The translations under genes and the position numbers were made by a program. The notes beneath the pieces were generated by a model. It was given only the letters and a program-made list of their open reading frames with translations. It made no database searches and had not been told where the DNA came from. A stretch of 64,000 nt of DNA, taken from positions 434,001 through 498,000 of the forward strand of contig JAEULJ010000007.1 of NCBI GenBank assembly GCA_016793865.1. Reading direction: 5' to 3'. Below, in pieces: positions 1-64,000 of the stretch. Source of the DNA: Altererythrobacter sp. GTDB taxonomy: Bacteria; Pseudomonadota; Alphaproteobacteria; Sphingomonadales; Sphingomonadaceae. Position 1 is the stretch's first letter. Every line of letters starts with the position of its first letter.

Positions 1-342
1 GCCGCCGGGCCCCGCCACCCCGCTGACCGCCACGGCGATGTCGGCATCGCTGCGGGCCAGGGCGCCCCGGGCCATCGCCCAGGCGCATGCGATCGACACC
101 GCGCCGAAGGTCTCGATGATATCGGTCGAGACACCCAGCTCCTGCATCTTGGACGCATTCGAATAGGTGACCCAGCCGCGATCGAGCACCTCGGAAGAGC
201 CGGGGATCTCTGTCAGCGCGGCAGCGACGAGCCCGCCGGTGCAGCTTTCCGCCAGCGCCACCTTGCGCCCGATGGCATGGTTCGCCTCGACCACCCGGCG
301 AGCCAGCGCGACAAGCGGGGCGGGGAGGGTGCAATCGTCCAT
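1..342 (-). CDS. CinA-family C-terminal amidase (partial)
   Basis: The window edge cuts off the 3' end, leaving the first 114 residues. The family hydrolyses nicotinamide mononucleotide to nicotinate mononucleotide in pyridine-nucleotide recycling. The visible part carries the family signature: AESCTGG near residue 31, the stretch [12 protein letters not shown], an LGVS segment, and SGVAGPGG at the cut. The protein begins directly with this domain, so it looks like the stand-alone C-terminal (PncC-like) form and not the long CinA fusion. The ATG at 342 lies 8 bp after the ispDF stop on the same strand, suggesting co-transcription. Confidence 0.85.
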
Positions 343-350
343 CGTGCGCT

Positions 351-1532
351 TCAATTCGCCTGCTGCAAGGTCGCGACCGCCTGCGCGGCGATGCCTTCGC
401 CGCGGCCGGTGAAGCCCAGCCCCTCGGTGGTTGTCGCCTTGACGCTCACCTGCGTGGGCGCGACGCCCAGCAATTGCGCGATCCGCACACGCATCGCCTC
501 GCGGTAGGGGCCGATGCGGGGCGCCTCGCATATCACCGTGCAATCGGCATGGGCCACGGCGTAGCCGGCGGCGCGCGCCAGCCCGGCTGCATGCTCGACG
601 AAGCGCGAGGATGCCGCACCCTTCCACCGGGCGTCCGAAGGCGGAAAATGCGTGCCGATGTCACCTTCGCCGAGCGCACCGAGGATCGCATCCACCAGCG
701 CGTGAAGCACCACATCGGCATCGCTGTGCCCGGCGAGGCCCCTTGCATGCGGGATCAATATGCCGCCGAGCCACAATTCCTCGCCCACGGCCAGCCTGTG
801 GACGTCATAGCCCATGCCGACGCGGACGGGCAGGGCGGGGGCAGGGGCTGCGGATGTGGCGTCGAAATCGCCGGCGAAAGTCAGCTTGGCCAGGCGCTCG
901 TCCCCGGCGACCAGCGCCACGGCCCCGCCGCTGGCGTGAAGCACCTGCGCGTCGTCGCCGGCGGTCGGCTCCCCGGTCCAGCCCCTGTGGGCGGCGAGGA
1001 TATCGGCAAAGCGGAACGCCTGCGGGGTCTGGACCCGGCGCAGCGCGTCGCGCGCGGCGGCATCGCCCATGCGGTCGCCCTCGGCCAGGACCACGCTGTC
1101 CACCACCGGCAGCACCGGAATGGCACCAAGCGCCTCGCCAAGCGCCGCCAGCAGCCGATCGATGACGGCACGGGGCAGGTCGGGCCGAGCGGCGTCATGG
1201 ATCAGCACCCTTTCAGGCTCATCCCCGGCCAGGAACTCCAGCGCCGCGCGGACCGATTGCTGGCGGGTCGCGCCACCGGCGACCAGGCGCACCGGGGCCA
1301 GCCCGTCGAGCGCCTCGCGCGCGGCGGCTTCGCCATCATCGGGGATCGCCACCACCACCGGGTCCGCCCCCGCAGCAAGCAGCGCCTCGACCGAATGGCG
1401 GACCACCGGTGCCCCGCGCCAGGGCGTGAACTGCTTGGGCACGGGCTGTCCCGCGCGCAGGCCGCGCCCGGCGGCAACCACGATCGCCGCGAAGGCCGGG
1501 GCGGGGAAGGGCAGGGCGGCAACGGTGGGCAT
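351..1532 (-). CDS. ispDF: Bifunctional IspD/IspF isoprenoid enzyme
   Basis: One 393-residue chain fuses 2-C-methyl-D-erythritol 4-phosphate cytidylyltransferase (IspD, about residues 10-230) to 2-C-methyl-D-erythritol 2,4-cyclodiphosphate synthase (IspF, about 237-393). These are non-consecutive steps of the MEP pathway to isoprenoids. The IspD part shows the nucleotide-binding AAGRGLRAG and PKQF. The IspF part shows GMGYDVHRL and [11 protein letters not shown] with its metal-binding Asp/His residues, and a late [15 protein letters not shown]. The ATG at 1532 is chosen over an in-frame start 39 bp upstream because it begins the compact IspD N-terminus. The fusion is common in alphaproteobacteria. 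The gene is divergent from dusB. Confidence 0.95.
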
Positions 1533-1581
1533 GGCGCGCCGCGCGCTACCCGCTTGCGGGGGGTGCCGCAATGCAGTATCG

Positions 1582-1602
1582 GCTGCCCAAATTTTAGGCA
1601 GC
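1582..1602. repeat. Inverted repeat in the ispDF/dusB divergent region
   Basis: GCTGCC and GGCAGC arms of 6 bp flank a 9-base A/T-rich centre. It sits 8 bp before the dusB GTG and about 50 bp before ispDF. It could be an operator or part of the dusB leader. No known regulator site was recognised. Confidence 0.3.
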
Positions 1603-1610
1603 GCCGGATC

Positions 1611-2627
1611 GTGACCTCACTACCCCATCCGCCCCCTCTCGCCCCGCTGAGGGTCGGGCCCGTTACCATCGCCACGCCGGTGGTGCTGGCGCCGATGACG
1701 GGCGTCACCGATCTGCCGTTCCGCAGGCTGGTGCGGCGCTATGGCTCGGGGCTCAACGTCACCGAGATGATCGCCAGCGAAGCCGCGATCCGCGAAACTC
1801 GCCAGTCGGTGCAGAAGGCGGCGTGGGACGCGACGGAAGAGCCTGTCTCGATGCAGCTCGTGGGCTGCGATCCGGCGTCGATGGCCGAGGCGGCGAAGCT
1901 CCAGGAAGGCAATGGCGCGGCGATCATCGACATCAACTTCGGCTGTCCGGTGAGGAAGGTGGTCGGCACTCTGGCCGGCAGCGCGCTGATGCGCGAGGTG
2001 CCGCTGGCGACACGGCTGATGGAAGCCACGGTCAAGGCGGTGAACGTGCCGGTCACGGTCAAGATGCGGATGGGCTGGGACCATGCCAGTCTCAACGCGC
2101 CGGAACTGGCCCGGATCGCGGAGGATCTGGGGGTCCGGATGGTCACCGTCCACGGTCGCACCCGCAACCAGATGTATTCCGGCAGCGCCGACTGGAGCTT
2201 TGTCCGCCGCGTGAAGGAGGCCGTGGGCATCCCGGTCATCGTCAATGGCGACATCTGCACTATCGAGGATGCGGCGATGGCGCTCGACCAATCGGGCGCG
2301 GACGGGCTGATGATCGGGCGCGGGGCCTATGGCCGCCCTTGGCTGCTCGGCCAGGTCATGCAGTGGTGGCGCAGCGGGGAGCATCGCGCCGATCCGGCTG
2401 TCGCCGAGCAGTATGGCGTGATCCTGGAGCATTATCGCGCCATGCTGGACCATTACGGCGAGGATGTCGGCGTCAAGATCGCGCGCAAGCACCTGGGCTG
2501 GTACACCAAGGGCCTGCCCGGCTCGGCCGAGTTCAGGAACCGCGTGAACTTCATCGCTCAGGCCTCTGATGTTCTTGATGAACTGGAGCGGTTCTACGCG
2601 CCCTTCATCCTGCGGCGCGCCGCGTGA
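1611..2627 (+). CDS. dusB: tRNA-dihydrouridine synthase (NifR3/DusB type)
   Basis: This FMN-dependent enzyme reduces uridines in the tRNA D-loop. The 338-residue chain has [14 protein letters not shown] at the barrel entrance, the catalytic-cysteine segment [12 protein letters not shown], the KMRMGWD strand, and [11 protein letters not shown] near the FMN phosphate site. The open frame runs far upstream, but homology begins at the GTG at 1611 (reading VTSLPHPPP), and no ATG lies between it and the first conserved motif. The gene overlaps ntrB by 4 bp (GTGA), so the two are translationally coupled. This is the classic nifR3-ntrBC arrangement of alphaproteobacteria. Confidence 0.93.
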
Positions 2628-3727
2628 GCAAGGCGCTCGCCGCCGCATCGGATCAGCCCCCCGCGCCGGACGCGGCGAGCCAGGTGGCCAGCTTCGTCTT
2701 CGCAGTGCTGCTGCTCGATCCCCGGGGGCGGGTGATCGAGGCCAATCCGGCCGCCGAGGATCTTCTCGGCCGTAGCGCAAGCCGGCTGATCGGCGCCGAT
2801 CTGGCGGAAGTCCTCGCCATCGGCGATCCGCGCGTGCTGGCCGGGCTGGCCGTCGCCGACGCTCCGCTGGTGGCGCGCGATGTCCCGCTCGCCGCCGGGC
2901 CGGGCACGCGCCGGGTAAACCTGACCAGTTCGCCCCTGCACAGCCATCCGGGCTGGCGCGCGATCACGCTGAGCGATGTCGGCGGCGATTTCGGGATCGC
3001 GGAAGAGGCGCGGGGCGAGGAGATGGCGCTGCGCGCGCCCGCCGTGCTCGCGCATGAGATCAAGAATCCGCTCGCCGCGATCCGTGGTGCGGGCCAGCTC
3101 CTTGCCCGCCGCCTCCCCCCACGCGACCGGCCGCTCGCAGGGATCATCGCCGCCGAGGTCGACCGGATCGCTGGGCTGATCGACCGGATGCAGCAGCTTG
3201 GCAGCGCGCCGAGCACCGGCGCCGGGCGCTGCAACCTGCACGAAGCGATCCGCAGCGCGCTCGCGGGGGTGCGTGCGGCGCGCGGCGACGAAGTCGCGCT
3301 GGTCGAAGCCTTCGACCCTTCGCTGCCAGCCGTCGCGGCCGATCCGGCGGCGCTCCAGCAGGTGATCGTCAACCTCGTCACCAATGCCTGCGACGCCTGC
3401 GCCGGGCAGGAAGCGCCCAGGGTGGAGGTCAGCACCCGCTTCGTCAGCGGACTGGTCTACAACGTGGTGCGGCTGGGCAAGGCGACGCGGCTGCCGGTGG
3501 AGATACTGGTTACCGACAATGGCCCCGGAATCCCGCCAGAGCTCCGCGATCACGTGTTCGAGCCTTTCGTGACGGGCAAGGCGCATGGCCAGGGGCTGGG
3601 GCTGGCGCTGGTGCGCAAGCTGGTGCGCGACATGGGCGGGCGCATCGCGCATGAGCGCGATCAGCGCGCGGGGCTCACCCGTTTCCGCATCAATCTGGCG
3701 GTGGCGGCGGAGGTTGAGCCAGGATGA
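2624..3727 (+). CDS. ntrB: Nitrogen regulation sensor kinase NtrB
   Basis: The 367-residue soluble histidine kinase/phosphatase controls NtrC in response to nitrogen status, normally through PII. It has a PAS-like sensor domain (about 20-120), the phospho-acceptor motif HEIKNPL with His144, an N-box [10 protein letters not shown] around residue 250, and DNGPGIP and [12 protein letters not shown] of the ATP-binding domain. No membrane segments are visible, as expected for NtrB. The GTG start overlaps the dusB stop, and the stop overlaps the ntrC start, so dusB-ntrB-ntrC form one translationally coupled unit. Confidence 0.94.
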
Positions 3728-5133
3728 GCGCGCGGGTTCTGCTGGTCGAGGATGACCGCTCGATCGCGACGGTGATCGGCGAGGCGCTGCGCGAGGAAGG
3801 CCACGAGGTGGTGACCTGCGCGGAGCTTGCCCGGCGCGACGCGCTGCTGGCGGACGGCCGCTTCGACGTCATGCTGACCGACGTCGCGCTCGCCGACGGT
3901 GACGGGCTGGCCGGCATGGCGGAGCTGCGTGCCCGCGCGCCCGCGATGCCGGTGATCGTGCTGTCGGCGCAGAACACCCTCGATACCGCGGTGCGGGCGA
4001 GCGAGAGCGAGGCGTTCGAGTATTTTCCCAAGCCCTTCGACCTGGAGGAACTGGTCCGCGCGGTGCGGCAGGCGGTGGCATCCGGGCGCGATTCCGACCG
4101 CGGGGAAGCGGCACCGGGCGAGGCGGTGGGCCTGCCTTTCATCGGCCGCAGCGCGGCGATGCAGGGCGTCTATCGCATGATCACCCGCGTGCTCCGCAAC
4201 GACCTGACGGTGCTCGTCACCGGCGAATCGGGAACAGGCAAGGAGCTTGTGGCAGACGCGATCCATAGCCTCGGCCACCGCCGCACCGGCCCATTCGTGG
4301 CGGTCAACGCCGCGGCCATCCCGCGCGATCTGATCGAAAGCGAGCTGTTCGGGCACGAGAAGGGCGCCTTTACGGGCGCGGTGGCGCAGGCAATCGGCAA
4401 GTTCGAGCAGGCGCATGGCGGCACGCTCTTCCTCGACGAGATCGGCGATATGCCGGCCGAGGCGCAGACCCGGCTGCTGCGCGCGCTGCAATCGGGGCGC
4501 ATCCGCCGCGTGGGGGGCCGCCAGGAGATCACGGTGGACGTCCGCATCGTCGCCGCCACCAATCGCGCGCTGGAGCCGATGATCGCGGCGGGCAGTTTCC
4601 GCGAGGATCTCTTCTACCGCCTTGCCGTGGTGCCGATCCACCTGCCCCCGCTGCGCGAGCGTCGCGAGGACGTAGGCGCCCTCGCACGGCACTTCCTCGC
4701 CCAGGCGGAGGCGGAGGGGCTGCCGCGCCGCGCGATCGACGACGGCGGTGTGGCGGCGCTGGCGGCCCGCCGCTGGCGCGGGAATGTGCGCGAGCTTCGC
4801 AACGCCGTGTTCCGCCTGGCCCTGCTGGCGCGCGAGACAGTGATCGACCGCCAGCTGGTGGAGGAGACGCTGGGGCAGGGCGAGGGGCAGGGCGGCGCTT
4901 CCCCGGCGGAACAGGGCTTCGCCGCCGCCCTGGACGCCTGGATGGGGGCAGAGCGTCCCGCGGCGGGCACGCTCTATCATCGCGCGCTGGCCGAGCTCGA
5001 GAAGCCGCTATTCGATCATGCGCTGCGGGAAACCGGCGGCAACCAGATCGCCGCCGCGCGGCTGCTGGGAATCAACCGCAATACGCTGCGCAAGCACATG
5101 GCTGACCTGGCCGCGAACCCGGGCCAAGCCTAG
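3724..5133 (+). CDS. ntrC: Sigma-54-dependent nitrogen response regulator NtrC
   Basis: This 469-residue activator of nitrogen-scavenging genes is the partner of NtrB. It has a receiver domain with phospho-acceptor Asp53 (MLTDVALADG), an AAA+ domain with Walker A GESGTGKE around 168-174, an intact GAFTGA sigma-54 contact loop at 214-219, Walker B FLDEIGD, and the sensor segment FREDLFYRL. A Fis-type helix-turn-helix (AAARLLGINRNTLRKH) lies near the C-terminus. It overlaps ntrB by 4 bp. The intact loop contrasts with NtrX downstream. About 97 bp separate it from ntrY. Confidence 0.95.
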   Translation: MSARVLLVEDDRSIATVIGEALREEGHEVVTCAELARRDALLADGRFDVMLTDVALADGDGLAGMAELRARAPAMPVIVLSAQNTLDTAVRASESEAFEYFPKPFDLEELVRAVRQAVASGRDSDRGEAAPGEAVGLPFIGRSAAMQGVYRMITRVLRNDLTVLVTGESGTGKELVADAIHSLGHRRTGPFVAVNAAAIPRDLIESELFGHEKGAFTGAVAQAIGKFEQAHGGTLFLDEIGDMPAEAQTRLLRALQSGRIRRVGGRQEITVDVRIVAATNRALEPMIAAGSFREDLFYRLAVVPIHLPPLRERREDVGALARHFLAQAEAEGLPRRAIDDGGVAALAARRWRGNVRELRNAVFRLALLARETVIDRQLVEETLGQGEGQGGASPAEQGFAAALDAWMGAERPAAGTLYHRALAELEKPLFDHALRETGGNQIAAARLLGINRNTLRKHMADLAANPGQA

Positions 5134-5230
5134 CCCACATGCCCCAATCGGCATGGCCCGCCAGCGGCCGGCTTCGTTTGGTCGATTAGCCCTTGCCAAA
5201 ATGCCACACCGGAGTTGTATCTCCGCAACG

Positions 5231-7459
5231 ATGGCCACCCAAGCGCGCCCCGATGGAATCCAGACGCCGCGCTGGCTGCGGCGGGTGATAGTCACCTCGC
5301 GCCGCTCCAACCTGTTTCCGCTGCTCGAGGCCCTGTGCGTCATCGGCGTTCTGGCGATGGCGTGGAGCGCCTATGTCGCCTTCAGCAGCGCGCCCGGCGA
5401 GGGGCGGCTGCTTCCCACGCGCCAGGTCGCAGCCCTGTTGATCGGCGCGCTGGTGCCGGCAATCGGCCTGCTGATGCTGCTCGGCCGGCGGCTGGCGCTG
5501 CGCCGCGCCGCGGGCAGCACGGCGCGCCTGCACCTGCGGCTGGTGTTCCTGTTCTCGCTCATTGCGGCGGTCCCCACGCTCCTCGTCGCCGGCTTTGCCG
5601 CCGTGCTGTTCCAGTCTGGCGTGGATTTCTGGTTTTCCAACGATTCGCGCGGCCTGATGGCCAATGCCAACAAGCTTGCCGAAAGCTATTACGCCGAAAA
5701 CCAGGAGGATGTCGCCAACAACACCATCGCGATGGCGAGCGATTTGCGATATTATCTTCAGAGCGTATCGCTGGTGAGCGAGAGCTGGCCGGCCATGTTC
5801 CGCTACCAGGCGGAACCGCGCGACATCACCGAAAGCGCGATCCTCCAGCAGCAGAAGGACGGCACGCTGCGGACGGCGTTCGTTTATGGGCTCGCCAGCA
5901 ACAACGACCCCGCCGGTTTCGTTTCCGCCGTCCTGCCCACGCTCCAGGCGGGGCAGCTGGTCGCGGTAAGGGGCGGGCCGGTGCGGATCGAGGCGGTCGC
6001 GCCCATCGACCGGGGCAGCGGCATCTATCTCTACACCGCCCGCAGCGCGGAGGCGAATTCGTTCCGGAGCTGGGAGGCGGCCAAGTCGATCGGTGCGGCC
6101 TACGAGGTGCTGACGGGGCGGGCCAGGGCGCTCCAATTGCGCTTCAACCTAGCGCTGTTCTTCGTCAGCCTGGCACTGGTCGGCTTCGCGGTGTGGTTCG
6201 CATTGCGGTTCGCGGACCGGCAGGTCCAGCCGCTGACCGATCTGGTGCTGGCCGCGCGCAAGGTGGGCGCGGGCAATTTCAGCCTGCGCATGGAAGGGCG
6301 CACCGGCGGCGACGAGATCGGTCTGCTCAACCGCGCCTTCAATCGAATGACGGTCCAGATCGAAAAGCAGACCGATGCGCTGGTCGGCGCCAACCGCCAG
6401 CTCGAGGAACGGCGGGGCTTCATCGAAGCGGTGATCCAGTCGGTCAGCGCGGGAGTGATGTCGCTCGACGGCACGGGCCGTATCCAGCTCATGAACGCTC
6501 CCGCCCAGGCCCTGCTGGGCGCTGCGGAAGGCGATGGAGGAGGGGCGCTTCACATCGACGAGGTGGCGCCGCAGATCGCCGCCATGGTCCTGGCCGGGCT
6601 GCGACAGGGGGTCATCAGCCATTCGCGCAGCGGCGAACTGCTGACGCTGGCGGTCAAGATCGCGCCCGAGAAGGATGGGCACGTCGTCACCGTCGAGGAC
6701 ATCACCCGCCAGCTCCTCGATCAGCGGCAGGCCGCCTGGTCCGATGTCGCGCGGCGGATCGCGCACGAGATCAAGAACCCGCTCACCCCGATCCAGCTCG
6801 CCACCGAGCGGCTGCGGCGCCGCTATCGCAAGCAGATCGAGCACGACGGCGAGCTGTTCGACGAGCTGACCAGCACCATCGTGCGCCAGGTCGGCGAACT
6901 CCGCACCATGGTGGACGAGTTCTCGTCCTTCGCGCGCCTCCCCAAGCCGGTGTTCCGGCCCGAAGACGCGCTCGATCTGGTGCGCCAGGCGCTGTTCCTC
7001 CAGGAAGTCGCCCATCCGGAGATCACCTACGACCTAGCGGGCGAGGTGGATGGACCGCTGCCCATCGCCTGCGACCGCCACCAGTTCGGCCAGGCCATGA
7101 CCAATGTGCTCAAGAACGCCGCGGAGGCGATCGACGCGCGGCAGAGAGATGAGGGCCAGGGCCCGGGCCTCGACTATCGCGGACGCATCGCTGTCACGCT
7201 CGAGAGCGCGGAGGAGGCGCTCTGCGTCGTCGTGGACGACAATGGCATCGGCCTGCCCAAGGATCGCGAGCGAATCGTGGAACCCTATGTGACCACGCGC
7301 GACAAGGGCACTGGGCTGGGCCTGGCGATCGTGAACAAGATCGTCGAGGAACACAGCGGCGAGATGAGCTTCTCGCCGCGCGCGGAAGGCGGCACCAGGG
7401 TAACCCTGCGATTTGCCAAGCTGCCTCAGGAAACCGCTTCAACCCCCGGTATTTCGTAA
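5231..7459 (+). CDS. ntrY: Membrane nitrogen sensor kinase NtrY
   Basis: The 742-residue inner-membrane histidine kinase is the partner of NtrX. N-terminal hydrophobic segments near residues 28-50, 60-80 and 95-120 plus one near 300-320 bracket a periplasmic sensor region. They are followed by HAMP (RKVGAGNFSLR), a PAS-like region, the kinase motif HEIKNPLTPIQL, N-box NVLKNAAEAID, DNGIGLPKDR and GTGLGLAIVNKIV. The ATG at 5231 precedes the first membrane segment; the frame stays open upstream but there overlaps ntrC. A short inverted repeat (CGGAG/CTCCG) in the 97-bp gap suggests ntrYX has its own leader. Confidence 0.94.
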   Translation: MATQARPDGIQTPRWLRRVIVTSRRSNLFPLLEALCVIGVLAMAWSAYVAFSSAPGEGRLLPTRQVAALLIGALVPAIGLLMLLGRRLALRRAAGSTARLHLRLVFLFSLIAAVPTLLVAGFAAVLFQSGVDFWFSNDSRGLMANANKLAESYYAENQEDVANNTIAMASDLRYYLQSVSLVSESWPAMFRYQAEPRDITESAILQQQKDGTLRTAFVYGLASNNDPAGFVSAVLPTLQAGQLVAVRGGPVRIEAVAPIDRGSGIYLYTARSAEANSFRSWEAAKSIGAAYEVLTGRARALQLRFNLALFFVSLALVGFAVWFALRFADRQVQPLTDLVLAARKVGAGNFSLRMEGRTGGDEIGLLNRAFNRMTVQIEKQTDALVGANRQLEERRGFIEAVIQSVSAGVMSLDGTGRIQLMNAPAQALLGAAEGDGGGALHIDEVAPQIAAMVLAGLRQGVISHSRSGELLTLAVKIAPEKDGHVVTVEDITRQLLDQRQAAWSDVARRIAHEIKNPLTPIQLATERLRRRYRKQIEHDGELFDELTSTIVRQVGELRTMVDEFSSFARLPKPVFRPEDALDLVRQALFLQEVAHPEITYDLAGEVDGPLPIACDRHQFGQAMTNVLKNAAEAIDARQRDEGQGPGLDYRGRIAVTLESAEEALCVVVDDNGIGLPKDRERIVEPYVTTRDKGTGLGLAIVNKIVEEHSGEMSFSPRAEGGTRVTLRFAKLPQETASTPGIS

Positions 7460-7478
7460 TGAAAGTAGAGTACGCGCG

Positions 7479-8864
7479 ATGGCCCTAGAGATTCTCGTCG
7501 TGGATGACGAACGCGATATCCGCGAGCTTGTCGCCGGAGTGCTGAGCGACGAGGGCTACGCCTGCCGCACCTCGGGCGACAGCGCCAGCGCCCTGGCCGA
7601 GATCGACCGCAAGCGCCCCAGCCTCGTCCTGCTCGACGTATGGCTCCACGGCAGCCCGATGGACGGGCTGGAGGTGCTTGACGCGATCAAGAGCCGCGAG
7701 CCCGATCTGCCGGTCATCATCTTCTCCGGCCACGGCAATATCGACACCGCCGTTTCCGCGGTGAGCCGCGGCGCGATGGATTTCATCGAAAAGCCGTTCG
7801 AAGCCGAAAAGCTGCTCCACCTGGTCGAGCGTGCGACCGAGACCGAGCGGCTGCGGCGGGAGAACATCCGCCTCAAGAGCGCCGCGCCCATCGGCGAGGA
7901 GTTCACCGGCAACAGCGTGGCGATCAATGCGGTGCGCGCCACCCTGAAGCGCGTCGCGGGCACCGGCAGCAGGGTGCTCATCACCGGCCCTGGCGGGGCG
8001 GGCAAGGAAGTCGCGGCCCGGCTGCTGCACGCCTGGAGCAACCGCGCCGACAAGCCGTTCGTGACGGTGAATTCGGCGCGCATCACGCCCGAACGCTTCG
8101 AACACGAGCTGTTCGGCGAGGAGCAGGACGGGCGGCTGCTGCGCGCGGGACTGCTTGAGATGGCGGACGGCGGCACGCTCTACCTCGACGAGGTGGCCGA
8201 TATGCCGCTTTCGACCCAGGCGCGCATACTTCGCGTGCTGACCGACCAGAGCTTCGTTCGGGTCGGGGGCGTGCGGCAGATCGGCGTGGACGTGCGGGTG
8301 GTCTCCTCGAGCGCACGCGATCTCGCCGGCGAGATGGCGGACAAGCGCTTCCGCGAGGATCTGTTCTACCGCCTCAACGTGGTGCCCGTGGCGATCCCGT
8401 CGCTGGGCGAGCGGCGCGCCGACATTCCGGCGCTGGCCGAGCATTTCTTCACCCGCTACGCCTCCGAGCAGGGCCTGCCGGCGCCGCGCATCAGCGAAGA
8501 GGCGATGGCCGCGCTTCAGGCCTATGACTGGCCAGGCAACGTCCGCCAGCTCCGCAATGTGGTCGAGCGTGCGATCATCCTGGCCCCACGCGAAAAGCTG
8601 GACGTGATCGAGCCGGACATGCTCGGCTCCGAGGTTATCGAGAGCCGCTCGGGCGGGGGAGGGGCGATGGCATCGCTGATGGGAGCGCCGCTCCGCGAGG
8701 CGCGCGAGAGTTTCGAGCGCGAGTATCTGGCGGTCCAGATCCGGCGCTTCTCGGGCAATATCTCCAAGACCGCCAGCTTCATCGGGATGGAGCGATCCGC
8801 CTTGCACCGCAAGCTCAAGCTTCTCGGCATGGCCGATCGGAACAACGGCGACGAGAGCGACTGA
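7479..8864 (+). CDS. ntrX: NtrX response regulator with degenerate GAFTGA loop
   Basis: The 461-residue regulator pairs with NtrY. It has a receiver with Asp53 (LLDVWL), an AAA+ domain with Walker A ITGPGGAGKE (168-177) and Walker B LYLDEVAD, and a C-terminal Fis-type helix-turn-helix (ISKTASFIGMERSALHRK). The place where sigma-54 activators carry GAFTGA reads GEEQDGRLLRAGLLEM (213-228), so the sigma-54 contact loop is absent. Walker A also has PGGAGKE in place of ESGTGKE. This matches what is known of several alphaproteobacterial NtrX proteins and implies action without sigma-54. The ATG at 7479 is 19 bp after the ntrY stop. Confidence 0.93.
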   Translation: MALEILVVDDERDIRELVAGVLSDEGYACRTSGDSASALAEIDRKRPSLVLLDVWLHGSPMDGLEVLDAIKSREPDLPVIIFSGHGNIDTAVSAVSRGAMDFIEKPFEAEKLLHLVERATETERLRRENIRLKSAAPIGEEFTGNSVAINAVRATLKRVAGTGSRVLITGPGGAGKEVAARLLHAWSNRADKPFVTVNSARITPERFEHELFGEEQDGRLLRAGLLEMADGGTLYLDEVADMPLSTQARILRVLTDQSFVRVGGVRQIGVDVRVVSSSARDLAGEMADKRFREDLFYRLNVVPVAIPSLGERRADIPALAEHFFTRYASEQGLPAPRISEEAMAALQAYDWPGNVRQLRNVVERAIILAPREKLDVIEPDMLGSEVIESRSGGGGAMASLMGAPLREARESFEREYLAVQIRRFSGNISKTASFIGMERSALHRKLKLLGMADRNNGDESD

Positions 8865-8986
8865 GAGCGCTGCCGATCGTTCGCGGAACGCTCCGGCAAA
8901 AAGACCGTTGGCGAACGCGGCGCGCGTCACCATAAAGGCATCGACAGCGGGATCGGCGCGGCTTCGGCGGCGCGGCATCCCAGATC

Positions 8987-9006
8987 GCGGGACTGCCGTG
9001 TCCCGC
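8987..9006 (+). promoter_or_regulatory. Leader hairpin just upstream of the hfq ribosome site
   Basis: A perfect 7-bp stem (GCGGGAC / GTCCCGC) with a 6-base loop ends 7 bases before the AGGAG (9014-9018) that precedes the hfq ATG. It is well placed to influence hfq translation. Hfq autoregulates at its own leader in other bacteria; here that is only inference. Confidence 0.35.
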
Positions 9007-9026
9007 CAACAACAGGAGCGAAGTCA

Positions 9027-9602
9027 ATGGCGTCCGAGCGAACCCTTACCGCGCGCCCGCGTGCACCCAAGCCGGCCCCGGAACCGAAGGCACCCAGCAG
9101 CACCGCTTCCGCCAAGGGCGGGGGCAAGGGCGGGCAAAGCCTGCAGGACGCCTTCCTCAACCTGCTGCGCAAGACCAAGGCGCCGGTGACCATGTTCCTG
9201 GTGAAAGGGGTCAAGCTCCAGGGAATCGTCACCTGGTTCGACAATTTCTCCATCCTGCTGCGCCGCGATGGCCAGTCGCAACTCGTGTACAAGCACGCGA
9301 TCTCCACCATCATGCCGGGCGGCCCGATGGACGCCTCCCAGTTCGAGAGCCAGGGCCAGGCGAGCAAGCAGCGCCTGTTGCAGGACGTTTTCCTGAGCCG
9401 GGTCGCCGAGGCGGAGGCGCAGGTGACCATGTTCCTGGTCAATGGCGTGATGCTGCAGGGCAAGATCGCCGCCTATGACCTGTTCTGCATGATGCTGGAG
9501 CGCGAAGGCTACGTCCAGTTGGCCTACAAGCACGCCGTCTCCACGATCCAGCCTGCCACCGCCGTGGACCTGAGCGAGGATTTCGAGGGCGACGAGACCT
9601 GA
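9027..9602 (+). CDS. hfq: Tandem-domain RNA chaperone Hfq (two Sm domains)
   Basis: The 191-residue protein carries two complete Hfq Sm folds in one chain, at about 37-97 and 116-176. They are joined by a short linker and preceded by a Pro/Lys/Gly-rich tail. Normal Hfq has one such domain and works as a hexamer pairing sRNAs with mRNAs. Both halves keep LQD near the start and the YKHA(I/V)STI Sm2 motif. Domain 1 keeps a basic rim (LRKTKAP) and the Lys of VKLQG. Domain 2 has AEAEA at the rim and Met in VMLQG, so the halves are not equivalent. AGGAG lies 8 bases before the ATG. Upstream ntrX and downstream hflX match the usual alphaproteobacterial order. Confidence 0.95.
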
Positions 9603-9628
9603 ACTTCGGCGACGATCTCGATGGAGAG

Positions 9629-10909
9629 GTGACGCGCGGCGCGCGGGCGCTGGTGGTTTGCCCGGATATCCGCGGACAGCGCCACGACCTCGCGGCCGAG
9701 GAGCGGCTGGAGGAAGCGCGCGGCCTCGCTCTGGCGATCGGGCTGGTGGTGGCCGACAGTTTCGTGCTGCCTGTCCGCGACGTGAAGCCCAATTTGCTGT
9801 TCGGATCGGGCCAGGTCGAAAACATCGCCATCGCCGCGGACCAGAACGGCGCGGAACTGGTGGTGGTCGATGGCGCGCTGACCCCGATCCAGCAGCGCAA
9901 TCTGGAAGATCGCCTGAAACGCAAGGTGATCGACCGGACAGGGCTGATCCTCGAGATATTCGGTGAACGGGCCGCCACCGCCGAAGGGCGGTTGCAGGTG
10001 GAGCTGGCGCATCTCGATTACCAGCAGAGCCGCCTGGTCCGAAGCTGGACTCACCTCGAGCGCCAGCGCGGCGGCTTCGGCTTCCTCGGCGGCCCGGGCG
10101 AGACGCAGATCGAGGCCGACCGCCGCATGATCCGCCAGCGCATGGGGCGGCTTCGGCGCGAGCTGGAACAGGTCCGCCGCACCCGCGCGCTGCACCGAGA
10201 ACGGCGCGGCAGGGCGCCGTGGCCGGTGATCGCGCTGGTTGGCTATACCAATGCCGGCAAATCCACGCTGTTCAACCGGCTGACCGGTGCGGAGGTGATG
10301 GCCGAAGACCTGCTGTTCGCCACGCTCGATCCCACGATGCGCGCGATCGCGCTGCCGGGGGTGGAAAAGGCGATCCTGTCGGACACGGTGGGTTTCATCT
10401 CCGACCTGCCGACACAGCTCGTCGCCGCCTTTCGGGCGACGCTGGAGGAGGTCACCGCGGCCGACGTGATCTGCCATGTCCGCGACATGGCGAACGAGGC
10501 CGCCGGCGCGCAGAAGACGCAGGTGCTCGCGATTCTCGAGGAACTCGGGGTGACCGCGGAACAGGGCGGGCCGAGCCGGATCCCGATCATCGAGGTGTGG
10601 AACAAGTGGGACCTGGTAGCGGGAGAGCGGCGCGACGAGCTGGAGCCGCTGGCCGCCGGAACCGATGACGTGGTGACGGTATCGGCGCTGACGGGGGAGG
10701 GTGTCGATGCATTGCTGGCCCGTCTCGGCCAGATGCTCACCGGCGGCGCGCGGCTGCTGGAATTGAACATCCCCGCCAATGACGGCCGCCGCCTCGCCTG
10801 GCTCCACGCGCATGGCGAGGTGCTGGAAGATTCACAATCTAGCGGAGACGAGCGCCTGGTTCGCGTGCGACTGGGCGCAAAGGAATTGGGCCAGTTCGAA
10901 CGGTTGTGA
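9629..10909 (+). CDS. hflX: Ribosome-associated GTPase HflX
   Basis: The 426-residue GTPase rescues or splits stalled ribosomes under stress in the bacteria where it has been studied. The N-terminal half has the family stretches NLLFGSGQVE and VVVDGALTPIQQRNLE, then a basic coiled region after GGFGFLGGPGETQIE. The G domain shows GYTNAGKSTLFN (G1, about 207), DTVGFISDLP (G3) and NKWD (G4). The GTG at 9629 is 26 bp after hfq. An in-frame CTG overlapping the hfq stop is an alternative start, so the N-terminus is uncertain by about 10 residues. Confidence 0.93.
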   Translation: MTRGARALVVCPDIRGQRHDLAAEERLEEARGLALAIGLVVADSFVLPVRDVKPNLLFGSGQVENIAIAADQNGAELVVVDGALTPIQQRNLEDRLKRKVIDRTGLILEIFGERAATAEGRLQVELAHLDYQQSRLVRSWTHLERQRGGFGFLGGPGETQIEADRRMIRQRMGRLRRELEQVRRTRALHRERRGRAPWPVIALVGYTNAGKSTLFNRLTGAEVMAEDLLFATLDPTMRAIALPGVEKAILSDTVGFISDLPTQLVAAFRATLEEVTAADVICHVRDMANEAAGAQKTQVLAILEELGVTAEQGGPSRIPIIEVWNKWDLVAGERRDELEPLAAGTDDVVTVSALTGEGVDALLARLGQMLTGGARLLELNIPANDGRRLAWLHAHGEVLEDSQSSGDERLVRVRLGAKELGQFERL

Positions 10910-10942
10910 GCGGGCAGGGCAAGGGCACGCGCTTGACGCGCG

Positions 10943-11701
10943 TCACTCAGCCGCCTTCACCGCCTGCCAGTGCGCTTCCTGCTCTTCCAGCGACAAGTCG
11001 GCGAATCTTCCCGCGGCGCGGCTCTCCATCGCGCGGTAGCGACGCTCGAACTTGGCATTTCCGTGGCGGAGCGCTTCTTCGGCATCCACGCCATAGCTGC
11101 GAACCAGATTGACGGCCGCGAACAGCAGGTCGCCGCATTCTTCGAAGATTTCACTTGAAGAAGCGGATGCAAGCTCCTCTATTTCCTCGACTACCTTGGA
11201 TTCTGGGCCGGCGCGGTCGGGCCAGTCGAAGCCATCGCGCGCGGCGCGCTTCTGCAGCTTCTGCGCCCGCATCAGCGCCGGCAGCGCGAGCGCGACGCCA
11301 TCCATCGCGCTTTCGGCGCCCGCCTCGGCGCGTTCGGCGGCCTTGATGCTTTCCCAGCGCGCCGTGTCCATCTTGCCGCCTTCGCTCGCGAAGATGTGCG
11401 GGTGGCGTGCCTCCATCTTGTCGGCAATGGCGGCGGCGACATCGCCGAACGCGAAATGGCCGGCTTCCTCGGCCATGCGCGCGTGAAAGACGACCTGCAG
11501 CAGCAGATCGCCAAGCTCGCCGCGCAGTTCCGCCATGTCGCCACGCGCGATCGCATCGGCGACCTCATAGGCTTCCTCGATCGTGTACGGCGCGATGGAG
11601 GCGAAATCCTGCGCCAGATCCCATTCGCATCCGCACGCCGGATCGCGCAGCCGGGCCATGATGGCGAGGAGGCGGGCGAGAGGGTCCGTGGAAGCGGTCA
11701 T
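10943..11701 (-). CDS. mazG: Nucleoside triphosphate pyrophosphohydrolase MazG
   Basis: The 252-residue housekeeping enzyme hydrolyses non-canonical or excess NTPs to NMP and pyrophosphate. The signature is clear: CEWDLAQDFASI, then EEAYEV and GELGDLLLQVVFHA with the Mg-binding Glu/Asp pattern, repeated more weakly in the second half as EEIEEL and EECGDLLFAAVNL. This is the two-domain form. It converges on hflX with 33 bp between the stops. An A/T-only palindrome lies just upstream of its start. Confidence 0.94.
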   Translation of the reverse strand: MTASTDPLARLLAIMARLRDPACGCEWDLAQDFASIAPYTIEEAYEVADAIARGDMAELRGELGDLLLQVVFHARMAEEAGHFAFGDVAAAIADKMEARHPHIFASEGGKMDTARWESIKAAERAEAGAESAMDGVALALPALMRAQKLQKRAARDGFDWPDRAGPESKVVEEIEELASASSSEIFEECGDLLFAAVNLVRSYGVDAEEALRHGNAKFERRYRAMESRAAGRFADLSLEEQEAHWQAVKAAE

Positions 11702-11710
11702 ATCAAACCG

Positions 11711-11724
11711 ATAATATATATTAT
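11711..11724. promoter_or_regulatory. A/T-only 14-bp palindrome upstream of mazG
   Basis: ATAATATATATTAT is a perfect palindrome in otherwise G+C-rich DNA, 9 bases before the mazG ATG. It may hold the -10 region of a mazG promoter or bind a regulator. Its closeness to the start codon would imply a very short leader. Confidence 0.4.
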
Positions 11725-11767
11725 GTTAAATCCGATAGCGATGCAGGCCCGAGGCCGGCGGGCCCGC

Positions 11768-11941
11768 TCACATATCCCCCACGATCGACACGAACAGCGT
11801 CACCACGAGGAATATCCCGAGCCAGATCATTCCCAGCCGTATTCCCTTGGACCAGTTGAGGCCGCGACCGCGCAGGCCGGCCGCAACCAGCACGAGCCAC
11901 GCGGTCAGGCCGACCAGGCTGACAATCTGGAATTCGTTCAT
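11768..11941 (-). CDS. Small two-segment membrane protein
   Basis: A 57-residue protein with two hydrophobic helices (about 5-22 and 37-54) separated by a basic loop, RGRGLNWSKGIR. Its ATG overlaps the upstream hydrolase stop as ATGA, so it is translationally coupled as the last gene of the tmk-holB-metG-tatD operon. The function is unknown; the coupling and codon use argue that it is real. Confidence 0.75.
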   Translation of the reverse strand: MNEFQIVSLVGLTAWLVLVAAGLRGRGLNWSKGIRLGMIWLGIFLVVTLFVSIVGDM

Positions 11942-12702
11942 CCGTGCCACTCCAGCCCGTCGTGACCCACGGCCACGCCCTTGGGCACCTCGCGCGCCAG
12001 CGTGGCATAATCCATGCTCTTGTCGAGATGCGTCAGGATCATTCGTCTTGCGCGTGTCCGGGCCTTGAGCTCCAGCGCCATCGCCAGATGCGCGTGGGTG
12101 GGATGCGGATCGCGGCGAAGGCAGTCGCACACGATCAGGTCGGCATCGGCGAAGCAGTCGACCATCTCGGGGATGATCGCGCTGAAATCGGTGGCATAGA
12201 CCAAGCTCCTGCCATCCGCTTCGAAACGGAAGCCGGTGCTGGTGGTAGGCCCATGCGGCATTTCCACCCAGTCCACCGCGAAGCCGGCGATCAGACGCAT
12301 GGCCAGCGGCCTGATCTCGCACAGGGTGGGATAACCGTGCTGACCTTCGAAGATATAGTCGAAGCGGCGCTTCAGCCGCGCGGTGGTGCCGTCGCTCGCA
12401 AAGCCCGGAAGCGGATTGCTGCGACCGTAGCGCATCACCCGCAGATCGTCGATGCCGTGGCAATGATCGGCATGGTCGTGCGTCCACAGCACCGAGTCGA
12501 GACGGTCGATGCCGTGCGTGAGAAGCTGCTGGCGCAGATCCGGCGAGGTATCGACCAGAATTCGCTGTCCGGCATCGTTCTCCACCAGGATCGAAACCCG
12601 GGTGCGGCAGTTCTTCGGCTCCTTCGGATCGCACGCGCCCCAGTCGCCGCCGACCCGTGGCACCCCGGTGGAGGTGCCCGAGCCAAGCATGAGCATCCTC
12701 AC
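11938..12702 (-). CDS. MBL-fold metallo-hydrolase (PhnP-like)
   Basis: A 254-residue metallo-beta-lactamase-fold hydrolase. It opens with LMLGSGTSTGVPRVG, followed by CDPKEPKNCRTR, the metal motif THDHADHCHGIDDLR, and later YATDFSAI and LTHLDKSMDY. The pattern matches the PhnP/RNase Z-like phosphodiesterase branch; the true substrate cannot be read from the sequence. The GTG at 12702 overlaps the tatD stop (GTGA). Alternative ATGs lie 2 and 4 codons later. Confidence 0.85.
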   Translation of the reverse strand: MRMLMLGSGTSTGVPRVGGDWGACDPKEPKNCRTRVSILVENDAGQRILVDTSPDLRQQLLTHGIDRLDSVLWTHDHADHCHGIDDLRVMRYGRSNPLPGFASDGTTARLKRRFDYIFEGQHGYPTLCEIRPLAMRLIAGFAVDWVEMPHGPTTSTGFRFEADGRSLVYATDFSAIIPEMVDCFADADLIVCDCLRRDPHPTHAHLAMALELKARTRARRMILTHLDKSMDYATLAREVPKGVAVGHDGLEWHG

Positions 12703-13475
12703 CGGCCAGCCTTCGAAAACAGCCGGATGAAGTTGCCTGTTGTGACCTCTCCGAGCTTTTCCAGCGAAATCCCGCGCAGATCGGCGATGAAACGCGCCGT
12801 GTCGGCAACAAAGGCCGGCTCGCAGCTTTTCCCGCGATGCGGAACCGGCGCCAGGAACGGGCTGTCGGTTTCCACCAGCAGCCGGTCCTCCGGGATCTTC
12901 GCCGTGAAATCGGCCAGATCGCGCGCGTTCCTGAAGGTCACGATGCCCGAGATCGAGATCGACAGGCCCAGTTCCAGCACTTGATCTCCAAAGCGCTCGG
13001 AAGCGGTGAAGCAATGGATCAGGGCGGGGAAGGCCCCCTTCCCCATCTCCTCGGCGAGGACGGAGGCGGTGTCTTCCTCCGCATCGCGCGTGTGGATGAT
13101 GACCGGCAGCCCGGTCTCGCGCGCCACGGCGATATGGCGGCGGAACAATGCCTGTTGCCTGCCCCGGTCCGATCGGTCGTAGTAATAGTCGAGGCCGGTC
13201 TCACCCAGCCCGATGACCTTCGGATGCGCCGTGAAAGCGCGCAGATCGTCCTCGCTCACGTCCTGGTGATCGTCGGCGTGATGCGGGTGAATGCCGATGC
13301 TGGCGAAGACGTCGGGCTCGCGCTCGGCGGTGGCCACCACCTGTTCCCACTCGCTGCGCCGGGTGGAGATGTTGACGAAGGCCCCCACCCCCGCTGCCCG
13401 CGCCCGCGCGAGCGATCCGGCCTGATCCTCGACCAGCCCCTCATATTCGAGATGGCAATGGCTATCGACGAGCAT
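12699..13475 (-). CDS. tatD: TatD-family metal-dependent deoxyribonuclease
   Basis: A 258-residue TIM-barrel hydrolase of the TatD/YcfH family, with 3'-5' nuclease activity in characterised members. Metal ligands are visible in DSHCHLEY at the N-terminus, GIHPHHADD, GETGLDYYYD, HTRDAEEDT, IHCFTAS and ETDSPFLAPVPHRGK. The ATG overlaps the metG stop by one base (TGATG). The position between metG and an MBL-fold hydrolase is the usual alphaproteobacterial order. Confidence 0.93.
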   Translation of the reverse strand: MLVDSHCHLEYEGLVEDQAGSLARARAAGVGAFVNISTRRSEWEQVVATAEREPDVFASIGIHPHHADDHQDVSEDDLRAFTAHPKVIGLGETGLDYYYDRSDRGRQQALFRRHIAVARETGLPVIIHTRDAEEDTASVLAEEMGKGAFPALIHCFTASERFGDQVLELGLSISISGIVTFRNARDLADFTAKIPEDRLLVETDSPFLAPVPHRGKSCEPAFVADTARFIADLRGISLEKLGEVTTGNFIRLFSKAGR

Positions 13476-15028
13476 CACGCCGGCTCCGTCTCGGGCAGAT
13501 CCAGCCGCGGGAACACCGGGGCCGGCGGCGCGACGCGATGGCCGGCAGCGACGAGCGCCGGATACCAGTCGCGCTCCAGATCGGTGCGGCTGCGCTCGGT
13601 GCTGGGCACGCCCAGCATGTCCAGCACGGCCGCGGCCTTGGCGGGCACCACCGGCTGGATTGCCATCGCCAGGTCGCGGATGGCGACGAACAGCGTCAGC
13701 AACACGGCCTTCATACGCTCCGGATCGGTCTTGCGCAGCGTCCAAGGCGCCTGTTCGTCGACATAGCGATTGCAGGCCCACACCGCCTGCATCCACGCCT
13801 CGATCCCCTGGGTGAATGAAAGCCCCTCGAATTCGCGCGGCAGCTCCTCGAGGCAGGCATGGTGCACGGCGGCCAGCAGCGCATCGTCCGCGTCGGACCT
13901 CGAAAACACCTCAAGTATCCCGTCCATGTTCTTGGAAATCATGGACAGGCTGCGCTGGACGAGATTGCCGAAGCTGTTTGCCAGCTCCGCGTTGCAGCGG
14001 TTGACGATCGCTTGGGCGGAATAGCTGCCGTCCTGCCCGAAGGCGACCTCGCGCATCAGGAAATAGCGCAGATTGTCGACCCCGAAGCGCTCGGCCAGCT
14101 CAACCGGATCGGTGACATTGCCGAGCGACTTCGATTCCTTCTGCCCCCGGTTGAGGATGAAACCGTGGCCGAACACCTGCCGGGGCAGCGAAAGCCCGGC
14201 ACTCATCAGGAAAGCCGGCCAGTACACGGTGTGGAACCGCATGATGTCCTTGCCCACCAGATGCAGGCTGGCGGGCCAGAAGCTGCGCCATTCCGGCGTA
14301 TCTGCGGGATAGCCGAGGCCGGTCAGATAGTTGGTGAGCGCATCCACCCACACATACATCACATGGCCTTCGGCGCCGGGCACCTTCACCCCCCAGTCGA
14401 AACTGGTGCGGCTCACCGAAAGATCGTTGAGCCCACCCGATACGAAGGCGATCATCTCGTTGCGGCGGCTCTCCGGCTCGCAGAAGCCGGGCGATTTCAG
14501 CAGCTCCAGCAACCGGTCCTGATATTTCGAAAGCCGGAAGAACCAGCTCTCCTCCACCGTCCATTCGACCGGCGTGCCCTGCGGCGAGAGGCGTTCGGCC
14601 CCTACACCGGTCAGTTCGCTTTCGTCGTAATAGGCTTCGTCGCGGACCGAGTACCAGCCCTCATAGCGATCGAGATAGAGATCGCCCGCGGCCGCCATCG
14701 CCTCCCACAGCGCCTGGCTGGCGCGATGGTGGCCGGGCTCCACGGTGCGGATGAAACGATCATACTCGATGCCAAGAACCGCGTCCATCTCGCGGAAATA
14801 GCCAGACATTTCATCGGCGAGTTCGCGCGGGGTCAAGCCTTGCTCGGCCGCCTTGCGGGCCATCTTCAGCCCGTGTTCGTCGGTCCCGGTCTGGAAACGC
14901 ACCTCGCGTCCCATCCAGCGCTGGAAGCGCGCGATAACATCCGCCGCGATCGCCTCATAGGCATGGCCAATGTGCGGGCGACCATTGGGGTAGTTGATCG
15001 CGGTGGTGATATAATAGGGGTCAGCCAT
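13475..15028 (-). CDS. metG: Methionyl-tRNA synthetase
   Basis: A 517-residue class I aminoacyl-tRNA synthetase. The first signature is PHIGHAYEA and the second is QKESKSLGN, where most relatives read KMSKS; the Met-to-Glu change is notable, but both flanking lysines and serines are kept. The chain ends after the anticodon-binding domain, without the C-terminal tRNA-binding module of longer MetRS forms. The ATG at 15028 is chosen over an upstream in-frame start because MADPYYITTAINYPNG is the conserved N-terminus. It overlaps the holB end by 8 bp. Confidence 0.95.
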   Translation of the reverse strand: MADPYYITTAINYPNGRPHIGHAYEAIAADVIARFQRWMGREVRFQTGTDEHGLKMARKAAEQGLTPRELADEMSGYFREMDAVLGIEYDRFIRTVEPGHHRASQALWEAMAAAGDLYLDRYEGWYSVRDEAYYDESELTGVGAERLSPQGTPVEWTVEESWFFRLSKYQDRLLELLKSPGFCEPESRRNEMIAFVSGGLNDLSVSRTSFDWGVKVPGAEGHVMYVWVDALTNYLTGLGYPADTPEWRSFWPASLHLVGKDIMRFHTVYWPAFLMSAGLSLPRQVFGHGFILNRGQKESKSLGNVTDPVELAERFGVDNLRYFLMREVAFGQDGSYSAQAIVNRCNAELANSFGNLVQRSLSMISKNMDGILEVFSRSDADDALLAAVHHACLEELPREFEGLSFTQGIEAWMQAVWACNRYVDEQAPWTLRKTDPERMKAVLLTLFVAIRDLAMAIQPVVPAKAAAVLDMLGVPSTERSRTDLERDWYPALVAAGHRVAPPAPVFPRLDLPETEPA

Positions 15029-15971
15029 CGGCGCGCTCGCTAGCCGCCGCGCAGCCGGCGAGCAAGTTGCCGATCTCCAGCGCCAACAGCCCCACATCGT
15101 AATTATAGGTCAGGAATTCGCCGGTCAGCCGCACCAGGCCCTCGTGCGCGGCGATGCGCCGCGTGGCGAGATGGGACGGCAGCCGCGCGATCCCCTCGCC
15201 CACCGTCGCACGGGCGAGATCGAGCACGGCGCGCAGCCGCTCGCGATCCGGACGCGCCCCGATGATCGTGGCGAGTTCGCCCCGCGCGGCAAAGCCGGGG
15301 TCTCCACTATCGCGGATGTGGCGCATCGTGCGCGCCGCCTTCGCGAGCCCCATCTCCACAAAGGCCAGCGCCGCGCCGGGCGATCCGGCGGCGGCGGCGA
15401 TCGCCGCGACGCGCTCGTCCGACGCGACGCCGCCGGCGTGCAGCGCCAGGAACTCCGCCAGCGCCTCGTCGCCGATGACGGGGAAGCGCAGCGTGCGGCA
15501 GCGCGAGCGGATCGTCGGCAGGAGCCGCGCGGGGCTGTGGCTGACGAGCAGGAAATAGGTGCCGGCGGGTGGCTCCTCCAGGCTTTTGAGCAAGGCGTTG
15601 GCAGCCGATGTCTCGAGATCGTCGGCGGGATCGACGATCACCGCGCGCCACTCGCCCAGCGTGGGCCGGGTCGTCAGCCTTCGCTGGACGTCGCGGATCT
15701 GGTCGACCTTGATCCCGCGCGCCAGTTCGTAGGGCTTGCCGTCATCGCGCTTCTTGGCATCCTCCTTTGTCCGGGGGCCATAGGTGAGCACCAGTATGTC
15801 CGGGTGGTGCGCCGGCTCGGGCCCGCCGCCGACCAGCTCGTGCGCCGCTTCGAGCGCGAAGGCGGTCTTGCCCAGCCCCGCCTTGCCGGTGAGCAGCCAG
15901 GCGTGATGCATCCGTTCCCCGGCCAGCGCGGCGCGCCAGGCCGCGCGGGCCTCGTCATGGCCGATCAGCAC
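15021..15971 (-). CDS. holB: DNA polymerase III delta' subunit
   Basis: The 316-residue clamp-loader subunit is an AAA+ protein with Walker A TGKAGLGKTAFA, EWRAVIVDPADDLETSAANALLKSLEEPP, and the SRC segment TIRSRCRTLRFP. The four-cysteine zinc module of gamma-type subunits is not seen. The GTG start overlaps the tmk stop, the normal tmk-holB coupling. Confidence 0.92.
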   Translation of the reverse strand: MLIGHDEARAAWRAALAGERMHHAWLLTGKAGLGKTAFALEAAHELVGGGPEPAHHPDILVLTYGPRTKEDAKKRDDGKPYELARGIKVDQIRDVQRRLTTRPTLGEWRAVIVDPADDLETSAANALLKSLEEPPAGTYFLLVSHSPARLLPTIRSRCRTLRFPVIGDEALAEFLALHAGGVASDERVAAIAAAAGSPGAALAFVEMGLAKAARTMRHIRDSGDPGFAARGELATIIGARPDRERLRAVLDLARATVGEGIARLPSHLATRRIAAHEGLVRLTGEFLTYNYDVGLLALEIGNLLAGCAAASERADG

Positions 15972-16591
15972 AGCCGCTCCAGCGCCGCCATGATCCGCGC
16001 ATGGACAGCCTCTACCGGACCATCGCCGTCGACGAGGGCGAAGCGCTCGGGATCGGCCGCCGCGAAGGCGCGAAAGGCGGCGTCGACCTGCGCATGATAC
16101 TCTGCCGGTCGCCCTCCGATAGCATCCGCATGAGAGCCGTCGCGCGCAGCGAGGCGCCGGGCGGCACCCTCGGGCGAGACCGACAGAACGAGGGTAAGAT
16201 CGGGGAGCAACCCGGAGCTGCCGATTGCGTGGAGTGCGACCACGGCCTCGTCACCCAGAGCCCCGGCCGCGCCCTGGTAAGCGCGGCTGGAATCGACGAA
16301 GCGGTCGCAGATCACCCAATCGCCACGAGCCAGCGCGGGGCGGATCAGCCGCGCCACATGATCGGCGCGCGCGGCGGCGAACAGCAGCGCTTCGGATTCC
16401 GGCTCCCAGCCTTCGCCCGGCGGATCGAGCAGCAACGAGCGGATGGCCTCCGCGCCGGGCGTGCCACCGGGTTCGCGCGTCACCTTGCAGGCGATGCCGC
16501 GCAAGGATAGGGCCTCGGCCAGCAGGCGGGCCTGGGTGGACTTGCCGGCCCCCTCCCCTCCCTCGATGGCGATGAAACGGCCTAACCCCAT
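15965..16591 (-). CDS. tmk: Thymidylate kinase
   Basis: A 208-residue dTMP kinase in dTTP synthesis. It has the P-loop EGGEGAGKST, the REPGGTPGAE segment, DRFVDSSRAYQG (DRY-type motif) and a lid region. The start is ATG 16591; an ATG at 16600 (three extra residues) is equally possible. Either overlaps the end of the upstream carboxypeptidase gene. Confidence 0.93.
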   Translation of the reverse strand: MGLGRFIAIEGGEGAGKSTQARLLAEALSLRGIACKVTREPGGTPGAEAIRSLLLDPPGEGWEPESEALLFAAARADHVARLIRPALARGDWVICDRFVDSSRAYQGAAGALGDEAVVALHAIGSSGLLPDLTLVLSVSPEGAARRLAARDGSHADAIGGRPAEYHAQVDAAFRAFAAADPERFALVDGDGPVEAVHARIMAALERLC

Positions 16592-17751
16592 GGCATCCAT
16601 CCCGCGATCCCGTTGAACACGCGCTGGAGCTGCGACGCGCTGGCGACCGAACTGCGCGCCACCAGCGGCAGCGTGCTGACCTGCCGGCCGTCGAAGAAGA
16701 CCAGAAGCTCGGCCACCGTCTGCCCCTTGTCGATGGGCGCCTGCAAGGGCCCATCGTAGCGGACCTTCAGCGTGACGGCGGGAGACTGCCCGCGCGGCAT
16801 GGCGACACGGATCGGCCGCGGGGCCACAAGCCCGACACGGCGCAGTCCGCCATTCTGCACCTTTGCCTCTGCGAGCTTCGTCCCGACGGGGAACAGGACG
16901 CGGCTCTCGAATGCCTCGAAGCCCCATTCCATCAGCGCGCGCGAGGCATCGTTGCGCTGGCGCCCGGTGGGGCTGGTCGCCACCACCATCACCAACCGAC
17001 GGCCCCCGCGCTGGGCGCTGCCGAGAAAGCCATAGCCTGCCTGGTTCGTGAATCCGGTCTTGATCCCGTCCGCGCCCGGCACGATCCCGGATATGGGATC
17101 GTGATTGCGCTGCGCCACGCCATTGTACGCCAGGCCCCTGGCGCCCACGAAATGGCGATAAAAAGCTGGGTATCGTGTGATCATCGCACCCCCCAGCGTA
17201 ACCAGGTCGCGCGCGGTTACCCAGGTGTGCCCTTCGTCCATCCAGCCGTTGGTGGTGCCGAAATGGCTGTCGCGCATGCCGATGCCCCGGGCCGTGCGAT
17301 TCATCTCGGCTACCCACGCCGGCACCGAGCCCAGCGCCGCCTCGCCCAGCACCACCGCGCCGTCATTGGCGGACACGGTAGTTACCCCGTGCAACAGCTC
17401 GTCGACCGTGACAGGCGCGTTCTCTGCCAGATACATGGTCGATCCCACGCCATGCCACAGGCGGAAGGTCTCGGGCCGCATCGCGGTCACCTGCTGGAGG
17501 AACAGCTTGCCCTGCGCGATCCGCTCGAAGGCGAGATAGGTGGTCATCACCTTGGTGATCGATGCCGGCATGAAGCGCCGGCTCTCCTCCCTGGCGAAAA
17601 GCGTCTGCCCGCTCGACAGATCGACAAGCAGCGCGATGGGCGCGTCCTGCGCGCTGGGCACGGCGGCAACCGGCAGGGACCGTGCGACTGCGGCGGTCGG
17701 CGCGGCGGCTGCGAGCGCGGAGGCGAGAATGATGGCGGCCCGGGTCGGCAT
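16582..17751 (-). CDS. D-alanyl-D-alanine carboxypeptidase (PBP5/6 type)
   Basis: A 389-residue penicillin-binding protein that trims the terminal D-Ala of peptidoglycan stem peptides in the periplasm. It has an Ala-rich signal peptide (about 1-24), active-site SITK with Ser64 and Lys67, the second motif SAND, the third motif KTG in DGIKTGFTN, and a C-terminal PBP5-like beta domain. The ATG at 17751 gives a proper signal peptide; upstream in-frame starts do not. It overlaps tmk, so envelope and replication genes share a transcript. Confidence 0.93.
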   Translation of the reverse strand: MPTRAAIILASALAAAAPTAAVARSLPVAAVPSAQDAPIALLVDLSSGQTLFAREESRRFMPASITKVMTTYLAFERIAQGKLFLQQVTAMRPETFRLWHGVGSTMYLAENAPVTVDELLHGVTTVSANDGAVVLGEAALGSVPAWVAEMNRTARGIGMRDSHFGTTNGWMDEGHTWVTARDLVTLGGAMITRYPAFYRHFVGARGLAYNGVAQRNHDPISGIVPGADGIKTGFTNQAGYGFLGSAQRGGRRLVMVVATSPTGRQRNDASRALMEWGFEAFESRVLFPVGTKLAEAKVQNGGLRRVGLVAPRPIRVAMPRGQSPAVTLKVRYDGPLQAPIDKGQTVAELLVFFDGRQVSTLPLVARSSVASASQLQRVFNGIAGWMPWG

Positions 17752-17818
17752 GGCCTTCGCCCTAACCCCGCGCCCGCCGCTTGGCGAGCGCGCCGCGCGC
17801 CTCATCACCGGGCCTGCA

Positions 17819-18835
17819 TCAGCGTAGCGCGTCTGCGAGCAGTCCAACACTCATCGCGTAGTAGTTGGAGCAATTGTATTCCAGGATCACGCGATAATTG
17901 CCCGTGAGCAGCCAGGCCGGGGTCCCGGGGCCATCGGGACGGAAAAGCGAAGCCATCACGTCATCGCCAAGCGCCTGCTGCGGCTGCACGCCCAGCGCGC
18001 GCCATTCGCGCACGGTGCGGAAGCGGCTGTGGCGAACATGGACCCGCGGACAGATGGGGGCCACCAACGCGCCCGCCTGCGCGTCCACATCGAGGCCCGC
18101 CGGCACGGAGGCCCGCACGCCCCAGGGCTGCCCACGGCGCCACCCCGCGTCGCGGAAATAGCTCGCGATCGACGCATAGGTGTCGGCGCGGTTGTTCATG
18201 ATGTCGGCACGCCCGTCGCCATCGCCATCGGTGGCGAGGCGCAGATATACGCTGGGCAGGAACTGCGGATTGCCGAACGCCCCGGCCCAGCTCCCCCTCA
18301 GTTCGGAACGCGCATAGCCCTTGTCCGCGACCTTGAGCAGATCGACGAACTCAGCCGCGAACAGCGAGCGCCGCCTCCCTTCCCAGGCCAGCGTGGCGAG
18401 CGCCTGGGCCAGATCGAAATTGCCCTTGACCGCGCCATAGCCGCTCTCGTGCCCGAAGATGGCGACCAGTATCTGCGAAGGCACGCCGTAGCGCGCCTCG
18501 ATACGGCGCAGCGTCGCATCGTCCGCCGCGGTTGCCCGGCGCCCCCCCGCGATGCGTGCGGCATTGACGTGGGTGGCGATGTAAGGCGCGAGTGGCGGAA
18601 AGCCGGAGGCGGTGGGAGTGCCGGGCTGCGCGCGGTCGAGCTGGACCACCCGCTCGCTCGGTGTCAGCCCCGCCGTCATTCGGGCGATGGTCGCCTCGCT
18701 AACGCCTTCCGCGCGCGCCTCGGCCGCGAGCGTGCGAACATAGCTGTCGAAGGAGATGTCCTGCGCCGCGGCTGGCAGAGCGAGACCGAGCCCCGCCATG
18801 GCGGAGAGACTGATGGCGAAGCGGATTGGAGGCAT
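17819..18835 (-). CDS. Membrane-bound lytic murein transglycosylase B-like
   Basis: A 338-residue periplasmic enzyme predicted to cleave peptidoglycan glycan strands to 1,6-anhydro products. It has a signal peptide (about 1-24, ending at ALPAAAQD) with no lipobox cysteine at the cleavage site, so it should be soluble. The catalytic Glu is in IFGHESGYG, followed by GAFGNPQFLPSVY and DGDGDGRADI, typical of MltB-family proteins. C-terminal NYRVILEYNCSNYYA also fits MltB. It lies 67 bp upstream of the D,D-carboxypeptidase gene on the same strand, forming an envelope pair. Confidence 0.92.
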   Translation of the reverse strand: MPPIRFAISLSAMAGLGLALPAAAQDISFDSYVRTLAAEARAEGVSEATIARMTAGLTPSERVVQLDRAQPGTPTASGFPPLAPYIATHVNAARIAGGRRATAADDATLRRIEARYGVPSQILVAIFGHESGYGAVKGNFDLAQALATLAWEGRRRSLFAAEFVDLLKVADKGYARSELRGSWAGAFGNPQFLPSVYLRLATDGDGDGRADIMNNRADTYASIASYFRDAGWRRGQPWGVRASVPAGLDVDAQAGALVAPICPRVHVRHSRFRTVREWRALGVQPQQALGDDVMASLFRPDGPGTPAWLLTGNYRVILEYNCSNYYAMSVGLLADALR

Positions 18836-18998
18836 TGGCCGATAGTGCCCGCCCGATGCATCGCGGCAAAGTGCATCGGTCGCACCCACGGCTCGCTCCA
18901 TCGCGCTCTGGAGTGACATTCCATCCCATGACCGGCCTTGCCCATGGCTCTCGTCGCAGGTGACAATGCCGCTGCCCCGCGCTAGCGAGCGGCGATTA

Positions 18999-19088
18999 GG
19001 ACAGGTGGCCGAGTGGTTTAAGGCAGCGGTCTTGAAAACCGCCGTGGGTTCGCGCTCACCGTGGGTTCGAATCCCACCCTGTCCGCCA
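18999..19088 (+). tRNA. tRNA-Ser (anticodon TGA)
   Basis: The 90-base gene has a 7-bp acceptor stem (GGACAGG / CCTGTCC), an anticodon stem GCGGT/ACCGC enclosing CTTGAAA with anticodon TGA at 19033-19035, a long variable arm typical of serine tRNAs, a T-loop GTTCGAATC and an encoded CCA at 19086-19088. No integrase or duplicated 3' end was seen beside it, so no island attachment is inferred. Confidence 0.97.
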
Positions 19089-19190
19089 CGGGTCTCGATT
19101 ACACGCAGTCGGCGAACCCGCCCGGTTGTTATCGTAGTTAGGCCACGCGGCTTCCGTCGCACGATGCCGTTGCGCGGCCGGGTCCGGGCC

Positions 19191-19364
19191 TTACGAAATC
19201 TGCTCCAACGCCGTATCCTCGTCGCTGGCGTCATCGTGGCGGTTGCGCGGACGACCAGGCTCTCCGGTACGGAATGCCCGCGCCGGCCGGTCGAGCCCAC
19301 CGGCGCGCTCTCCTTCCGGTCGATCGGGGAGGCCTTGGGGTTCGTCGCCGATTTCGTATTCCAT
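19191..19364 (-). CDS. Small acidic/basic hypothetical protein
   Basis: A 57-residue frame beginning MEYEIGDEPQGLPDRPEGER, with an acidic head, a proline/arginine-rich middle and an acidic tail. A strong GAGGAGAG ribosome site ends 5 bases before the ATG, which is the main reason to report it. It follows the kefB-like gene on the same strand after 119 bp. The rest of the roughly 395-bp stretch between tRNA-Ser and kefB (19089-19483) shows nothing else recognisable. No known family; it may be spurious. Confidence 0.4.
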   Translation of the reverse strand: MEYEIGDEPQGLPDRPEGERAGGLDRPARAFRTGEPGRPRNRHDDASDEDTALEQIS

Positions 19365-19483
19365 CGCTGCTCTCCTCGGATATCAAATCCGGGCCGAGGT
19401 CGAAGGGTTCCTGACCAAACATCGGGTTCGCAAAGGCAGGCCGGGAGAGTTCCGAGCGATGCGCCCCGGAGGCTCCCGCGAAT

Positions 19484-21340
19484 CTAGATTTCCCTGCCCC
19501 GCGAAACGATTTCATCCATCTGCTCGCGCAGCTTGGGATCCCATTCGGCTTGCAGTTCGCGTATCTTGGCGAGCAGGGGCTCGTTCTCCCAGCTCGGGAT
19601 GTCGAGGCGATAGAGATCGGCGACCTCCTGCATGGAGCTGCGGTCGCGTACCTCCCAGGCATCGACCATCGCCCGCGCTGTCTGCCGGTCCACGCCCAGC
19701 GCCTCATAGGCGGAGCGGCCCATTCGCAGCGAGCTGTCATAGGTTTCGCGCACCACGTCGCGGCAGCCCATCGCCCACAAGTGATAGACATGGTCGCGGT
19801 CCTTGGCGCGGGCGATGACGTGGAGCTGCGGGAAGTTCGCCACCGCATAGCGCACCAGCTTGTCGATCTGCTCGCGCTCGTCGAGCGTCACCACCAGCAG
19901 CTTGGCACGCGCGATGCCGGCGCTGGCGAGCAGATCGGGCCGGGTGGCGTCACCGAAGAAGCTCTTCACGCCGAAGCGCTTGAGCTGTTCGATATGCTCG
20001 CTGTCGTAATCGATCACGGTCGCGCGGTGACCGGCGGCATCGAGCATCCGGTCCACGATCCCGCCCACGCGCCCGCGGCCGGCGATGATGATGGGGTTTT
20101 CCTCCTCGATCGCGTCCGCCTCGCGCTCGGCCTGTTTGCCGCAATAGAGCCGCGCGATGCCTTTGTCGTAGAGGATGAACAGCAGCGGCGTGGCCAGCAT
20201 CGTGGCCGCCACCACCAGCAGCAGGAGATCGGCGAGCGGCCCGGGCAGGATGGCGCCGCCCACCGCGAAGGCGATGAGGACGAAAGCGAATTCGCCGGCC
20301 TGCGGCAGGCTCAGCGCGAACAGCCACAGCGCCTCGCGCTTCAGGCCCGACATACGCCCGACCAGCAGCAGCACTGCCACCTTCACCGTGATGGTGACGG
20401 AGGCCCAGAACAGCACCTCGCCCGTGCGTTCCGCCAGCAGGGCGAAATCCACACTCGCACCCACGGTGATGAAGAACAGCCCCAGCAGCAGCCCCTTGAA
20501 CGGGTCGATATCGCTTTCCAGCTCATGGCGGTACTCGCTGCCGGCCAGCACCACGCCGGCCAGGAAAGTGCCGAGCGCGGGCGACAGGCCGACCATCGTC
20601 ATCAGCAGCGCGATGCCGATCACGAAGACCAGCGCCGCCGCGGTGAACAGCTCACGCAGGTTCGCCGCCGCGATGTAGCGGAACACGGGCCGGGTGAGGA
20701 AGATGCCGATCAGCACCACCGCCCCCACGGCCGCCACCCGCACCACTGCGGCCAGCAGCGCCGACATATTGGCCGTGAGATCGAGCGACGCGCCGTGTGC
20801 GCCCTCGCCCCCCGCCACTGCGAGCCCTGGCAAAGCCAGCAGCGGCAGCAGCGCGAGAATGGGGATCACCGCCACATCCTGGAGCAGCAGCACCGAGAAG
20901 GCGCTTTCCCCCCCGCTCGACTTCAGCAGGCCCTTCTCTGTCAACGACTGGACCACGATGGCGGTGGATGACAGCGCCAGGATCATGCCGATCGCGAGCG
21001 CGGTCTGCCAGGGGCGGTCGTCAAGCAGCGCCACCGCCGCGATCGCCAGCGTGGTCAGCACGACCTGCCCGCCGCCGGTGCCGATCAGCTTGCCCCGCAT
21101 CGCCCACAGCTGCCTGGGCTCGAGCTCCAGCCCGACGATGAACAGCATCATCACCACGCCGAATTCGGCGAAGACCTGAAGCGCCTCGACATCGACCTTG
21201 AGCCCGGTAAGGACCGGCGCGATCGCCATGCCGGCGAGCAGATAGCCGAGCACCGAGCCGAGCCCGAAGCGCGTGGCGATCGGCACCGAGACGAGCCCGG
21301 CGACGAGGATCAGGAAGGCGAGTATTAGGAAACTGGTCAT
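19484..21340 (-). CDS. KefB/KefC-type cation:proton antiporter
   Basis: A 618-residue CPA2-family protein predicted to exchange K+ or Na+ for protons at the inner membrane. About twelve hydrophobic segments cover residues 1-385, including VVMMLFIVGLELEP and STAIVVQSL of the family core. A TrkA-N/RCK nucleotide-binding domain follows (IIAGRGRVGGIVDRML, about 405-525) with IDYDSEHIEQL. The ATG overlaps the stop of the MazF-type toxin gene (ATGA), so transporter translation is probably coupled to the toxin-antitoxin transcript. The exact ion cannot be told from the sequence. Confidence 0.9.
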   Translation of the reverse strand: MTSFLILAFLILVAGLVSVPIATRFGLGSVLGYLLAGMAIAPVLTGLKVDVEALQVFAEFGVVMMLFIVGLELEPRQLWAMRGKLIGTGGGQVVLTTLAIAAVALLDDRPWQTALAIGMILALSSTAIVVQSLTEKGLLKSSGGESAFSVLLLQDVAVIPILALLPLLALPGLAVAGGEGAHGASLDLTANMSALLAAVVRVAAVGAVVLIGIFLTRPVFRYIAAANLRELFTAAALVFVIGIALLMTMVGLSPALGTFLAGVVLAGSEYRHELESDIDPFKGLLLGLFFITVGASVDFALLAERTGEVLFWASVTITVKVAVLLLVGRMSGLKREALWLFALSLPQAGEFAFVLIAFAVGGAILPGPLADLLLLVVAATMLATPLLFILYDKGIARLYCGKQAEREADAIEEENPIIIAGRGRVGGIVDRMLDAAGHRATVIDYDSEHIEQLKRFGVKSFFGDATRPDLLASAGIARAKLLVVTLDEREQIDKLVRYAVANFPQLHVIARAKDRDHVYHLWAMGCRDVVRETYDSSLRMGRSAYEALGVDRQTARAMVDAWEVRDRSSMQEVADLYRLDIPSWENEPLLAKIRELQAEWDPKLREQMDEIVSRGREI

Positions 21341-21687
21341 GGCGCTGCTTCGGGCAAAGGCAGCAGCCGGGAGAGCGAGCGGGAAACCGTGGTGCGGTCA
21401 CTCTCCGCCAGGCTTCCCACCGTTCGATCAATGCGCCGGACATCGACCGTCGCCAGCTTCATTCTGACAACGCAGCCGTGTTTCAGACCGGCAGCGTCAA
21501 GATCGCTCACCGGGGCGTCGAGCGGCCATTGGGATGCGCGCCCGGTGGTAATCATGGCGACCAGGGCGACTCCGCTAGCCGCTCCGAAATCGCGGCTTGA
21601 AAGGATCAGCGCCGGCCGCTTCTTTTCGGCATTGCGGTCGGCGAAGGGAAATTGCGTGACGACGACGTCGAAGACGTCAAAGGTCAC
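21337..21687 (-). CDS. MazF/PemK-type toxin
   Basis: A 116-residue protein of the CcdB/MazF fold. It has DVFDVVVTQFPFAD at the start, KKRPALILS, and a later LATVDVRRIDRTVGSL. Family members are ribosome-independent mRNA endoribonucleases. The start lies inside the end of the antitoxin gene (11-bp overlap), and the stop overlaps kefB. This is a typical type II toxin position. Confidence 0.85.
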   Translation of the reverse strand: MTFDVFDVVVTQFPFADRNAEKKRPALILSSRDFGAASGVALVAMITTGRASQWPLDAPVSDLDAAGLKHGCVVRMKLATVDVRRIDRTVGSLAESDRTTVSRSLSRLLPLPEAAP

Positions 21688-21907
21688 GCCAGGCCTCCTC
21701 GTCCTCGGGGCTCAGCCAGTCCTCGGCAAAGCTCTCCTCGGACAGCTTCATCCACGCCCAATCGACGCGGCTTGCCTTGCGGACACGGGCCACGCCGTCG
21801 TCTCCCACGACCCATTCGATGGCATCGCCCGCCCGCAGCCCGAGCGCGGCGCGCACCTCGGCGGGAACCGTGGCCTGATGCTTCGAAGTGATCTTGGTGA
21901 TCTCCAT
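21677..21907 (-). CDS. AbrB/MazE-type antitoxin
   Basis: A 76-residue protein. The N-terminal swapped-hairpin (SpoVT-AbrB) DNA-binding domain is clear in ITSKHQATVPAEVRAALGL followed by RAGDAIEWVV. The acidic C-terminus (SEESFAEDWLSPEDEEAW) is the likely toxin-neutralising tail. It is first in a toxin operon and has a perfect palindrome 3 bp upstream of its ATG, the expected autoregulatory operator. Confidence 0.87.
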   Translation of the reverse strand: MEITKITSKHQATVPAEVRAALGLRAGDAIEWVVGDDGVARVRKASRVDWAWMKLSEESFAEDWLSPEDEEAWRDL

Positions 21908-21909
21908 GA

Positions 21910-21923
21910 GTATTACGTAATAC
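21910..21923. promoter_or_regulatory. Perfect palindrome at the antitoxin start (putative operator)
   Basis: GTATTACGTAATAC is a perfect 14-bp palindrome between the lpd stop and the antitoxin ATG, only 2 bases from the ATG. No Shine-Dalgarno sequence fits between them. It probably binds the AbrB-type antitoxin and may contain the -10 region of a leaderless transcript. Confidence 0.6.
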
Positions 21924-21943
21924 CCCGTCCTTCCCGGTGCAAA

Positions 21944-23356
21944 TCAGATATGCATCGCGCGGCCATAGGCCGCCAGCACGCTCTCGTGCATCATCTCGCT
22001 CAGCGTGGGGTGCGCGAAAACGGTCTGGATCAGCTCGGCCTCGGTGGTCTCCAGCGTCTTGCCCACGACATAGCCCTGGATCAGCTCGGTCACTTCCGCG
22101 CCGATCATGTGAGCGCCGAGCAGCTCGCCGGTCTTGGCGTCGAACACGGTCTTGATGAAGCCCTCCGCCTCGCCCAGTGCGATAGCCTTGCCATTGCCGA
22201 TGAAGGGGAAGGTGCCGGCCTTGACCGTGTAGCCGGCTTCCTTGGCCTTGGCCTCGGTCATGCCCACCGATGCCACCTGCGGATGGCAATAGGTGCAGCC
22301 GGGGATGTTGTTGCGGTCTAAACCGTGCGGCTTGACCTCCTTGTTGCCCAGTTCCTGCGCGATCGCCTCGGCGGCGGTGACGCCCTCGTGGCTGGCCTTG
22401 TGCGCCAGCCACGGGCCGGGCACGCAGTCGCCGATGGCCCACAGCCCACTGGATTTGGTGCGGCCGTAGGGGTCGATCTGGATGAAGCCGCGGTCCATCT
22501 CGGCCAGCTTTTCCAGGCCGATGTTCTCGGTGTTGGGCACGATGCCGACGGCCACGATCACATGGCTGAACTCGGCCTCCGAAACCTTGCCGTCCTTGGC
22601 CTTGATCTTCGCCTTCACGCCCTTGTCCGACACGCTCAGCGCCTCGACCCCGGCGCCGGTCATGATTGTCATGCCCTGCTTGGTCAGGCTCTTCTCGAGG
22701 AAGGCGGAGACATCGGCATCCTCCACCGGCACGATGCGGTCGAGCATCTCCACCACCGTCACCTCGCTGCCGAGATCGTTGTAGAAGCTGGCGAACTCGA
22801 TCCCGATCGCGCCGCTGCCGATGATGAGCAGCTTGCCCGGCAGCTCCTGCGGCACCAGCGCGTGGCGATAGGTCCACACCCGCTTGCCGTCGGCCTTGGC
22901 GAAGGGCAGGTCGCGCGCCCGCGCGCCGGTGGCGACGATCACGTGCTTGGCGGAGAGCTTCTCCTCGCCCTTGTCGGATTTCACGGTCAGGCTGGTCGCG
23001 CCGGTCAGCGTGCCCTCGCCCATGTGGACCGCGATGCCGTTCTTCTTCATCAGATGGGTGACGCCCTGGTTGAGCTGCTTGGCCACGCCCCGGCTGCGCT
23101 TCACAACCGCCTCAAGATCGGCCTCTATCCCGCTGGCTTTCAAGCCATAATTCTGCGCGTGCTTCATATGATGGAAGATCTCGGCGCTCCGCAGCAGCGC
23201 CTTGGTCGGGATGCATCCCCAGTTGAGGCAGATGCCGCCGAGCAGCTCGCGCTCCACGATGGCGGTCTTCAGCCCGAGCTGGGCGCAGCGGATCGCCGCG
23301 ACATAGCCGCCGGGGCCGCTGCCGAGCACGATGACGTCGTAAGAAGTGTCAGCCAT
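21944..23356 (-). CDS. lpd: Dihydrolipoyl dehydrogenase (E3)
   Basis: This 470-residue flavoenzyme reoxidises dihydrolipoamide in 2-oxoacid dehydrogenase complexes. It has the FAD motif VIVLGSGPGGYVAA, the redox disulfide GGICLNWGCIPTKAL, the NAD motif IIGSGAIGIEFA, the second FAD segment AIGDCVPGP, and the C-terminal active-site His in HPTLSE. It lies about 1.5 kb downstream of pdhC on the same strand, with three small genes between them, so it likely serves pyruvate dehydrogenase. Confidence 0.96.
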   Translation of the reverse strand: MADTSYDVIVLGSGPGGYVAAIRCAQLGLKTAIVERELLGGICLNWGCIPTKALLRSAEIFHHMKHAQNYGLKASGIEADLEAVVKRSRGVAKQLNQGVTHLMKKNGIAVHMGEGTLTGATSLTVKSDKGEEKLSAKHVIVATGARARDLPFAKADGKRVWTYRHALVPQELPGKLLIIGSGAIGIEFASFYNDLGSEVTVVEMLDRIVPVEDADVSAFLEKSLTKQGMTIMTGAGVEALSVSDKGVKAKIKAKDGKVSEAEFSHVIVAVGIVPNTENIGLEKLAEMDRGFIQIDPYGRTKSSGLWAIGDCVPGPWLAHKASHEGVTAAEAIAQELGNKEVKPHGLDRNNIPGCTYCHPQVASVGMTEAKAKEAGYTVKAGTFPFIGNGKAIALGEAEGFIKTVFDAKTGELLGAHMIGAEVTELIQGYVVGKTLETTEAELIQTVFAHPTLSEMMHESVLAAYGRAMHI

Positions 23357-23882
23357 AATTCATTCCAACAAACTCCTCTCCCCCTGCGGGAGAGGAAGGG
23401 GCCCGCCGCGCAGCGGTGGGAAGGAGAGGGGGCAGCGCAGCGAGCACGGCCGTCGCGACCCCATCAGGATTGAGCAGGATATCGTTGTTCCAAAACCGGA
23501 GCACACGGAAGCCTTGCCCTTCGAGCCAAGCGGTTCGGGTCAGATCGTCGGCATTGTCCGCATGCTGAGAGCCATCTGCTTCAACGATCAGCCGCGCGCG
23601 GAAGCACACGAAATCGACGATGTAATCGCCGAGCTGCTCCTGTCGTTTGAACTTCCAGCCTTGCAGGCGGTGCGAGCGGAGGATGGACCACAGCTTGCGC
23701 TCGGCATCGGTTTGACTTTTCCGGTTGCGCTTCGCCAGATCGAGAAGGCTCGCCCTGCCCCCTCTCCTTCCCACCCGCTGGCGCGGGCGGGCCCCTTCCT
23801 CTCCCGCAAGGGGAGAGGAGTTAAGCCCCTCTCCCCTCGCGGGAGAGGGGTTGGGGAGAGGGGGCTGAGAGTTTTCAGTCAC
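23349..23882 (-). CDS. DUF559 endonuclease-domain protein embedded in repeats
   Basis: A 177-residue frame. Residues about 44-150 are a DUF559 (Vsr/restriction-like fold) domain: RNRKSQTDAERKLWSILR, the catalytic-looking DYIVDFVCFRARLIVEADG, and GFRVLRFWNNDIL. The first roughly 40 residues (PNPSPARGEG, SPLAGEEGA) and the last roughly 25 (PSSPAGGEEF) are translations of inverted repeats that flank the gene, so the functional protein may be shorter. The GTG at 23882 overlaps the thioesterase stop; the 3' end overlaps the lpd start by 8 bp. No function is established; nuclease activity is inferred from the fold. Confidence 0.75.
   Translation of the reverse strand: MTENSQPPLPNPSPARGEGLNSSPLAGEEGARPRQRVGRRGGRASLLDLAKRNRKSQTDAERKLWSILRSHRLQGWKFKRQEQLGDYIVDFVCFRARLIVEADGSQHADNADDLTRTAWLEGQGFRVLRFWNNDILLNPDGVATAVLAALPPLLPTAARRAPSSPAGGEEFVGMNYG
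23371..23436. repeat. Left inverted repeat flanking the DUF559 gene
   Basis: About 65 bp whose reverse complement matches 23755-23822 nearly perfectly, with only a few one-base differences. It contains the hairpin core CTCTCCCcctgcGGGAGAG. It resembles REP-type elements seen between genes in G+C-rich proteobacteria. Confidence 0.85.
23755..23822. repeat. Right inverted repeat flanking the DUF559 gene
   Basis: Inverted partner of 23371-23436, sharing the blocks CCTCTCCTTCCCACC, GGCGGGCCCCTTCCTCTCCC and GGGGAGAGGAGTT. It is read in frame as part of the predicted DUF559 N-terminus. Confidence 0.85.
23826..23850. repeat. REP-like hairpin beside the right repeat
   Basis: A perfect 10-bp stem, CCCCTCTCCC / GGGAGAGGGG, with a 5-base loop. 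It is followed by a further GGGGAGAGGGGG. It is related in sequence to the core of the flanking inverted repeats, suggesting a second, partial repeat unit. Confidence 0.7.
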
Positions 23883-24256
23883 AGCGCCACCTGGCCCAAC
23901 GCGCGCGGTCTATCGTCGTCGTCCAGCAGCACGAACTTGAAGCTGCCCTTCGCCACCAGCGTGGTCGCCTCGCCGTAACGCTCGCGGGCGATAGCTTCCA
24001 CGGCGATGGTGAGCGAGGTGGTGCCTGTGGCGGCGATTTCGCCGTGGACCGAAAGCTCGTCCCCCACCGCCATCGCGCCGGGGAAGGCGAGGTCGGTGGC
24101 GCTGACCACCACCGCCTTGCCCCGCCCCACCCGGCTCGCCAGCGAAGCCGCGCCGAGCGCCATCTGGCTCATCAGCCACCCGCCGAACACCCCGCCATAA
24201 GGATTGGTGTCCGCCGGCATGGCGGTGACGCGAATGAGGGGGGTAGGGTCAGGCAT
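23879..24256 (-). CDS. Acyl-CoA thioesterase (hotdog fold, YciA-like)
   Basis: A 125-residue single-hotdog protein predicted to hydrolyse acyl-CoA. The motif NPYGGVFGGWLMSQMALGAA carries the usual Asn/Gly active-site loop of YciA/acyl-CoA hydrolases, followed by VVSATDLAFPGAMAVGDELS. The usual C-terminal extension is short. The ATG overlaps the end of the upstream orphan gene by 8 bp, and the stop overlaps the DUF559 start. The substrate is unknown. Confidence 0.83.
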   Translation of the reverse strand: MPDPTPLIRVTAMPADTNPYGGVFGGWLMSQMALGAASLASRVGRGKAVVVSATDLAFPGAMAVGDELSVHGEIAATGTTSLTIAVEAIARERYGEATTLVAKGSFKFVLLDDDDRPRALGQVAL

Positions 24257-24863
24257 GGCGATCGATCACGTAGTAGGGTGGCGTCCCGACGTCGAAACCA
24301 TGATTTTCAAGCACGGTTTCACGAAGAGCATCAGCAAACTCCCGTGTCGGAGCAACAAAAAACTGCCACACTGCAGACCAAACGACATGCAAGGATCCCC
24401 AGTATCGACAGTCACTCTTCGATACCGGCGTAGAACAAATGAAAGTATCTTCGAACGGATCTCCTAGTTCAATATCGAAATACATCGCGAAGTTCATCGG
24501 TCTCGGCGAGGCGTTTCGAACTGATATCTCGCGGGAACTCTCTTCAAAAAGTAGTTCGACCCTCTTAAGAGCGTATGATTCCGAACCATCCTTCGCAGAA
24601 TCTCCGGCATATTTGAACATGCGTCCAGCATTCTCTACAGTGACTTGGTCGCGCTTTTGCCTAAATATACTCAAAACCATTGCTTCGGACATTGGCACCA
24701 CGAAGCGACCAAATTGCAGATGCTTACCGCCATAGCATGGCCGCGTGACGGTTTGGCCAATTTGTGAGAGCATCTCTTGGTATCCCGCTCGAGAAAACTC
24801 GCCCAATCGCAGCCCAGAAACGAGGTGAAAGTGCCCTCGGATACCTTCGACCGACGCGCTCAA
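24249..24863 (-). CDS. Low-G+C orphan protein between pdhC and thioesterase
   Basis: I do not recognise this protein (204 residues from a TTG overlapping the pdhC stop, or 174 from the ATG at 24773). It is rich in aromatic residues ([46 protein letters not shown]) with no signal peptide, membrane helix or catalytic motif seen. By hand count 24541-24720 is about 45% G+C, far below its neighbours, and codon use differs, so it looks horizontally acquired. The frame continues upstream into pdhC antisense-free sequence, but only the part after the pdhC stop reads like protein. The start is uncertain. Confidence 0.6.
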
Positions 24864-26176
24864 GCCACCAGCCCCAGCGGCGCCTCCACCAGCGTCTTGA
24901 ACACCTGCATCAACTCGGCCCCGTCGGCGCCGTCGATGGCGCGGTGGTCGAAGCTGCCGGTGACGCTCATCACCGTGGCGATGGCGAGCGCGTCGTCGAC
25001 CACATAGGGCCGCTTCTCGCCCGCGCCGATCGCCATGATCATGCCCTGCGGCGGGTTTATCACCGCCTCGAACTGCTTGATCCCGTACATCCCCATGTTG
25101 GAGAGGCTGGCGGTGCCGCCCTGGAATTCCTCCAGCTTGAGCTTGCCCTCCTTGGCGCGGCCCGCGAGGTCCTTCATCTCGGTGCTGATCGCGCTCACCG
25201 CCTTGCTGCCGGCGTCCTTGACGATCGGGGTGATGAGGCCGGCGGGGATCGACACCGCCACCGAGATATCCGCGCGGGTGAAGGTCAGCAGCTCGTCGCC
25301 GGCATATTGCACATTGCACTTGGGCACTGCGAGCAGCGATTTGGCCAGCGCCTTGATGAGCAGGTCGTTGACGCTGAGCTTCACGCCCTGCGGTTCGAGC
25401 GCCTTGTTGAGATCGGCGCGCAGCTTGAGCAGCGCATCGAGGCGGATGTCCACCGTGAGGTAGATATGCGGCACCTGCTGCTTCGATTCGGTGAGCCGCC
25501 GGGCGATGGTCTTGCGCATCGAGGAAAGCTTTTCGCTCGTGTGCGGGATGCCGAAATCCTGGGCCGCGGCGTGGACCGGGGCCAGAGCGGAGGCAGCGGG
25601 TGCGGCGCTCGCGGCGGCGGTAGGGGTGGCCGCGCCCGATGTTTGGGTGCCCTGCGCGCCCTCGACATCCGCCTTCACGATCCGCCCGTTGGGCCCGCTG
25701 CCCTTGACGCCCGCAAGGTCGATGCCCTTGTCGGCCGCGATCCGCTTGGCGAGAGGCGATGCGATGACGCGGTCGCCCGAAGACTTGGCAGCGGCCGGCG
25801 CGGGAGCCGGAGCAGCAGCGGGCTCAGCCTTGGGCTCGTCCTTCCCCGCCGCCGCGGGAGCCGTTTCAGCCTTGGGCTCGTCCTTGGCCGCAGCAGCCGG
25901 AGCGGGCGCGCTCGCCGTTGCACCCGCATCCTCGCCCTCCCCCGCCAGCAGCGCGATCACGGTCCCGACCTTCACGCCCTCGGTGCCCTCGGCCACCTCG
26001 ATCTTCGCGATCGTGCCCTCGTCCACCGCCTCGAACTCCATCGTCGCCTTGTCGGTCTCGATCTCGGCCATGATGTCGCCGGCGCTGACGGTGTCGCCTT
26101 CCTTCACCAGCCATTTGGCGAGGGTGCCCTCCTCCATCGTGGGGGAAAGGGCGGGCATCTTGATCGGGGTCGGCAT
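24860..26176 (-). CDS. pdhC: Pyruvate dehydrogenase E2, dihydrolipoamide acetyltransferase
   Basis: The 438-residue E2 core enzyme transfers acetyl groups from lipoamide to CoA. It has one lipoyl domain with the lipoylated Lys in [12 protein letters not shown], an Ala/Pro/Glu-rich linker with the near-repeat KDEPKAE, a peripheral-subunit-binding domain ([15 protein letters not shown]), and the catalytic domain ending in the active-site [29 protein letters not shown] sets the start at 26176. The genes for E1 are not adjacent; lpd is downstream. Confidence 0.95.
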
Positions 26177-26298
26177 GGGCGGGTTCGCGGTCCTTTGCGA
26201 AGGAGACGCTACGGCTCTGGCCAAAATGCGCTGTCCAAGCAAGTTTCTTGCAGCGGTGGTGACCATCGCCGATAAGCGCGGGTGACGAAGGGGGCTTC

Positions 26299-26763
26299 AT
26301 GCGCATCTATCTGGTGGTGATGGACGAGACGGACGAGGCCAAGACAGCGCTGCGTTTCGCCAGCGTACGCGCGCGAGAAACGGGCGGAAGCGTCCATATC
26401 CTGGCGCTGGTTCCGCGGCAGAACTTCAACGCCTTCGGCGGCGTGCAGGCGACGATCGAGCGCGAGGCGGCCGAGCGCGCCGAGGTGATGGCCAATGCGG
26501 CGGCCGGCAACATCTTCGCCGAAAGTGGCAAGATGCCGGTGATCGCGGTACGCACTGGCAACGCCAACGAGATCATCGGCAAATATCTGGAGGAGCATGG
26601 CGACATCGCCGCGCTGGTGCTGGGAGCGGCGGCGCACGGAGGGCCGGGCCCGATGGTGACGCATTTCGCCCATGCCGCAGGTGGGCTGCCCTGCCCGCTC
26701 TACGTGATCCCCGGTGGGCTTTCCGATGAACAGGTGGATGCGCTGGCCACACGCGCGGCGTGA
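26299..26763 (+). CDS. Universal stress protein (UspA family)
   Basis: A 154-residue single Usp domain. The N-terminus RIYLVVMDETDEAKTALRF and the C-terminal LVLGAAAHGGPGPMVTHF resemble the UspA nucleotide-binding pattern. It is divergent from pdhC and convergent with rnr. The ligand and trigger are unknown. Confidence 0.83.
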   Translation: MRIYLVVMDETDEAKTALRFASVRARETGGSVHILALVPRQNFNAFGGVQATIEREAAERAEVMANAAAGNIFAESGKMPVIAVRTGNANEIIGKYLEEHGDIAALVLGAAAHGGPGPMVTHFAHAAGGLPCPLYVIPGGLSDEQVDALATRAA

Positions 26764-26803
26764 TGCCCTCGCTTGCGGTCTCGACCCTCGTGCTTCCCCG
26801 GAT

Positions 26804-29110
26804 CTAACGCTTCTTGCCCCGCCCCTGATGGCGGATATTGCCGGGTCGACCGCGCTTGCCCTCATCGTGACTCTGGCGCGGTGAGGATTTGCCCTTGAAC
26901 CCCGATTTCTTGCCACGTTCTGGCTGGCGGAAGCCGCGCGGTTCTATGCCACCCTCGCTGCCCGGCACCTCGAACTTGAGCGCGCCGGTGAGCGGATTCG
27001 CTTCGGCAAGCTTGAGCTCCAGCCGGTCGCCGGTGGCATAGCGCGCGCCGCTGGTCTCGCCCACCAGCGCATGCGCGGCCTCGTCATAACGGAAATACTC
27101 GCGGCCCAGCGTGCTCACCGGCACCAGCCCATCGCCCCCCAGCCCCAGTATGGTGGCGAAGAAGCCGAAGCCCTGCACCCCCGTGATGCGCGTCGGGAAG
27201 GTCTCGCCCACGCGGCCCGATAACCAGGCGGCGACGTAGCGGTCGATGGTGTCGCGCTCCGCTTCCATCGCACGGCGTTCGGTCTGGCTGATGGCGTCGC
27301 TGATCTGGCTGAGCGATTGCCGGTCGCGATCGGCTAGGCCCGATGTTTCCGGCAAGCCATTGCGCGGCGCGGGCTGTTCCAGCTTGTAGGCATCGACGAG
27401 CGCGCGGTGGACTAGCAGGTCCGCATAGCGGCGGATCGGCGAGGTGAAATGGGCGTAGCTCGCCAGCGCCAGGCCGAAATGGCCGGCATTCTGCGGACCG
27501 TAGAATGCCTGCATCTGGGTCCGCAGCACCGCCTCCATCACCAGCTCGCGCTCGGCACCGTCCGCGATGTCCTTGAGCATACGGTTGAAGAGGCCGGGCG
27601 TGATGACCTGCCCCAGCGCCAGCTTGCGGCCCTGGGTGCCAAGGTAATCGCGCAGGTTGAGCAGCTTCTCGCGGCTCGGGCTCTCATGCACGCGATAGAC
27701 CACCGGCGCCGTCTTGGCCTCCAGCGCGCGGGCGGCGGCGACATTGGCGGCGATCATGAAATCTTCCACCACCCGGTGCGCGTCGAGCCGCTCGCGCAGC
27801 CTGATTTCCTCGATCCTGCCCTCGTCGTTCAGCCGCACCTGTCGTTCGGGCAGTTCCAGTTCGAGCGGATCGCGCTCGGCGCGGGCGGCGGCGAGCAGCT
27901 TCCACGCTCCCCACAGATTGGCGAGATGTTCGGGCGGATTGCCGGCATCGACGGCAGCCTGCGCCTCCTCATAGGCATGGTTGTGCGCGATGCGGACGAG
28001 TGCGCGGGTGAAGCGCCACTTCGTCACCTTGCCCTGGGGCGAGATGGTCAGGTGGCAGGCCATCGCGGCGCGGTCCTCGCCCTCGACCAGGCTGCACACA
28101 TCGGCGCTCAGCACCTCGGGCAGCATCGGCACCACCCGGTCGGGGAAATAGACCGAATTGCCGCGCTTGCGTGCCTCCTTGTCGAGCGCTCCGCCCGGGC
28201 GGACATAGTAGCTGACGTCGGCGATGGCGACGACGGCGCGATAGCCGCCCTCACCGTTCGGCTCTGCCCAGATCGCATCGTCATGGTCGCGTGCGTCGGC
28301 GGGATCGATGGCCACGATGGGCAGATGGCGCAGGTCTTCGCGGGTCTCGGGGTTGAGCGGGAGGTCCACTGCGCGATTGGCCTCGGCGATCGCCTCGTCG
28401 GGGAAGATGTGCGGGATGCCGTGCTTGGCGATGGCGATCAGGCTGAAGCTCCTGGGGGCCAGCGGATCGCCGACCACCTCGACCACCTTCACGCCGCTTC
28501 GTTCCGATTTGCCGACACGTTCGGTAAGCACCAGTTCGCCGGGCTTCGCCTCGCCGAGATCGGCGATGGGTGCGGAATTGCGGACGCGCTTGTCCACCGG
28601 GGCGAGCCACGGCTTGCCCGCGCCGTCGAGCTCGACCACCCCCATCAGCCCCTCGGTGCGTGCCGGCAGCTTCTTCATCGGGAAGGCGCGCCAACCCTTG
28701 GGGCCTTCCTCGGTGCGGGCCAGCACGCGGTCGCCGCGCCGCAGCGCCGCCTGGCCCTTCTTCTCCACCAGCACCAGGCGCGGGCGCTCGCCTTCTGCCT
28801 CCCAGCTCTCGGGTTCGGCCACGGCCTCGCCGTCGGTGATGGCGACTACCTTGAGCACCGTCACCCTGGGCAGGCCGCCCATGCGGTGAAACGCGGTCTT
28901 GCTGCCGTCGATCAGCCCTTCTTCGGCCATGTCCTTGAGCAGCGATTTGAGCGCGATCTTTTCATTGCCCTTGAGCCCGAAGGCGCGGGCGATCTCGCGC
29001 TTGCCTGCGGGGCCGTCGGCGGTCTGGATGAAACGAACGATCTGCTCGCGCGAGGGCATCCCCTGCGCGTGTTGCGGGCGCTTTGCGGCCCGATTCTTCT
29101 TGTCTTGCAT
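26804..29110 (-). CDS. rnr: Ribonuclease R
   Basis: The 768-residue 3'-5' exoribonuclease degrades structured RNA. It has an N-terminal winged helix (about 20-75), cold-shock-type domains, an RNB catalytic domain with the metal-binding aspartates in DPADARDHDDA, the HFTSPIRRYADLLVHR segment, an S1 domain near 620-700, and a basic low-complexity tail (GKKSGFKGKSS, GRPGNIRHQGRGKKR). The tail matches the RNase R habit of a Lys/Arg-rich C-terminus that helps bind structured RNA. Confidence 0.95.
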   Translation of the reverse strand: MQDKKNRAAKRPQHAQGMPSREQIVRFIQTADGPAGKREIARAFGLKGNEKIALKSLLKDMAEEGLIDGSKTAFHRMGGLPRVTVLKVVAITDGEAVAEPESWEAEGERPRLVLVEKKGQAALRRGDRVLARTEEGPKGWRAFPMKKLPARTEGLMGVVELDGAGKPWLAPVDKRVRNSAPIADLGEAKPGELVLTERVGKSERSGVKVVEVVGDPLAPRSFSLIAIAKHGIPHIFPDEAIAEANRAVDLPLNPETREDLRHLPIVAIDPADARDHDDAIWAEPNGEGGYRAVVAIADVSYYVRPGGALDKEARKRGNSVYFPDRVVPMLPEVLSADVCSLVEGEDRAAMACHLTISPQGKVTKWRFTRALVRIAHNHAYEEAQAAVDAGNPPEHLANLWGAWKLLAAARAERDPLELELPERQVRLNDEGRIEEIRLRERLDAHRVVEDFMIAANVAAARALEAKTAPVVYRVHESPSREKLLNLRDYLGTQGRKLALGQVITPGLFNRMLKDIADGAERELVMEAVLRTQMQAFYGPQNAGHFGLALASYAHFTSPIRRYADLLVHRALVDAYKLEQPAPRNGLPETSGLADRDRQSLSQISDAISQTERRAMEAERDTIDRYVAAWLSGRVGETFPTRITGVQGFGFFATILGLGGDGLVPVSTLGREYFRYDEAAHALVGETSGARYATGDRLELKLAEANPLTGALKFEVPGSEGGIEPRGFRQPERGKKSGFKGKSSPRQSHDEGKRGRPGNIRHQGRGKKR

Positions 29111-29194
29111 ATGGCCCTATATGGGGATGGCGCGGTCCGGTGTCACCCTCTCGTCCGCGCCCGGAGCCGCTTCCCGCCCCGAGGCCGCGCGCGA

Positions 29195-30739
29195 TCAGTA
29201 TGCCTTGGCCAGCAACACCCGTTCGGTCGCGGGCGCGCCGGTGAAGATGCAGGCCCCATCCGCCGGCAACGATCCGAGCGGGACATTGCGGATCGTCAGC
29301 TTGAGCGCCTTCAACCGCTCGACCACCTTGTCGAGCGCCGCGCCGGTGGGCTTCGACCATTGCACCTCGACCCAGCCGGGAAACTTCTCCCCGTCCGCGA
29401 AATGCTTCTCGACCGCGGCGAAATCGGTGAAGCCGCGGGTGATGTTGGCCTCGCGCCGCTCGCGTGCCTGAGCAAACATGGCGGATTGCATTTCGGCCAG
29501 GATCGCCGGGATCGTCTGCCCCGCCGCCTCTATCGTGGGGGTGGCGAAGGCAGGCTTGCCCGTCGCCTCGTCCCACAGCGCGTCGCGGCGCAGGAGGCTG
29601 ACCACGCCATTGTCCCGGTCGCGCCCGCCGACCTCGACGATCACCGGCGCACCCTTCCTCACCCAGTCCCAGCGCTTCTGCGCGGGCTTGCCGGGCTTCA
29701 CGTCCAGCAGCACGCGCAGCGGCTCTCCCAGCGCGCTCTGCCCAGCGAGAGCGGCCCGCAGCCCTTCGCAATATTCGATCAGCGCGGCATCGCCATCATC
29801 CTCGCGCAGCATGGGCAGGATCACCACCTGCCACGGCGCGATCTTCGGCGGCACCCGCAGCCCGTCGTCATCGCCATGAGTCATGATGACGCCGCCGACC
29901 ATGCGGGTTGAGACGCCCCAGCTGGTCGTGTGCGCCAGCGTCTGGGTGCCTTCCTTGTCCTGATAGCGAATGCCGCTCGCCTCGGCGAAATTGGTGCCCA
30001 GATAATGGCTGGTGCCGGCCTGCAAGGCCTTGCCGTCCTGCATCATGGCCTCGATCGACCAGGTCTCGACCGCACCGGGGAAGCGCTCGTTCTCGGGCTT
30101 CTCGCCCGCCACCACCGGCAGGCTCAGGTCCTCCTCTGCGAAGACGCGATAGACCTCCAGCATCCGCAGGGTATGTTCCTTCGCCTCGTCCTCGTCGGCA
30201 TGGGCGGTATGGCCCTCCTGCCACAGGAACTCGCTGGTCCGCAGGAACATCCGCGTGCGCATCTCCCAGCGCACCACATTCGCCCACTGGTTGAGCTTGA
30301 GCGGCAGATCGCGCCAGCTCTGCACCCAGCGCGCCATCGCATCGCCGATGATGGTCTCGCTGGTCGGACGCACCACCAGCGGCTCCTCCAGCTTCGCCTC
30401 GGGATCGGGCTTGAGGCCACCCTTGCCGTCGGCGATCAGCCGGTGATGGGTGACCACCGCCATTTCCTTGGCGAAGCCTTCGACGTGCTCGGCCTCGCGC
30501 GCGAAATTGCTCAGCGGGATGAACAGCGGGAAATAGGCGTTGTCGTGCCCGGTCGCCTTGATGCGATCGTCGAGCAGGCGTTGCATCCGTTCCCAGATGC
30601 CCCATCCCCACGGCTTGATGACCATGCATCCGCGCACGCCCGATTCCTCGGCCATGTCGGCGGCGGTGATGACCTCCTGATACCAGGCGGCGAAATCGTC
30701 GGCTCGCCTCGTGCCGAGCGCATGGCGGATCTGGGCCAC
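29195..30739 (-). CDS. proS: Prolyl-tRNA synthetase, archaeal/eukaryotic-type
   Basis: A 514-residue class II synthetase. The segments VRGCMVIKPWGWGIWERM, FPLFIP, WEMRTRMFLRTSEFLWQEGHTAH and the C-terminal Tyr in LLAKAY match the archaeal/eukaryotic-like ProRS (type 3). The inserted editing domain of classical bacterial ProRS is absent. The GTG at 30739 has an AGGAAGA ribosome site. It is 48 bp downstream of phaR, on the same strand. Confidence 0.93.
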   Translation of the reverse strand: MAQIRHALGTRRADDFAAWYQEVITAADMAEESGVRGCMVIKPWGWGIWERMQRLLDDRIKATGHDNAYFPLFIPLSNFAREAEHVEGFAKEMAVVTHHRLIADGKGGLKPDPEAKLEEPLVVRPTSETIIGDAMARWVQSWRDLPLKLNQWANVVRWEMRTRMFLRTSEFLWQEGHTAHADEDEAKEHTLRMLEVYRVFAEEDLSLPVVAGEKPENERFPGAVETWSIEAMMQDGKALQAGTSHYLGTNFAEASGIRYQDKEGTQTLAHTTSWGVSTRMVGGVIMTHGDDDGLRVPPKIAPWQVVILPMLREDDGDAALIEYCEGLRAALAGQSALGEPLRVLLDVKPGKPAQKRWDWVRKGAPVIVEVGGRDRDNGVVSLLRRDALWDEATGKPAFATPTIEAAGQTIPAILAEMQSAMFAQARERREANITRGFTDFAAVEKHFADGEKFPGWVEVQWSKPTGAALDKVVERLKALKLTIRNVPLGSLPADGACIFTGAPATERVLLAKAY

Positions 30740-30787
30740 GTCAAATCTTCCTAAGTTATATGAGCTTCGACGGCCAAGTGATTGCGA

Positions 30788-31336
30788 TCATTTGGAAAGC
30801 CGGTCGAGCTTCTTCTGCATTTCGGCCATCTGCTCGCGCAGGGCGGAAAGGTCTTCATCCTTCGCCACCGGGGCACCCGATGGCTTGCTGCCGGGCAGGA
30901 AAGCCTCAGCCGCGGCGCGCATCATGGCTATGTTGGTTTCCGCGATCCTGGCGAACGGGTTAGCCGACAGACCCTTCGACCAGGCGGCCGCCAGCTCCTC
31001 GCGGTTCTTTCGGAAGCTTGCCATGCTGGCTTCCAGGTAGCCGGGAATCATCGACTGCATCGAATTGCCGTACATGCCGATGAGATCGCGCAGGAAGCTG
31101 ACGGGCAACATCTGCTGCTTGCCGCTGGATTCCTGATCGAGAATTATCTGGGTCAGGATCTGATGGGTGATGTCGTCACCGCTCTTGGCGTCAACCACGC
31201 GGAAATCGCGCTCCTCGCGGACCATCATGGCGATATCGTCGAGCGTGATGTAGCTCGAGGTGCCCGTGTTGTAGAGCCGCCGGTTGGCGTATTTCTTGAT
31301 GACCACGGCGCCGCCGTCGTCCGCTCGCTTCGCCAT
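30788..31336 (-). CDS. phaR: Polyhydroxyalkanoate synthesis repressor PhaR
   Basis: A 182-residue regulator that in relatives binds PHA granules and DNA to control phasin expression. The N-terminal PHB/PHA accumulation regulator DNA-binding domain is clear (IKKYANRRLYNTGTSSYIT, VVDAKSGDDIT), followed by an amphipathic region and a C-terminal coiled coil. No PHA synthase or phasin gene is in the window. Confidence 0.92.
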   Translation of the reverse strand: MAKRADDGGAVVIKKYANRRLYNTGTSSYITLDDIAMMVREERDFRVVDAKSGDDITHQILTQIILDQESSGKQQMLPVSFLRDLIGMYGNSMQSMIPGYLEASMASFRKNREELAAAWSKGLSANPFARIAETNIAMMRAAAEAFLPGSKPSGAPVAKDEDLSALREQMAEMQKKLDRLSK

Positions 31337-31402
31337 CGACTCTTCTCCTGAACCTCGCCGCGCCCTAGCACCTGCAATAGCTGCGGTGCAACATGACCGC
31401 GC

Positions 31403-32440
31403 TCACCCGAACCTGCGGCCGAGCAACGTCAGCAACTCGTAGCCGCTCAGCCCTGTTTCACGCGATGCCTCCGCGAGCGCGTAGGGCAGTTCGACCCAAT
31501 CTCCCTCGTCCAATTCCGGCGCGGCGGCGAGGTCGATCACGATCATGTCCATCGAGACCTTGCCCAGGATCGGCAGCGGGCGGCCTTGGGAAGCGAATGC
31601 CCCTCCTGCCCAGCAACGCAGCACGCCGTCCGCATAGCCGATGGAGACGACGCCCACGCGCATGGCCGCGCGTGCCGTGAAGGCGGCGTTGTAGCCGACG
31701 GTCTCGCCCGGCTCCAGTTCGCGGACCTGGACGATCGCCGCCTCGGGAAAGGCGACCTGGCTGATCGCGCCAGCCAGCGCCGGATGCTGCACGCCGCCGT
31801 AAAGGGCCAGGCCGGGCCGTGCCAGATCGAAGGCATAGTCCGCGCCCAACCCGATCCCCGCGCTGCTGGCGAGGCTGGCTTCCCGATGCGGCACGCGCGC
31901 CACCACCTCGCGAAAGGCGGCGAGCTGGGCCGCGTTCATCGCGCTGTCTGGCTCGTCGGCACAGGCGAGGTGGCTCATCAGCGTGTGGACCGTAAGCGCG
32001 GCGACGGCTGGGTCGCCCGTCTCCCGGGGCCGCAAGCCCAGCCGGTTGATGCCGGTATCGACCATCAGATCGCACGCACCGCCGCCGGCTTCGGCCCACA
32101 GCCGCGCCTGGTGCAACGAATTGATGACCGGGCGCACGCCGGTGGCGCGGGCATAAGCGGCATCGCGCGCCGAAAGCGGGCCGTGCAGGACGGATAGCTG
32201 CGCCGCGGGGATATGCCTCAGCGCCGGCCCTACCTCCTGCCAGTGCGCCACGAAGAAATCGCGCGCCCCCGCATCGTGCAGCACCGGCAGGCAGCGATCG
32301 ATGCCCAGGCCATAGCAGTCCGCCTTGATCGCCGCCCCGGCCCGGCCCGGCCGACTCAGCCGGTCGAGCGCGCGCCAGTTGTCCGAGAGCGCGACCGCAT
32401 CCACGCGCAGCCGCAGCGTGGGCCGCGGAACCTCTATCAT
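31403..32440 (-). CDS. alr: Alanine racemase
   Basis: The 345-residue PLP enzyme makes D-Ala for peptidoglycan. The PLP-Lys segment is AAIKADCYGLG and the catalytic Tyr is in GETVGYNAAF, with GKVSMDM in the C-terminal domain. The ATG at 32440 is preferred over an upstream in-frame start that would overlap the transporter gene. It is 10 bp downstream of the MFS gene on the same strand. Confidence 0.93.
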   Translation of the reverse strand: MIEVPRPTLRLRVDAVALSDNWRALDRLSRPGRAGAAIKADCYGLGIDRCLPVLHDAGARDFFVAHWQEVGPALRHIPAAQLSVLHGPLSARDAAYARATGVRPVINSLHQARLWAEAGGGACDLMVDTGINRLGLRPRETGDPAVAALTVHTLMSHLACADEPDSAMNAAQLAAFREVVARVPHREASLASSAGIGLGADYAFDLARPGLALYGGVQHPALAGAISQVAFPEAAIVQVRELEPGETVGYNAAFTARAAMRVGVVSIGYADGVLRCWAGGAFASQGRPLPILGKVSMDMIVIDLAAAPELDEGDWVELPYALAEASRETGLSGYELLTLLGRRFG

Positions 32441-32450
32441 GGCTGCATCG

Positions 32451-34124
32451 TCATGGAAGCGATGGCGAGACCGGCGGCGCATGGGGATCGGTCTCTTCGA
32501 AATCGCGCGGCGGCCCGCCGGGGATGCCCCACCAGGCGACCAGCAGCCCGAAAGCCATCACCACCCAGGCATACCACAGCCCGGCATAAGCATCGCCGGT
32601 GCGCGCCACGATGTAGCCCGCGATCAGCGGCAGGAACCCGCCGAGATAGCCCGCACCGATGTGATATGGGATCGACATCGAGGAATAGCGGATGCGCGCC
32701 GGGAACATCTCCGCCAGCAGCGCCGCCACCGAGCCGTAGGTCAACGCCGACAGCATCCCCAGTGAGCACAGCAGCGCGACGATGCCGACGAGATTGAGCA
32801 GTGGCGGGCGCTGTTTGGTGAAATCATAGCCGCGCGCCTCCAGCCACTCCTGCACCGCCGCCTTTCGCGCAGCATCCGGCGCGGCACCATCGATGGTCAG
32901 CCGCTCCGTGCCTGCCACCAGCGCAGGTGCCCCGGCTGCGGATTCCCGCAGCTCATAGGACGCCCCGAGCGAGGTAAGATCCGACAGCAGTCGCCCGCAA
33001 TCGGTCGCCTGCTTGGCGGCGAAGGGATCGTAGTTGCACGCGCTACCCTCCACCGAAACCGGCGCGGATCGGGCGCTCGCGGCAAGGCCCGGATTGCTCA
33101 GCGCGCCCAGCCCCCAGAAGATCGGGAACAGGAACGCCAGCGTCGCGATCGCGCCGATGATGATCGGTTTTTTGCGCCCGACTCGATCCGACCATCTGCC
33201 CACGAAGATGTAGAAGCTCATGGAGATCAGGCCGGAGATCAGCACGATCACCTCCGTCACCCCCTCGTCCATCCGCATCGGGCCGCGCAGGAACGAAAGG
33301 CCGTAGAAGAAGGCGGTGTACCAGATCACGGTCAGCACACCCGCAACGCCGAAGAGCGCGACGAAGATGCGCTTCTTGTTGCCGGGATAGGTGAAGCTTT
33401 CCACGAAGGGATTGCCCGCCGTCTCGCCCGCTGCTTTCATCGCCTGGAACACCGGACTCTCGCTGAGCTTGAGCCGCATCCACAGGCTGATGCCGAGCAG
33501 CGCGATCGACAACAGGAACGGCACCCGCCAGCCCCATGCGGCGAACTCGTCCTCCGGAATGATCGCACGGCACGCCGCGACGACAGCGATCGAGAGCACG
33601 AAGCCGCCTACCACGCTCGCCTGGATGAAGCTGGTGTAGAAGCCGCGTTTCTCCGGCGGGGCGTGCTCGGCGACGTAGATCGCCGCTCCGCCATATTCCC
33701 CGCCCAGCGCAAGGCCCTGGAGGATGCGGAAGGCGATCACGATGATCGGGGCCGCGATCCCGATGGTCGCGGCGGAGGGAATGAGGCCCACCCCCGCAGT
33801 CGCGATACCCATCAGGGTAACCGTGACGAGAAAGGTATATTTGCGCCCCAGCCTGTCGCCGAGGAAGCCGAACAGAACCGCCCCCAGGGGCCGGAAACCG
33901 AAGCCGACGGCGAAACCCGCCCACACCAGGAGCAGCTCGAGCGTCTCGTTGCCGCTGGGAAAGAAGGCCTTGCCGATCAGCGCAGCAAGCGTGCCGTAGA
34001 TGAAGAAATCATACCATTCGAAAATGGTGCCCGCGCTCGACGCCGCGATCACGAGGCGGATTTCCTTCGCGCTCGGCTGTCGCTGCGGGACGGTTGGCGA
34101 CGCCCCGGTGATGCTGCTTGCCAT
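32451..34124 (-). CDS. MFS metabolite:H+ symporter with periplasmic insert
   Basis: A 557-residue member of the MHS branch of the major facilitator superfamily. It has FEWYDFFIYGTLA in helix 1, GDRLGRKYTF between helices 2 and 3, GLALGGEYGGA in helix 4, and PPEKRGFYTS. Between helices 8-9 and 10 a hydrophilic insert of about 110 residues (around 365-470) carries CNYDPFAAKQATDC with two cysteines. The substrate is unknown; relatives move dicarboxylates, betaine or shikimate. AAGGGGAAGG precedes the ATG. Confidence 0.88.
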   Translation of the reverse strand: MASSITGASPTVPQRQPSAKEIRLVIAASSAGTIFEWYDFFIYGTLAALIGKAFFPSGNETLELLLVWAGFAVGFGFRPLGAVLFGFLGDRLGRKYTFLVTVTLMGIATAGVGLIPSAATIGIAAPIIVIAFRILQGLALGGEYGGAAIYVAEHAPPEKRGFYTSFIQASVVGGFVLSIAVVAACRAIIPEDEFAAWGWRVPFLLSIALLGISLWMRLKLSESPVFQAMKAAGETAGNPFVESFTYPGNKKRIFVALFGVAGVLTVIWYTAFFYGLSFLRGPMRMDEGVTEVIVLISGLISMSFYIFVGRWSDRVGRKKPIIIGAIATLAFLFPIFWGLGALSNPGLAASARSAPVSVEGSACNYDPFAAKQATDCGRLLSDLTSLGASYELRESAAGAPALVAGTERLTIDGAAPDAARKAAVQEWLEARGYDFTKQRPPLLNLVGIVALLCSLGMLSALTYGSVAALLAEMFPARIRYSSMSIPYHIGAGYLGGFLPLIAGYIVARTGDAYAGLWYAWVVMAFGLLVAWWGIPGGPPRDFEETDPHAPPVSPSLP

Positions 34125-34159
34125 ATTCCCCTCGGCCTTCCCCTTGCCCAGCACCAGTC

Positions 34160-34618
34160 CTAGGCGGCGCGAAGCTGCTTGGAAAGCGCCTCCAGCGCGG
34201 CCTTCCACGGGAGCAGGATCGCGCCGTGACGCGTCGGATGTGCACGCGCTGGTGCCAATACGGCCAGTCCCGGCCAAGTCGGCGGCGCGGCTACGCTGCC
34301 GGCGTCCGCCGCAGGGTCGAGCCAGGCCTCCAGCTCGTCGAGCGCCCGGGCGATCCCGACCTCGCCCAGTCCTCGGGCGCCGTTCAGGAACAGCGCCGCT
34401 GCCGCCTGGCCGATGGCGCAGGCGGTCACCTGCGCGCCGATCCGCTCTATCCGGCCATCGCGACCCACCGATATGCTCAACTCGATCCGGCTTCCGCACA
34501 GGCGCGAGACCGCCTCTCCCCGCAGGGGCAACGCCGGGTCGAGCGGGTATTCGGCCAGGTCCACCGCCAGCCCGAGGATGGCGGGAGTGTAGAGCGCCGT
34601 GCCGACGACCCGCGTCAT
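34160..34618 (-). CDS. NifU-N/IscU-like protein lacking the third cysteine
   Basis: A 152-residue protein resembling the IscU/NifU N-terminal Fe-S scaffold domain, with ALYTPAILGLAVDL, RLCGSRIEL and the TACAIGQAAAALF motif. Only two of the three cluster-binding cysteines are visible; no third Cys follows in the second half. It may be a degenerate or accessory scaffold. The GC-rich linker around 105-115 is unusual. It sits 8 bp after cvpA. Confidence 0.75.
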   Translation of the reverse strand: MTRVVGTALYTPAILGLAVDLAEYPLDPALPLRGEAVSRLCGSRIELSISVGRDGRIERIGAQVTACAIGQAAAALFLNGARGLGEVGIARALDELEAWLDPAADAGSVAAPPTWPGLAVLAPARAHPTRHGAILLPWKAALEALSKQLRAA

Positions 34619-34625
34619 GGTGCGC

Positions 34626-35153
34626 TCAGGCGCCATCCACCGCGAGCTGCTTTTCATTCGCATCGGCGCGGCGCTGCGCGATCATCTCCACCAGGCTGCG
34701 CGATCCGGCATCCACCAGATCGTAGCTGCGCGCCGTGGTCATCCACGTCGGGCGGCCGGCCATACCCCAGACCCTGTCATAGCCCAGCACCAGCAGCGAG
34801 AACGCGATTACCACCACCACCACGCCCTTCACCCCGCCGAACCCGAAGCCGAGCACACGGTCGATCGGACCAAGGGGGGAATTGCGCGCCACGCTACCCA
34901 GGTTGTTGGCGATCACCTTCATGGCGGCATAGGGGATCAGCAGCAGCAGCGCGAAGGCCAGGATCGCGGTCGGCACGCCGTAACCGACATATTCGCCGAG
35001 CTGTATGGTCAGCGGCGTGTGAATGAAGCGAACCGCCAGCGCCGCGAAGATCCACGCCGCCAGTGAGGCCACTTCCTGCACGAAGCCGCGCATGAAACCG
35101 CCGATCGCGGCGATCGCCACAATGCCCAGAACTATGAAATCGAAACCCGTCAT
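34626..35153 (-). CDS. CvpA-family membrane protein
   Basis: A 175-residue inner-membrane protein of the colicin V production family. It has four hydrophobic helices in the first 125 residues (start MTGFDFIVLGIVAIAAIGGF, then RGFVQEVASLAAW and GPIDRVLGFGFGGVKG). In E. coli cvpA lies upstream of purF; here it lies between radA and a NifU-like gene. The biochemical role is unresolved. Confidence 0.9.
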   Translation of the reverse strand: MTGFDFIVLGIVAIAAIGGFMRGFVQEVASLAAWIFAALAVRFIHTPLTIQLGEYVGYGVPTAILAFALLLLIPYAAMKVIANNLGSVARNSPLGPIDRVLGFGFGGVKGVVVVVIAFSLLVLGYDRVWGMAGRPTWMTTARSYDLVDAGSRSLVEMIAQRRADANEKQLAVDGA

Positions 35154-35167
35154 GACCCTTAGCGCAT

Positions 35168-36535
35168 TTATGCGCTCGCCATCACCCGGTCAACGAGCTT
35201 GGCGAGCCGATCGACCGGGCGGTAATCGATCGAGCCTTTCGGAGGGGAGGTTCCAGCTGGCCCGTATGCCACGGAAAAGCCGAGTTTCGCCGCCTCGCGC
35301 AGACGCAAACCGCCATGCGCCACCGCCCGCACCTCGCCCGCCAGGCTCACCTCGCCCAGCCATACGCTGCGGTGCGGCAGCGGCTTGTCGGCGAGCGCGC
35401 TAACCAGCGCCGCCGCCACCGCCAGATCGGCCGCCGGGTCCGCCAGGCGATAACCGCCAGCCACGTTCAGATAGACCTCCGCGGAGGAGAAATTGAGCCC
35501 GCAGCGCGCCTCCAGAACGGCCAGCAGCATCGCCAGCCGCCCGCCATCCCAACCCACCACCGCGCGGCGCGGCGTGGCGCCCGATTGCAGGCGCACGATC
35601 AGCGCCTGTATCTCCACCAGCATGGGCCGGGTGCCTTCCATCGCCGGGAACACCGCGCTGCCGGCCAGCGGCTCCTCGCGGCCGGACAGGAACAGCAGCG
35701 AAGGATTGGCGACCTCCTCAAGTCCCTCCCCCGCCATGCTGAACACGCCGATCTCGTCGACCGCGCCGAAACGGTTCTTGAGGCTTCTCAGTATCCGGTA
35801 CTGATGGCTTCGCTCGCCTTCGAAGCTCATCACCACATCGACCATATGCTCCAGCACACGCGGGCCGGCGATGCTGCCATCCTTTGTGACATGGCCCACT
35901 AGGACCAGCGCCGCGCCCGAATCCTTGGCATAGCGGATCAGCTCGAAGGCACAGCCGCGCACCTGGCTGACCGTGCCTGGCGCGCCTTCGATGCTGTCGG
36001 AGAACATGGTCTGGATCGAATCGATCACCAGCAGCGCCGGCGGCGGCATGGCGTGGAGGCTGGTAAGGATGTCGCGCACGCTGGTCGCGGCGGCGAGCTG
36101 GACCGGCGCGTCGGCAAGGCCCAGCCGCACCGCGCGCAGCCGCACCTGCCCCGCCGCCTCCTCGCCGCTGACATAGACCGCGCTGGCACCCGCCTTCGCG
36201 ACCTTGGCAGCTGCCTGAAGCAGCAAGGTGGATTTGCCGATACCGGGATCGCCGCCCATCAGGATCGCCGAACCCGGCACGAAGCCGCCGCCCAGCGCAC
36301 GGTCGAACTCGGCCAGCCCGGTCGACCGGCGGACGGGCAGCTCTCCCGGCGTGTCGAGCCCGGAGAACGCCACCGCCCGCCCCCCGCTCGACAGATCGTG
36401 CTTCTGCGAGAACACCGTCGCCGGCACGTCCTCGGTCAGTGTGTTCCATTCCGCGCAATCGGCGCATTGCCCCTGCCAACGGGTATGGACACCCCCGCAG
36501 GCCTGGCAGACGAAACGCTTGCGGGGCTTGGCCAT
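35168..36535 (-). CDS. radA: DNA repair protein RadA
   Basis: This 455-residue RecA-like branch-migration helicase acts in recombination. It has an N-terminal zinc finger (C10-x2-C13 and C24-x2-C27), Walker A GGDPGIGKSTLLLQ, the RadA-specific LKNRFGAVDEIGVF, and a Lon-protease-like C-terminal domain. The ATG at 36535 is chosen over an in-frame TTG two codons upstream because MAKPRKRFVCQACG is the family start. It begins 2 bp after the GFA-family stop. Confidence 0.95.
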   Translation of the reverse strand: MAKPRKRFVCQACGGVHTRWQGQCADCAEWNTLTEDVPATVFSQKHDLSSGGRAVAFSGLDTPGELPVRRSTGLAEFDRALGGGFVPGSAILMGGDPGIGKSTLLLQAAAKVAKAGASAVYVSGEEAAGQVRLRAVRLGLADAPVQLAAATSVRDILTSLHAMPPPALLVIDSIQTMFSDSIEGAPGTVSQVRGCAFELIRYAKDSGAALVLVGHVTKDGSIAGPRVLEHMVDVVMSFEGERSHQYRILRSLKNRFGAVDEIGVFSMAGEGLEEVANPSLLFLSGREEPLAGSAVFPAMEGTRPMLVEIQALIVRLQSGATPRRAVVGWDGGRLAMLLAVLEARCGLNFSSAEVYLNVAGGYRLADPAADLAVAAALVSALADKPLPHRSVWLGEVSLAGEVRAVAHGGLRLREAAKLGFSVAYGPAGTSPPKGSIDYRPVDRLAKLVDRVMASA

Positions 36536-36537
36536 GC

Positions 36538-36942
36538 TCAAGCCTTCTGCGGGTGGCCGTCAAACTGACTGGCCTTGTCGCAGATGGGAAGCCACGCGGG
36601 CTTTTCGGCGACGAACTCGTGAAATCTCACGGTCAGATCCAGAGGGTCGTCAAAGCAATTCGCCGGAATCGGAAAGCTGTCCCCGTCTCCGCCGATTTCG
36701 CCGAGCGCGGAGCCGCAAGTCGCGCAGAAACTGCGCGTGTAGCGATAGCCTTCCTCTGGCTTGTAAAACGCGATTGCCTCCTCCCCGCGAACGAGCGCGA
36801 AATCATCTCGCTTCACGAAAACGAAGGTCGACGCGCCGACCTTGCGGCATCGCGTGCAATGGCAGGTGGCCATCATCGAAGGCGCACCGGACACCGTGAA
36901 TTGGACCGAACCACAGCAGCAGCTTCCCCTCAACATCGCCAT
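36538..36942 (-). CDS. GFA-family zinc protein
   Basis: A 134-residue protein of the glutathione-dependent formaldehyde-activating (GFA) fold. Its zinc-binding cysteines are visible: GSCCCGSVQF, CHCTRCRK and FCATCGSAL. Many members are uncharacterised and not true GFA enzymes. A GAAGGGA ribosome site selects ATG 36942 over one 30 bp upstream. Codon use is somewhat less G+C-rich than neighbours. Confidence 0.85.
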   Translation of the reverse strand: MAMLRGSCCCGSVQFTVSGAPSMMATCHCTRCRKVGASTFVFVKRDDFALVRGEEAIAFYKPEEGYRYTRSFCATCGSALGEIGGDGDSFPIPANCFDDPLDLTVRFHEFVAEKPAWLPICDKASQFDGHPQKA

Positions 36943-37049
36943 ACGTCCCTTCAATCCGTCTAATCGGAACATTATAGGAACAGCTTATTGACGCAAGTCT
37001 TTCCAGGCGCTCTGGTCATGTTTTCCGCAAGCTGCCACAATCCCCCGCG

Positions 37050-39371
37050 ATGCGGCAAAAGGAACTGCGGATCGCTCTCGTCTGCTACGGCGGGGTCAGC
37101 CTGGCGGTCTATATGCACGGCGTCACCAGGGAGCTGTGGCACCTCGCCCGCGCGAGCCGCGACCTGCATGGCGGCGAGGAGAGCTCCTCGCGAGCGGAAG
37201 CGGCCTATCGTGCCCTGCTGGCGGTGTGCGAGCGCGACCACGGGCTCCGCCTGCGCGTGCTGCCCGACATTCTCACCGGCGCGAGCGCGGGCGGGATCAA
37301 CGCCGTGTTCCTGGCGCAGGCGATCCACTCCGGCCAGTCGCTCGACCCGCTGACCGAACTGTGGCTGGCCGAGGCAGATGTCGAGAAGCTGACCGATCCC
37401 GACGCGCAGCCGCTGTCGCGCTTCGGCAAGCTGTGGTTTCAGCCGATGGTGAGCTGGCTGCTCAACCGCCCCGGCAATGCGGTCAGCGAGAGCGTCGCCC
37501 CGGAAACGCGCGCCGAGGTCCGCCGCAAGGTCGGCGCCTTCATGCGCGGGCGATGGTTCGAGCCGCCGTTTTCCGGCCCCGGCTTTTCCACCCTGCTGGA
37601 GCGGGCACTGGCGGCAATGGCGGCAGCCCCGGCGGGTCCCCCGCTGCTGCCGCCGGGCCATCCGCTGGACCTGTTCGTCACAGCCACCGATTTTCACGGC
37701 TACACATCGCTGCTGCGGCTCAACAGCCCCCCGGTGGCGGAAGAGAGCGAGCATCGCGTGCCGATCGCCTTCTCCGGCCGGGTGCCGGCGGTGGCGGGGC
37801 ACGACATCGCCGACCGGCTGGCGTTGGTGTTCGCGGCGCGGGCGACCGCGAGTTTTCCAGGCGCATTTCCGCCCGCGACCCTGGCCGAGATCGATGCCCT
37901 GGGCGAAGCGGCCCAGGTCGAATGGCCGGGGCGCGAGGCATTCATCGCGCGCGTCCTTCCCATGCAGCAGGCGCAGGACCGGCTCGGCGCGCTCGCGCTG
38001 ATCGACGGATCGGTGCTGGTCAACAAGCCATTCGAGGGTGCCATCGCCGCTCTGCAGGGCCGCCCGGCGCAGCGCGAGGTCGACCGCCGTTTCGTCTATA
38101 TCGACCCGCATCCCAACCGCCACCGGAACGGCGCGGCGGATGTCCGGCCGGTGGGCTTCTTCTCCGCCATCCTCGGCTCACTCTCCACGATCCCTCGCGA
38201 ACAGCCGATCCGCGACAATCTTGAGGCCATCGAGGCGCAGAGCCACGGGGCCGCGCGCCTGCAACGCCTGATCGGCGCGCTGCGCCCACAGGTGGACTCC
38301 ACGGTGGAGAAGCTGTTCGGCTACACGCTGTTCCTCGATCGCCCCACGCCCAAGCGGCTGCGCGCCTGGCGCAGCAAGGCGCAGGAGGCGGCGGGCGAAC
38401 AGGCCGGCTATGCCTTCGAAGCCTATTCGCAGGCCAAGCTGGCCGGGATCGTGACCCGTCTCGCCACGCTGCTGTGCGATGCCGTGCCGGCACCCCGCCG
38501 CCTGGATCGCGCTTCGGTGGAAGCGGCCCTTCGGGAGGAGCTTTCGAGGCGCGGGCTCGACACGCTGAGCACCGGGGCCGCGAGCGGAGGGGTGCTCAAA
38601 CCCGAGGCGATTGCGTTCCTGCGCGCGCATGACATCGCCTTCCGTATCCGCCGTCTGCGCCTGTTGGCCCGCCGACTGGCGCGCGATTGGGAGGCCGACC
38701 CCGAAGTCCCCACCGAAGCGCTGGAGCGTTCGCGCGAGACCATTTTCGAGGTGCTTTCGCTCTACTTCGAGCGCGAGGGGCTGACCGGCCTGGGTTCCGA
38801 TTTCGCTTCCGCGGCGGCAGAGGCGGCGAGCGATCCCTCGACCGTGCTCGATATGCTGGCGGAACGCCGGCTGCTGCCCGATGTGGACGAGCGGGCGGAA
38901 GAGATGCTCGCGGGGATGCTGGCGGCGATGCCCGCGCCGCTCAGGCGGCGGATGCTGCTTACCTATCTGGGCTTCCCCTTCTACGATACCGCCACGCTGG
39001 CGCTGTCGCAGAACGAAAGCCTGACCGAATATGATCCGATCAAGGTCGATCGCATAAGCCCGGAAGATGCTCGCAGCATTCGCGATGGCGGTGCGGCGGC
39101 AACGCTTCGCGGCACCGAGTTCTACAATTTCGGCGCTTTCTTCAGCCGCGCCTATCGCGAGAACGACTATCTGTGGGGCCGCCTGCACGGGGCCGAGCGA
39201 ATGGTCGATCTGGTGCTGTCCACGCTCGACACGCCGCCCGGAGACGAGGCGCAGCGCGGGTTCAAGCGCAGTCTCTTCCTTGCGATAATCGATGAGGAAC
39301 GCGAGGCCGGGCGCTGCCAGGCCGGGCTGCTGGAAGGGGTGCGCCGCGAGGTGGAGGAACGGCTGGGCTAG
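37050..39371 (+). CDS. Large patatin-like phospholipase
   Basis: A 773-residue patatin-domain protein. The oxyanion/entry segment is YGGVSLAVYMHGVTRE, the nucleophile elbow is GASAG with Ser79, and the dyad Asp is in LIDGSVLVNKPF (Asp319). A long C-terminal region (about 380-773) with coiled-coil-like stretches and DYLWGRLHGAERMVDL resembles the patatin-related proteins with a DUF3376 tail. No signal peptide is visible. Lipid acyl-hydrolase activity is inferred from the catalytic dyad; the physiological lipid is unknown. Confidence 0.86.
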   Translation: MRQKELRIALVCYGGVSLAVYMHGVTRELWHLARASRDLHGGEESSSRAEAAYRALLAVCERDHGLRLRVLPDILTGASAGGINAVFLAQAIHSGQSLDPLTELWLAEADVEKLTDPDAQPLSRFGKLWFQPMVSWLLNRPGNAVSESVAPETRAEVRRKVGAFMRGRWFEPPFSGPGFSTLLERALAAMAAAPAGPPLLPPGHPLDLFVTATDFHGYTSLLRLNSPPVAEESEHRVPIAFSGRVPAVAGHDIADRLALVFAARATASFPGAFPPATLAEIDALGEAAQVEWPGREAFIARVLPMQQAQDRLGALALIDGSVLVNKPFEGAIAALQGRPAQREVDRRFVYIDPHPNRHRNGAADVRPVGFFSAILGSLSTIPREQPIRDNLEAIEAQSHGAARLQRLIGALRPQVDSTVEKLFGYTLFLDRPTPKRLRAWRSKAQEAAGEQAGYAFEAYSQAKLAGIVTRLATLLCDAVPAPRRLDRASVEAALREELSRRGLDTLSTGAASGGVLKPEAIAFLRAHDIAFRIRRLRLLARRLARDWEADPEVPTEALERSRETIFEVLSLYFEREGLTGLGSDFASAAAEAASDPSTVLDMLAERRLLPDVDERAEEMLAGMLAAMPAPLRRRMLLTYLGFPFYDTATLALSQNESLTEYDPIKVDRISPEDARSIRDGGAAATLRGTEFYNFGAFFSRAYRENDYLWGRLHGAERMVDLVLSTLDTPPGDEAQRGFKRSLFLAIIDEEREAGRCQAGLLEGVRREVEERLG

Positions 39372-39402
39372 CTCTTGGCGCCAGCGTTCCCGAAGCGGCC
39401 CG

Positions 39403-40515
39403 CTAGCCCCCCAGGGCGCTCTTGATCTTGTCGAAGAAGCCGCGGCTCCGGGGGCATTCCTCGCCCGTCTCGGTGTCGCGGAACTGTTCGAGCAGCGCGC
39501 GCTGGTCCTTGCTGAGGCGCGTCGGCGTCTCGACCATCACCTCCACCACCAGATCGCCCCGGCCCCGGCCCTGGAGGACCGGCATTCCCACACCGCGCCG
39601 CCGCAGTTGCTCGCCCGATTGCAGGCCGGCCGGAACCTCGAGCGAGACCATCTCGCCATCCAGCCCCGGCAATTCGATGGAGCCGCCGAGAGCGGCGGTG
39701 GTGAAGCTCACCGGCACCTGGGTGAGCAGTGTCGTGCCCTCGCGCTGGAACAGCGCATGGGTGCGGACATGCACGAAGATGTAGAGATCGCCCGGCGGCG
39801 CGCCGCGCGGCCCCGCCTCACCCTTGCCGGACAGGCGGATACGGGTGCCGTTGTCCACGCCCGCGGGAATATCGACCGCGAGCTTCTGCGCCTTGTCCAT
39901 GCGCCCTTCGCCCCGGCAGGCGCGGCACGGGCTTTCGATCACCTCGCCGCGGCCCTGGCAGTTGGGGCAGTCCCGCTCGACCACGAAGAAGCCCTGCTTG
40001 GCGCGCACCTTGCCGTGGCCGGAACACAGGTTGCAGCGCCGCGCACCGGTGCCCGGTGTGGCGCCCGACCCGTGGCAGGTCTCGCACGGCTGGCTGACCT
40101 CGATGGCGATCTCGGTGGATTTGCCGTGATAGGCATCCTCCAGCGTGATCTCCATGTCGTAGCGCAGGTCGGCACCGCGGCGCGCCTGCTGGCGCCCACC
40201 GCCGAAGGCCTGGCCGAAAATGGTCTCGAAGATATCGCCGATATCGCCAAAGCCCTGCGGCCCGCCCGCGCCCCCGCCCATTCCCTGCTGGAAGGCGGCG
40301 TGGCCGAAACGATCATAAGCGGCGCGCTTCTGCGGATCCTTGAGACAGTCATAGGCCTCGGACACGGCCTTGAACTTGCTCTCGTTCTCCTTGCAGCCGG
40401 CGTTGCGGTCCGGATGGTACTGCATCGCCAGCTTGCGGTAGGCGGACTTGATCGTCGCGCCGTCCGCATCGCGCTGGATGCCGAGCGTTTCGTAATAGTC
40501 GATCTGGGTTGCCAT
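39403..40515 (-). CDS. dnaJ: Chaperone DnaJ (Hsp40)
   Basis: A 370-residue DnaK co-chaperone. It has a J domain with HPD (MQYHPDRNAG), a Gly-rich linker (GMGGGAGGPQGFG), four CxxCxGxG zinc repeats (CETCHGSG, CNLCSGHG, CPNCQGRG, CRACRGEG) and a C-terminal substrate domain. It is 68 bp downstream of dnaK with a hairpin between. Confidence 0.96.
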   Translation of the reverse strand: MATQIDYYETLGIQRDADGATIKSAYRKLAMQYHPDRNAGCKENESKFKAVSEAYDCLKDPQKRAAYDRFGHAAFQQGMGGGAGGPQGFGDIGDIFETIFGQAFGGGRQQARRGADLRYDMEITLEDAYHGKSTEIAIEVSQPCETCHGSGATPGTGARRCNLCSGHGKVRAKQGFFVVERDCPNCQGRGEVIESPCRACRGEGRMDKAQKLAVDIPAGVDNGTRIRLSGKGEAGPRGAPPGDLYIFVHVRTHALFQREGTTLLTQVPVSFTTAALGGSIELPGLDGEMVSLEVPAGLQSGEQLRRRGVGMPVLQGRGRGDLVVEVMVETPTRLSKDQRALLEQFRDTETGEECPRSRGFFDKIKSALGG

Positions 40516-40531
40516 GGCGCGCTATGCCTTA

Positions 40532-40563
40532 CCGCCGCCGGCGCTGATGGGCACCGGCGGCGG
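40532..40563 (-). promoter_or_regulatory. Hairpin between dnaK and dnaJ
   Basis: CCGCCGCCGG and CCGGCGGCGG form a perfect 10-bp stem around a 12-base loop in the 68-bp intergenic gap. Read along dnaK-dnaJ, no T-run follows, so it is more likely a processing or attenuation point that lowers dnaJ relative to dnaK than a full terminator. Confidence 0.45.
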
Positions 40564-40583
40564 ATCGGTTTTCATCACTCGGC

Positions 40584-42515
<1,932 letters not shown>

Positions 42516-42607
42516 GGTTTCCCCATCGTGAGACAATTGTTGGACACCGCCCATTCGGCCCCCCGCGTGTCGGCAGGGCCCCTCGGCGGCTCGTGTTAGC
42601 GAGGGGG

Positions 42608-42635
42608 ATATAGGTGTCGCCGAGCTTGGCACAAG
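42608..42635 (-). promoter_or_regulatory. Putative heat-shock promoter of dnaK
   Basis: On the minus strand CTTGTG (42635-42630) and CTATAT (42613-42608) are separated by 16 bases, close to the alphaproteobacterial RpoH pattern (CTTG ... CYTAT). A near-identical layout precedes hrcA. The leader to dnaK would be about 85 bases. Confidence 0.45.
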
Positions 42636-42686
42636 GGACGTGCCCGGCTAGAAAACGCGCACATGCAGACGAGGGGATATTTCGCG

Positions 42687-43163
42687 ATGAGAACCTGGAT
42701 TGCCGCCGCCGCGCTCGCCGCTGGCACCCTCACGCTGGCCGCCTGTTCCGGGAAGGAAGAAGCCGCGCCCGCGGTCGAGGCAAACCCCACCGGACTGACG
42801 GTCTCGAACGCGCGGCTGATCCTTCCCGCCGTCGCCGGCAATCCCGCGGCGGTCTATTTCGATCTCAAGAACGATGGAACCCGCGCCGTGGCCGTGCGCC
42901 GAGCCGACATCGCCGGTGCCAAGAGCGCCGAGATGCACGACATGATGGAATACAATCGCCAGATGACGATGGCCGCGATGGGTCCGCTCACCGTTCCCAA
43001 GGGCGAAACGGTCAAGTTCGAGCCGGGTGCAAAGCACATCATGGCCTTCGAGCTTTCGCCCGAGATCGCCGCTGGCGGCAAGGTAGAGATGACGCTGACC
43101 ATTGCTGGCGGCGACAAGGCAAGCTTCGAGGTGCCCGTGCAGTCGGCCGACGCGGCGCGGTGA
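42687..43163 (+). CDS. PCu(A)C-type copper chaperone lipoprotein
   Basis: A 158-residue periplasmic lipoprotein (lipobox LAAC, Cys20). The PCu(A)C fold ligands are visible: MHDMMEYNRQM with MAAMGPL and, later, KHIMAFEL. Relatives deliver Cu(I) to cytochrome oxidase. ATG 42687 is chosen over 42663 because it starts the signal peptide directly. It is divergent from dnaK; a copper enzyme is not adjacent. Confidence 0.85.
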   Translation: MRTWIAAAALAAGTLTLAACSGKEEAAPAVEANPTGLTVSNARLILPAVAGNPAAVYFDLKNDGTRAVAVRRADIAGAKSAEMHDMMEYNRQMTMAAMGPLTVPKGETVKFEPGAKHIMAFELSPEIAAGGKVEMTLTIAGGDKASFEVPVQSADAAR

Positions 43164-43185
43164 AGCCGGCTGCGGCGCTGGGGTC

Positions 43186-43695
43186 GTGAACGCGGTTGCG
43201 GGTATCGCGCCCTGCCCGCCGGGCGGGCAACGAGCGCTTACCGCGGGCGAGATCGCACTCGCCCGTGGCGTGTTCGGCGATGCCATAGATTATTCGCGCG
43301 TCACCCTGCGGCGGCGCAAGTGGGCGTTCTTCCAGCCGCGTGAAGTAACCATGGCACCGCGCGGTCACCTGTATTTCCATCCGCTCGGCACGGTCTATTG
43401 CGAGGACTTCGCCGCCGAAGGGATCATCCGCCAGGGCCTGCTGATCCACGAGCTCACCCATGTCTGGCAGACCCAGACGCGCGGCGAATGGTTTCTGCTG
43501 CTCAACCGCCACCCCCTGTGCCGCTACGATTACAGCCTGCGACCGGGATGGCGGCTGGAAAAATACGGTATCGAGCAACAGGCGGAGATCGTGAAGCACG
43601 CCTTCTTTCTGAGAAACGGCATAGGTGTGCCGGGCGCAGCCGATCCCGCGGCATACGACCTGCTGGTGAATTTCCCCGGAGCCGGACGGACGTGA
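43186..43695 (+). CDS. HELTH-motif putative zinc metallopeptidase-like protein
   Basis: A 169-residue protein with the HExxH motif LLIHELTHVWQTQ (typical of zinc-dependent peptidase folds), preceded by APRGHLYFHPLG and followed by KYGIEQQAEIVKHAFF, whose Glu could be the third zinc ligand. No signal peptide is evident from the GTG at 43186. Proteins of this type have been loosely labelled Vgr-related, but the family function is not known to me. It follows the copper-chaperone gene by 22 bp and overlaps the next gene by 4 bp. Confidence 0.7.
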   Translation: MNAVAGIAPCPPGGQRALTAGEIALARGVFGDAIDYSRVTLRRRKWAFFQPREVTMAPRGHLYFHPLGTVYCEDFAAEGIIRQGLLIHELTHVWQTQTRGEWFLLLNRHPLCRYDYSLRPGWRLEKYGIEQQAEIVKHAFFLRNGIGVPGAADPAAYDLLVNFPGAGRT

Positions 43696-44264
43696 GCGAC
43701 TTCGAGTTCATCTTCGTGCTCTACGGCCTGCTGCTCGGTCTGGCGCTGGCGGAGCTGCTGTCGGGGCTGGGTAATGCGCTGGAGGCGCGGTTGACCCCGC
43801 GAAGGCAAGGCGAGCGCTTCAGGATCGGATGGCTGACGCCCTTGCTGGCGCTGTTCGTGATGCTCGACCTGCTGAGCTTCTGGGTGTTTGCGTGGCGGGT
43901 GCGGGACGACCTGGTCGTTTCGGCTCGCGGTCTGCTCGCTGTGATGCTGTTCTCCTCGGCCTACTATCTCGCCGCGCGGCTGGTGTTTCCGAAGGAACCT
44001 GCGGCGCTCAAGACGCTCGACGCGCACTACGAGGCGGTCAAGCGACCGGTCATGGCCATCCTGGTCGGCCTGCTGGCTGTTCAGTGGGCCTTCCTGGCCT
44101 CGCTGCCGGGACGGGCAGCCATGCTTACACCGCTCGTGATCGGCTTGACGCTGCTTCTGGTCGCTCTGATGGCTGCCGTGGCGTTCGTGCGCGACCAGCG
44201 CCTCTCGATCGCCCTGCTGGTCGTGCTTGTCGCGCGGTATTTGTGGATCTACGCGCTTAACTGA
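43692..44264 (+). CDS. Hypothetical integral membrane protein
   Basis: A 190-residue protein with about six hydrophobic helices (start VSDFEFIFVLYGLLLGLALAE; others around 45-65, 75-95, 115-130, 140-160, 170-190). The GTG start overlaps the HELTH-protein stop (GTGA), so the two are coupled. No family recognised. Confidence 0.75.
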   Translation: MSDFEFIFVLYGLLLGLALAELLSGLGNALEARLTPRRQGERFRIGWLTPLLALFVMLDLLSFWVFAWRVRDDLVVSARGLLAVMLFSSAYYLAARLVFPKEPAALKTLDAHYEAVKRPVMAILVGLLAVQWAFLASLPGRAAMLTPLVIGLTLLLVALMAAVAFVRDQRLSIALLVVLVARYLWIYALN

Positions 44265-44285
44265 TCGCGGGGCTCGATGACCACC

Positions 44286-44768
44286 TCAACGGTGCCCACC
44301 GCCCCCACGGTGACCGCCGCCGCCGCGATGACCGCCGCCATGGCCACCGACCACGCCGCCCCGGTGGCCGCCGGACGCGCGATGTGAGGGGGCCGGCACA
44401 TGCCGCGGTGAATGGGCGGTCGGAACCCCCACATGGCCCGAAGCGCCGGGGTGGCGACCGCCAAATCCCGACCAGTTCTCGCCATAGTGACCGCCGCCGC
44501 CGCGCCCCACCCAATACTGCCGGTGCGCGTCGCTCCAGGCGTGGCGGGCGCCACCGCGATCATAGACATAAGCTCCACGGCCCGGATAATAATAGCCATC
44601 GTACCAGCCGTAATAGCCAGAGCCATAGCCATATGGCGCACGCGCATAGCCGGTACTTACGCCAACCCCGTAATAACCCGAGCCATAGCCGTGGCGGCCA
44701 TAACTTGCGCATCCGGAAACCGCGACGGCGAGGACGCCGAGCAGCGCTGCTTTTCGAAATGACAACAT
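44286..44768 (-). CDS. Gly/Tyr- and His-rich lipoprotein
   Basis: A 160-residue lipoprotein (signal and lipobox, Cys20). The mature part is rich in Gly and Tyr (SGYYGWYDGYYYPG) and ends in repeats of GGHRGGG, giving a histidine-rich tail that could bind metal. The ATG at 44768 begins the signal peptide; an in-frame start 5 codons upstream is less likely. Function unknown. Confidence 0.7.
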   Translation of the reverse strand: MLSFRKAALLGVLAVAVSGCASYGRHGYGSGYYGVGVSTGYARAPYGYGSGYYGWYDGYYYPGRGAYVYDRGGARHAWSDAHRQYWVGRGGGGHYGENWSGFGGRHPGASGHVGVPTAHSPRHVPAPSHRASGGHRGGVVGGHGGGHRGGGGHRGGGGHR

Positions 44769-44970
44769 CGGCACGACTCCCAAACAAGCCCTTGTAATTC
44801 ACGCAGTTGCCGCCCAGGCCAGTGAACCGGCGCTGAATGGTTGAGGGCCGCTGGATCGGGGCGGCCTTCCTGTGTTTCCCACCACCACCCGTCATAGCGC
44901 GCCTTGAGCGTTCCGGTTCCTTTTGTTACCATCCGCGGCGTCATCCGGGCGGCCCAACCCGCGCCCGGCG

Positions 44971-46146
44971 ATGAGAACCCCCATGGAGCTTTCAGACTAC
45001 GGCATGTCGCGGACTCGCGGCTATCTTTCGCATTACGAGATCGACGCCATCGAGCTGCCCGAGCGGTTCGACACCATGCTGGAGGCGGCGTCCAACCTCT
45101 CCGCCCTCATCACCACCGGCCGGGTGCGCCACTGGCTCGACGCCCTGCCCGACCCGCTGATCTCCGACTGGGCGAAGGACGCGCCGGAAGAAGAGGTCCG
45201 CACGGCGATGGTGCACTATTCCTTCCTGGTGCAGGCCTATGTGTGGGGCGAGGCCGTTCCGCCCCGCCACCTGCCCGCCAATCTTTCGCGCCCCATGTGC
45301 GCGCTCGCCGACCGGCTCGGCCAGGCACCTCTGCTTCCCTATTCGGGCTATGTGCTCGACAACTGGTATCGGCTCGACAAGTCCGGCCCGATCGCGCTCG
45401 ACAATATCGCCATGTACCAGAACTTCCTGGGCGGAGCGGACGAGAACTGGTTCGTCCTCGTCCATGTCGCGATCGAGGCCGAGGCCGGGGTTCTCCTCGA
45501 CAACGCCGCCAGGCTGGTGACCGTCGCCAGGCAAGGCGACGAGGCCGAGGCCACTCGACTGCTCGTGGAAATGGACCAGGCCTGGGAGCGCATCTACGGC
45601 CATTTCGCGCGGATGCCCGAGCAGTGCGATCCCTATGTCTATTTCCACCGCGTACGCCCCTACATCCACGGCTGGGCCAACAACCCAGCGCTGGAGGGTG
45701 GCGGCCTGATCTACGAGGGCATGGAGCGTTACGGGGGCAAGCCGCAGGCCTTCCGCGGCCAGACTGGCAGCCAGTCGAGCATCGTGCCGGCGATGGACGC
45801 GCTGTTCCAGGTTCGCCACAGCGACGATCCGCTGCGCCAGTTCCTCGACGAGCTGCACAGCTATCGCCCGGTCGAGCACCGCCGTTTCATCGAGGATCTG
45901 GCCGCGCAATCGACGCTGCGGACGTTCGTGTCCGGAACCGACAATGCCGAGCTCAAGGCGGCCTTCAACGCCTGCCTCGAACAATCGGCCCGCTTCCGCA
46001 CCCGCCACCTGGAATACGCCGCCAGCTACATCAACAAGCAGGCCGGCAGCATAGCGGGCAACGATCCCGATGTGGGTACGGGCGGCACGCCCTTCATGAA
46101 ATACCTCAAGAAACACCGCGACGAGAACGCAGCGCAAGTGGTGTGA
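44971..46146 (+). CDS. Indoleamine 2,3-dioxygenase-like heme protein
   Basis: A 391-residue protein of the IDO superfamily, which opens the indole ring of tryptophan with heme and O2. FRGQTGSQSSIVPAMDALF matches the IDO substrate-pocket segment, RTRHLEYAASYI carries the proximal heme His (residue 346 with this start), and the C-terminal GTGGTPFMKYLKKHRDE matches the IDO GTGG motif. The start may be ATG 44971 or 44983. No other kynurenine-pathway gene is nearby, so tryptophan as substrate is inference. Confidence 0.82.
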   Translation: MRTPMELSDYGMSRTRGYLSHYEIDAIELPERFDTMLEAASNLSALITTGRVRHWLDALPDPLISDWAKDAPEEEVRTAMVHYSFLVQAYVWGEAVPPRHLPANLSRPMCALADRLGQAPLLPYSGYVLDNWYRLDKSGPIALDNIAMYQNFLGGADENWFVLVHVAIEAEAGVLLDNAARLVTVARQGDEAEATRLLVEMDQAWERIYGHFARMPEQCDPYVYFHRVRPYIHGWANNPALEGGGLIYEGMERYGGKPQAFRGQTGSQSSIVPAMDALFQVRHSDDPLRQFLDELHSYRPVEHRRFIEDLAAQSTLRTFVSGTDNAELKAAFNACLEQSARFRTRHLEYAASYINKQAGSIAGNDPDVGTGGTPFMKYLKKHRDENAAQVV

Positions 46147-46160
46147 CACCCATCTCCTCC

Positions 46161-46190
46161 CGCCGCCTCGGCGTCCGAGCCGGGGCGGCG
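46161..46190 (+). terminator. Hairpin after the IDO-like gene
   Basis: CGCCGCC (46161-46167) pairs with GGCGGCG (46184-46190); an inner CTCGG/CCGAG stem extends it. It is followed by CTCTTCCTT, a weak T-rich tail. It lies 14 bp after the IDO-like stop and would also separate it from the convergent gene. Confidence 0.5.
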
Positions 46191-46274
46191 CTCTTCCTTG
46201 CCTGACTGGAGAATGCCTGGCCTGGCTCATCTTGGTGCCGACCCCGGGGTGTGGTCGCGCCAGAGCCATCCGGG

Positions 46275-47501
46275 TCACATGGCAGCAAGGTCCGGCAGCG
46301 CGTTCCGATCCAGAGTCCGCGATCTGTCGGGCATCGGATATTTCAACCCTGTGGCGCAGTTGAACAGCACAGCCTCGTCCTCCTCCTCGATCCACCCGGC
46401 CGCCAGCGCCGAGCGGTAGGCCGCCAGCGTCGCGCCGCCTTCGGGGCAGAGCAGCAGCCCGTCCTTCTCGGCGCAATCGGCTACCGCTTGCAGGATTGCG
46501 GGGTCGCCGACCGCCACCGCACGGCCCCCGCTTTCACGCACCGCGCGCAGGATCAGGAAGTCGCCGACCGCCTTGGGCACACGGATGCCGGCGGCGACGG
46601 TTTGCGCGTCTTCCCAGCGGACCGCGTGCTCCTCGCCCGCTTCGAAGGCCCTGACGATCGGCGCGCAGCCGCTGGCCTGCACCGCGAACATCTTCGGCCG
46701 CTCGGGGCCGATCCAGCCCAGCGCCTCAAGTTCGGCGAATGCCTTCCACATGCCGATCAGCCCGGTCCCGCCGCCAGTGGGATAGAAGATCGCCTGGGGC
46801 AGCCGCCAACCGAGCTGCGCGGCAAGCTCCAGTCCCATCGTCTTCTTGCCCTCGATCCGATAGGGTTCCTTGAGCGTGGAGAAATCGAACCACAGCCCTT
46901 CCGCCGCCCCCTGCCCCACGATGGCACCGCATTCGTCGATGAGGCCGTTGACGCGATAGACCCGCGCGCCCTGCGCGGCGATCTCGCGCACGTTGATCTC
47001 CGGCGTGTCGTCGGGGCAGAACACCACCGTCTCGATACCCGCGCGGCTGGCGTATGCGGCGAGCGCCGCGCCGGCGTTGCCGTTGGTCGGCATGGCGATT
47101 TTCGTGACGCCCAGTTCCCTGGCCATCGTCACCGCCATCACCAGGCCGCGCGCCTTGAAGCTGCCGGTGGGCAGCCGGCCCTCGTCCTTGACCAGCACCT
47201 TGCCGCCGCCGCTCTTCGGGATCGGGATCAGCGGCGTCTCGATCTCGCCGAGGCTGACGATGTTCGCGGTCCCGCGCACGGGCAGAAGCTCGCGCCAGCG
47301 CCACAGATCGGTGGCGCGCGCCGAGAGCTCGTCACGGCTCAGCGCGCGGCGCATACCGGTCAGATCATAGCGCACCAGCAGCGGCCGGCCGACGGCGGAC
47401 AGGCCGTGGAGCCGATCCGCTTCGTAGCGCTCGCCCGTCAGCGAGCACTCGAGATGCGTCACGAAGGTCTGGCGATCCGCCCGGAGATTGTCGGTCAGCA
47501 T
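46275..47501 (-). CDS. thrC: Threonine synthase-like PLP enzyme
   Basis: A 408-residue fold-type II PLP enzyme predicted to convert O-phosphohomoserine to threonine. It has an N-terminal domain beginning THLECSLTGERY, the PLP-Lys segment TGSFKARGL, TNGNAGAALAAYA and TGGGTGLIGMW. It lacks the long N-terminal domain of E. coli ThrC and resembles the shorter, plant-like type. ATG 47501 overlaps the upstream stop by one base (TGATG). Confidence 0.82.
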   Translation of the reverse strand: MLTDNLRADRQTFVTHLECSLTGERYEADRLHGLSAVGRPLLVRYDLTGMRRALSRDELSARATDLWRWRELLPVRGTANIVSLGEIETPLIPIPKSGGGKVLVKDEGRLPTGSFKARGLVMAVTMARELGVTKIAMPTNGNAGAALAAYASRAGIETVVFCPDDTPEINVREIAAQGARVYRVNGLIDECGAIVGQGAAEGLWFDFSTLKEPYRIEGKKTMGLELAAQLGWRLPQAIFYPTGGGTGLIGMWKAFAELEALGWIGPERPKMFAVQASGCAPIVRAFEAGEEHAVRWEDAQTVAAGIRVPKAVGDFLILRAVRESGGRAVAVGDPAILQAVADCAEKDGLLLCPEGGATLAAYRSALAAGWIEEEDEAVLFNCATGLKYPMPDRSRTLDRNALPDLAAM

Positions 47502-49252
47502 CAGTCGTATTTCACCCCCGCCAGCCCCTGCCCGCCATCGGCGATGAAGGCGGTGATGCGGTCCTCGAACACCGGCAGCGGCACCGAGCCGAGCGCGAGC
47601 AGCACGTCGTGGAACTTGCGGATATCGAACCTGTCGCCGAGTTCGCGTTCCGCGCGCGACCGCTGCTTGCGTATCGTCATCTCGCCGAGCTTGTAGGCCA
47701 GCGCCTGGCCCGGCCAGCTTATGTAGCGATCGATCTCCGTCTCCACCTCTCGCTTGGAAAGCGCGGTATGGTCGGCGAGATAGGCGATCGCCCGTTCGCG
47801 GCTCCATCCCCGTGAGTGGATGCCGGTGTCGATCACCAGCCGCGCCGCGCGCCACATCTCGTAGCTGAGCTTGCCGAAACGTTCATATGGCGTCCGGTAG
47901 ATACCCATCTCCTCGCCCAGGAACTCGGTGTAGAGTCCCCACCCCTCGCCGAAGCCCGAGAAATAGACCTGGCGGCGGAACCTGGGCGCCGCCTCGCGCT
48001 CCAGCGCCAGCGCCATCTGGAAGCTGTGCCCCGGCGCGCATTCGTGGAGCGTGAGCGCGGGGATGTTGTAGAGCGGGCGGCTCGGCAGGTCGTAGGTGTT
48101 CATCTGGCAGGCATCGAGCCCGCCGCGCCCCGCAGTATAGAACGGCGCGATCGCCGGATCGACCGGGCGGATGCCGAAGCGCTTCCTCGGCAGCAGCCCG
48201 AAATAGCGACCGATCACATCGTCCACCCGCTTGGCGGCATAGCTGCTCACCCCCATCAGCTCATCGGCGGACTTCGCGGTGAATTGAGGATCGGTGCGAA
48301 GAAAGGCGATGAAGCTCTTGAGATCACCGGCAAAACCGGCGTCGGCCTTGACCCTCTCCATTTGCGCCGTGATCCGCTCGACTTCGGCCAGGCCGGTGCG
48401 GTGTATCTCGTCGGCGGTGAGGGCGAGCGTGGTGTATTGGCGGATCTGCTGCGCGTAATAGGCCTGACCATCGGGTAGCGCTTCCGCGGCAAGCGTGGAG
48501 CGCGCGCGAACCATATATTCGCCGCGATAGAACGCGAGCAGATCGCGGAAGGCCGGAATCGCGCTTTGCGCGATCGCCAGTCGCGCCTCGGCCTTGAGTT
48601 GCGCCGCCTCCCCGGCAGGGATGCGGGCCGGCATCTGCGCGAAGGCGGCCCAGAACGGGCTTTTCTCCGCATCGTCCACCACCTGCGCCGCGATCGAGGC
48701 GTCGCGGCCCGCAAGCGTCACCGCCGGGACCGAGAACCCGCGCGCGAGCCCCGCGCGGGCATTGGCGATCTGCTCGCCGAAATAGCGATGCAGGTCGCGT
48801 ATCCGGCCAAGATAGCGGCGATAACCCTCCGCATCGTCGAAAGCGCGGCGCGCGGGCAGGTAGCTCCAGAAATCGCTGTCGCTGTCGAAGGGCATCTCCC
48901 ATTCGCGGAAGCGCGCGTCGCCGACCTGCTCCTGCAGGAGTGTACGGAACACCGCTGCATCAATCCGAGCCGCGGGCGAGAGCTGCGCGGACGGGATGGC
49001 GTCGAGGCTCGCCAGTGCCGCTCCTGCCTTGTCCGCGCGCGCCAGATTGGCCGCCGGGGTCACGGAAGCGAAGCTGTCGCCCGGTTCGGTGCTGCCGTCG
49101 GGCTGCTCGATCTGGCGGTATTCGGCGAGCTGATAGGCGTACCAGCCGTCCGTCAGTGCGCTCAGCCGTTCGTCCGCACCCGCTTGGGCAGCCAGCGGCG
49201 CGGCGGCCGCGGCGGCGGCGAGGATCGCCGCCTTCGCGAAAACGATCCTCAT
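47501..49252 (-). CDS. DUF885 family secreted peptidase-like protein
   Basis: A 583-residue protein with a signal peptide (about 1-24) and the conserved DUF885 zinc-like motif LHECAPGHSFQ followed by FGEGWGLYTEFLGEE, similar to the HExxH-type M32-like fold. Relatives are annotated as periplasmic carboxypeptidases or lipoproteins; no lipobox is present. Peptidase activity is inferred. It lies just downstream of grpE. Confidence 0.82.
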   Translation of the reverse strand: MRIVFAKAAILAAAAAAAPLAAQAGADERLSALTDGWYAYQLAEYRQIEQPDGSTEPGDSFASVTPAANLARADKAGAALASLDAIPSAQLSPAARIDAAVFRTLLQEQVGDARFREWEMPFDSDSDFWSYLPARRAFDDAEGYRRYLGRIRDLHRYFGEQIANARAGLARGFSVPAVTLAGRDASIAAQVVDDAEKSPFWAAFAQMPARIPAGEAAQLKAEARLAIAQSAIPAFRDLLAFYRGEYMVRARSTLAAEALPDGQAYYAQQIRQYTTLALTADEIHRTGLAEVERITAQMERVKADAGFAGDLKSFIAFLRTDPQFTAKSADELMGVSSYAAKRVDDVIGRYFGLLPRKRFGIRPVDPAIAPFYTAGRGGLDACQMNTYDLPSRPLYNIPALTLHECAPGHSFQMALALEREAAPRFRRQVYFSGFGEGWGLYTEFLGEEMGIYRTPYERFGKLSYEMWRAARLVIDTGIHSRGWSRERAIAYLADHTALSKREVETEIDRYISWPGQALAYKLGEMTIRKQRSRAERELGDRFDIRKFHDVLLALGSVPLPVFEDRITAFIADGGQGLAGVKYD

Positions 49253-49272
49253 CCCCCCGCCCCCTTGTGCGC

Positions 49273-49839
49273 TCAGTCGGGCTTCTTTGCCACGGCCACC
49301 ATCGCGGGGCGCAGCAGCCGATCCTTGATCATATAGCCCGCCTGCATCTCCTGGACCACCGTGCCGGGCTCATGCTCGGCGGTGGGCACTTCGAGCATGG
49401 CCTGGTGCTGGTTGGGATCGAGCGGCAGGCCGGTCGCGGCGATACGGGTGATGCCGTTCTGCCCGAACACCTTCTCCAGCTCGCGCTGGGTCGCCTCCAC
49501 GCCAGTGACGAAGCCCTTCATGCGCTCGTCCTCGCGAACTTCGGCGGGGATGGCGTCGATCGCGCGGGCCAGATTGTCGGCCACGCTCAGGATATCGCGA
49601 GCGAAGCCCGTGGCGGCATAGGAACGCGCGTCCTGCACCTCCTTCTCCATGCGGCGGCGCAGGTTCTGGGTGTCGGCGCGAGCGTAGAGCAACTCCTGCT
49701 TTGCGGCGTCGAGATCCGCGCGCAGCAGCGCCAGCGCGTCCTCGTCCTCTGCCGCGCCAGCTCGCAGCTCCTCCGGTACGCCGTCCAGTTCCTTCTCCGC
49801 CGCCTCGTCGAGGGCAGCCTGCTTGGGTTCGTCAATCAC
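49273..49839 (-). CDS. grpE: Nucleotide exchange factor GrpE
   Basis: A 188-residue DnaK exchange factor. A long coiled coil (about 15-85) is followed by the C-terminal domain with GFVTGVEATQRELEKVF, HQAMLEVPT and the terminal DRLLRPAMVAVAK. The start is GTG 49839 (or GTG 49851); both lie just after the hrcA stop, so hrcA-grpE is an operon. No ATG is available. Confidence 0.94.
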   Translation of the reverse strand: MIDEPKQAALDEAAEKELDGVPEELRAGAAEDEDALALLRADLDAAKQELLYARADTQNLRRRMEKEVQDARSYAATGFARDILSVADNLARAIDAIPAEVREDERMKGFVTGVEATQRELEKVFGQNGITRIAATGLPLDPNQHQAMLEVPTAEHEPGTVVQEMQAGYMIKDRLLRPAMVAVAKKPD

Positions 49840-49852
49840 GAGAAAATCCACT

Positions 49853-50890
49853 TTATCCGAAACGTTTCGCCAGTTGCCTGGCCGTGAAGTCCACCATGGG
49901 CACAACCCGGGCGTAATTCAACCGCGTGGGACCGATCACGCCGAGCACGCCGACCACCCGTCCCTCGCGATCGCGATAGGGCGCGGCAATCACCGATGAG
50001 CCCGAAAGCGAGAACAGCCGGTTCTCGCTGCCGATGAAAATCCGCATCGCCTCGGCCTTGCGCGCGCTGTCGAGCAGCCGCGCGACCGCCTCGCGGCTCT
50101 CGAGCTCCTCGATTAGCAGACGCACCCGCTCGATATCGCCCAGGGCCGCCGCGTCGAGCAGATTGGCCTGGCCACGCACGATCAGCACCGGGCGGCGCGC
50201 CGCGTCCTCGCTCCACACCGCCAACCCTCGCTGCACGAGATCGGTGCTGGCGGTGTCGAGTGCGCTGCGCCCACCTGTGATCTCGGCGGCGATCGCGGCA
50301 GATGCTTCGGACAGGGTGCGCCCGGTCATCCGCGCCCGCAGATAATTGTCCGCCTGCTCGAGCGATTCATCGCCCTCCGCTGCTTCGAACAGGCGGTTCT
50401 CCACCGCCCCGTCCTCGCCCACCAGAACCGCCAGCGCGCGCCCTGGCGCGATCCGCAGGAGCCGCACCTGCGCCAGCCGCGGCTCTCGCTTCGGCACCAT
50501 CACGATCCCGGCCGCGCCCGAGAGATCGGAAAGCAGCGCGCTGGCTTCTTCCAGCGCCTGCTCGATCGGTCCCGCGCCCGTCAGCCGCTGGGCGATCGCC
50601 GCCTGCTCATGCACGCTCGGCTCCGCCACCTGCATCATCGCGTCCACGAACAGGCGCAGGCCGGTTTCGGTAGGCATCCTGCCGGCACTGGTGTGCGGCG
50701 CCGCAAGCAGGCCGACATCCTCGAGCTCGGCCAGGACCGACCGGATCGATGCGGGCGAGAGATTGAGCCCGCCGCCGCCCGCCAGCGCCTTGGACCCAAC
50801 CGGTTGGCCGCTGTCGAGATAGCCCTCCACCACAAGCCGGAAGATGTCCCGGGCGCGGGTGGTCAGATCGGTGAGCGGGGGCGCAGGCAT
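49853..50890 (-). CDS. hrcA: Heat-inducible transcription repressor HrcA
   Basis: A 345-residue repressor that in many bacteria binds CIRCE operators of groESL/dnaK. It has an N-terminal winged helix ([44 protein letters not shown]) and a C-terminal dimer/GAF-like region ending [18 protein letters not shown]. No CIRCE element (TTAGCACTC-N9-GAGTGCTAA) was found upstream of hrcA or dnaK, so its targets here, e.g. groESL, lie outside the window. Confidence 0.95.
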
Positions 50891-50898
50891 GAGGAATT

Positions 50899-50926
50899 AT
50901 CTAGCCGCTCCCCTTGCAGCCTCAAG
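50899..50926 (-). promoter_or_regulatory. Putative heat-shock promoter of hrcA-grpE
   Basis: CTTGAG (50926-50921) and CTAGAT (50904-50899) with a 16-base spacer mirror the dnaK promoter candidate. The -10 ends about 8 bases before the hrcA ATG, implying a nearly leaderless mRNA. The two candidates share CTTGNG-N16-CTANAT. Confidence 0.45.
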
Positions 50927-50971
50927 CCCCTTGGACCAAACGCGCCGCACAACCAGCGAATGGAATCCCTC

Positions 50972-51688
50972 ATGCGACCATCCGGCCGCGCGCCCGACGA
51001 GATGCGCGCCATTACCATCGAGACCGCCTTCACCCGCCATGCCGAAGGCGCCTGCCTGATCGGCTTCGGCGATACCAAGGTGCTGTGCACGGCGAGCGTC
51101 GAAGATCGCATCCCGCCCTGGCTTCGCGGCAAGGGCCAGGGTTGGGTGACCGGCGAGTACTCCATGCTGCCGCGTGCCACGCACACCCGTGGCGACCGCG
51201 AAGCTGCGCGCGGCAAGCAATCGGGCAGGACACAGGAAATACAGCGTCTTATCGGGCGCTCCTTACGTGCCGTGGTAGATATGAAGCTGCTCGGCGAACG
51301 CCAGGTGGTGCTGGATTGCGATGTCATCCAGGCCGATGGCGGCACGCGCACGGCGGCGATTTCGGGCGCCTGGGTCGCCCTGCGGCTGGCGGTTGACGGG
51401 CTGCTCGCCTCGGGCAAGCTTTCCGCCGACCCGATCCTCGGCAAGGTGGCCGCGGTATCCTGCGGCATCCACAAGGGCACTCCCGTGCTCGATCTCGACT
51501 ATCCCGAGGATTCCGCGGCCGACGCGGACGCCAATTTCGTCCTCATCGAGGGCGGCAAGATCGCCGAGGTCCAGGCGACGGCGGAAGGCGTATGCTACGA
51601 CGAGGAAGCGCTTCTCCGGCTGCTCCGCCTCGCCCGCATGGGTTGCGACCGCATCTTCGCGGCGCAGGAGAAGGCGACTCGGGGATGA
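50972..51688 (+). CDS. rph: Ribonuclease PH
   Basis: A 238-residue phosphorolytic 3'-exoribonuclease for tRNA 3'-end maturation. It starts [14 protein letters not shown], with phosphate-binding residues in [19 protein letters not shown] and [17 protein letters not shown] 50972 with an upstream GGAA is preferred to 50960. It overlaps rdgB by 4 bp and is divergent from hrcA. Confidence 0.96.
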
Positions 51689-52314
51689 CACGCCGCCTGG
51701 GCTCCGGCTCGCTGGTGATCGCCACGCACAACGCCGGCAAGCTGAAGGAGATTTCAGCGCTGCTCGAGCCGCATGGGGTGAAATGCCTCAGCGCCGGCTC
51801 GCTCGGCCTGCCCGAACCGGCGGAGACCGGCACCAGTTTCGTCGAGAACGCCCTGCTGAAAGCGCGCGCGGCGGCGGAAGCCTCAGGCCTGGCCGCGCTG
51901 GCCGACGACAGCGGCCTTTCCGTGGACGCGCTGAACGGGCGCCCGGGCGTTTACACCGCCGACTGGGCCGAACGGCAGTGGTTCGAAGGCAAGCCGGGAC
52001 GCGACTGGTTCATGGCGATGGGCAAGGTCGAAGGGATGCTCCAGGCCTTGGGGCCCGATGCGCCACGTGGCTGTGCGTTTCACTGCGTCCTGGCCCTGGC
52101 CTGGCCCGATGGGGAGAGCGCGGTCTACGAGGGCGCGGCGCGCGGAACGCTGGCCTGGCCGCCGCGCGGGATCATGGGGTTCGGCTACGATCCTGTGTTC
52201 GTGCCCGAGGGCGGAGCACGGACCTTCGCGGAGCTCGATCCGGGTGAAAAGCACCGCATAAGCCACCGCGCCGCGGCCTTTGCGAAGCTCGTCGCGGCCA
52301 ATTTCGGCACCTGA
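51685..52314 (+). CDS. rdgB: XTP/dITP pyrophosphatase RdgB
   Basis: The 209-residue house-cleaning enzyme removes non-canonical purine NTPs. It has [39 protein letters not shown], and [12 protein letters not shown] with later [10 protein letters not shown]. The ATGA overlap with rph matches the usual rph-rdgB-hemW order (hemW is 0.7 kb downstream). Confidence 0.95.
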
Positions 52315-52364
52315 TTGGCGAGGTTGCCGGAAACCCGCGCCTACGCGAGCCGTCGCCGGTTCGC

Positions 52365-52934
52365 TCAGAAGGGGGACTGGCCCATGACATTGCCGGCCGG
52401 GAAATAGCGGCACACCAGCACATCCATGCCCTTGCCCGTATCCACCGCACAGCCGATCTCGCGCGTGTCGCGCCACACGATCTGCGAATAATGGCCGACA
52501 TCCGTCCAATCGCCGGTGAGCGATACATAGGGGAAGGCGGCAGCGCGGAAATAGCGGCGCTCGTCCAGGAACATCTCCAGCATGTCCTGCGTGTTCCAGG
52601 TGCCGGCGGTGCCCATCCACAGGTTCTCACCGTGGCCGCTGCGCGAGGCCGCCGCCGAATGCTGGGCTACCCCGCGAACGGCAAGCTCGCGAGCCCATTG
52701 GCCGGCGTCACGCGCCAGCACCGGGTTCCAGCGCAGCGGCGGCAGACCCAGGCGGGCCCGTTCGCTGTTGTGGATGGCGAGCACCCGCTCCGCGTCGCTG
52801 GCAGGAGGCTGGGCATACGCGGCCGCTTCGGCCGACACGACCGGACGGGCCTGCGCACTTGCGCTAAGCACCAAGGCTAGGGCAGATGCCAGCGCAGCGC
52901 CCCGCCTGGCAAAGCTGATGGCCATGCTCGGCAT
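52365..52934 (-). CDS. Secreted CAP-domain (SCP/PR1-like) protein
   Basis: A 189-residue exported protein with a signal peptide (cleavage near SASAQA) and a CAP domain: NSERARLGLPPLRWN, RSGHGENLWMG and VGHYSQIVWRDTREIGCA. Catalytic His/Glu/His-type residues of CAP proteins are in HSAAAS, GENLW and GHYSQ. The activity is uncertain. It is inserted between rdgB and hemW on the opposite strand. Starts at 52934 or 52925. Confidence 0.84.
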   Translation of the reverse strand: MPSMAISFARRGAALASALALVLSASAQARPVVSAEAAAYAQPPASDAERVLAIHNSERARLGLPPLRWNPVLARDAGQWARELAVRGVAQHSAAASRSGHGENLWMGTAGTWNTQDMLEMFLDERRYFRAAAFPYVSLTGDWTDVGHYSQIVWRDTREIGCAVDTGKGMDVLVCRYFPAGNVMGQSPF

Positions 52935-52975
52935 CCGCCGGTTATACTCCCGCAACAGTTAACGATGTGTTGCAA

Positions 52976-54148
52976 ATGCAGACCATGCTTGCCCTCTATG
53001 TGCACTGGCCGTTCTGCCTGGCAAAGTGCCCGTATTGCGACTTCAACAGCCACGTTCGCTCCGCGATCGACGCAGCGGCATGGCGCGACGCGTTACTGGC
53101 CGATCTTGCGTGGGAGGCAAGCCGGATTTCGCCCCGCCCCATTGGCAGCGTGTTCTTCGGCGGCGGCACGCCAAGCCTGATGCCGCCCGCGCTGGTGGAG
53201 GCGGTGCTCGAACGGGCCGAAAGCCTGTTCGGCTTCGCGCCGGGGGTGGAGATCACGCTGGAAGCCAATCCATCCTCGGTGGAGGCGGATAATTTCGCCG
53301 CCCTCGCAGGGATCGGGGTCAACCGTGTCTCGTTGGGGGTGCAGTCACTGGACGACGGCGTGCTGGCCATGCTCGGGCGGCTGCATTCGGCAACCGAGGC
53401 CCTGGCGGCGCTGGAGATGGCGCAACGCCACTTCCAGCGCGTGTCCTTCGACCTGATCTACGCCCGCCCTGGCCAAAGCCCGGATCAATGGCGCGGCGAG
53501 CTGACGCGGGCGCTCGGCTTCGGCACCGAGCATCTCTCGCTCTACCAGCTCACCATCGAGCCCGGCACCCGCTTCGCCACCGATGTCCGGCGTGGTGCGC
53601 TGGTGCCGCTGGACGATGACGCCGCGGCGGATCTGTTCGCGCTGACGCAGGAACTGACCGGTGGCGCCGGCCTGCCCGCCTATGAGATCAGCAACCACGC
53701 CCGGCCTGGTTGCGAGAGCCGGCACAACATGGCCTATTGGCGCTACCATGATTACGCCGGGATCGGCCCCGGCGCGCATGGGCGGCGCGGGGGCGTGGCG
53801 ACGGTACGCCACCGCAAGCCGGAGAACTTCCTCGCCGCCGTGGAGCGCCAGGGCCACGGCATCGCGGAGGAGCGCGCCCTGCCCCCTGCCGAGCAAGCCG
53901 GCGAGGCGTTGATGATGGGGCTGCGCCTGCGCGAGGGGATCGATGCCGAGGCGCTGGCGCAGCGCTTCGCGCTCGATCGCGATGCCCTGTTCGACGCCCG
54001 CAAGCTGGCGTTCTACGAAGGGCAACGGCTGGTGCGGCGCGAGGGCGCGCGCATCGCCGTCACCCCCGCCGGAATGCCCCTGCTCGACGGGCTGCTGCCG
54101 GAACTGCTCGCCCCCGCGATGACGTCGCCCCCACCGGTGGCGGCATGA
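52976..54148 (+). CDS. hemW: Heme chaperone HemW (radical SAM)
   Basis: A 390-residue HemN-like radical SAM protein; HemW delivers heme and is often mis-named coproporphyrinogen oxidase. The [4Fe-4S] motif is CLAKCPYC (Cys14, Cys18, Cys21); GGGTPS and QSLDDGVL follow. Longer HemN oxidases carry CxxxCxxCxC; here a Phe replaces the fourth Cys, as in HemW. Start ATG 52976 (GTG 52967 possible). Confidence 0.9.
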   Translation: MQTMLALYVHWPFCLAKCPYCDFNSHVRSAIDAAAWRDALLADLAWEASRISPRPIGSVFFGGGTPSLMPPALVEAVLERAESLFGFAPGVEITLEANPSSVEADNFAALAGIGVNRVSLGVQSLDDGVLAMLGRLHSATEALAALEMAQRHFQRVSFDLIYARPGQSPDQWRGELTRALGFGTEHLSLYQLTIEPGTRFATDVRRGALVPLDDDAAADLFALTQELTGGAGLPAYEISNHARPGCESRHNMAYWRYHDYAGIGPGAHGRRGGVATVRHRKPENFLAAVERQGHGIAEERALPPAEQAGEALMMGLRLREGIDAEALAQRFALDRDALFDARKLAFYEGQRLVRREGARIAVTPAGMPLLDGLLPELLAPAMTSPPPVAA

Positions 54149-55035
54149 CGTCAGCCGATCTGCTCGAGGCTTGGTGCGGCCATCTGGCGCAGGGACGGCG
54201 GCGCTCTCCTCATACCGTGCGCGCCTATAGTGCGGCGGCTGCGCGTCTGCTGGCGCGTACCGGTGCGGGGAGCTGGGCCGAGGTGGCGGGCATGGACGGA
54301 GCTGCCTTGCGCGCGCAGCTCGCGGCGCGGCGGGCGGAGGGGCTGAGCAACGCCTCGGCCGCGCGCGAGCTGTCCGCGCTCAAGGGCTTCATCGCCTTCG
54401 CCAGAGCACAGACCGGCGCGGCCGACGCCGCCCCCCCACGGCTGCGCGGGCCGCGCATCAGGAAGGGCCTGCCCCGCCCCGTCACGCCCGACGAGGTGGT
54501 GGGGCTGGCGGAAGAGGTTGCCGGTCTCGCGCGCGAGGACTGGATCGGCGCGCGCGACCGGGCGGTGCTGCTGCTGCTCTACGGCGCGGGCCTGCGGATC
54601 GCGGAGGCGCTGTCGCTGACGGGCGCCGATCATCCCCTCGGCGAACGCCTCACCGTCACCGGAAAGGGCGGAAAGCAGCGCGTGACGCCAATCCTGCCGA
54701 TCGTGCGAGCGGCAGTGGCGGAGTACGTCCAGCGCTGCCCCTGGCCACTCGATCCTGCCGGGCCGCTGTTTCGCGGCGCCAAGGGCGGGGCGCTGGGCCA
54801 GGGCCTGGTGCAGAAGGCGGTGGCGCGGGCGCGGGTCACGCTGGGCCTGCCCGCCACCGCCACGCCCCACGCGCTACGCCACAGCTTCGCCACCCATCTG
54901 CTGGGCGCGGGCGTGGACCTGCGGAGCCTTCAGGAGCTGCTGGGCCATGCCAGCCTCGGCTCCACGCAAATCTACACCAGGGTGGACGCCGCGACGCTGC
55001 TCGACACCTACCGCACCGCGCATCCCCGCGCCTAA
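54145..55035 (+). CDS. xerC: Tyrosine recombinase XerC
   Basis: This 296-residue site-specific recombinase resolves chromosome dimers. The catalytic residues are visible: Arg in GAGLRIAEAL, Lys in GKGGKQRV, HALRHSFATHLL, LGHASLGSTQIY with Tyr in the C-terminal region. It is coupled to hemW (ATGA). The housekeeping size and location argue against a mobile-element integrase. XerC versus XerD is assigned by length and context only. Confidence 0.87.
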   Translation: MTSADLLEAWCGHLAQGRRRSPHTVRAYSAAAARLLARTGAGSWAEVAGMDGAALRAQLAARRAEGLSNASAARELSALKGFIAFARAQTGAADAAPPRLRGPRIRKGLPRPVTPDEVVGLAEEVAGLAREDWIGARDRAVLLLLYGAGLRIAEALSLTGADHPLGERLTVTGKGGKQRVTPILPIVRAAVAEYVQRCPWPLDPAGPLFRGAKGGALGQGLVQKAVARARVTLGLPATATPHALRHSFATHLLGAGVDLRSLQELLGHASLGSTQIYTRVDAATLLDTYRTAHPRA

Positions 55036-55649
55036 GGTGTGTTGTCGCGATCGTTCCGTGGCTTCCAGTTGATCACGCGCCAGACATAAACCACGACCGC
55101 GATGACCGTGAGGCCGACCAGTATCCACCCCAATATGTCCTGCGACTGGGCCAGCCACCGCGAAAGCTGCTTGCCCCCTTCGACCAGCAGCAGGTTCCAG
55201 ATGAAGACGCCAGCGGTGGTGAACAGCAGGAACTTCACGCGGCTCATCCGCGCCAGGCCCGCCGGCAGCGAGATGATTGTCCGCAGGATGGGCGAGAAGC
55301 GCAGCGCGAACACCACCCAGTGCCCGTGGCGCTGGAAGAAGTGCTGCCCCTTTTCCACATCCTCCCATTCGATCGTAAGCCAGCGGCCGTAGCGCTCGAC
55401 ATAGGGCATCAGCCTGCGCTCGCCCCAGTGCCATCCGATCCAGAACCAGACGTAGTTGCCCGCTACCGAACCGATCGTGCCGGCGATCATCAGCGGCCAG
55501 AACTCCATCGTTCCGCGCGCCACCGCCACGCCGCCCGCGCCCATGATGACTTCGCTGGGGATGGGCGGAAAGATGTTCTCGAGCGCCATCAACAGGGCAA
55601 TGCCCAGGTAGCCGCCACGGGTGATCGCTTCGAAGATGAGTTCCTGCAT
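55032..55649 (-). CDS. DedA-family membrane protein
   Basis: A 205-residue SNARE-associated/DedA protein, implicated in lipid flipping and membrane homeostasis. It has ENIFPPIPSEVIMGAGG and FFQRHGHWVVFALRFSPILRT, with about five hydrophobic segments. Its stop shares CTAA with the xerC stop (tail-to-tail overlap of 4 bp). Confidence 0.92.
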   Translation of the reverse strand: MQELIFEAITRGGYLGIALLMALENIFPPIPSEVIMGAGGVAVARGTMEFWPLMIAGTIGSVAGNYVWFWIGWHWGERRLMPYVERYGRWLTIEWEDVEKGQHFFQRHGHWVVFALRFSPILRTIISLPAGLARMSRVKFLLFTTAGVFIWNLLLVEGGKQLSRWLAQSQDILGWILVGLTVIAVVVYVWRVINWKPRNDRDNTP

Positions 55650-55808
55650 ACCGCCTCCAACGCGCAAAAGGGCGAAAAGGCCAGCGAAAATTGGCCGTTG
55701 CGACTCGCTCAGTTCATCGCTAAAAATGCACTGTTCGTCGCAGCCGAACCCGGCATATCGCGCGGTGGCTGCTTGCCAGAGCGGACGAACGCACGAGGGC
55801 CACAGGCC

Positions 55809-56543
55809 ATGTTCGACAAGATGATGAGTGACCGCGCCGTTCTGCTCGGCGCGGTGGGGATCGTTGCCGTCTCTCTCACCGCGAGCGGCTATCTCCTGGG
55901 CGACGGCCTGCGGCGTGCCAAGGCGGCCGAGCGCGAGGTATCCGTGCGGGGCGTGTCGGAGCGAGACGTGACAGCCGACCTCGCCACCTGGACGCTCACC
56001 TTTTCACGTACCGATCCCGACTTCGCGGTCGCGCAGCGCTCGGTGGAGGACCAGGCCAGGGCCGTGCGCCAGTTTCTGTCGGGCGCCGGGCTCAAGCCCG
56101 AACAGGTCACCGACACCAATGTCTCGCTAAGCCGCGAGCGACCGAACTACGGCGAGAGCGGCCCCGAGCGCGTCACCGTTTCGCGCACGCTGCAACTGCG
56201 CACCGGCGATGTGATGCGCGCCCGCACCGCCTATGCCAGGCAGGCCGAAATGCTCGGCGCCGGTGTGGAATTGGCCAATAGCAGCGTCAGCTATACCTTC
56301 ACCGGGCTCAACGCACTCAAGCCGGCCATGATCGCCGAGGCGACCCGCAACGCCCGCACCAGCGCCGAGGAATTCGCCCGCGACAGCGGCGCGGCGGTGG
56401 GGCGGATCAAGACCGCCAGCCAGGGATATTTCTCGGTGGGCGCGCGCGACGGCGAGGATTGCGACGATTGCGGATCGACCGGCGGCAGCACCCCGTTCCA
56501 GAAGGTCCGCGTGGTCACCTCGATCCAGTACGATATCGGCTAG
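55809..56543 (+). CDS. SIMPL-domain (DUF541) membrane-anchored protein
   Basis: A 244-residue protein with one N-terminal hydrophobic anchor (about 10-30) and a SIMPL/DUF541 domain (VSVRGVSERDVTADLATWTL, NARTSAEEFARDSGAAVGRI). A late CDDCGSTGG has two cysteines. The stop overlaps the gshB stop in CTAG. Relatives are periplasmic or outer-membrane linked; the role is unclear. Confidence 0.84.
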   Translation: MFDKMMSDRAVLLGAVGIVAVSLTASGYLLGDGLRRAKAAEREVSVRGVSERDVTADLATWTLTFSRTDPDFAVAQRSVEDQARAVRQFLSGAGLKPEQVTDTNVSLSRERPNYGESGPERVTVSRTLQLRTGDVMRARTAYARQAEMLGAGVELANSSVSYTFTGLNALKPAMIAEATRNARTSAEEFARDSGAAVGRIKTASQGYFSVGARDGEDCDDCGSTGGSTPFQKVRVVTSIQYDIG

Positions 56544-57523
56544 CCCCGGCTGCCGGCCATGTCCCGATGCCGCCGCTCGATCGCATCCCAGATGCGGCCG
56601 GGCGTGTCGGTCCCGTTGAAACGGTCGATGGCCACGATGCCGGTCGGGCTGGTGACATTGATCTCGGTCAGCCAGCGGCCCCCGATGACATCGATGCCCA
56701 CGAACACCAGCCCGCGCCGCTTGAGCTCGGGGCCGAGCGCGGCGCAGATCTCCTCCTCGCGCGCGGTCAGCGTGGTGGCCTCCGCGCGGCCGCCCATCGC
56801 GAGGTTGGAACGGAACTCGCCCTCGCCCGGCAGGCGGTTGATCGCGCCCGCGATCTCGCCGTCAACCAGAACGATGCGCTTGTCGCCCTCGGCCACTTCG
56901 GGAAGGAAGGCCTGGATCATGTGCGCTTCGGGCCAGGCGCGGTTGAACACCTCGAACAAGGCCGACAGATTGCCGCCATCGGCCTCCACCCGGAAGATCG
57001 CCTTGCCGCCATTGCCGTGAAGCGGCTTGACCACCACGGCGCCATGCTCGCGCTGGAACTCGCGCACATCGTCAAGGCTGCGCGCGACCAGCGTGGGCGG
57101 CATGAACCGCGCGTAGTCCAGCACGAACATCTTCTCCGGCGCGTTCACGACCTCACGCGGGTCGTTGACCACCAGTGTCGTGCCCCGGAGCCGGTCGAGC
57201 AGCAGGGCGGCGCTGATATAGCCCAGGTCGAAAGGCGGGTCCTGCCGCATCAGCACCACGTCCACATCCCGTGCGAGGTCGATGCGGCGCGGCGCCTCGG
57301 CGGCGAAATGGTCGCCCTCCACCCGCCTGACCCGCACGGGCGATGCATGGGCGGTGATCCGCCCCTGCGGCGTGCCGTCGCTCTGCCACGCCAGCGTGTT
57401 GACGTCATAGTGGAACAGCGTGGCCCCGCGCGCCTGGGCGCTTTCCATCAGCGCGAAGCTGGAATCGCCCGCGATGTTGATGTTTTCGAGGGGGTCCATC
57501 TGGACGGCGACACGCAGGCTCAT
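56540..57523 (-). CDS. gshB: Glutathione synthetase
   Basis: A 327-residue ATP-grasp enzyme that joins gamma-Glu-Cys and Gly. It has MDPLENINIAGDSSFALM, VVKPLHGNGGKAIFRV, and EINVTSPTGIVAID at the ATP/Mg site. ATG 57523 (MSLRVAVQMDP) is favoured. It is downstream of yraN in the usual rsmI-yraN-gshB order. Confidence 0.96.
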   Translation of the reverse strand: MSLRVAVQMDPLENINIAGDSSFALMESAQARGATLFHYDVNTLAWQSDGTPQGRITAHASPVRVRRVEGDHFAAEAPRRIDLARDVDVVLMRQDPPFDLGYISAALLLDRLRGTTLVVNDPREVVNAPEKMFVLDYARFMPPTLVARSLDDVREFQREHGAVVVKPLHGNGGKAIFRVEADGGNLSALFEVFNRAWPEAHMIQAFLPEVAEGDKRIVLVDGEIAGAINRLPGEGEFRSNLAMGGRAEATTLTAREEEICAALGPELKRRGLVFVGIDVIGGRWLTEINVTSPTGIVAIDRFNGTDTPGRIWDAIERRHRDMAGSRG

Positions 57524-57531
57524 TCTCGTTC

Positions 57532-57882
57532 CTAAGGCATCCAAGCGTTGGCGATGTGGCGAGGCAAGGCGCCGGGCGCAAGAAGGATCACATCCACGCG
57601 GATATCTTCGCCATCACTGGCATAGTCATGCGCCACGCATTCCACCGCCGCCGCCACCCGCGCCAGCCGATGCTCGTCGATCGCCAGATCCAGGTCGCCG
57701 CCGCGCCGCCGCCATTTCACTTCCACGAAAGCAACCACGCCGCCACGCTTGGCGACCAGGTCGATCTCGCCGCGGGGAGTCTTCACCCTTTCCGCGAGGA
57801 TGCGCCAGCCCTTGGCGCGAAGCCAGAAGGCGGCGCGGCGTTCACCTTCGCGCCCGTTTCTCTCGGCGATCTGGCGCTTCAC
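57532..57882 (-). CDS. yraN: YraN/UPF0102 family endonuclease-like protein
   Basis: A 116-residue protein with the nuclease-like core TPRGEIDLVAKRGGVVAFVE followed by VKWR. Function is unresolved; a Holliday-junction resolvase-like fold is known for the family. The GTG overlaps the rsmI stop (GTGA). Confidence 0.9.
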   Translation of the reverse strand: MKRQIAERNGREGERRAAFWLRAKGWRILAERVKTPRGEIDLVAKRGGVVAFVEVKWRRRGGDLDLAIDEHRLARVAAAVECVAHDYASDGEDIRVDVILLAPGALPRHIANAWMP

Positions 57883-58742
57883 TCGCGCTGGAGCTCCATC
57901 GCGCGCGCATAGAGCTCGCGGCGATCGATTCCGGTGTTTCGAGCCACCTGCGCCGCCGCCTGCGAGGGTTTGAGCGTGGCGAGCGCCTCGCGCAGCAGCG
58001 CATCGGCGTCCACTTCCTCGTGGCCGTGGTCCTCCGGCGGGCCCACCAGCAGCACGATCTCTCCCTTGGGCGGGTGCGCCTCGTACCAAGCGATGAGGCC
58101 GGCGGGGAGGCTACGGCGGCATTCCTCGTGCAGCTTGGTAAGCTCGCGCGCCACCGCCACCTCGCGGTAGGGCATCGTCTCTGCGATCGCCGCGAGCGAT
58201 TTCAGCAGCCGGGGCGCGGTCTCGTAGAACACCAGCGTCGCCTCGATCCCCGCCAGCCCAGCCAGCATATCGGTGCGCGCCTTGTCGCGAACGGGCAGGA
58301 AGCCGGCGAACAGGAAACGGTCGTTGGGCAGGCCCGACACCGCCAGCCCCGCGATCGCGGCGCAGGGCCCGGGAACCACCGTGACCGGCAACCCCTCCGC
58401 CCGCACCGCGTTGACGAGGCGATAGCCGGGGTCGCTGACCAGAGGGGTGCCGGCATCGCTGACCAGCGCGACGGCCCGGGTCCGCATCGATTCGACCAGC
58501 CTCTCGCGGTCCCTCGGCTCGGCATGATCGTCGTAACGCCACAGCGGTCGGGAAATTCCGAGGTGCTTCAGCAGCCGGCCGGTGACGCGCGTATCCTCGC
58601 AAGCGACCGCATCGCAGGCCCGCAGCATCTCGATCGCGCGCAGGGTGATGTCGCCCAAGTTGCCAATCGGCGTGGCCACGATGTAGAGGCCCGGGGAAAG
58701 AGGCTTGGGACAGGACTGTGCGGCAGTTGGGGCGTCGCTCAC
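57879..58742 (-). CDS. rsmI: 16S rRNA 2'-O-methyltransferase RsmI
   Basis: A 287-residue enzyme that methylates C1402 ribose in 16S rRNA. It has LYIVATPIGNLGDITLRA, VACEDTRVTGRLL, ALVSDAGTPLVSDPGYRLV, VVPGPCAAI and KGEIVLLVGPPE. The N-terminus is GTG 58742; an upstream in-frame start would overlap the divergent gene. Confidence 0.95.
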   Translation of the reverse strand: MSDAPTAAQSCPKPLSPGLYIVATPIGNLGDITLRAIEMLRACDAVACEDTRVTGRLLKHLGISRPLWRYDDHAEPRDRERLVESMRTRAVALVSDAGTPLVSDPGYRLVNAVRAEGLPVTVVPGPCAAIAGLAVSGLPNDRFLFAGFLPVRDKARTDMLAGLAGIEATLVFYETAPRLLKSLAAIAETMPYREVAVARELTKLHEECRRSLPAGLIAWYEAHPPKGEIVLLVGPPEDHGHEEVDADALLREALATLKPSQAAAQVARNTGIDRRELYARAMELQRE

Positions 58743-58780
58743 TCTTGCTTCATGGACGCAAGACAAGGGACGCAGCAAGC

Positions 58781-59926
58781 ATGAGCGCTTTCGCTATCAC
58801 CCGCCGCGCCGCAGTGGTCGCGGCCGCCGCCCTGCTGGGCGCGTGTTCGATCATCCCGCGCGGCCCGCGCACGCCGCCGCCGGTGACTCAGCCCACGCCC
58901 GAAGCGGGCACCGGCACCCTGCCGGCCGACCAGCAGCGCCACCGCGTCGCGCTGCTGGTGCCGATGACGGGCACCAATGCCGCCGTGGGCCAATCCATCG
59001 CCAACGCCACCACCATGGCCCTGCTCGACACCAACGCCGCCAATCTGCGGATCACGACCTATGACACCGGCCCGGGCGCGCGCGAGGCGGCGCGAAAGGC
59101 GCTGGCGGACGGCAACCGACTGGTGCTCGGCCCACTGATGGGGGGCGAGATCGCGGCCGTCACGGCGCTGACGCGGCCGGCGCGCGTTCCCGTGATTTCC
59201 TTCTCCAACGATTCCACCCTCGCTTCGGGGGATGCCTTCGTGATGGGCCAGCTTCCGCAGCAATCGATCGCGCGCACCGTGCGATACGCCCGTGGGCAGG
59301 GCGCGCAGAGCTTCGCGGTGCTGGCGCCGGAGGGCGATTATGGCCGGCTGGCGGAGGCCGCGCTGCGCCAAGCGGTGGTGCGCCACGGCGGCCGCGTCGC
59401 CGCGGTGGAAACCTATGCCCGCGGCAACACCTCGGTGGTGAGCGCCGCCCAGCGGCTCAAGGCGCGCGGCGGTTTCGACAGCGTGCTGATCGCCGACGGC
59501 GGCCGGCTGGCAGCGCAGGGCGCGGCCCAGCTCCGCCCCGGAACCGCGCGGATCCTCGGCACCGAACTGTGGAGCGGGGAAGCCACGATCGCCCGCGCGC
59601 CCGCGCTGACCGGCGCGATGTTCGCAGCGGTGCCGGACGCGCGCTACAAGCGCTTCTTCGACAGCTACCAGGCGCGTTTCGGCGGCGCCCCTCACCGGGT
59701 GGCGACGCTCGGCTATGATGCCGTGCTGCTGACGCTGCGGGTGGCGCGCGACTGGCGGCCCGGACAGGCGTTCCCCATCGCCCGCCTGCGCGATCCCGGC
59801 GGGTTCAGCGGGCTGGACGGTGCGTTCCGCTTCGGCGCGGACGGCGTGGTGGAACGCGCGATGGAGGTTCGCCAGGTCCGGGCGGGCGGCGTCGCGGTGG
59901 TGGATCCCGCGCCGACCAGCTTCTAG
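58781..59926 (+). CDS. LpoA-like penicillin-binding-protein activator lipoprotein
   Basis: A 381-residue outer-membrane-type lipoprotein (lipobox LGAC, Cys22). A Pro/Thr linker is followed by a periplasmic-binding-protein fold (VALLVPMTGTNAAVGQSI, LVLGPLMGGE, FAVLAPEGDYGRLA). It matches the LppC/LpoA family that activates PBP1a in E. coli, but lacks the long N-terminal TPR domain of LpoA. Divergent from rsmI, a conserved alphaproteobacterial context. Confidence 0.86.
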   Translation: MSAFAITRRAAVVAAAALLGACSIIPRGPRTPPPVTQPTPEAGTGTLPADQQRHRVALLVPMTGTNAAVGQSIANATTMALLDTNAANLRITTYDTGPGAREAARKALADGNRLVLGPLMGGEIAAVTALTRPARVPVISFSNDSTLASGDAFVMGQLPQQSIARTVRYARGQGAQSFAVLAPEGDYGRLAEAALRQAVVRHGGRVAAVETYARGNTSVVSAAQRLKARGGFDSVLIADGGRLAAQGAAQLRPGTARILGTELWSGEATIARAPALTGAMFAAVPDARYKRFFDSYQARFGGAPHRVATLGYDAVLLTLRVARDWRPGQAFPIARLRDPGGFSGLDGAFRFGADGVVERAMEVRQVRAGGVAVVDPAPTSF

Positions 59927-59999
59927 CGAGCGGCATAGCGGGGTGGAATAACCGCCCGCCCCGCTTGCCCGCCCCTCTCCCGCCCACCATACCGGCGCC

Positions 60000-61988
60000 A
60001 TGTCCGACGATCTCTTCGCCGATACCCCCGCCTCCAGCGGCGACTACGATGCTTCCTCGATCGAGGTGCTGGAAGGACTGGAACCGGTCCGCCGGCGCCC
60101 CGGCATGTATATCGGCGGCACCGACGAGCGCGCGCTGCACCATCTCGTTGCCGAAGTGCTCGACAACGCCATGGACGAGGCGGTGGCCGGCCACGCCACC
60201 CGCATCGAGATGCGGCTGGACGAAGGCAACCGCGTCACCATCACCGACAACGGCCGCGGCATGCCGGTGGCCGAGCATCCGAAATATCCGGGGAAATCCA
60301 CGCTCGAGGTGATCCTCACCATGCTGCATTCGGGCGGCAAGTTTTCCGGCAAGGCCTATGCCACCAGCGGCGGTCTCCACGGCGTGGGCGTCAGCGTGGT
60401 CAATGCCCTGAGTTCGGACACGCGGATCGAGGTCGCCCGCGATCGGCAGCTTTACGCGCAACGCTTCTCGCGCGGGCTGGCACTGGGCCCTGTCGAGGAA
60501 CTGGGCCCCACGCCCAACCGCCGCGGCACGACCGTCAGCTTCGTCCCCGATACCGAAATCTTCGGCGAGCGCGAGTTCAGCGCCAAGCGCCTGTTCAAGC
60601 TGGCGCGGTCCAAGGCCTATCTGTTCGCCGGCGTGGAGATCCGCTGGAAATGCGCCGCCTCGCTGGCCAGGGACGACGTGCCCGAGGATGCGGTTTTCAA
60701 GTTTCCCGGCGGCCTCGCCGACCATCTCGCCGAACAATTGGCGGGGCGCGAATGCGTCACCGCGCAGCCCTTCGTCGGGCGGCAGGATTTCCCCGCCACC
60801 GGCGGCGTATCGCAGGGGCGCGTCGAATGGGCGATCGCCTGGCCGCTGTGGTCGGAAGGCTCGGCGAGCTGGTATTGCAACACCGTGCCGACACCTGATG
60901 GCGGCACCCACGAACAGGGCCTGCGCGGAGCGCTGGCCAAGGGGCTACGCGGCTTCGGCGAGCTGATCGGGCAGAAGAAGGCGAAGGACCTCACCGCCGA
61001 CGACGTGATGACGGGTGCCGAGGTGATGCTCAGCGTCTTCATCCGCGATCCTCAGTTCCAGAGCCAGACCAAGGATCGCCTGACCAGCCCGGAGGCCGCG
61101 CGGCTGGTGGAAGCGGCCGTGCGCGATCACTTCGACCATTTCCTGTCCGACAACATGGATCGCGGCCGCGCCCTGCTGGGCCAGGTGATGGAGCGCATGG
61201 ACGAGCGCCTCAAGCGCAAGGCTGAGCGCGAAATCAAACGAAAAACAGCAACTAACGCGCGAAAGTTGAGATTGCCTGGCAAGTTGACCGACTGTTCCGG
61301 TGAAGGATCTGGTGAGACCGAGCTGTTCATCGTCGAGGGCGACAGCGCCGGCGGCAGCGCCAAGCAGGCCCGCGACCGCAAGACCCAGGCGATCCTGCCG
61401 ATCCGCGGCAAGATCCTCAACGTCGCCTCCGCCAGCGCCGACAAGATCCGCGCCAATCAGGAGATCGCGGACCTGGTCCTCGCGCTGGGCTGCGGCACCC
61501 GCAAGGACTGCGACCCGGCGACGCTTCGCTACGACCGTGTGGTCATCATGACCGACGCCGATGTCGACGGCGCGCATATCGCCACCCTGCTGATGACCTT
61601 CTTCTTCCAGGAAATGCCCGAGCTGGTGCGCGCCGGGCATCTGTTCCTGGCCCAGCCGCCGCTCTACCGCCTGACCGCGGGCAAGGAGAGCCGCTACGCC
61701 CGCGACGATGCCCACCGCGCCGAGCTGGAAACCACTGTGTTCAAGGGCAAGAAGGTCGAGGTCGGCCGCTTCAAGGGCCTTGGCGAGATGAACCCGGGCC
61801 AATTGCGCGAAACCACCATGGCGCCCGAGAGCCGCAGCCTCATCCGCATCACCCTCCCGCCCGAATTCGAGCAGCGAGCGGCGGTGAAGGAGCTTGTCGA
61901 CCAGCTCATGGGCCGCAATCCGGAGCATCGCTTCAACTTCATCCAGAACCGCGCCGGCGAGATCGACCGCGAACTGATCGATGCCTGA
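60000..61988 (+). CDS. parE: DNA topoisomerase IV subunit B
   Basis: A 662-residue ATPase subunit that decatenates daughter chromosomes with ParC. It has VRRRPGMYIGGTDERALHHL, EVLDNAMDEA, GGLHGVGVSVVNALS, the TOPRIM motif IVEGDSAGGSAKQARDRKTQ, the ParE-typical ILPIRGKILNV, and MTDADVDGAHI. Residues 411-439 (61230-61316) are written in rare, A/T-richer codons (about 48% G+C by hand count), unlike the rest of the gene. Confidence 0.96.
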   Translation: MSDDLFADTPASSGDYDASSIEVLEGLEPVRRRPGMYIGGTDERALHHLVAEVLDNAMDEAVAGHATRIEMRLDEGNRVTITDNGRGMPVAEHPKYPGKSTLEVILTMLHSGGKFSGKAYATSGGLHGVGVSVVNALSSDTRIEVARDRQLYAQRFSRGLALGPVEELGPTPNRRGTTVSFVPDTEIFGEREFSAKRLFKLARSKAYLFAGVEIRWKCAASLARDDVPEDAVFKFPGGLADHLAEQLAGRECVTAQPFVGRQDFPATGGVSQGRVEWAIAWPLWSEGSASWYCNTVPTPDGGTHEQGLRGALAKGLRGFGELIGQKKAKDLTADDVMTGAEVMLSVFIRDPQFQSQTKDRLTSPEAARLVEAAVRDHFDHFLSDNMDRGRALLGQVMERMDERLKRKAEREIKRKTATNARKLRLPGKLTDCSGEGSGETELFIVEGDSAGGSAKQARDRKTQAILPIRGKILNVASASADKIRANQEIADLVLALGCGTRKDCDPATLRYDRVVIMTDADVDGAHIATLLMTFFFQEMPELVRAGHLFLAQPPLYRLTAGKESRYARDDAHRAELETTVFKGKKVEVGRFKGLGEMNPGQLRETTMAPESRSLIRITLPPEFEQRAAVKELVDQLMGRNPEHRFNFIQNRAGEIDRELIDA

Positions 61989-62069
61989 CCGGTATCCGGG
62001 CCAGACGCCCGCGCGAGGGACGCAAGGCTTGCCCCCGCGAATTGCGTAACGCCGCGCGGCTGCTTGCCG

Positions 62070-63281
62070 CTAGCGGGTAACGGCCTGCCCTTCCCCGCCG
62101 CCCGTGTCCGGCTCCGGCACAAGGAGCCGCCAGGCCAACAGGCCATAGAAGCATAGCAGCACGGGCGCCGCGATCGGGATCGGGGCGAGATGGGCCAGCG
62201 GCCTGGCGAACAGCGGCACCACGAAGACCAGCGCGGCGGCGCTCTTTTCCCACGGGCGGAAGCCGGTGGCCGCCACATAGGCCAGCGGAAAGGCGAGCAG
62301 CACCAGATCGTAATCGAGCGCGAAGGGCGTCACCAGCGGGGCAGCCGCGAGCAGCGCGGCGGCGTGGCCGCGCGTGTATCGCCGCCGCCAGCTCACCGCG
62401 AGCAGCGACCCGGCCACCGCCAGGCTCACCCCGGCCTGCAACGCATAGGCGAACGGGGGAGACGCGCCCACGAGACGCGCCGCCGCGAAGGGGCTGATCA
62501 TCTTGCCGAAGCCCATCATGCCCTCGGCGAGCGCCTGTCCGGCGAGCGGGCTGGCGTGCCACCATGCGGCCCAGACTTCGTGCCCGAAGGCAAGGGTGGC
62601 AAGCACACCCACCGCCAGCGCGGCAAGCGAGGCCGAGACAAGGACCCGCCACTCCCCCGTGGCGATCAGCACCAGCGGCACCAGCACGCCGAATTGCGGC
62701 TTGATCACCGCCAGGCCGATCAGGACCCCGGCGCGCCAGGGGTGTGGACGCACCCACATCGCCCCCAGCCCGAGCAGGGCGGCGACCAGAAACGACGTTT
62801 GCCCGTGAAGGATGGTTATGACGACCGGGGGAAAACCGATCACCAGCAGCGCCATCGGCCAGTCGAGCGAGAGCGAGCGGAACCAGCTTCGAACCGCCAG
62901 GACGAAAGCGGCGCCGGTCGCCGCGAGCCACAGCAGCAGCGCGGGGAAATAAGGCACCAGGCCCAGCGGAAAGCAGAAAAGCAGGAAGACGGGCGGATAG
63001 AAGAAGGCGGCGAAACCGTCCGGGCGGGCGAAATAGCGCCCCTGAGCCGCGACATGCGCGGCCACATCATACACGTTATCGCCACGCACCGCCATCTGCC
63101 CGGCGGCCCAGAAGCTGATGAAATCGGTGCCGAGCAGCATCCCGCTGGCATCGATTCCCCCGCGTGAGAAGGCCACCACCACCGCGAGCTGGATGATCGC
63201 CGCGAGCGCCAGCAGCCGCGAATAGCCGCGCCCGCGCACACCGTTCAGCCAGTTCGCATCCCGGATTGCCCTGGGTCCCAT
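62070..63281 (-). CDS. GT87-type (DUF2029) membrane glycosyltransferase
   Basis: A 403-residue protein with about ten hydrophobic helices. The first loop contains GTDFISFWAAGQMAVRGDNV, the Asp-containing segment typical of mannosyl/arabinosyl-phosphoprenol-dependent (GT-C) transferases. FALDYDLVLLAFPLAY and FYPPVFLLF also fit DUF2029. The acceptor is unknown. Convergent with parE. Confidence 0.82.
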   Translation of the reverse strand: MGPRAIRDANWLNGVRGRGYSRLLALAAIIQLAVVVAFSRGGIDASGMLLGTDFISFWAAGQMAVRGDNVYDVAAHVAAQGRYFARPDGFAAFFYPPVFLLFCFPLGLVPYFPALLLWLAATGAAFVLAVRSWFRSLSLDWPMALLVIGFPPVVITILHGQTSFLVAALLGLGAMWVRPHPWRAGVLIGLAVIKPQFGVLVPLVLIATGEWRVLVSASLAALAVGVLATLAFGHEVWAAWWHASPLAGQALAEGMMGFGKMISPFAAARLVGASPPFAYALQAGVSLAVAGSLLAVSWRRRYTRGHAAALLAAAPLVTPFALDYDLVLLAFPLAYVAATGFRPWEKSAAALVFVVPLFARPLAHLAPIPIAAPVLLCFYGLLAWRLLVPEPDTGGGEGQAVTR

Positions 63282-63380
63282 CGCGCGGCTGTCTGAAGCC
63301 TCCCCGCATCGCTGTCCATATCCATCCCCGCGCCCTTGTGGACGGTTGCAACGCGCAACCTGACGGGCGATAGGGCCGGC

Positions 63381-64000
63381 ATGGACAGGACCGAGACGCA
63401 ACGCTTCGAAGGCACCAGCAACTATGTCGCGACCGACGATCTGAAGGTCGCGGTCAACGCGGCGGTCACGCTGCGCCGGCCATTGCTGGTGAAGGGCGAG
63501 CCGGGCACCGGCAAGACCGTGCTGGCGGCCGAAGTCGCCAAGGCGATGGGCGCGCCGCTGATCGAATGGAACGTCAAATCCACCACCAGGGCGCATCAGG
63601 GGCTTTATGAATACGATGCCGTCGCCCGCCTGCGCGACGGCCAGCTGGGCGACGAGCGCGTCCACGACATTCGCAACTACATCAAGCGCGGCAAGCTGTG
63701 GGAAGCGTTCACCGCGCCCGAGCTCCCGGTGCTGCTGATCGACGAGATCGACAAGGCCGACATCGAGTTTCCCAACGACCTGCTCCAGGAACTCGATCGG
63801 ATGCGTTTCGACGTGTACGAGACGCAGGAGACCGTCGAGGCGCGCGAGCGCCCGATCGTCATCATCACCAGCAACAACGAGAAGGAGCTGCCCGACGCAT
63901 TCCTGCGCCGCTGCTTCTTCCACTACATCCGCTTCCCCGACCGCGAGACAATGCAGGCGATCATCGACGTCCACTTCCCCGGCATCCAGAAGCTGCTCGT
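63381..64000 (+). CDS. MoxR-family AAA+ ATPase (partial)
   Basis: The first 206 residues; the rest lies beyond the window. It has Walker A VKGEPGTGKTVLA, NVKSTTRAHQGLYEYDAVARL, Walker B LLIDEIDKAD and sensor ITSNNEKELPDAFLRRCFF. Relatives act with von Willebrand factor A proteins as chaperones for metal-cofactor insertion; none is visible here because the window ends. Confidence 0.9.
   Translation, partial: MDRTETQRFEGTSNYVATDDLKVAVNAAVTLRRPLLVKGEPGTGKTVLAAEVAKAMGAPLIEWNVKSTTRAHQGLYEYDAVARLRDGQLGDERVHDIRNYIKRGKLWEAFTAPELPVLLIDEIDKADIEFPNDLLQELDRMRFDVYETQETVEARERPIVIITSNNEKELPDAFLRRCFFHYIRFPDRETMQAIIDVHFPGIQKLL

Follow-up and report, generated by a model that had tools for sequence, protein, structure and literature searches.

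The stretch of DNA analysed (64 kb, hereafter the window) carries a tandem form of hfq, preceded by a Shine-Dalgarno-like element and flanked by ORFs which we take to be ntrX (upstream) and hflX (downstream); the features of the gene and its product are collected in Table 1. The Hfq profile PF17209 matched twice in one frame of this ORF (103.3 and 78.8 bits; cut-off 27) and the translation agreed, which bears out the preliminary description of a 191-residue chain with two Hfq domains. The whole protein scored 177.8 bits with PF17209 and 167.6 bits with TIGR02383 (cut-off 61.7). The NCBIfam equivalog NF010691 (PRK14091.1, RNA chaperone Hfq, 176 positions), which models the tandem at full length, matched residues 32–190 in one stretch with 289.4 bits (cut-off 270), leaving most of the N-terminal extension outside the matched stretch. 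A PF17209 scan (E 0.001) revealed no further Hfq match in the 2.56 Mb genome from which the window comes; the tandem gene is the sole Hfq found there. Scanning positions 8800–9700 for promoters and terminators gave no hits, and over the whole window Rfam returned a single match above its cut-off, a tRNA gene at 18999–19085.

Table 1. Features of the tandem hfq gene, its product and its neighbours (positions in the window; residue numbers of the 191-residue protein)
Feature	Position	Strand	Basis or remark
ntrX, upstream neighbour of hfq	7413-8864		ORF call; name presumed
AGGAG, Shine-Dalgarno-like, 8 nt 5′ of the ATG	9014..9018	+	read from sequence
hfq, tandem form, 191 aa + stop	9027..9602	+	ORF and translation, profile matches
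N-terminal extension, residues 1-35	9027..9131	+	found in part of the family
Motif RTLTARPR, residues 5-12	9039..9062	+	inside the N-terminal extension
Hfq domain 1, residues 36-100	9132..9326	+	profile, alignment, predicted structure
Domain 1 secondary structure: helix 39-50; strands 53-58, 63-71, 75-80, 83-88, 92-97			predicted
Domain 1 rim RKTK (E. coli 16-19), basic	9168..9179	+	alignment
Domain 1 distal loop KGVK: K60 (E. coli 28), K63 (E. coli 31)	9204..9215	+	alignment
Domain 1 YKH, proximal pocket	9288..9296	+	alignment, translation
Inter-domain linker, residues 101-114	9327..9368	+	
Hfq domain 2, residues 115-179	9369..9563	+	profile, alignment, predicted structure
Domain 2 secondary structure: helix 118-128; strands 132-137, 142-150, 154-159, 162-167, 171-176			predicted
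Domain 2 rim AEAE (E. coli 16-19)	9405..9416	+	alignment
Domain 2 distal loop NGVM: N139 (E. coli 28), M142 (E. coli 31)	9441..9452	+	alignment
Domain 2 YKH, proximal pocket	9525..9533	+	alignment, translation
Q175 (E. coli 63), signature of domain 2	9549..9551	+	
Acidic C-terminal tail, short, residues 180-191	9564..9599	+	
hflX, downstream neighbour of hfq	9629..10909	+	ORF call; name presumed

Alignment to single-domain Hfq placed an LQD and a YKH motif in each half, and RKTK and AEAE at the rims of domains 1 and 2 respectively, all as first described. The E. coli numbering used throughout agrees with the E. coli row printed in the search alignment. The preliminary description depended on domain 2 having an Sm fold, and this holds both by the profile match (78.8 bits) and in the predicted model. 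AlphaFold2, supplied with a 104-row alignment, predicted a helix and a five-stranded Sm sheet in both halves, with a mean pLDDT of 89.7 (96–98 in most domain-2 blocks) and a pTM of 0.77, a value that is no proof that the two domains are ring neighbours. With 10 rows only, the pLDDT was 37.6, and the confident prediction thus hinges on the full 104 rows; the alignment for inter-domain covariation had an effective depth of ∼8. The 50 Foldseek matches shown, which came with no query residue ranges, were all Hfq chains, Caulobacter at the top with 74% identity; those at 38–40% identity may belong to domain 2 of the model.

Hfq, a helper in RNA pairing, is normally a homohexameric ring, and in Caulobacter too the ring consists of identical subunits. 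A remark on tandem Hfq in Novosphingobium reportedly goes back to a 2002 survey of Hfq. The Caulobacter protein (PDB 6gwk) was the best solved relative both by sequence (residues 36–103, E 1.6e-29) and by fold; it has a single domain, with RKSK at its rim, N28 and K31. E. coli Hfq shares the Sm fold and Q8, K56 and H57 with the window protein but is also single-domain, and the same arginine-rich RRER rim segment recurs in every subunit (PMC5379935). Burkholderia has two Hfq copies per genome, as the separate genes hfq and hfq2, and Novosphingobium aromaticivorans is listed among organisms with two hfq-like copies (PMC3474761); the two copies of N. aromaticivorans may be the fused form. By its description in a 2010 account, Zymomonas mobilis ZMO0347 resembles the window protein in having two Sm-like domains per chain, as do the Hfq proteins of six other Sphingomonadales species (PMC2877685). 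That account proposed testing whether merely three proteins form the ring; unequal faces are not discussed in the portions of it available. Excerpts of three further papers on Zymomonas (PMC9797736, PMC5770649 and PMC4004385) held no structural information on Hfq. In a literature search thin in subscription journals, no paper came up on surface differences between the halves of tandem Hfq, nor any published test of its ring assembly. The fusion architecture was thus already known, and no prior description was found of fixed differences in the RNA-contacting residues.

The distribution of the tandem form was examined by profile scan in a sample of the order, in which Hfq was found in 290 of 296 genomes. 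By hand count, the family of the window (213 genomes, its own included) had two Hfq matches in 202 genomes and one in 11, and none of the 202 showed a third. In other families of the order, a single match was found in 76 of 77 Hfq-bearing genomes, the remaining one (G001) having two on different contigs. There the second hfq (locus L246, contig C82) was truncated by the contig end, and it may be a paralogue or contamination. ORFs were read in 113 of the 202 two-match genomes, that of the window included, and all 112 tandem loci fetched held both domains in one ORF. A frameshift or an assembly fusion was thereby ruled out, given two matches in 202 of 213 family genomes. Scores over the NF010691 cut-off were obtained in 5 of 385 genomes of a class sample and 17 of 398 of a phylum sample, all from the window's family, these being sample scans in which eroded tandems would fall under the cut-off; one genome of the family (G071) gave a full-length match of 261.2 bits, slightly under it. 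In the genomes sampled, tandem Hfq is confined to one alphaproteobacterial family.

To compare the two halves, residues were counted in 183 non-redundant tandem and 45 single-domain proteins. The tandem set comprised 103 proteins from genomes of 40 genera, 79 from named loci, and the window; the named loci derive from the best 80 of 502 relatives, which biases the set toward near kin of the window. Two copies of the window locus (L001 and L002) and loci identical across the domain span were left out, 228 of 253 being kept. One genus, g12, was represented by 18 of its 22 genomes (loci L166–L183).

The firmest asymmetry between the halves is that at distal positions 28 and 31. All 45 single-domain proteins had N and K at these positions. 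Domain 1 had K/K in 174 of the 183 tandem proteins and K/R in nine, and domain 2 had N/M in 176 (N28 in 182). Every one of the nine departures from the pattern K/K with N/M came from g12, a genus with genomes of 2.1–2.9 Mb; in several of its species the tandem Hfq is short and shows erosion of each half. In the proteins from outside g12, K28 in domain 1 and M31 and Q63 in domain 2 were each present in 165 of 165; over the full set Q63 was found in 177 of 183 domain 2s, and M63 in nearly all single-domain proteins and domain 1s. Summed over both domains, the basic residues at 28 and 31 numbered two in 181 proteins and three in the other two, and two single subunits also total two (45/45); this constancy may stem from a single ancestral substitution pair and is possibly a coincidence. 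As had been proposed, the counterpart of Lys31 is a Lys in domain 1 (Lys63) and a Met in domain 2 (Met142), but the face concerned is the distal and not, as was then stated, the proximal one (PMC12262471, PMC7987339). In E. coli, replacing the distal-face residue K31 with alanine cut RIL-seq S-chimeras almost fourfold (PMC12262471, a preprint). In another study, K31A lowered the mRNA-associated Hfq fraction to ∼26% (PMC7987339). In simulations of Pseudomonas Hfq, the main chain at residues 28 and 31 lies at the distal RNA pockets (PMC8121710), a position consistent by analogy with a role for the lysine swap, although not a demonstration of one.

At the rim, R16 was present in all 183 domain 1s, and positions 16, 17 and 19 were all basic in 177 of them, as in 45/45 single-domain proteins. 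In domain 2 the corresponding positions held at most one basic residue in 156 of 183 proteins (none in 37, a single one in 119); 26 proteins had two there and one protein had three. In studied Hfq proteins each subunit bears a basic rim, a functional feature that lies outside the Pfam definition; here domain 1 has one and domain 2 does not. Asn13, which solved structures show as part of the rim uridine pocket (PMC5379935), was present in 183/183 domain 1s and in only 18 domain 2s, having been lost in 165. The preliminary description had contrasted a basic rim with an acidic one. The inequality stood up, the rim net charge of domain 1 being higher than that of domain 2 in 177 of 183 proteins (equal in four, lower in two); the acidity did not, since exact AEAE occurred in only 7/183 and the net charge of the domain 2 rim, ranging from –2 to +3, was negative in 67 proteins and positive in 54, the other 62 being neutral. 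Domain 2 thus has a diminished basic rim, but not as a rule an acidic one. Arg16, replaced by Ala in domain 2 of the window, was kept in 126 of 183 domain 2s; given this and the greater variability of domain 2, its rim may still be active in most relatives. In the E. coli R16A rim mutant, RIL-seq S-chimeras were nearly gone and regulatory function was partly kept (PMC12262471, a preprint).

The proximal pocket was retained in both halves. Q8 and K56 were present in 183/183 proteins in each half and H57 in 179 domain 1s and 183 domain 2s, so that the window and 179 of the 183 tandem proteins possess all three residues twice. Domain 2 as a whole was somewhat less constrained. A variable and relaxed domain 2, which had been named at the outset as an outcome that would count against the preliminary description, was found only in small part: mean column entropy was 0.56 bits against 0.27 bits in domain 1, with positions 17, 19, 20, 35 and 50 highly variable, but dN/dS was 0.21 against 0.16 (544 non-independent pairs pooled, outside g12). 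These values indicate a domain 2 that is somewhat freer, yet under purifying selection.

The origin of the fusion was traced through the neighbouring genes. The genes ntrX and hflX both adjoin hfq in all 11 single-domain loci of the family and in all but two of the 183 tandem loci (181); in the stretch examined around 36 single-domain loci of other families, hflX was nearby in 35 and ntrX in two. In a tree of HflX plus NtrX from 74 loci (53 tandem loci chosen from the 183, the 11 family singles and 10 outgroup loci, of which L009 and L125 come from one genome), the 53 tandem loci split from all singles with a branch support of 99.9/99. The family singles sat outside the tandem group as several lines, their order and other deep branches being less well supported. 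In a tree of the domains themselves, built on 65 columns with long-branch warnings and a bootstrap that had not settled, all 68 domain 2s tested formed one clade (100/89), the family singles grouped with other singles, and domain 1 was unresolved. The family singles look ancestral rather than reverted because they carry N28 and not the K28 of domain 1. One duplication in place, followed by fusion, is the simplest account. As far as tested, repeated fusion or loss was ruled out by the 99.9/99 branch, and the account involves no reversion among the 53 tandem loci.

Since the 202 two-match genomes lack a third Hfq match, the tandem chain alone should supply the ring, and with no second hfq found there would be nothing to mix into it. 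Three chains would provide six Sm domains, sufficient for one ring. We give a probability of roughly 0.55 to the reading that three chains form one pseudo-hexameric ring in which domains 1 and 2 alternate; the computed mass of three chains is 62.4 kDa. All six proximal pockets (Q8, K56, H57) of such a ring should still bind the U-rich 3′-ends of sRNAs, which should bind normally because each half keeps the pocket. At the rim and on the distal face, the symmetry would become threefold. Domain 1 would offer a full basic rim for sRNA–mRNA annealing together with a doubly basic distal loop, and domain 2 an eroded rim pocket and a neutral distal loop. On the distal face, which binds mRNA, the lysines have shifted, with K28 acquired and K31 retained in domain 1 and Met replacing K31 in domain 2; their tally stays at two per domain pair, which would make six per ring, on alternate subunits. 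In E. coli, RNA and the acidic tip of the C-terminus compete at the basic rim (PMC5606850); as the acidic tail here lies behind domain 2, each full rim would be matched by a single tail. Taken further, duplication and fusion would have replaced the sixfold symmetry by a threefold arrangement fixed on two faces together, with the distal lysines relocated and the full rim present only on domain 1, such that three strong mRNA-binding and annealing stations alternate with three weaker ones around an unchanged sixfold sRNA pocket. We put forward this fuller version tentatively, as a possibility rather than an expectation.

The differences between the halves might instead reflect mild decay without new function, domain 2 acting as a structural filler under weaker constraint that completes the ring and keeps the proximal pore. 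The slightly higher dN/dS (0.21 vs 0.16), the doubled entropy, the wide variation at positions 17, 19, 20, 35 and 50, and the erosion of both halves in several g12 species would all fit such a filler. However, decay alone is not expected to fix new residues and hold them, and the derived M31 and Q63 of domain 2 and K28 of domain 1 are invariant outside g12 (165/165), which makes this explanation rather unlikely. The family-wide counts bear likewise on the suggestion that the unequal rims are peculiar to the window species, its AEAE having no meaning for the family at large. The rarity of exact AEAE (7/183), the spread of domain 2 rim charge from –2 to +3 and the retention of R16 in 126/183 domain 2s are what such a peculiarity would produce, but a rim charge below that of domain 1 in 177/183 proteins and the loss of N13 in 165/183 are not, and we regard it as very unlikely.

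The linker, which has 14–16 residues in 165 of 183 tandem proteins, may permit arrangements other than an alternating ring. Six chains could assemble as a pair of stacked rings joined by linkers of compatible length, one ring built of domain 1 only and the other of domain 2 only, with six copies in each and different RNA preferences; a crystal form of Aquifex Hfq contains a head-to-tail dodecamer of two rings (PMC5379935). Such stacking appears quite improbable given that the distal lysine count is preserved only as a sum over both domains.

The number of active sites needed per ring is hard to ask of ordinary Hfq, because a mutation hits all six subunits. The halves of the tandem gene can be mutated separately, which would allow a test of how many rims and distal lysines each ring requires. 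Were the alternating ring to be confirmed, three full basic rims per ring would suffice across most of the family, and tandem Hfq would be a ready tool for counting active sites. If the fixed threefold pattern also holds, bacteria would have a counterpart to the eukaryotic Sm/LSm rings with their specialised subunits. Tandem Hfq is also relevant to Zymomonas strain design, hfq having an influence on tolerance to pretreatment inhibitors in that organism (PMC2877685). Within the order, joint action of Hfq and sRNAs is reported for Sphingopyxis granuli, in which repression of thnR by SuhB is Hfq-dependent (PMC6563040).

Some features outside the domains were also recorded. Linker residue F106 (9342–9344) was invariant in the 10 rows of one alignment, a hint that the linker may dock on the ring. 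Among the 183 tandem proteins, 171 had a C-terminal tail with a net charge of –3 or below. At the other end of the chain, the sequence ARP occurred within the 60 residues N-terminal to domain 1 in 99/183 tandem proteins and in 2/45 single-domain ones, and many other tandem proteins begin with MADK or MAEK immediately ahead of domain 1.
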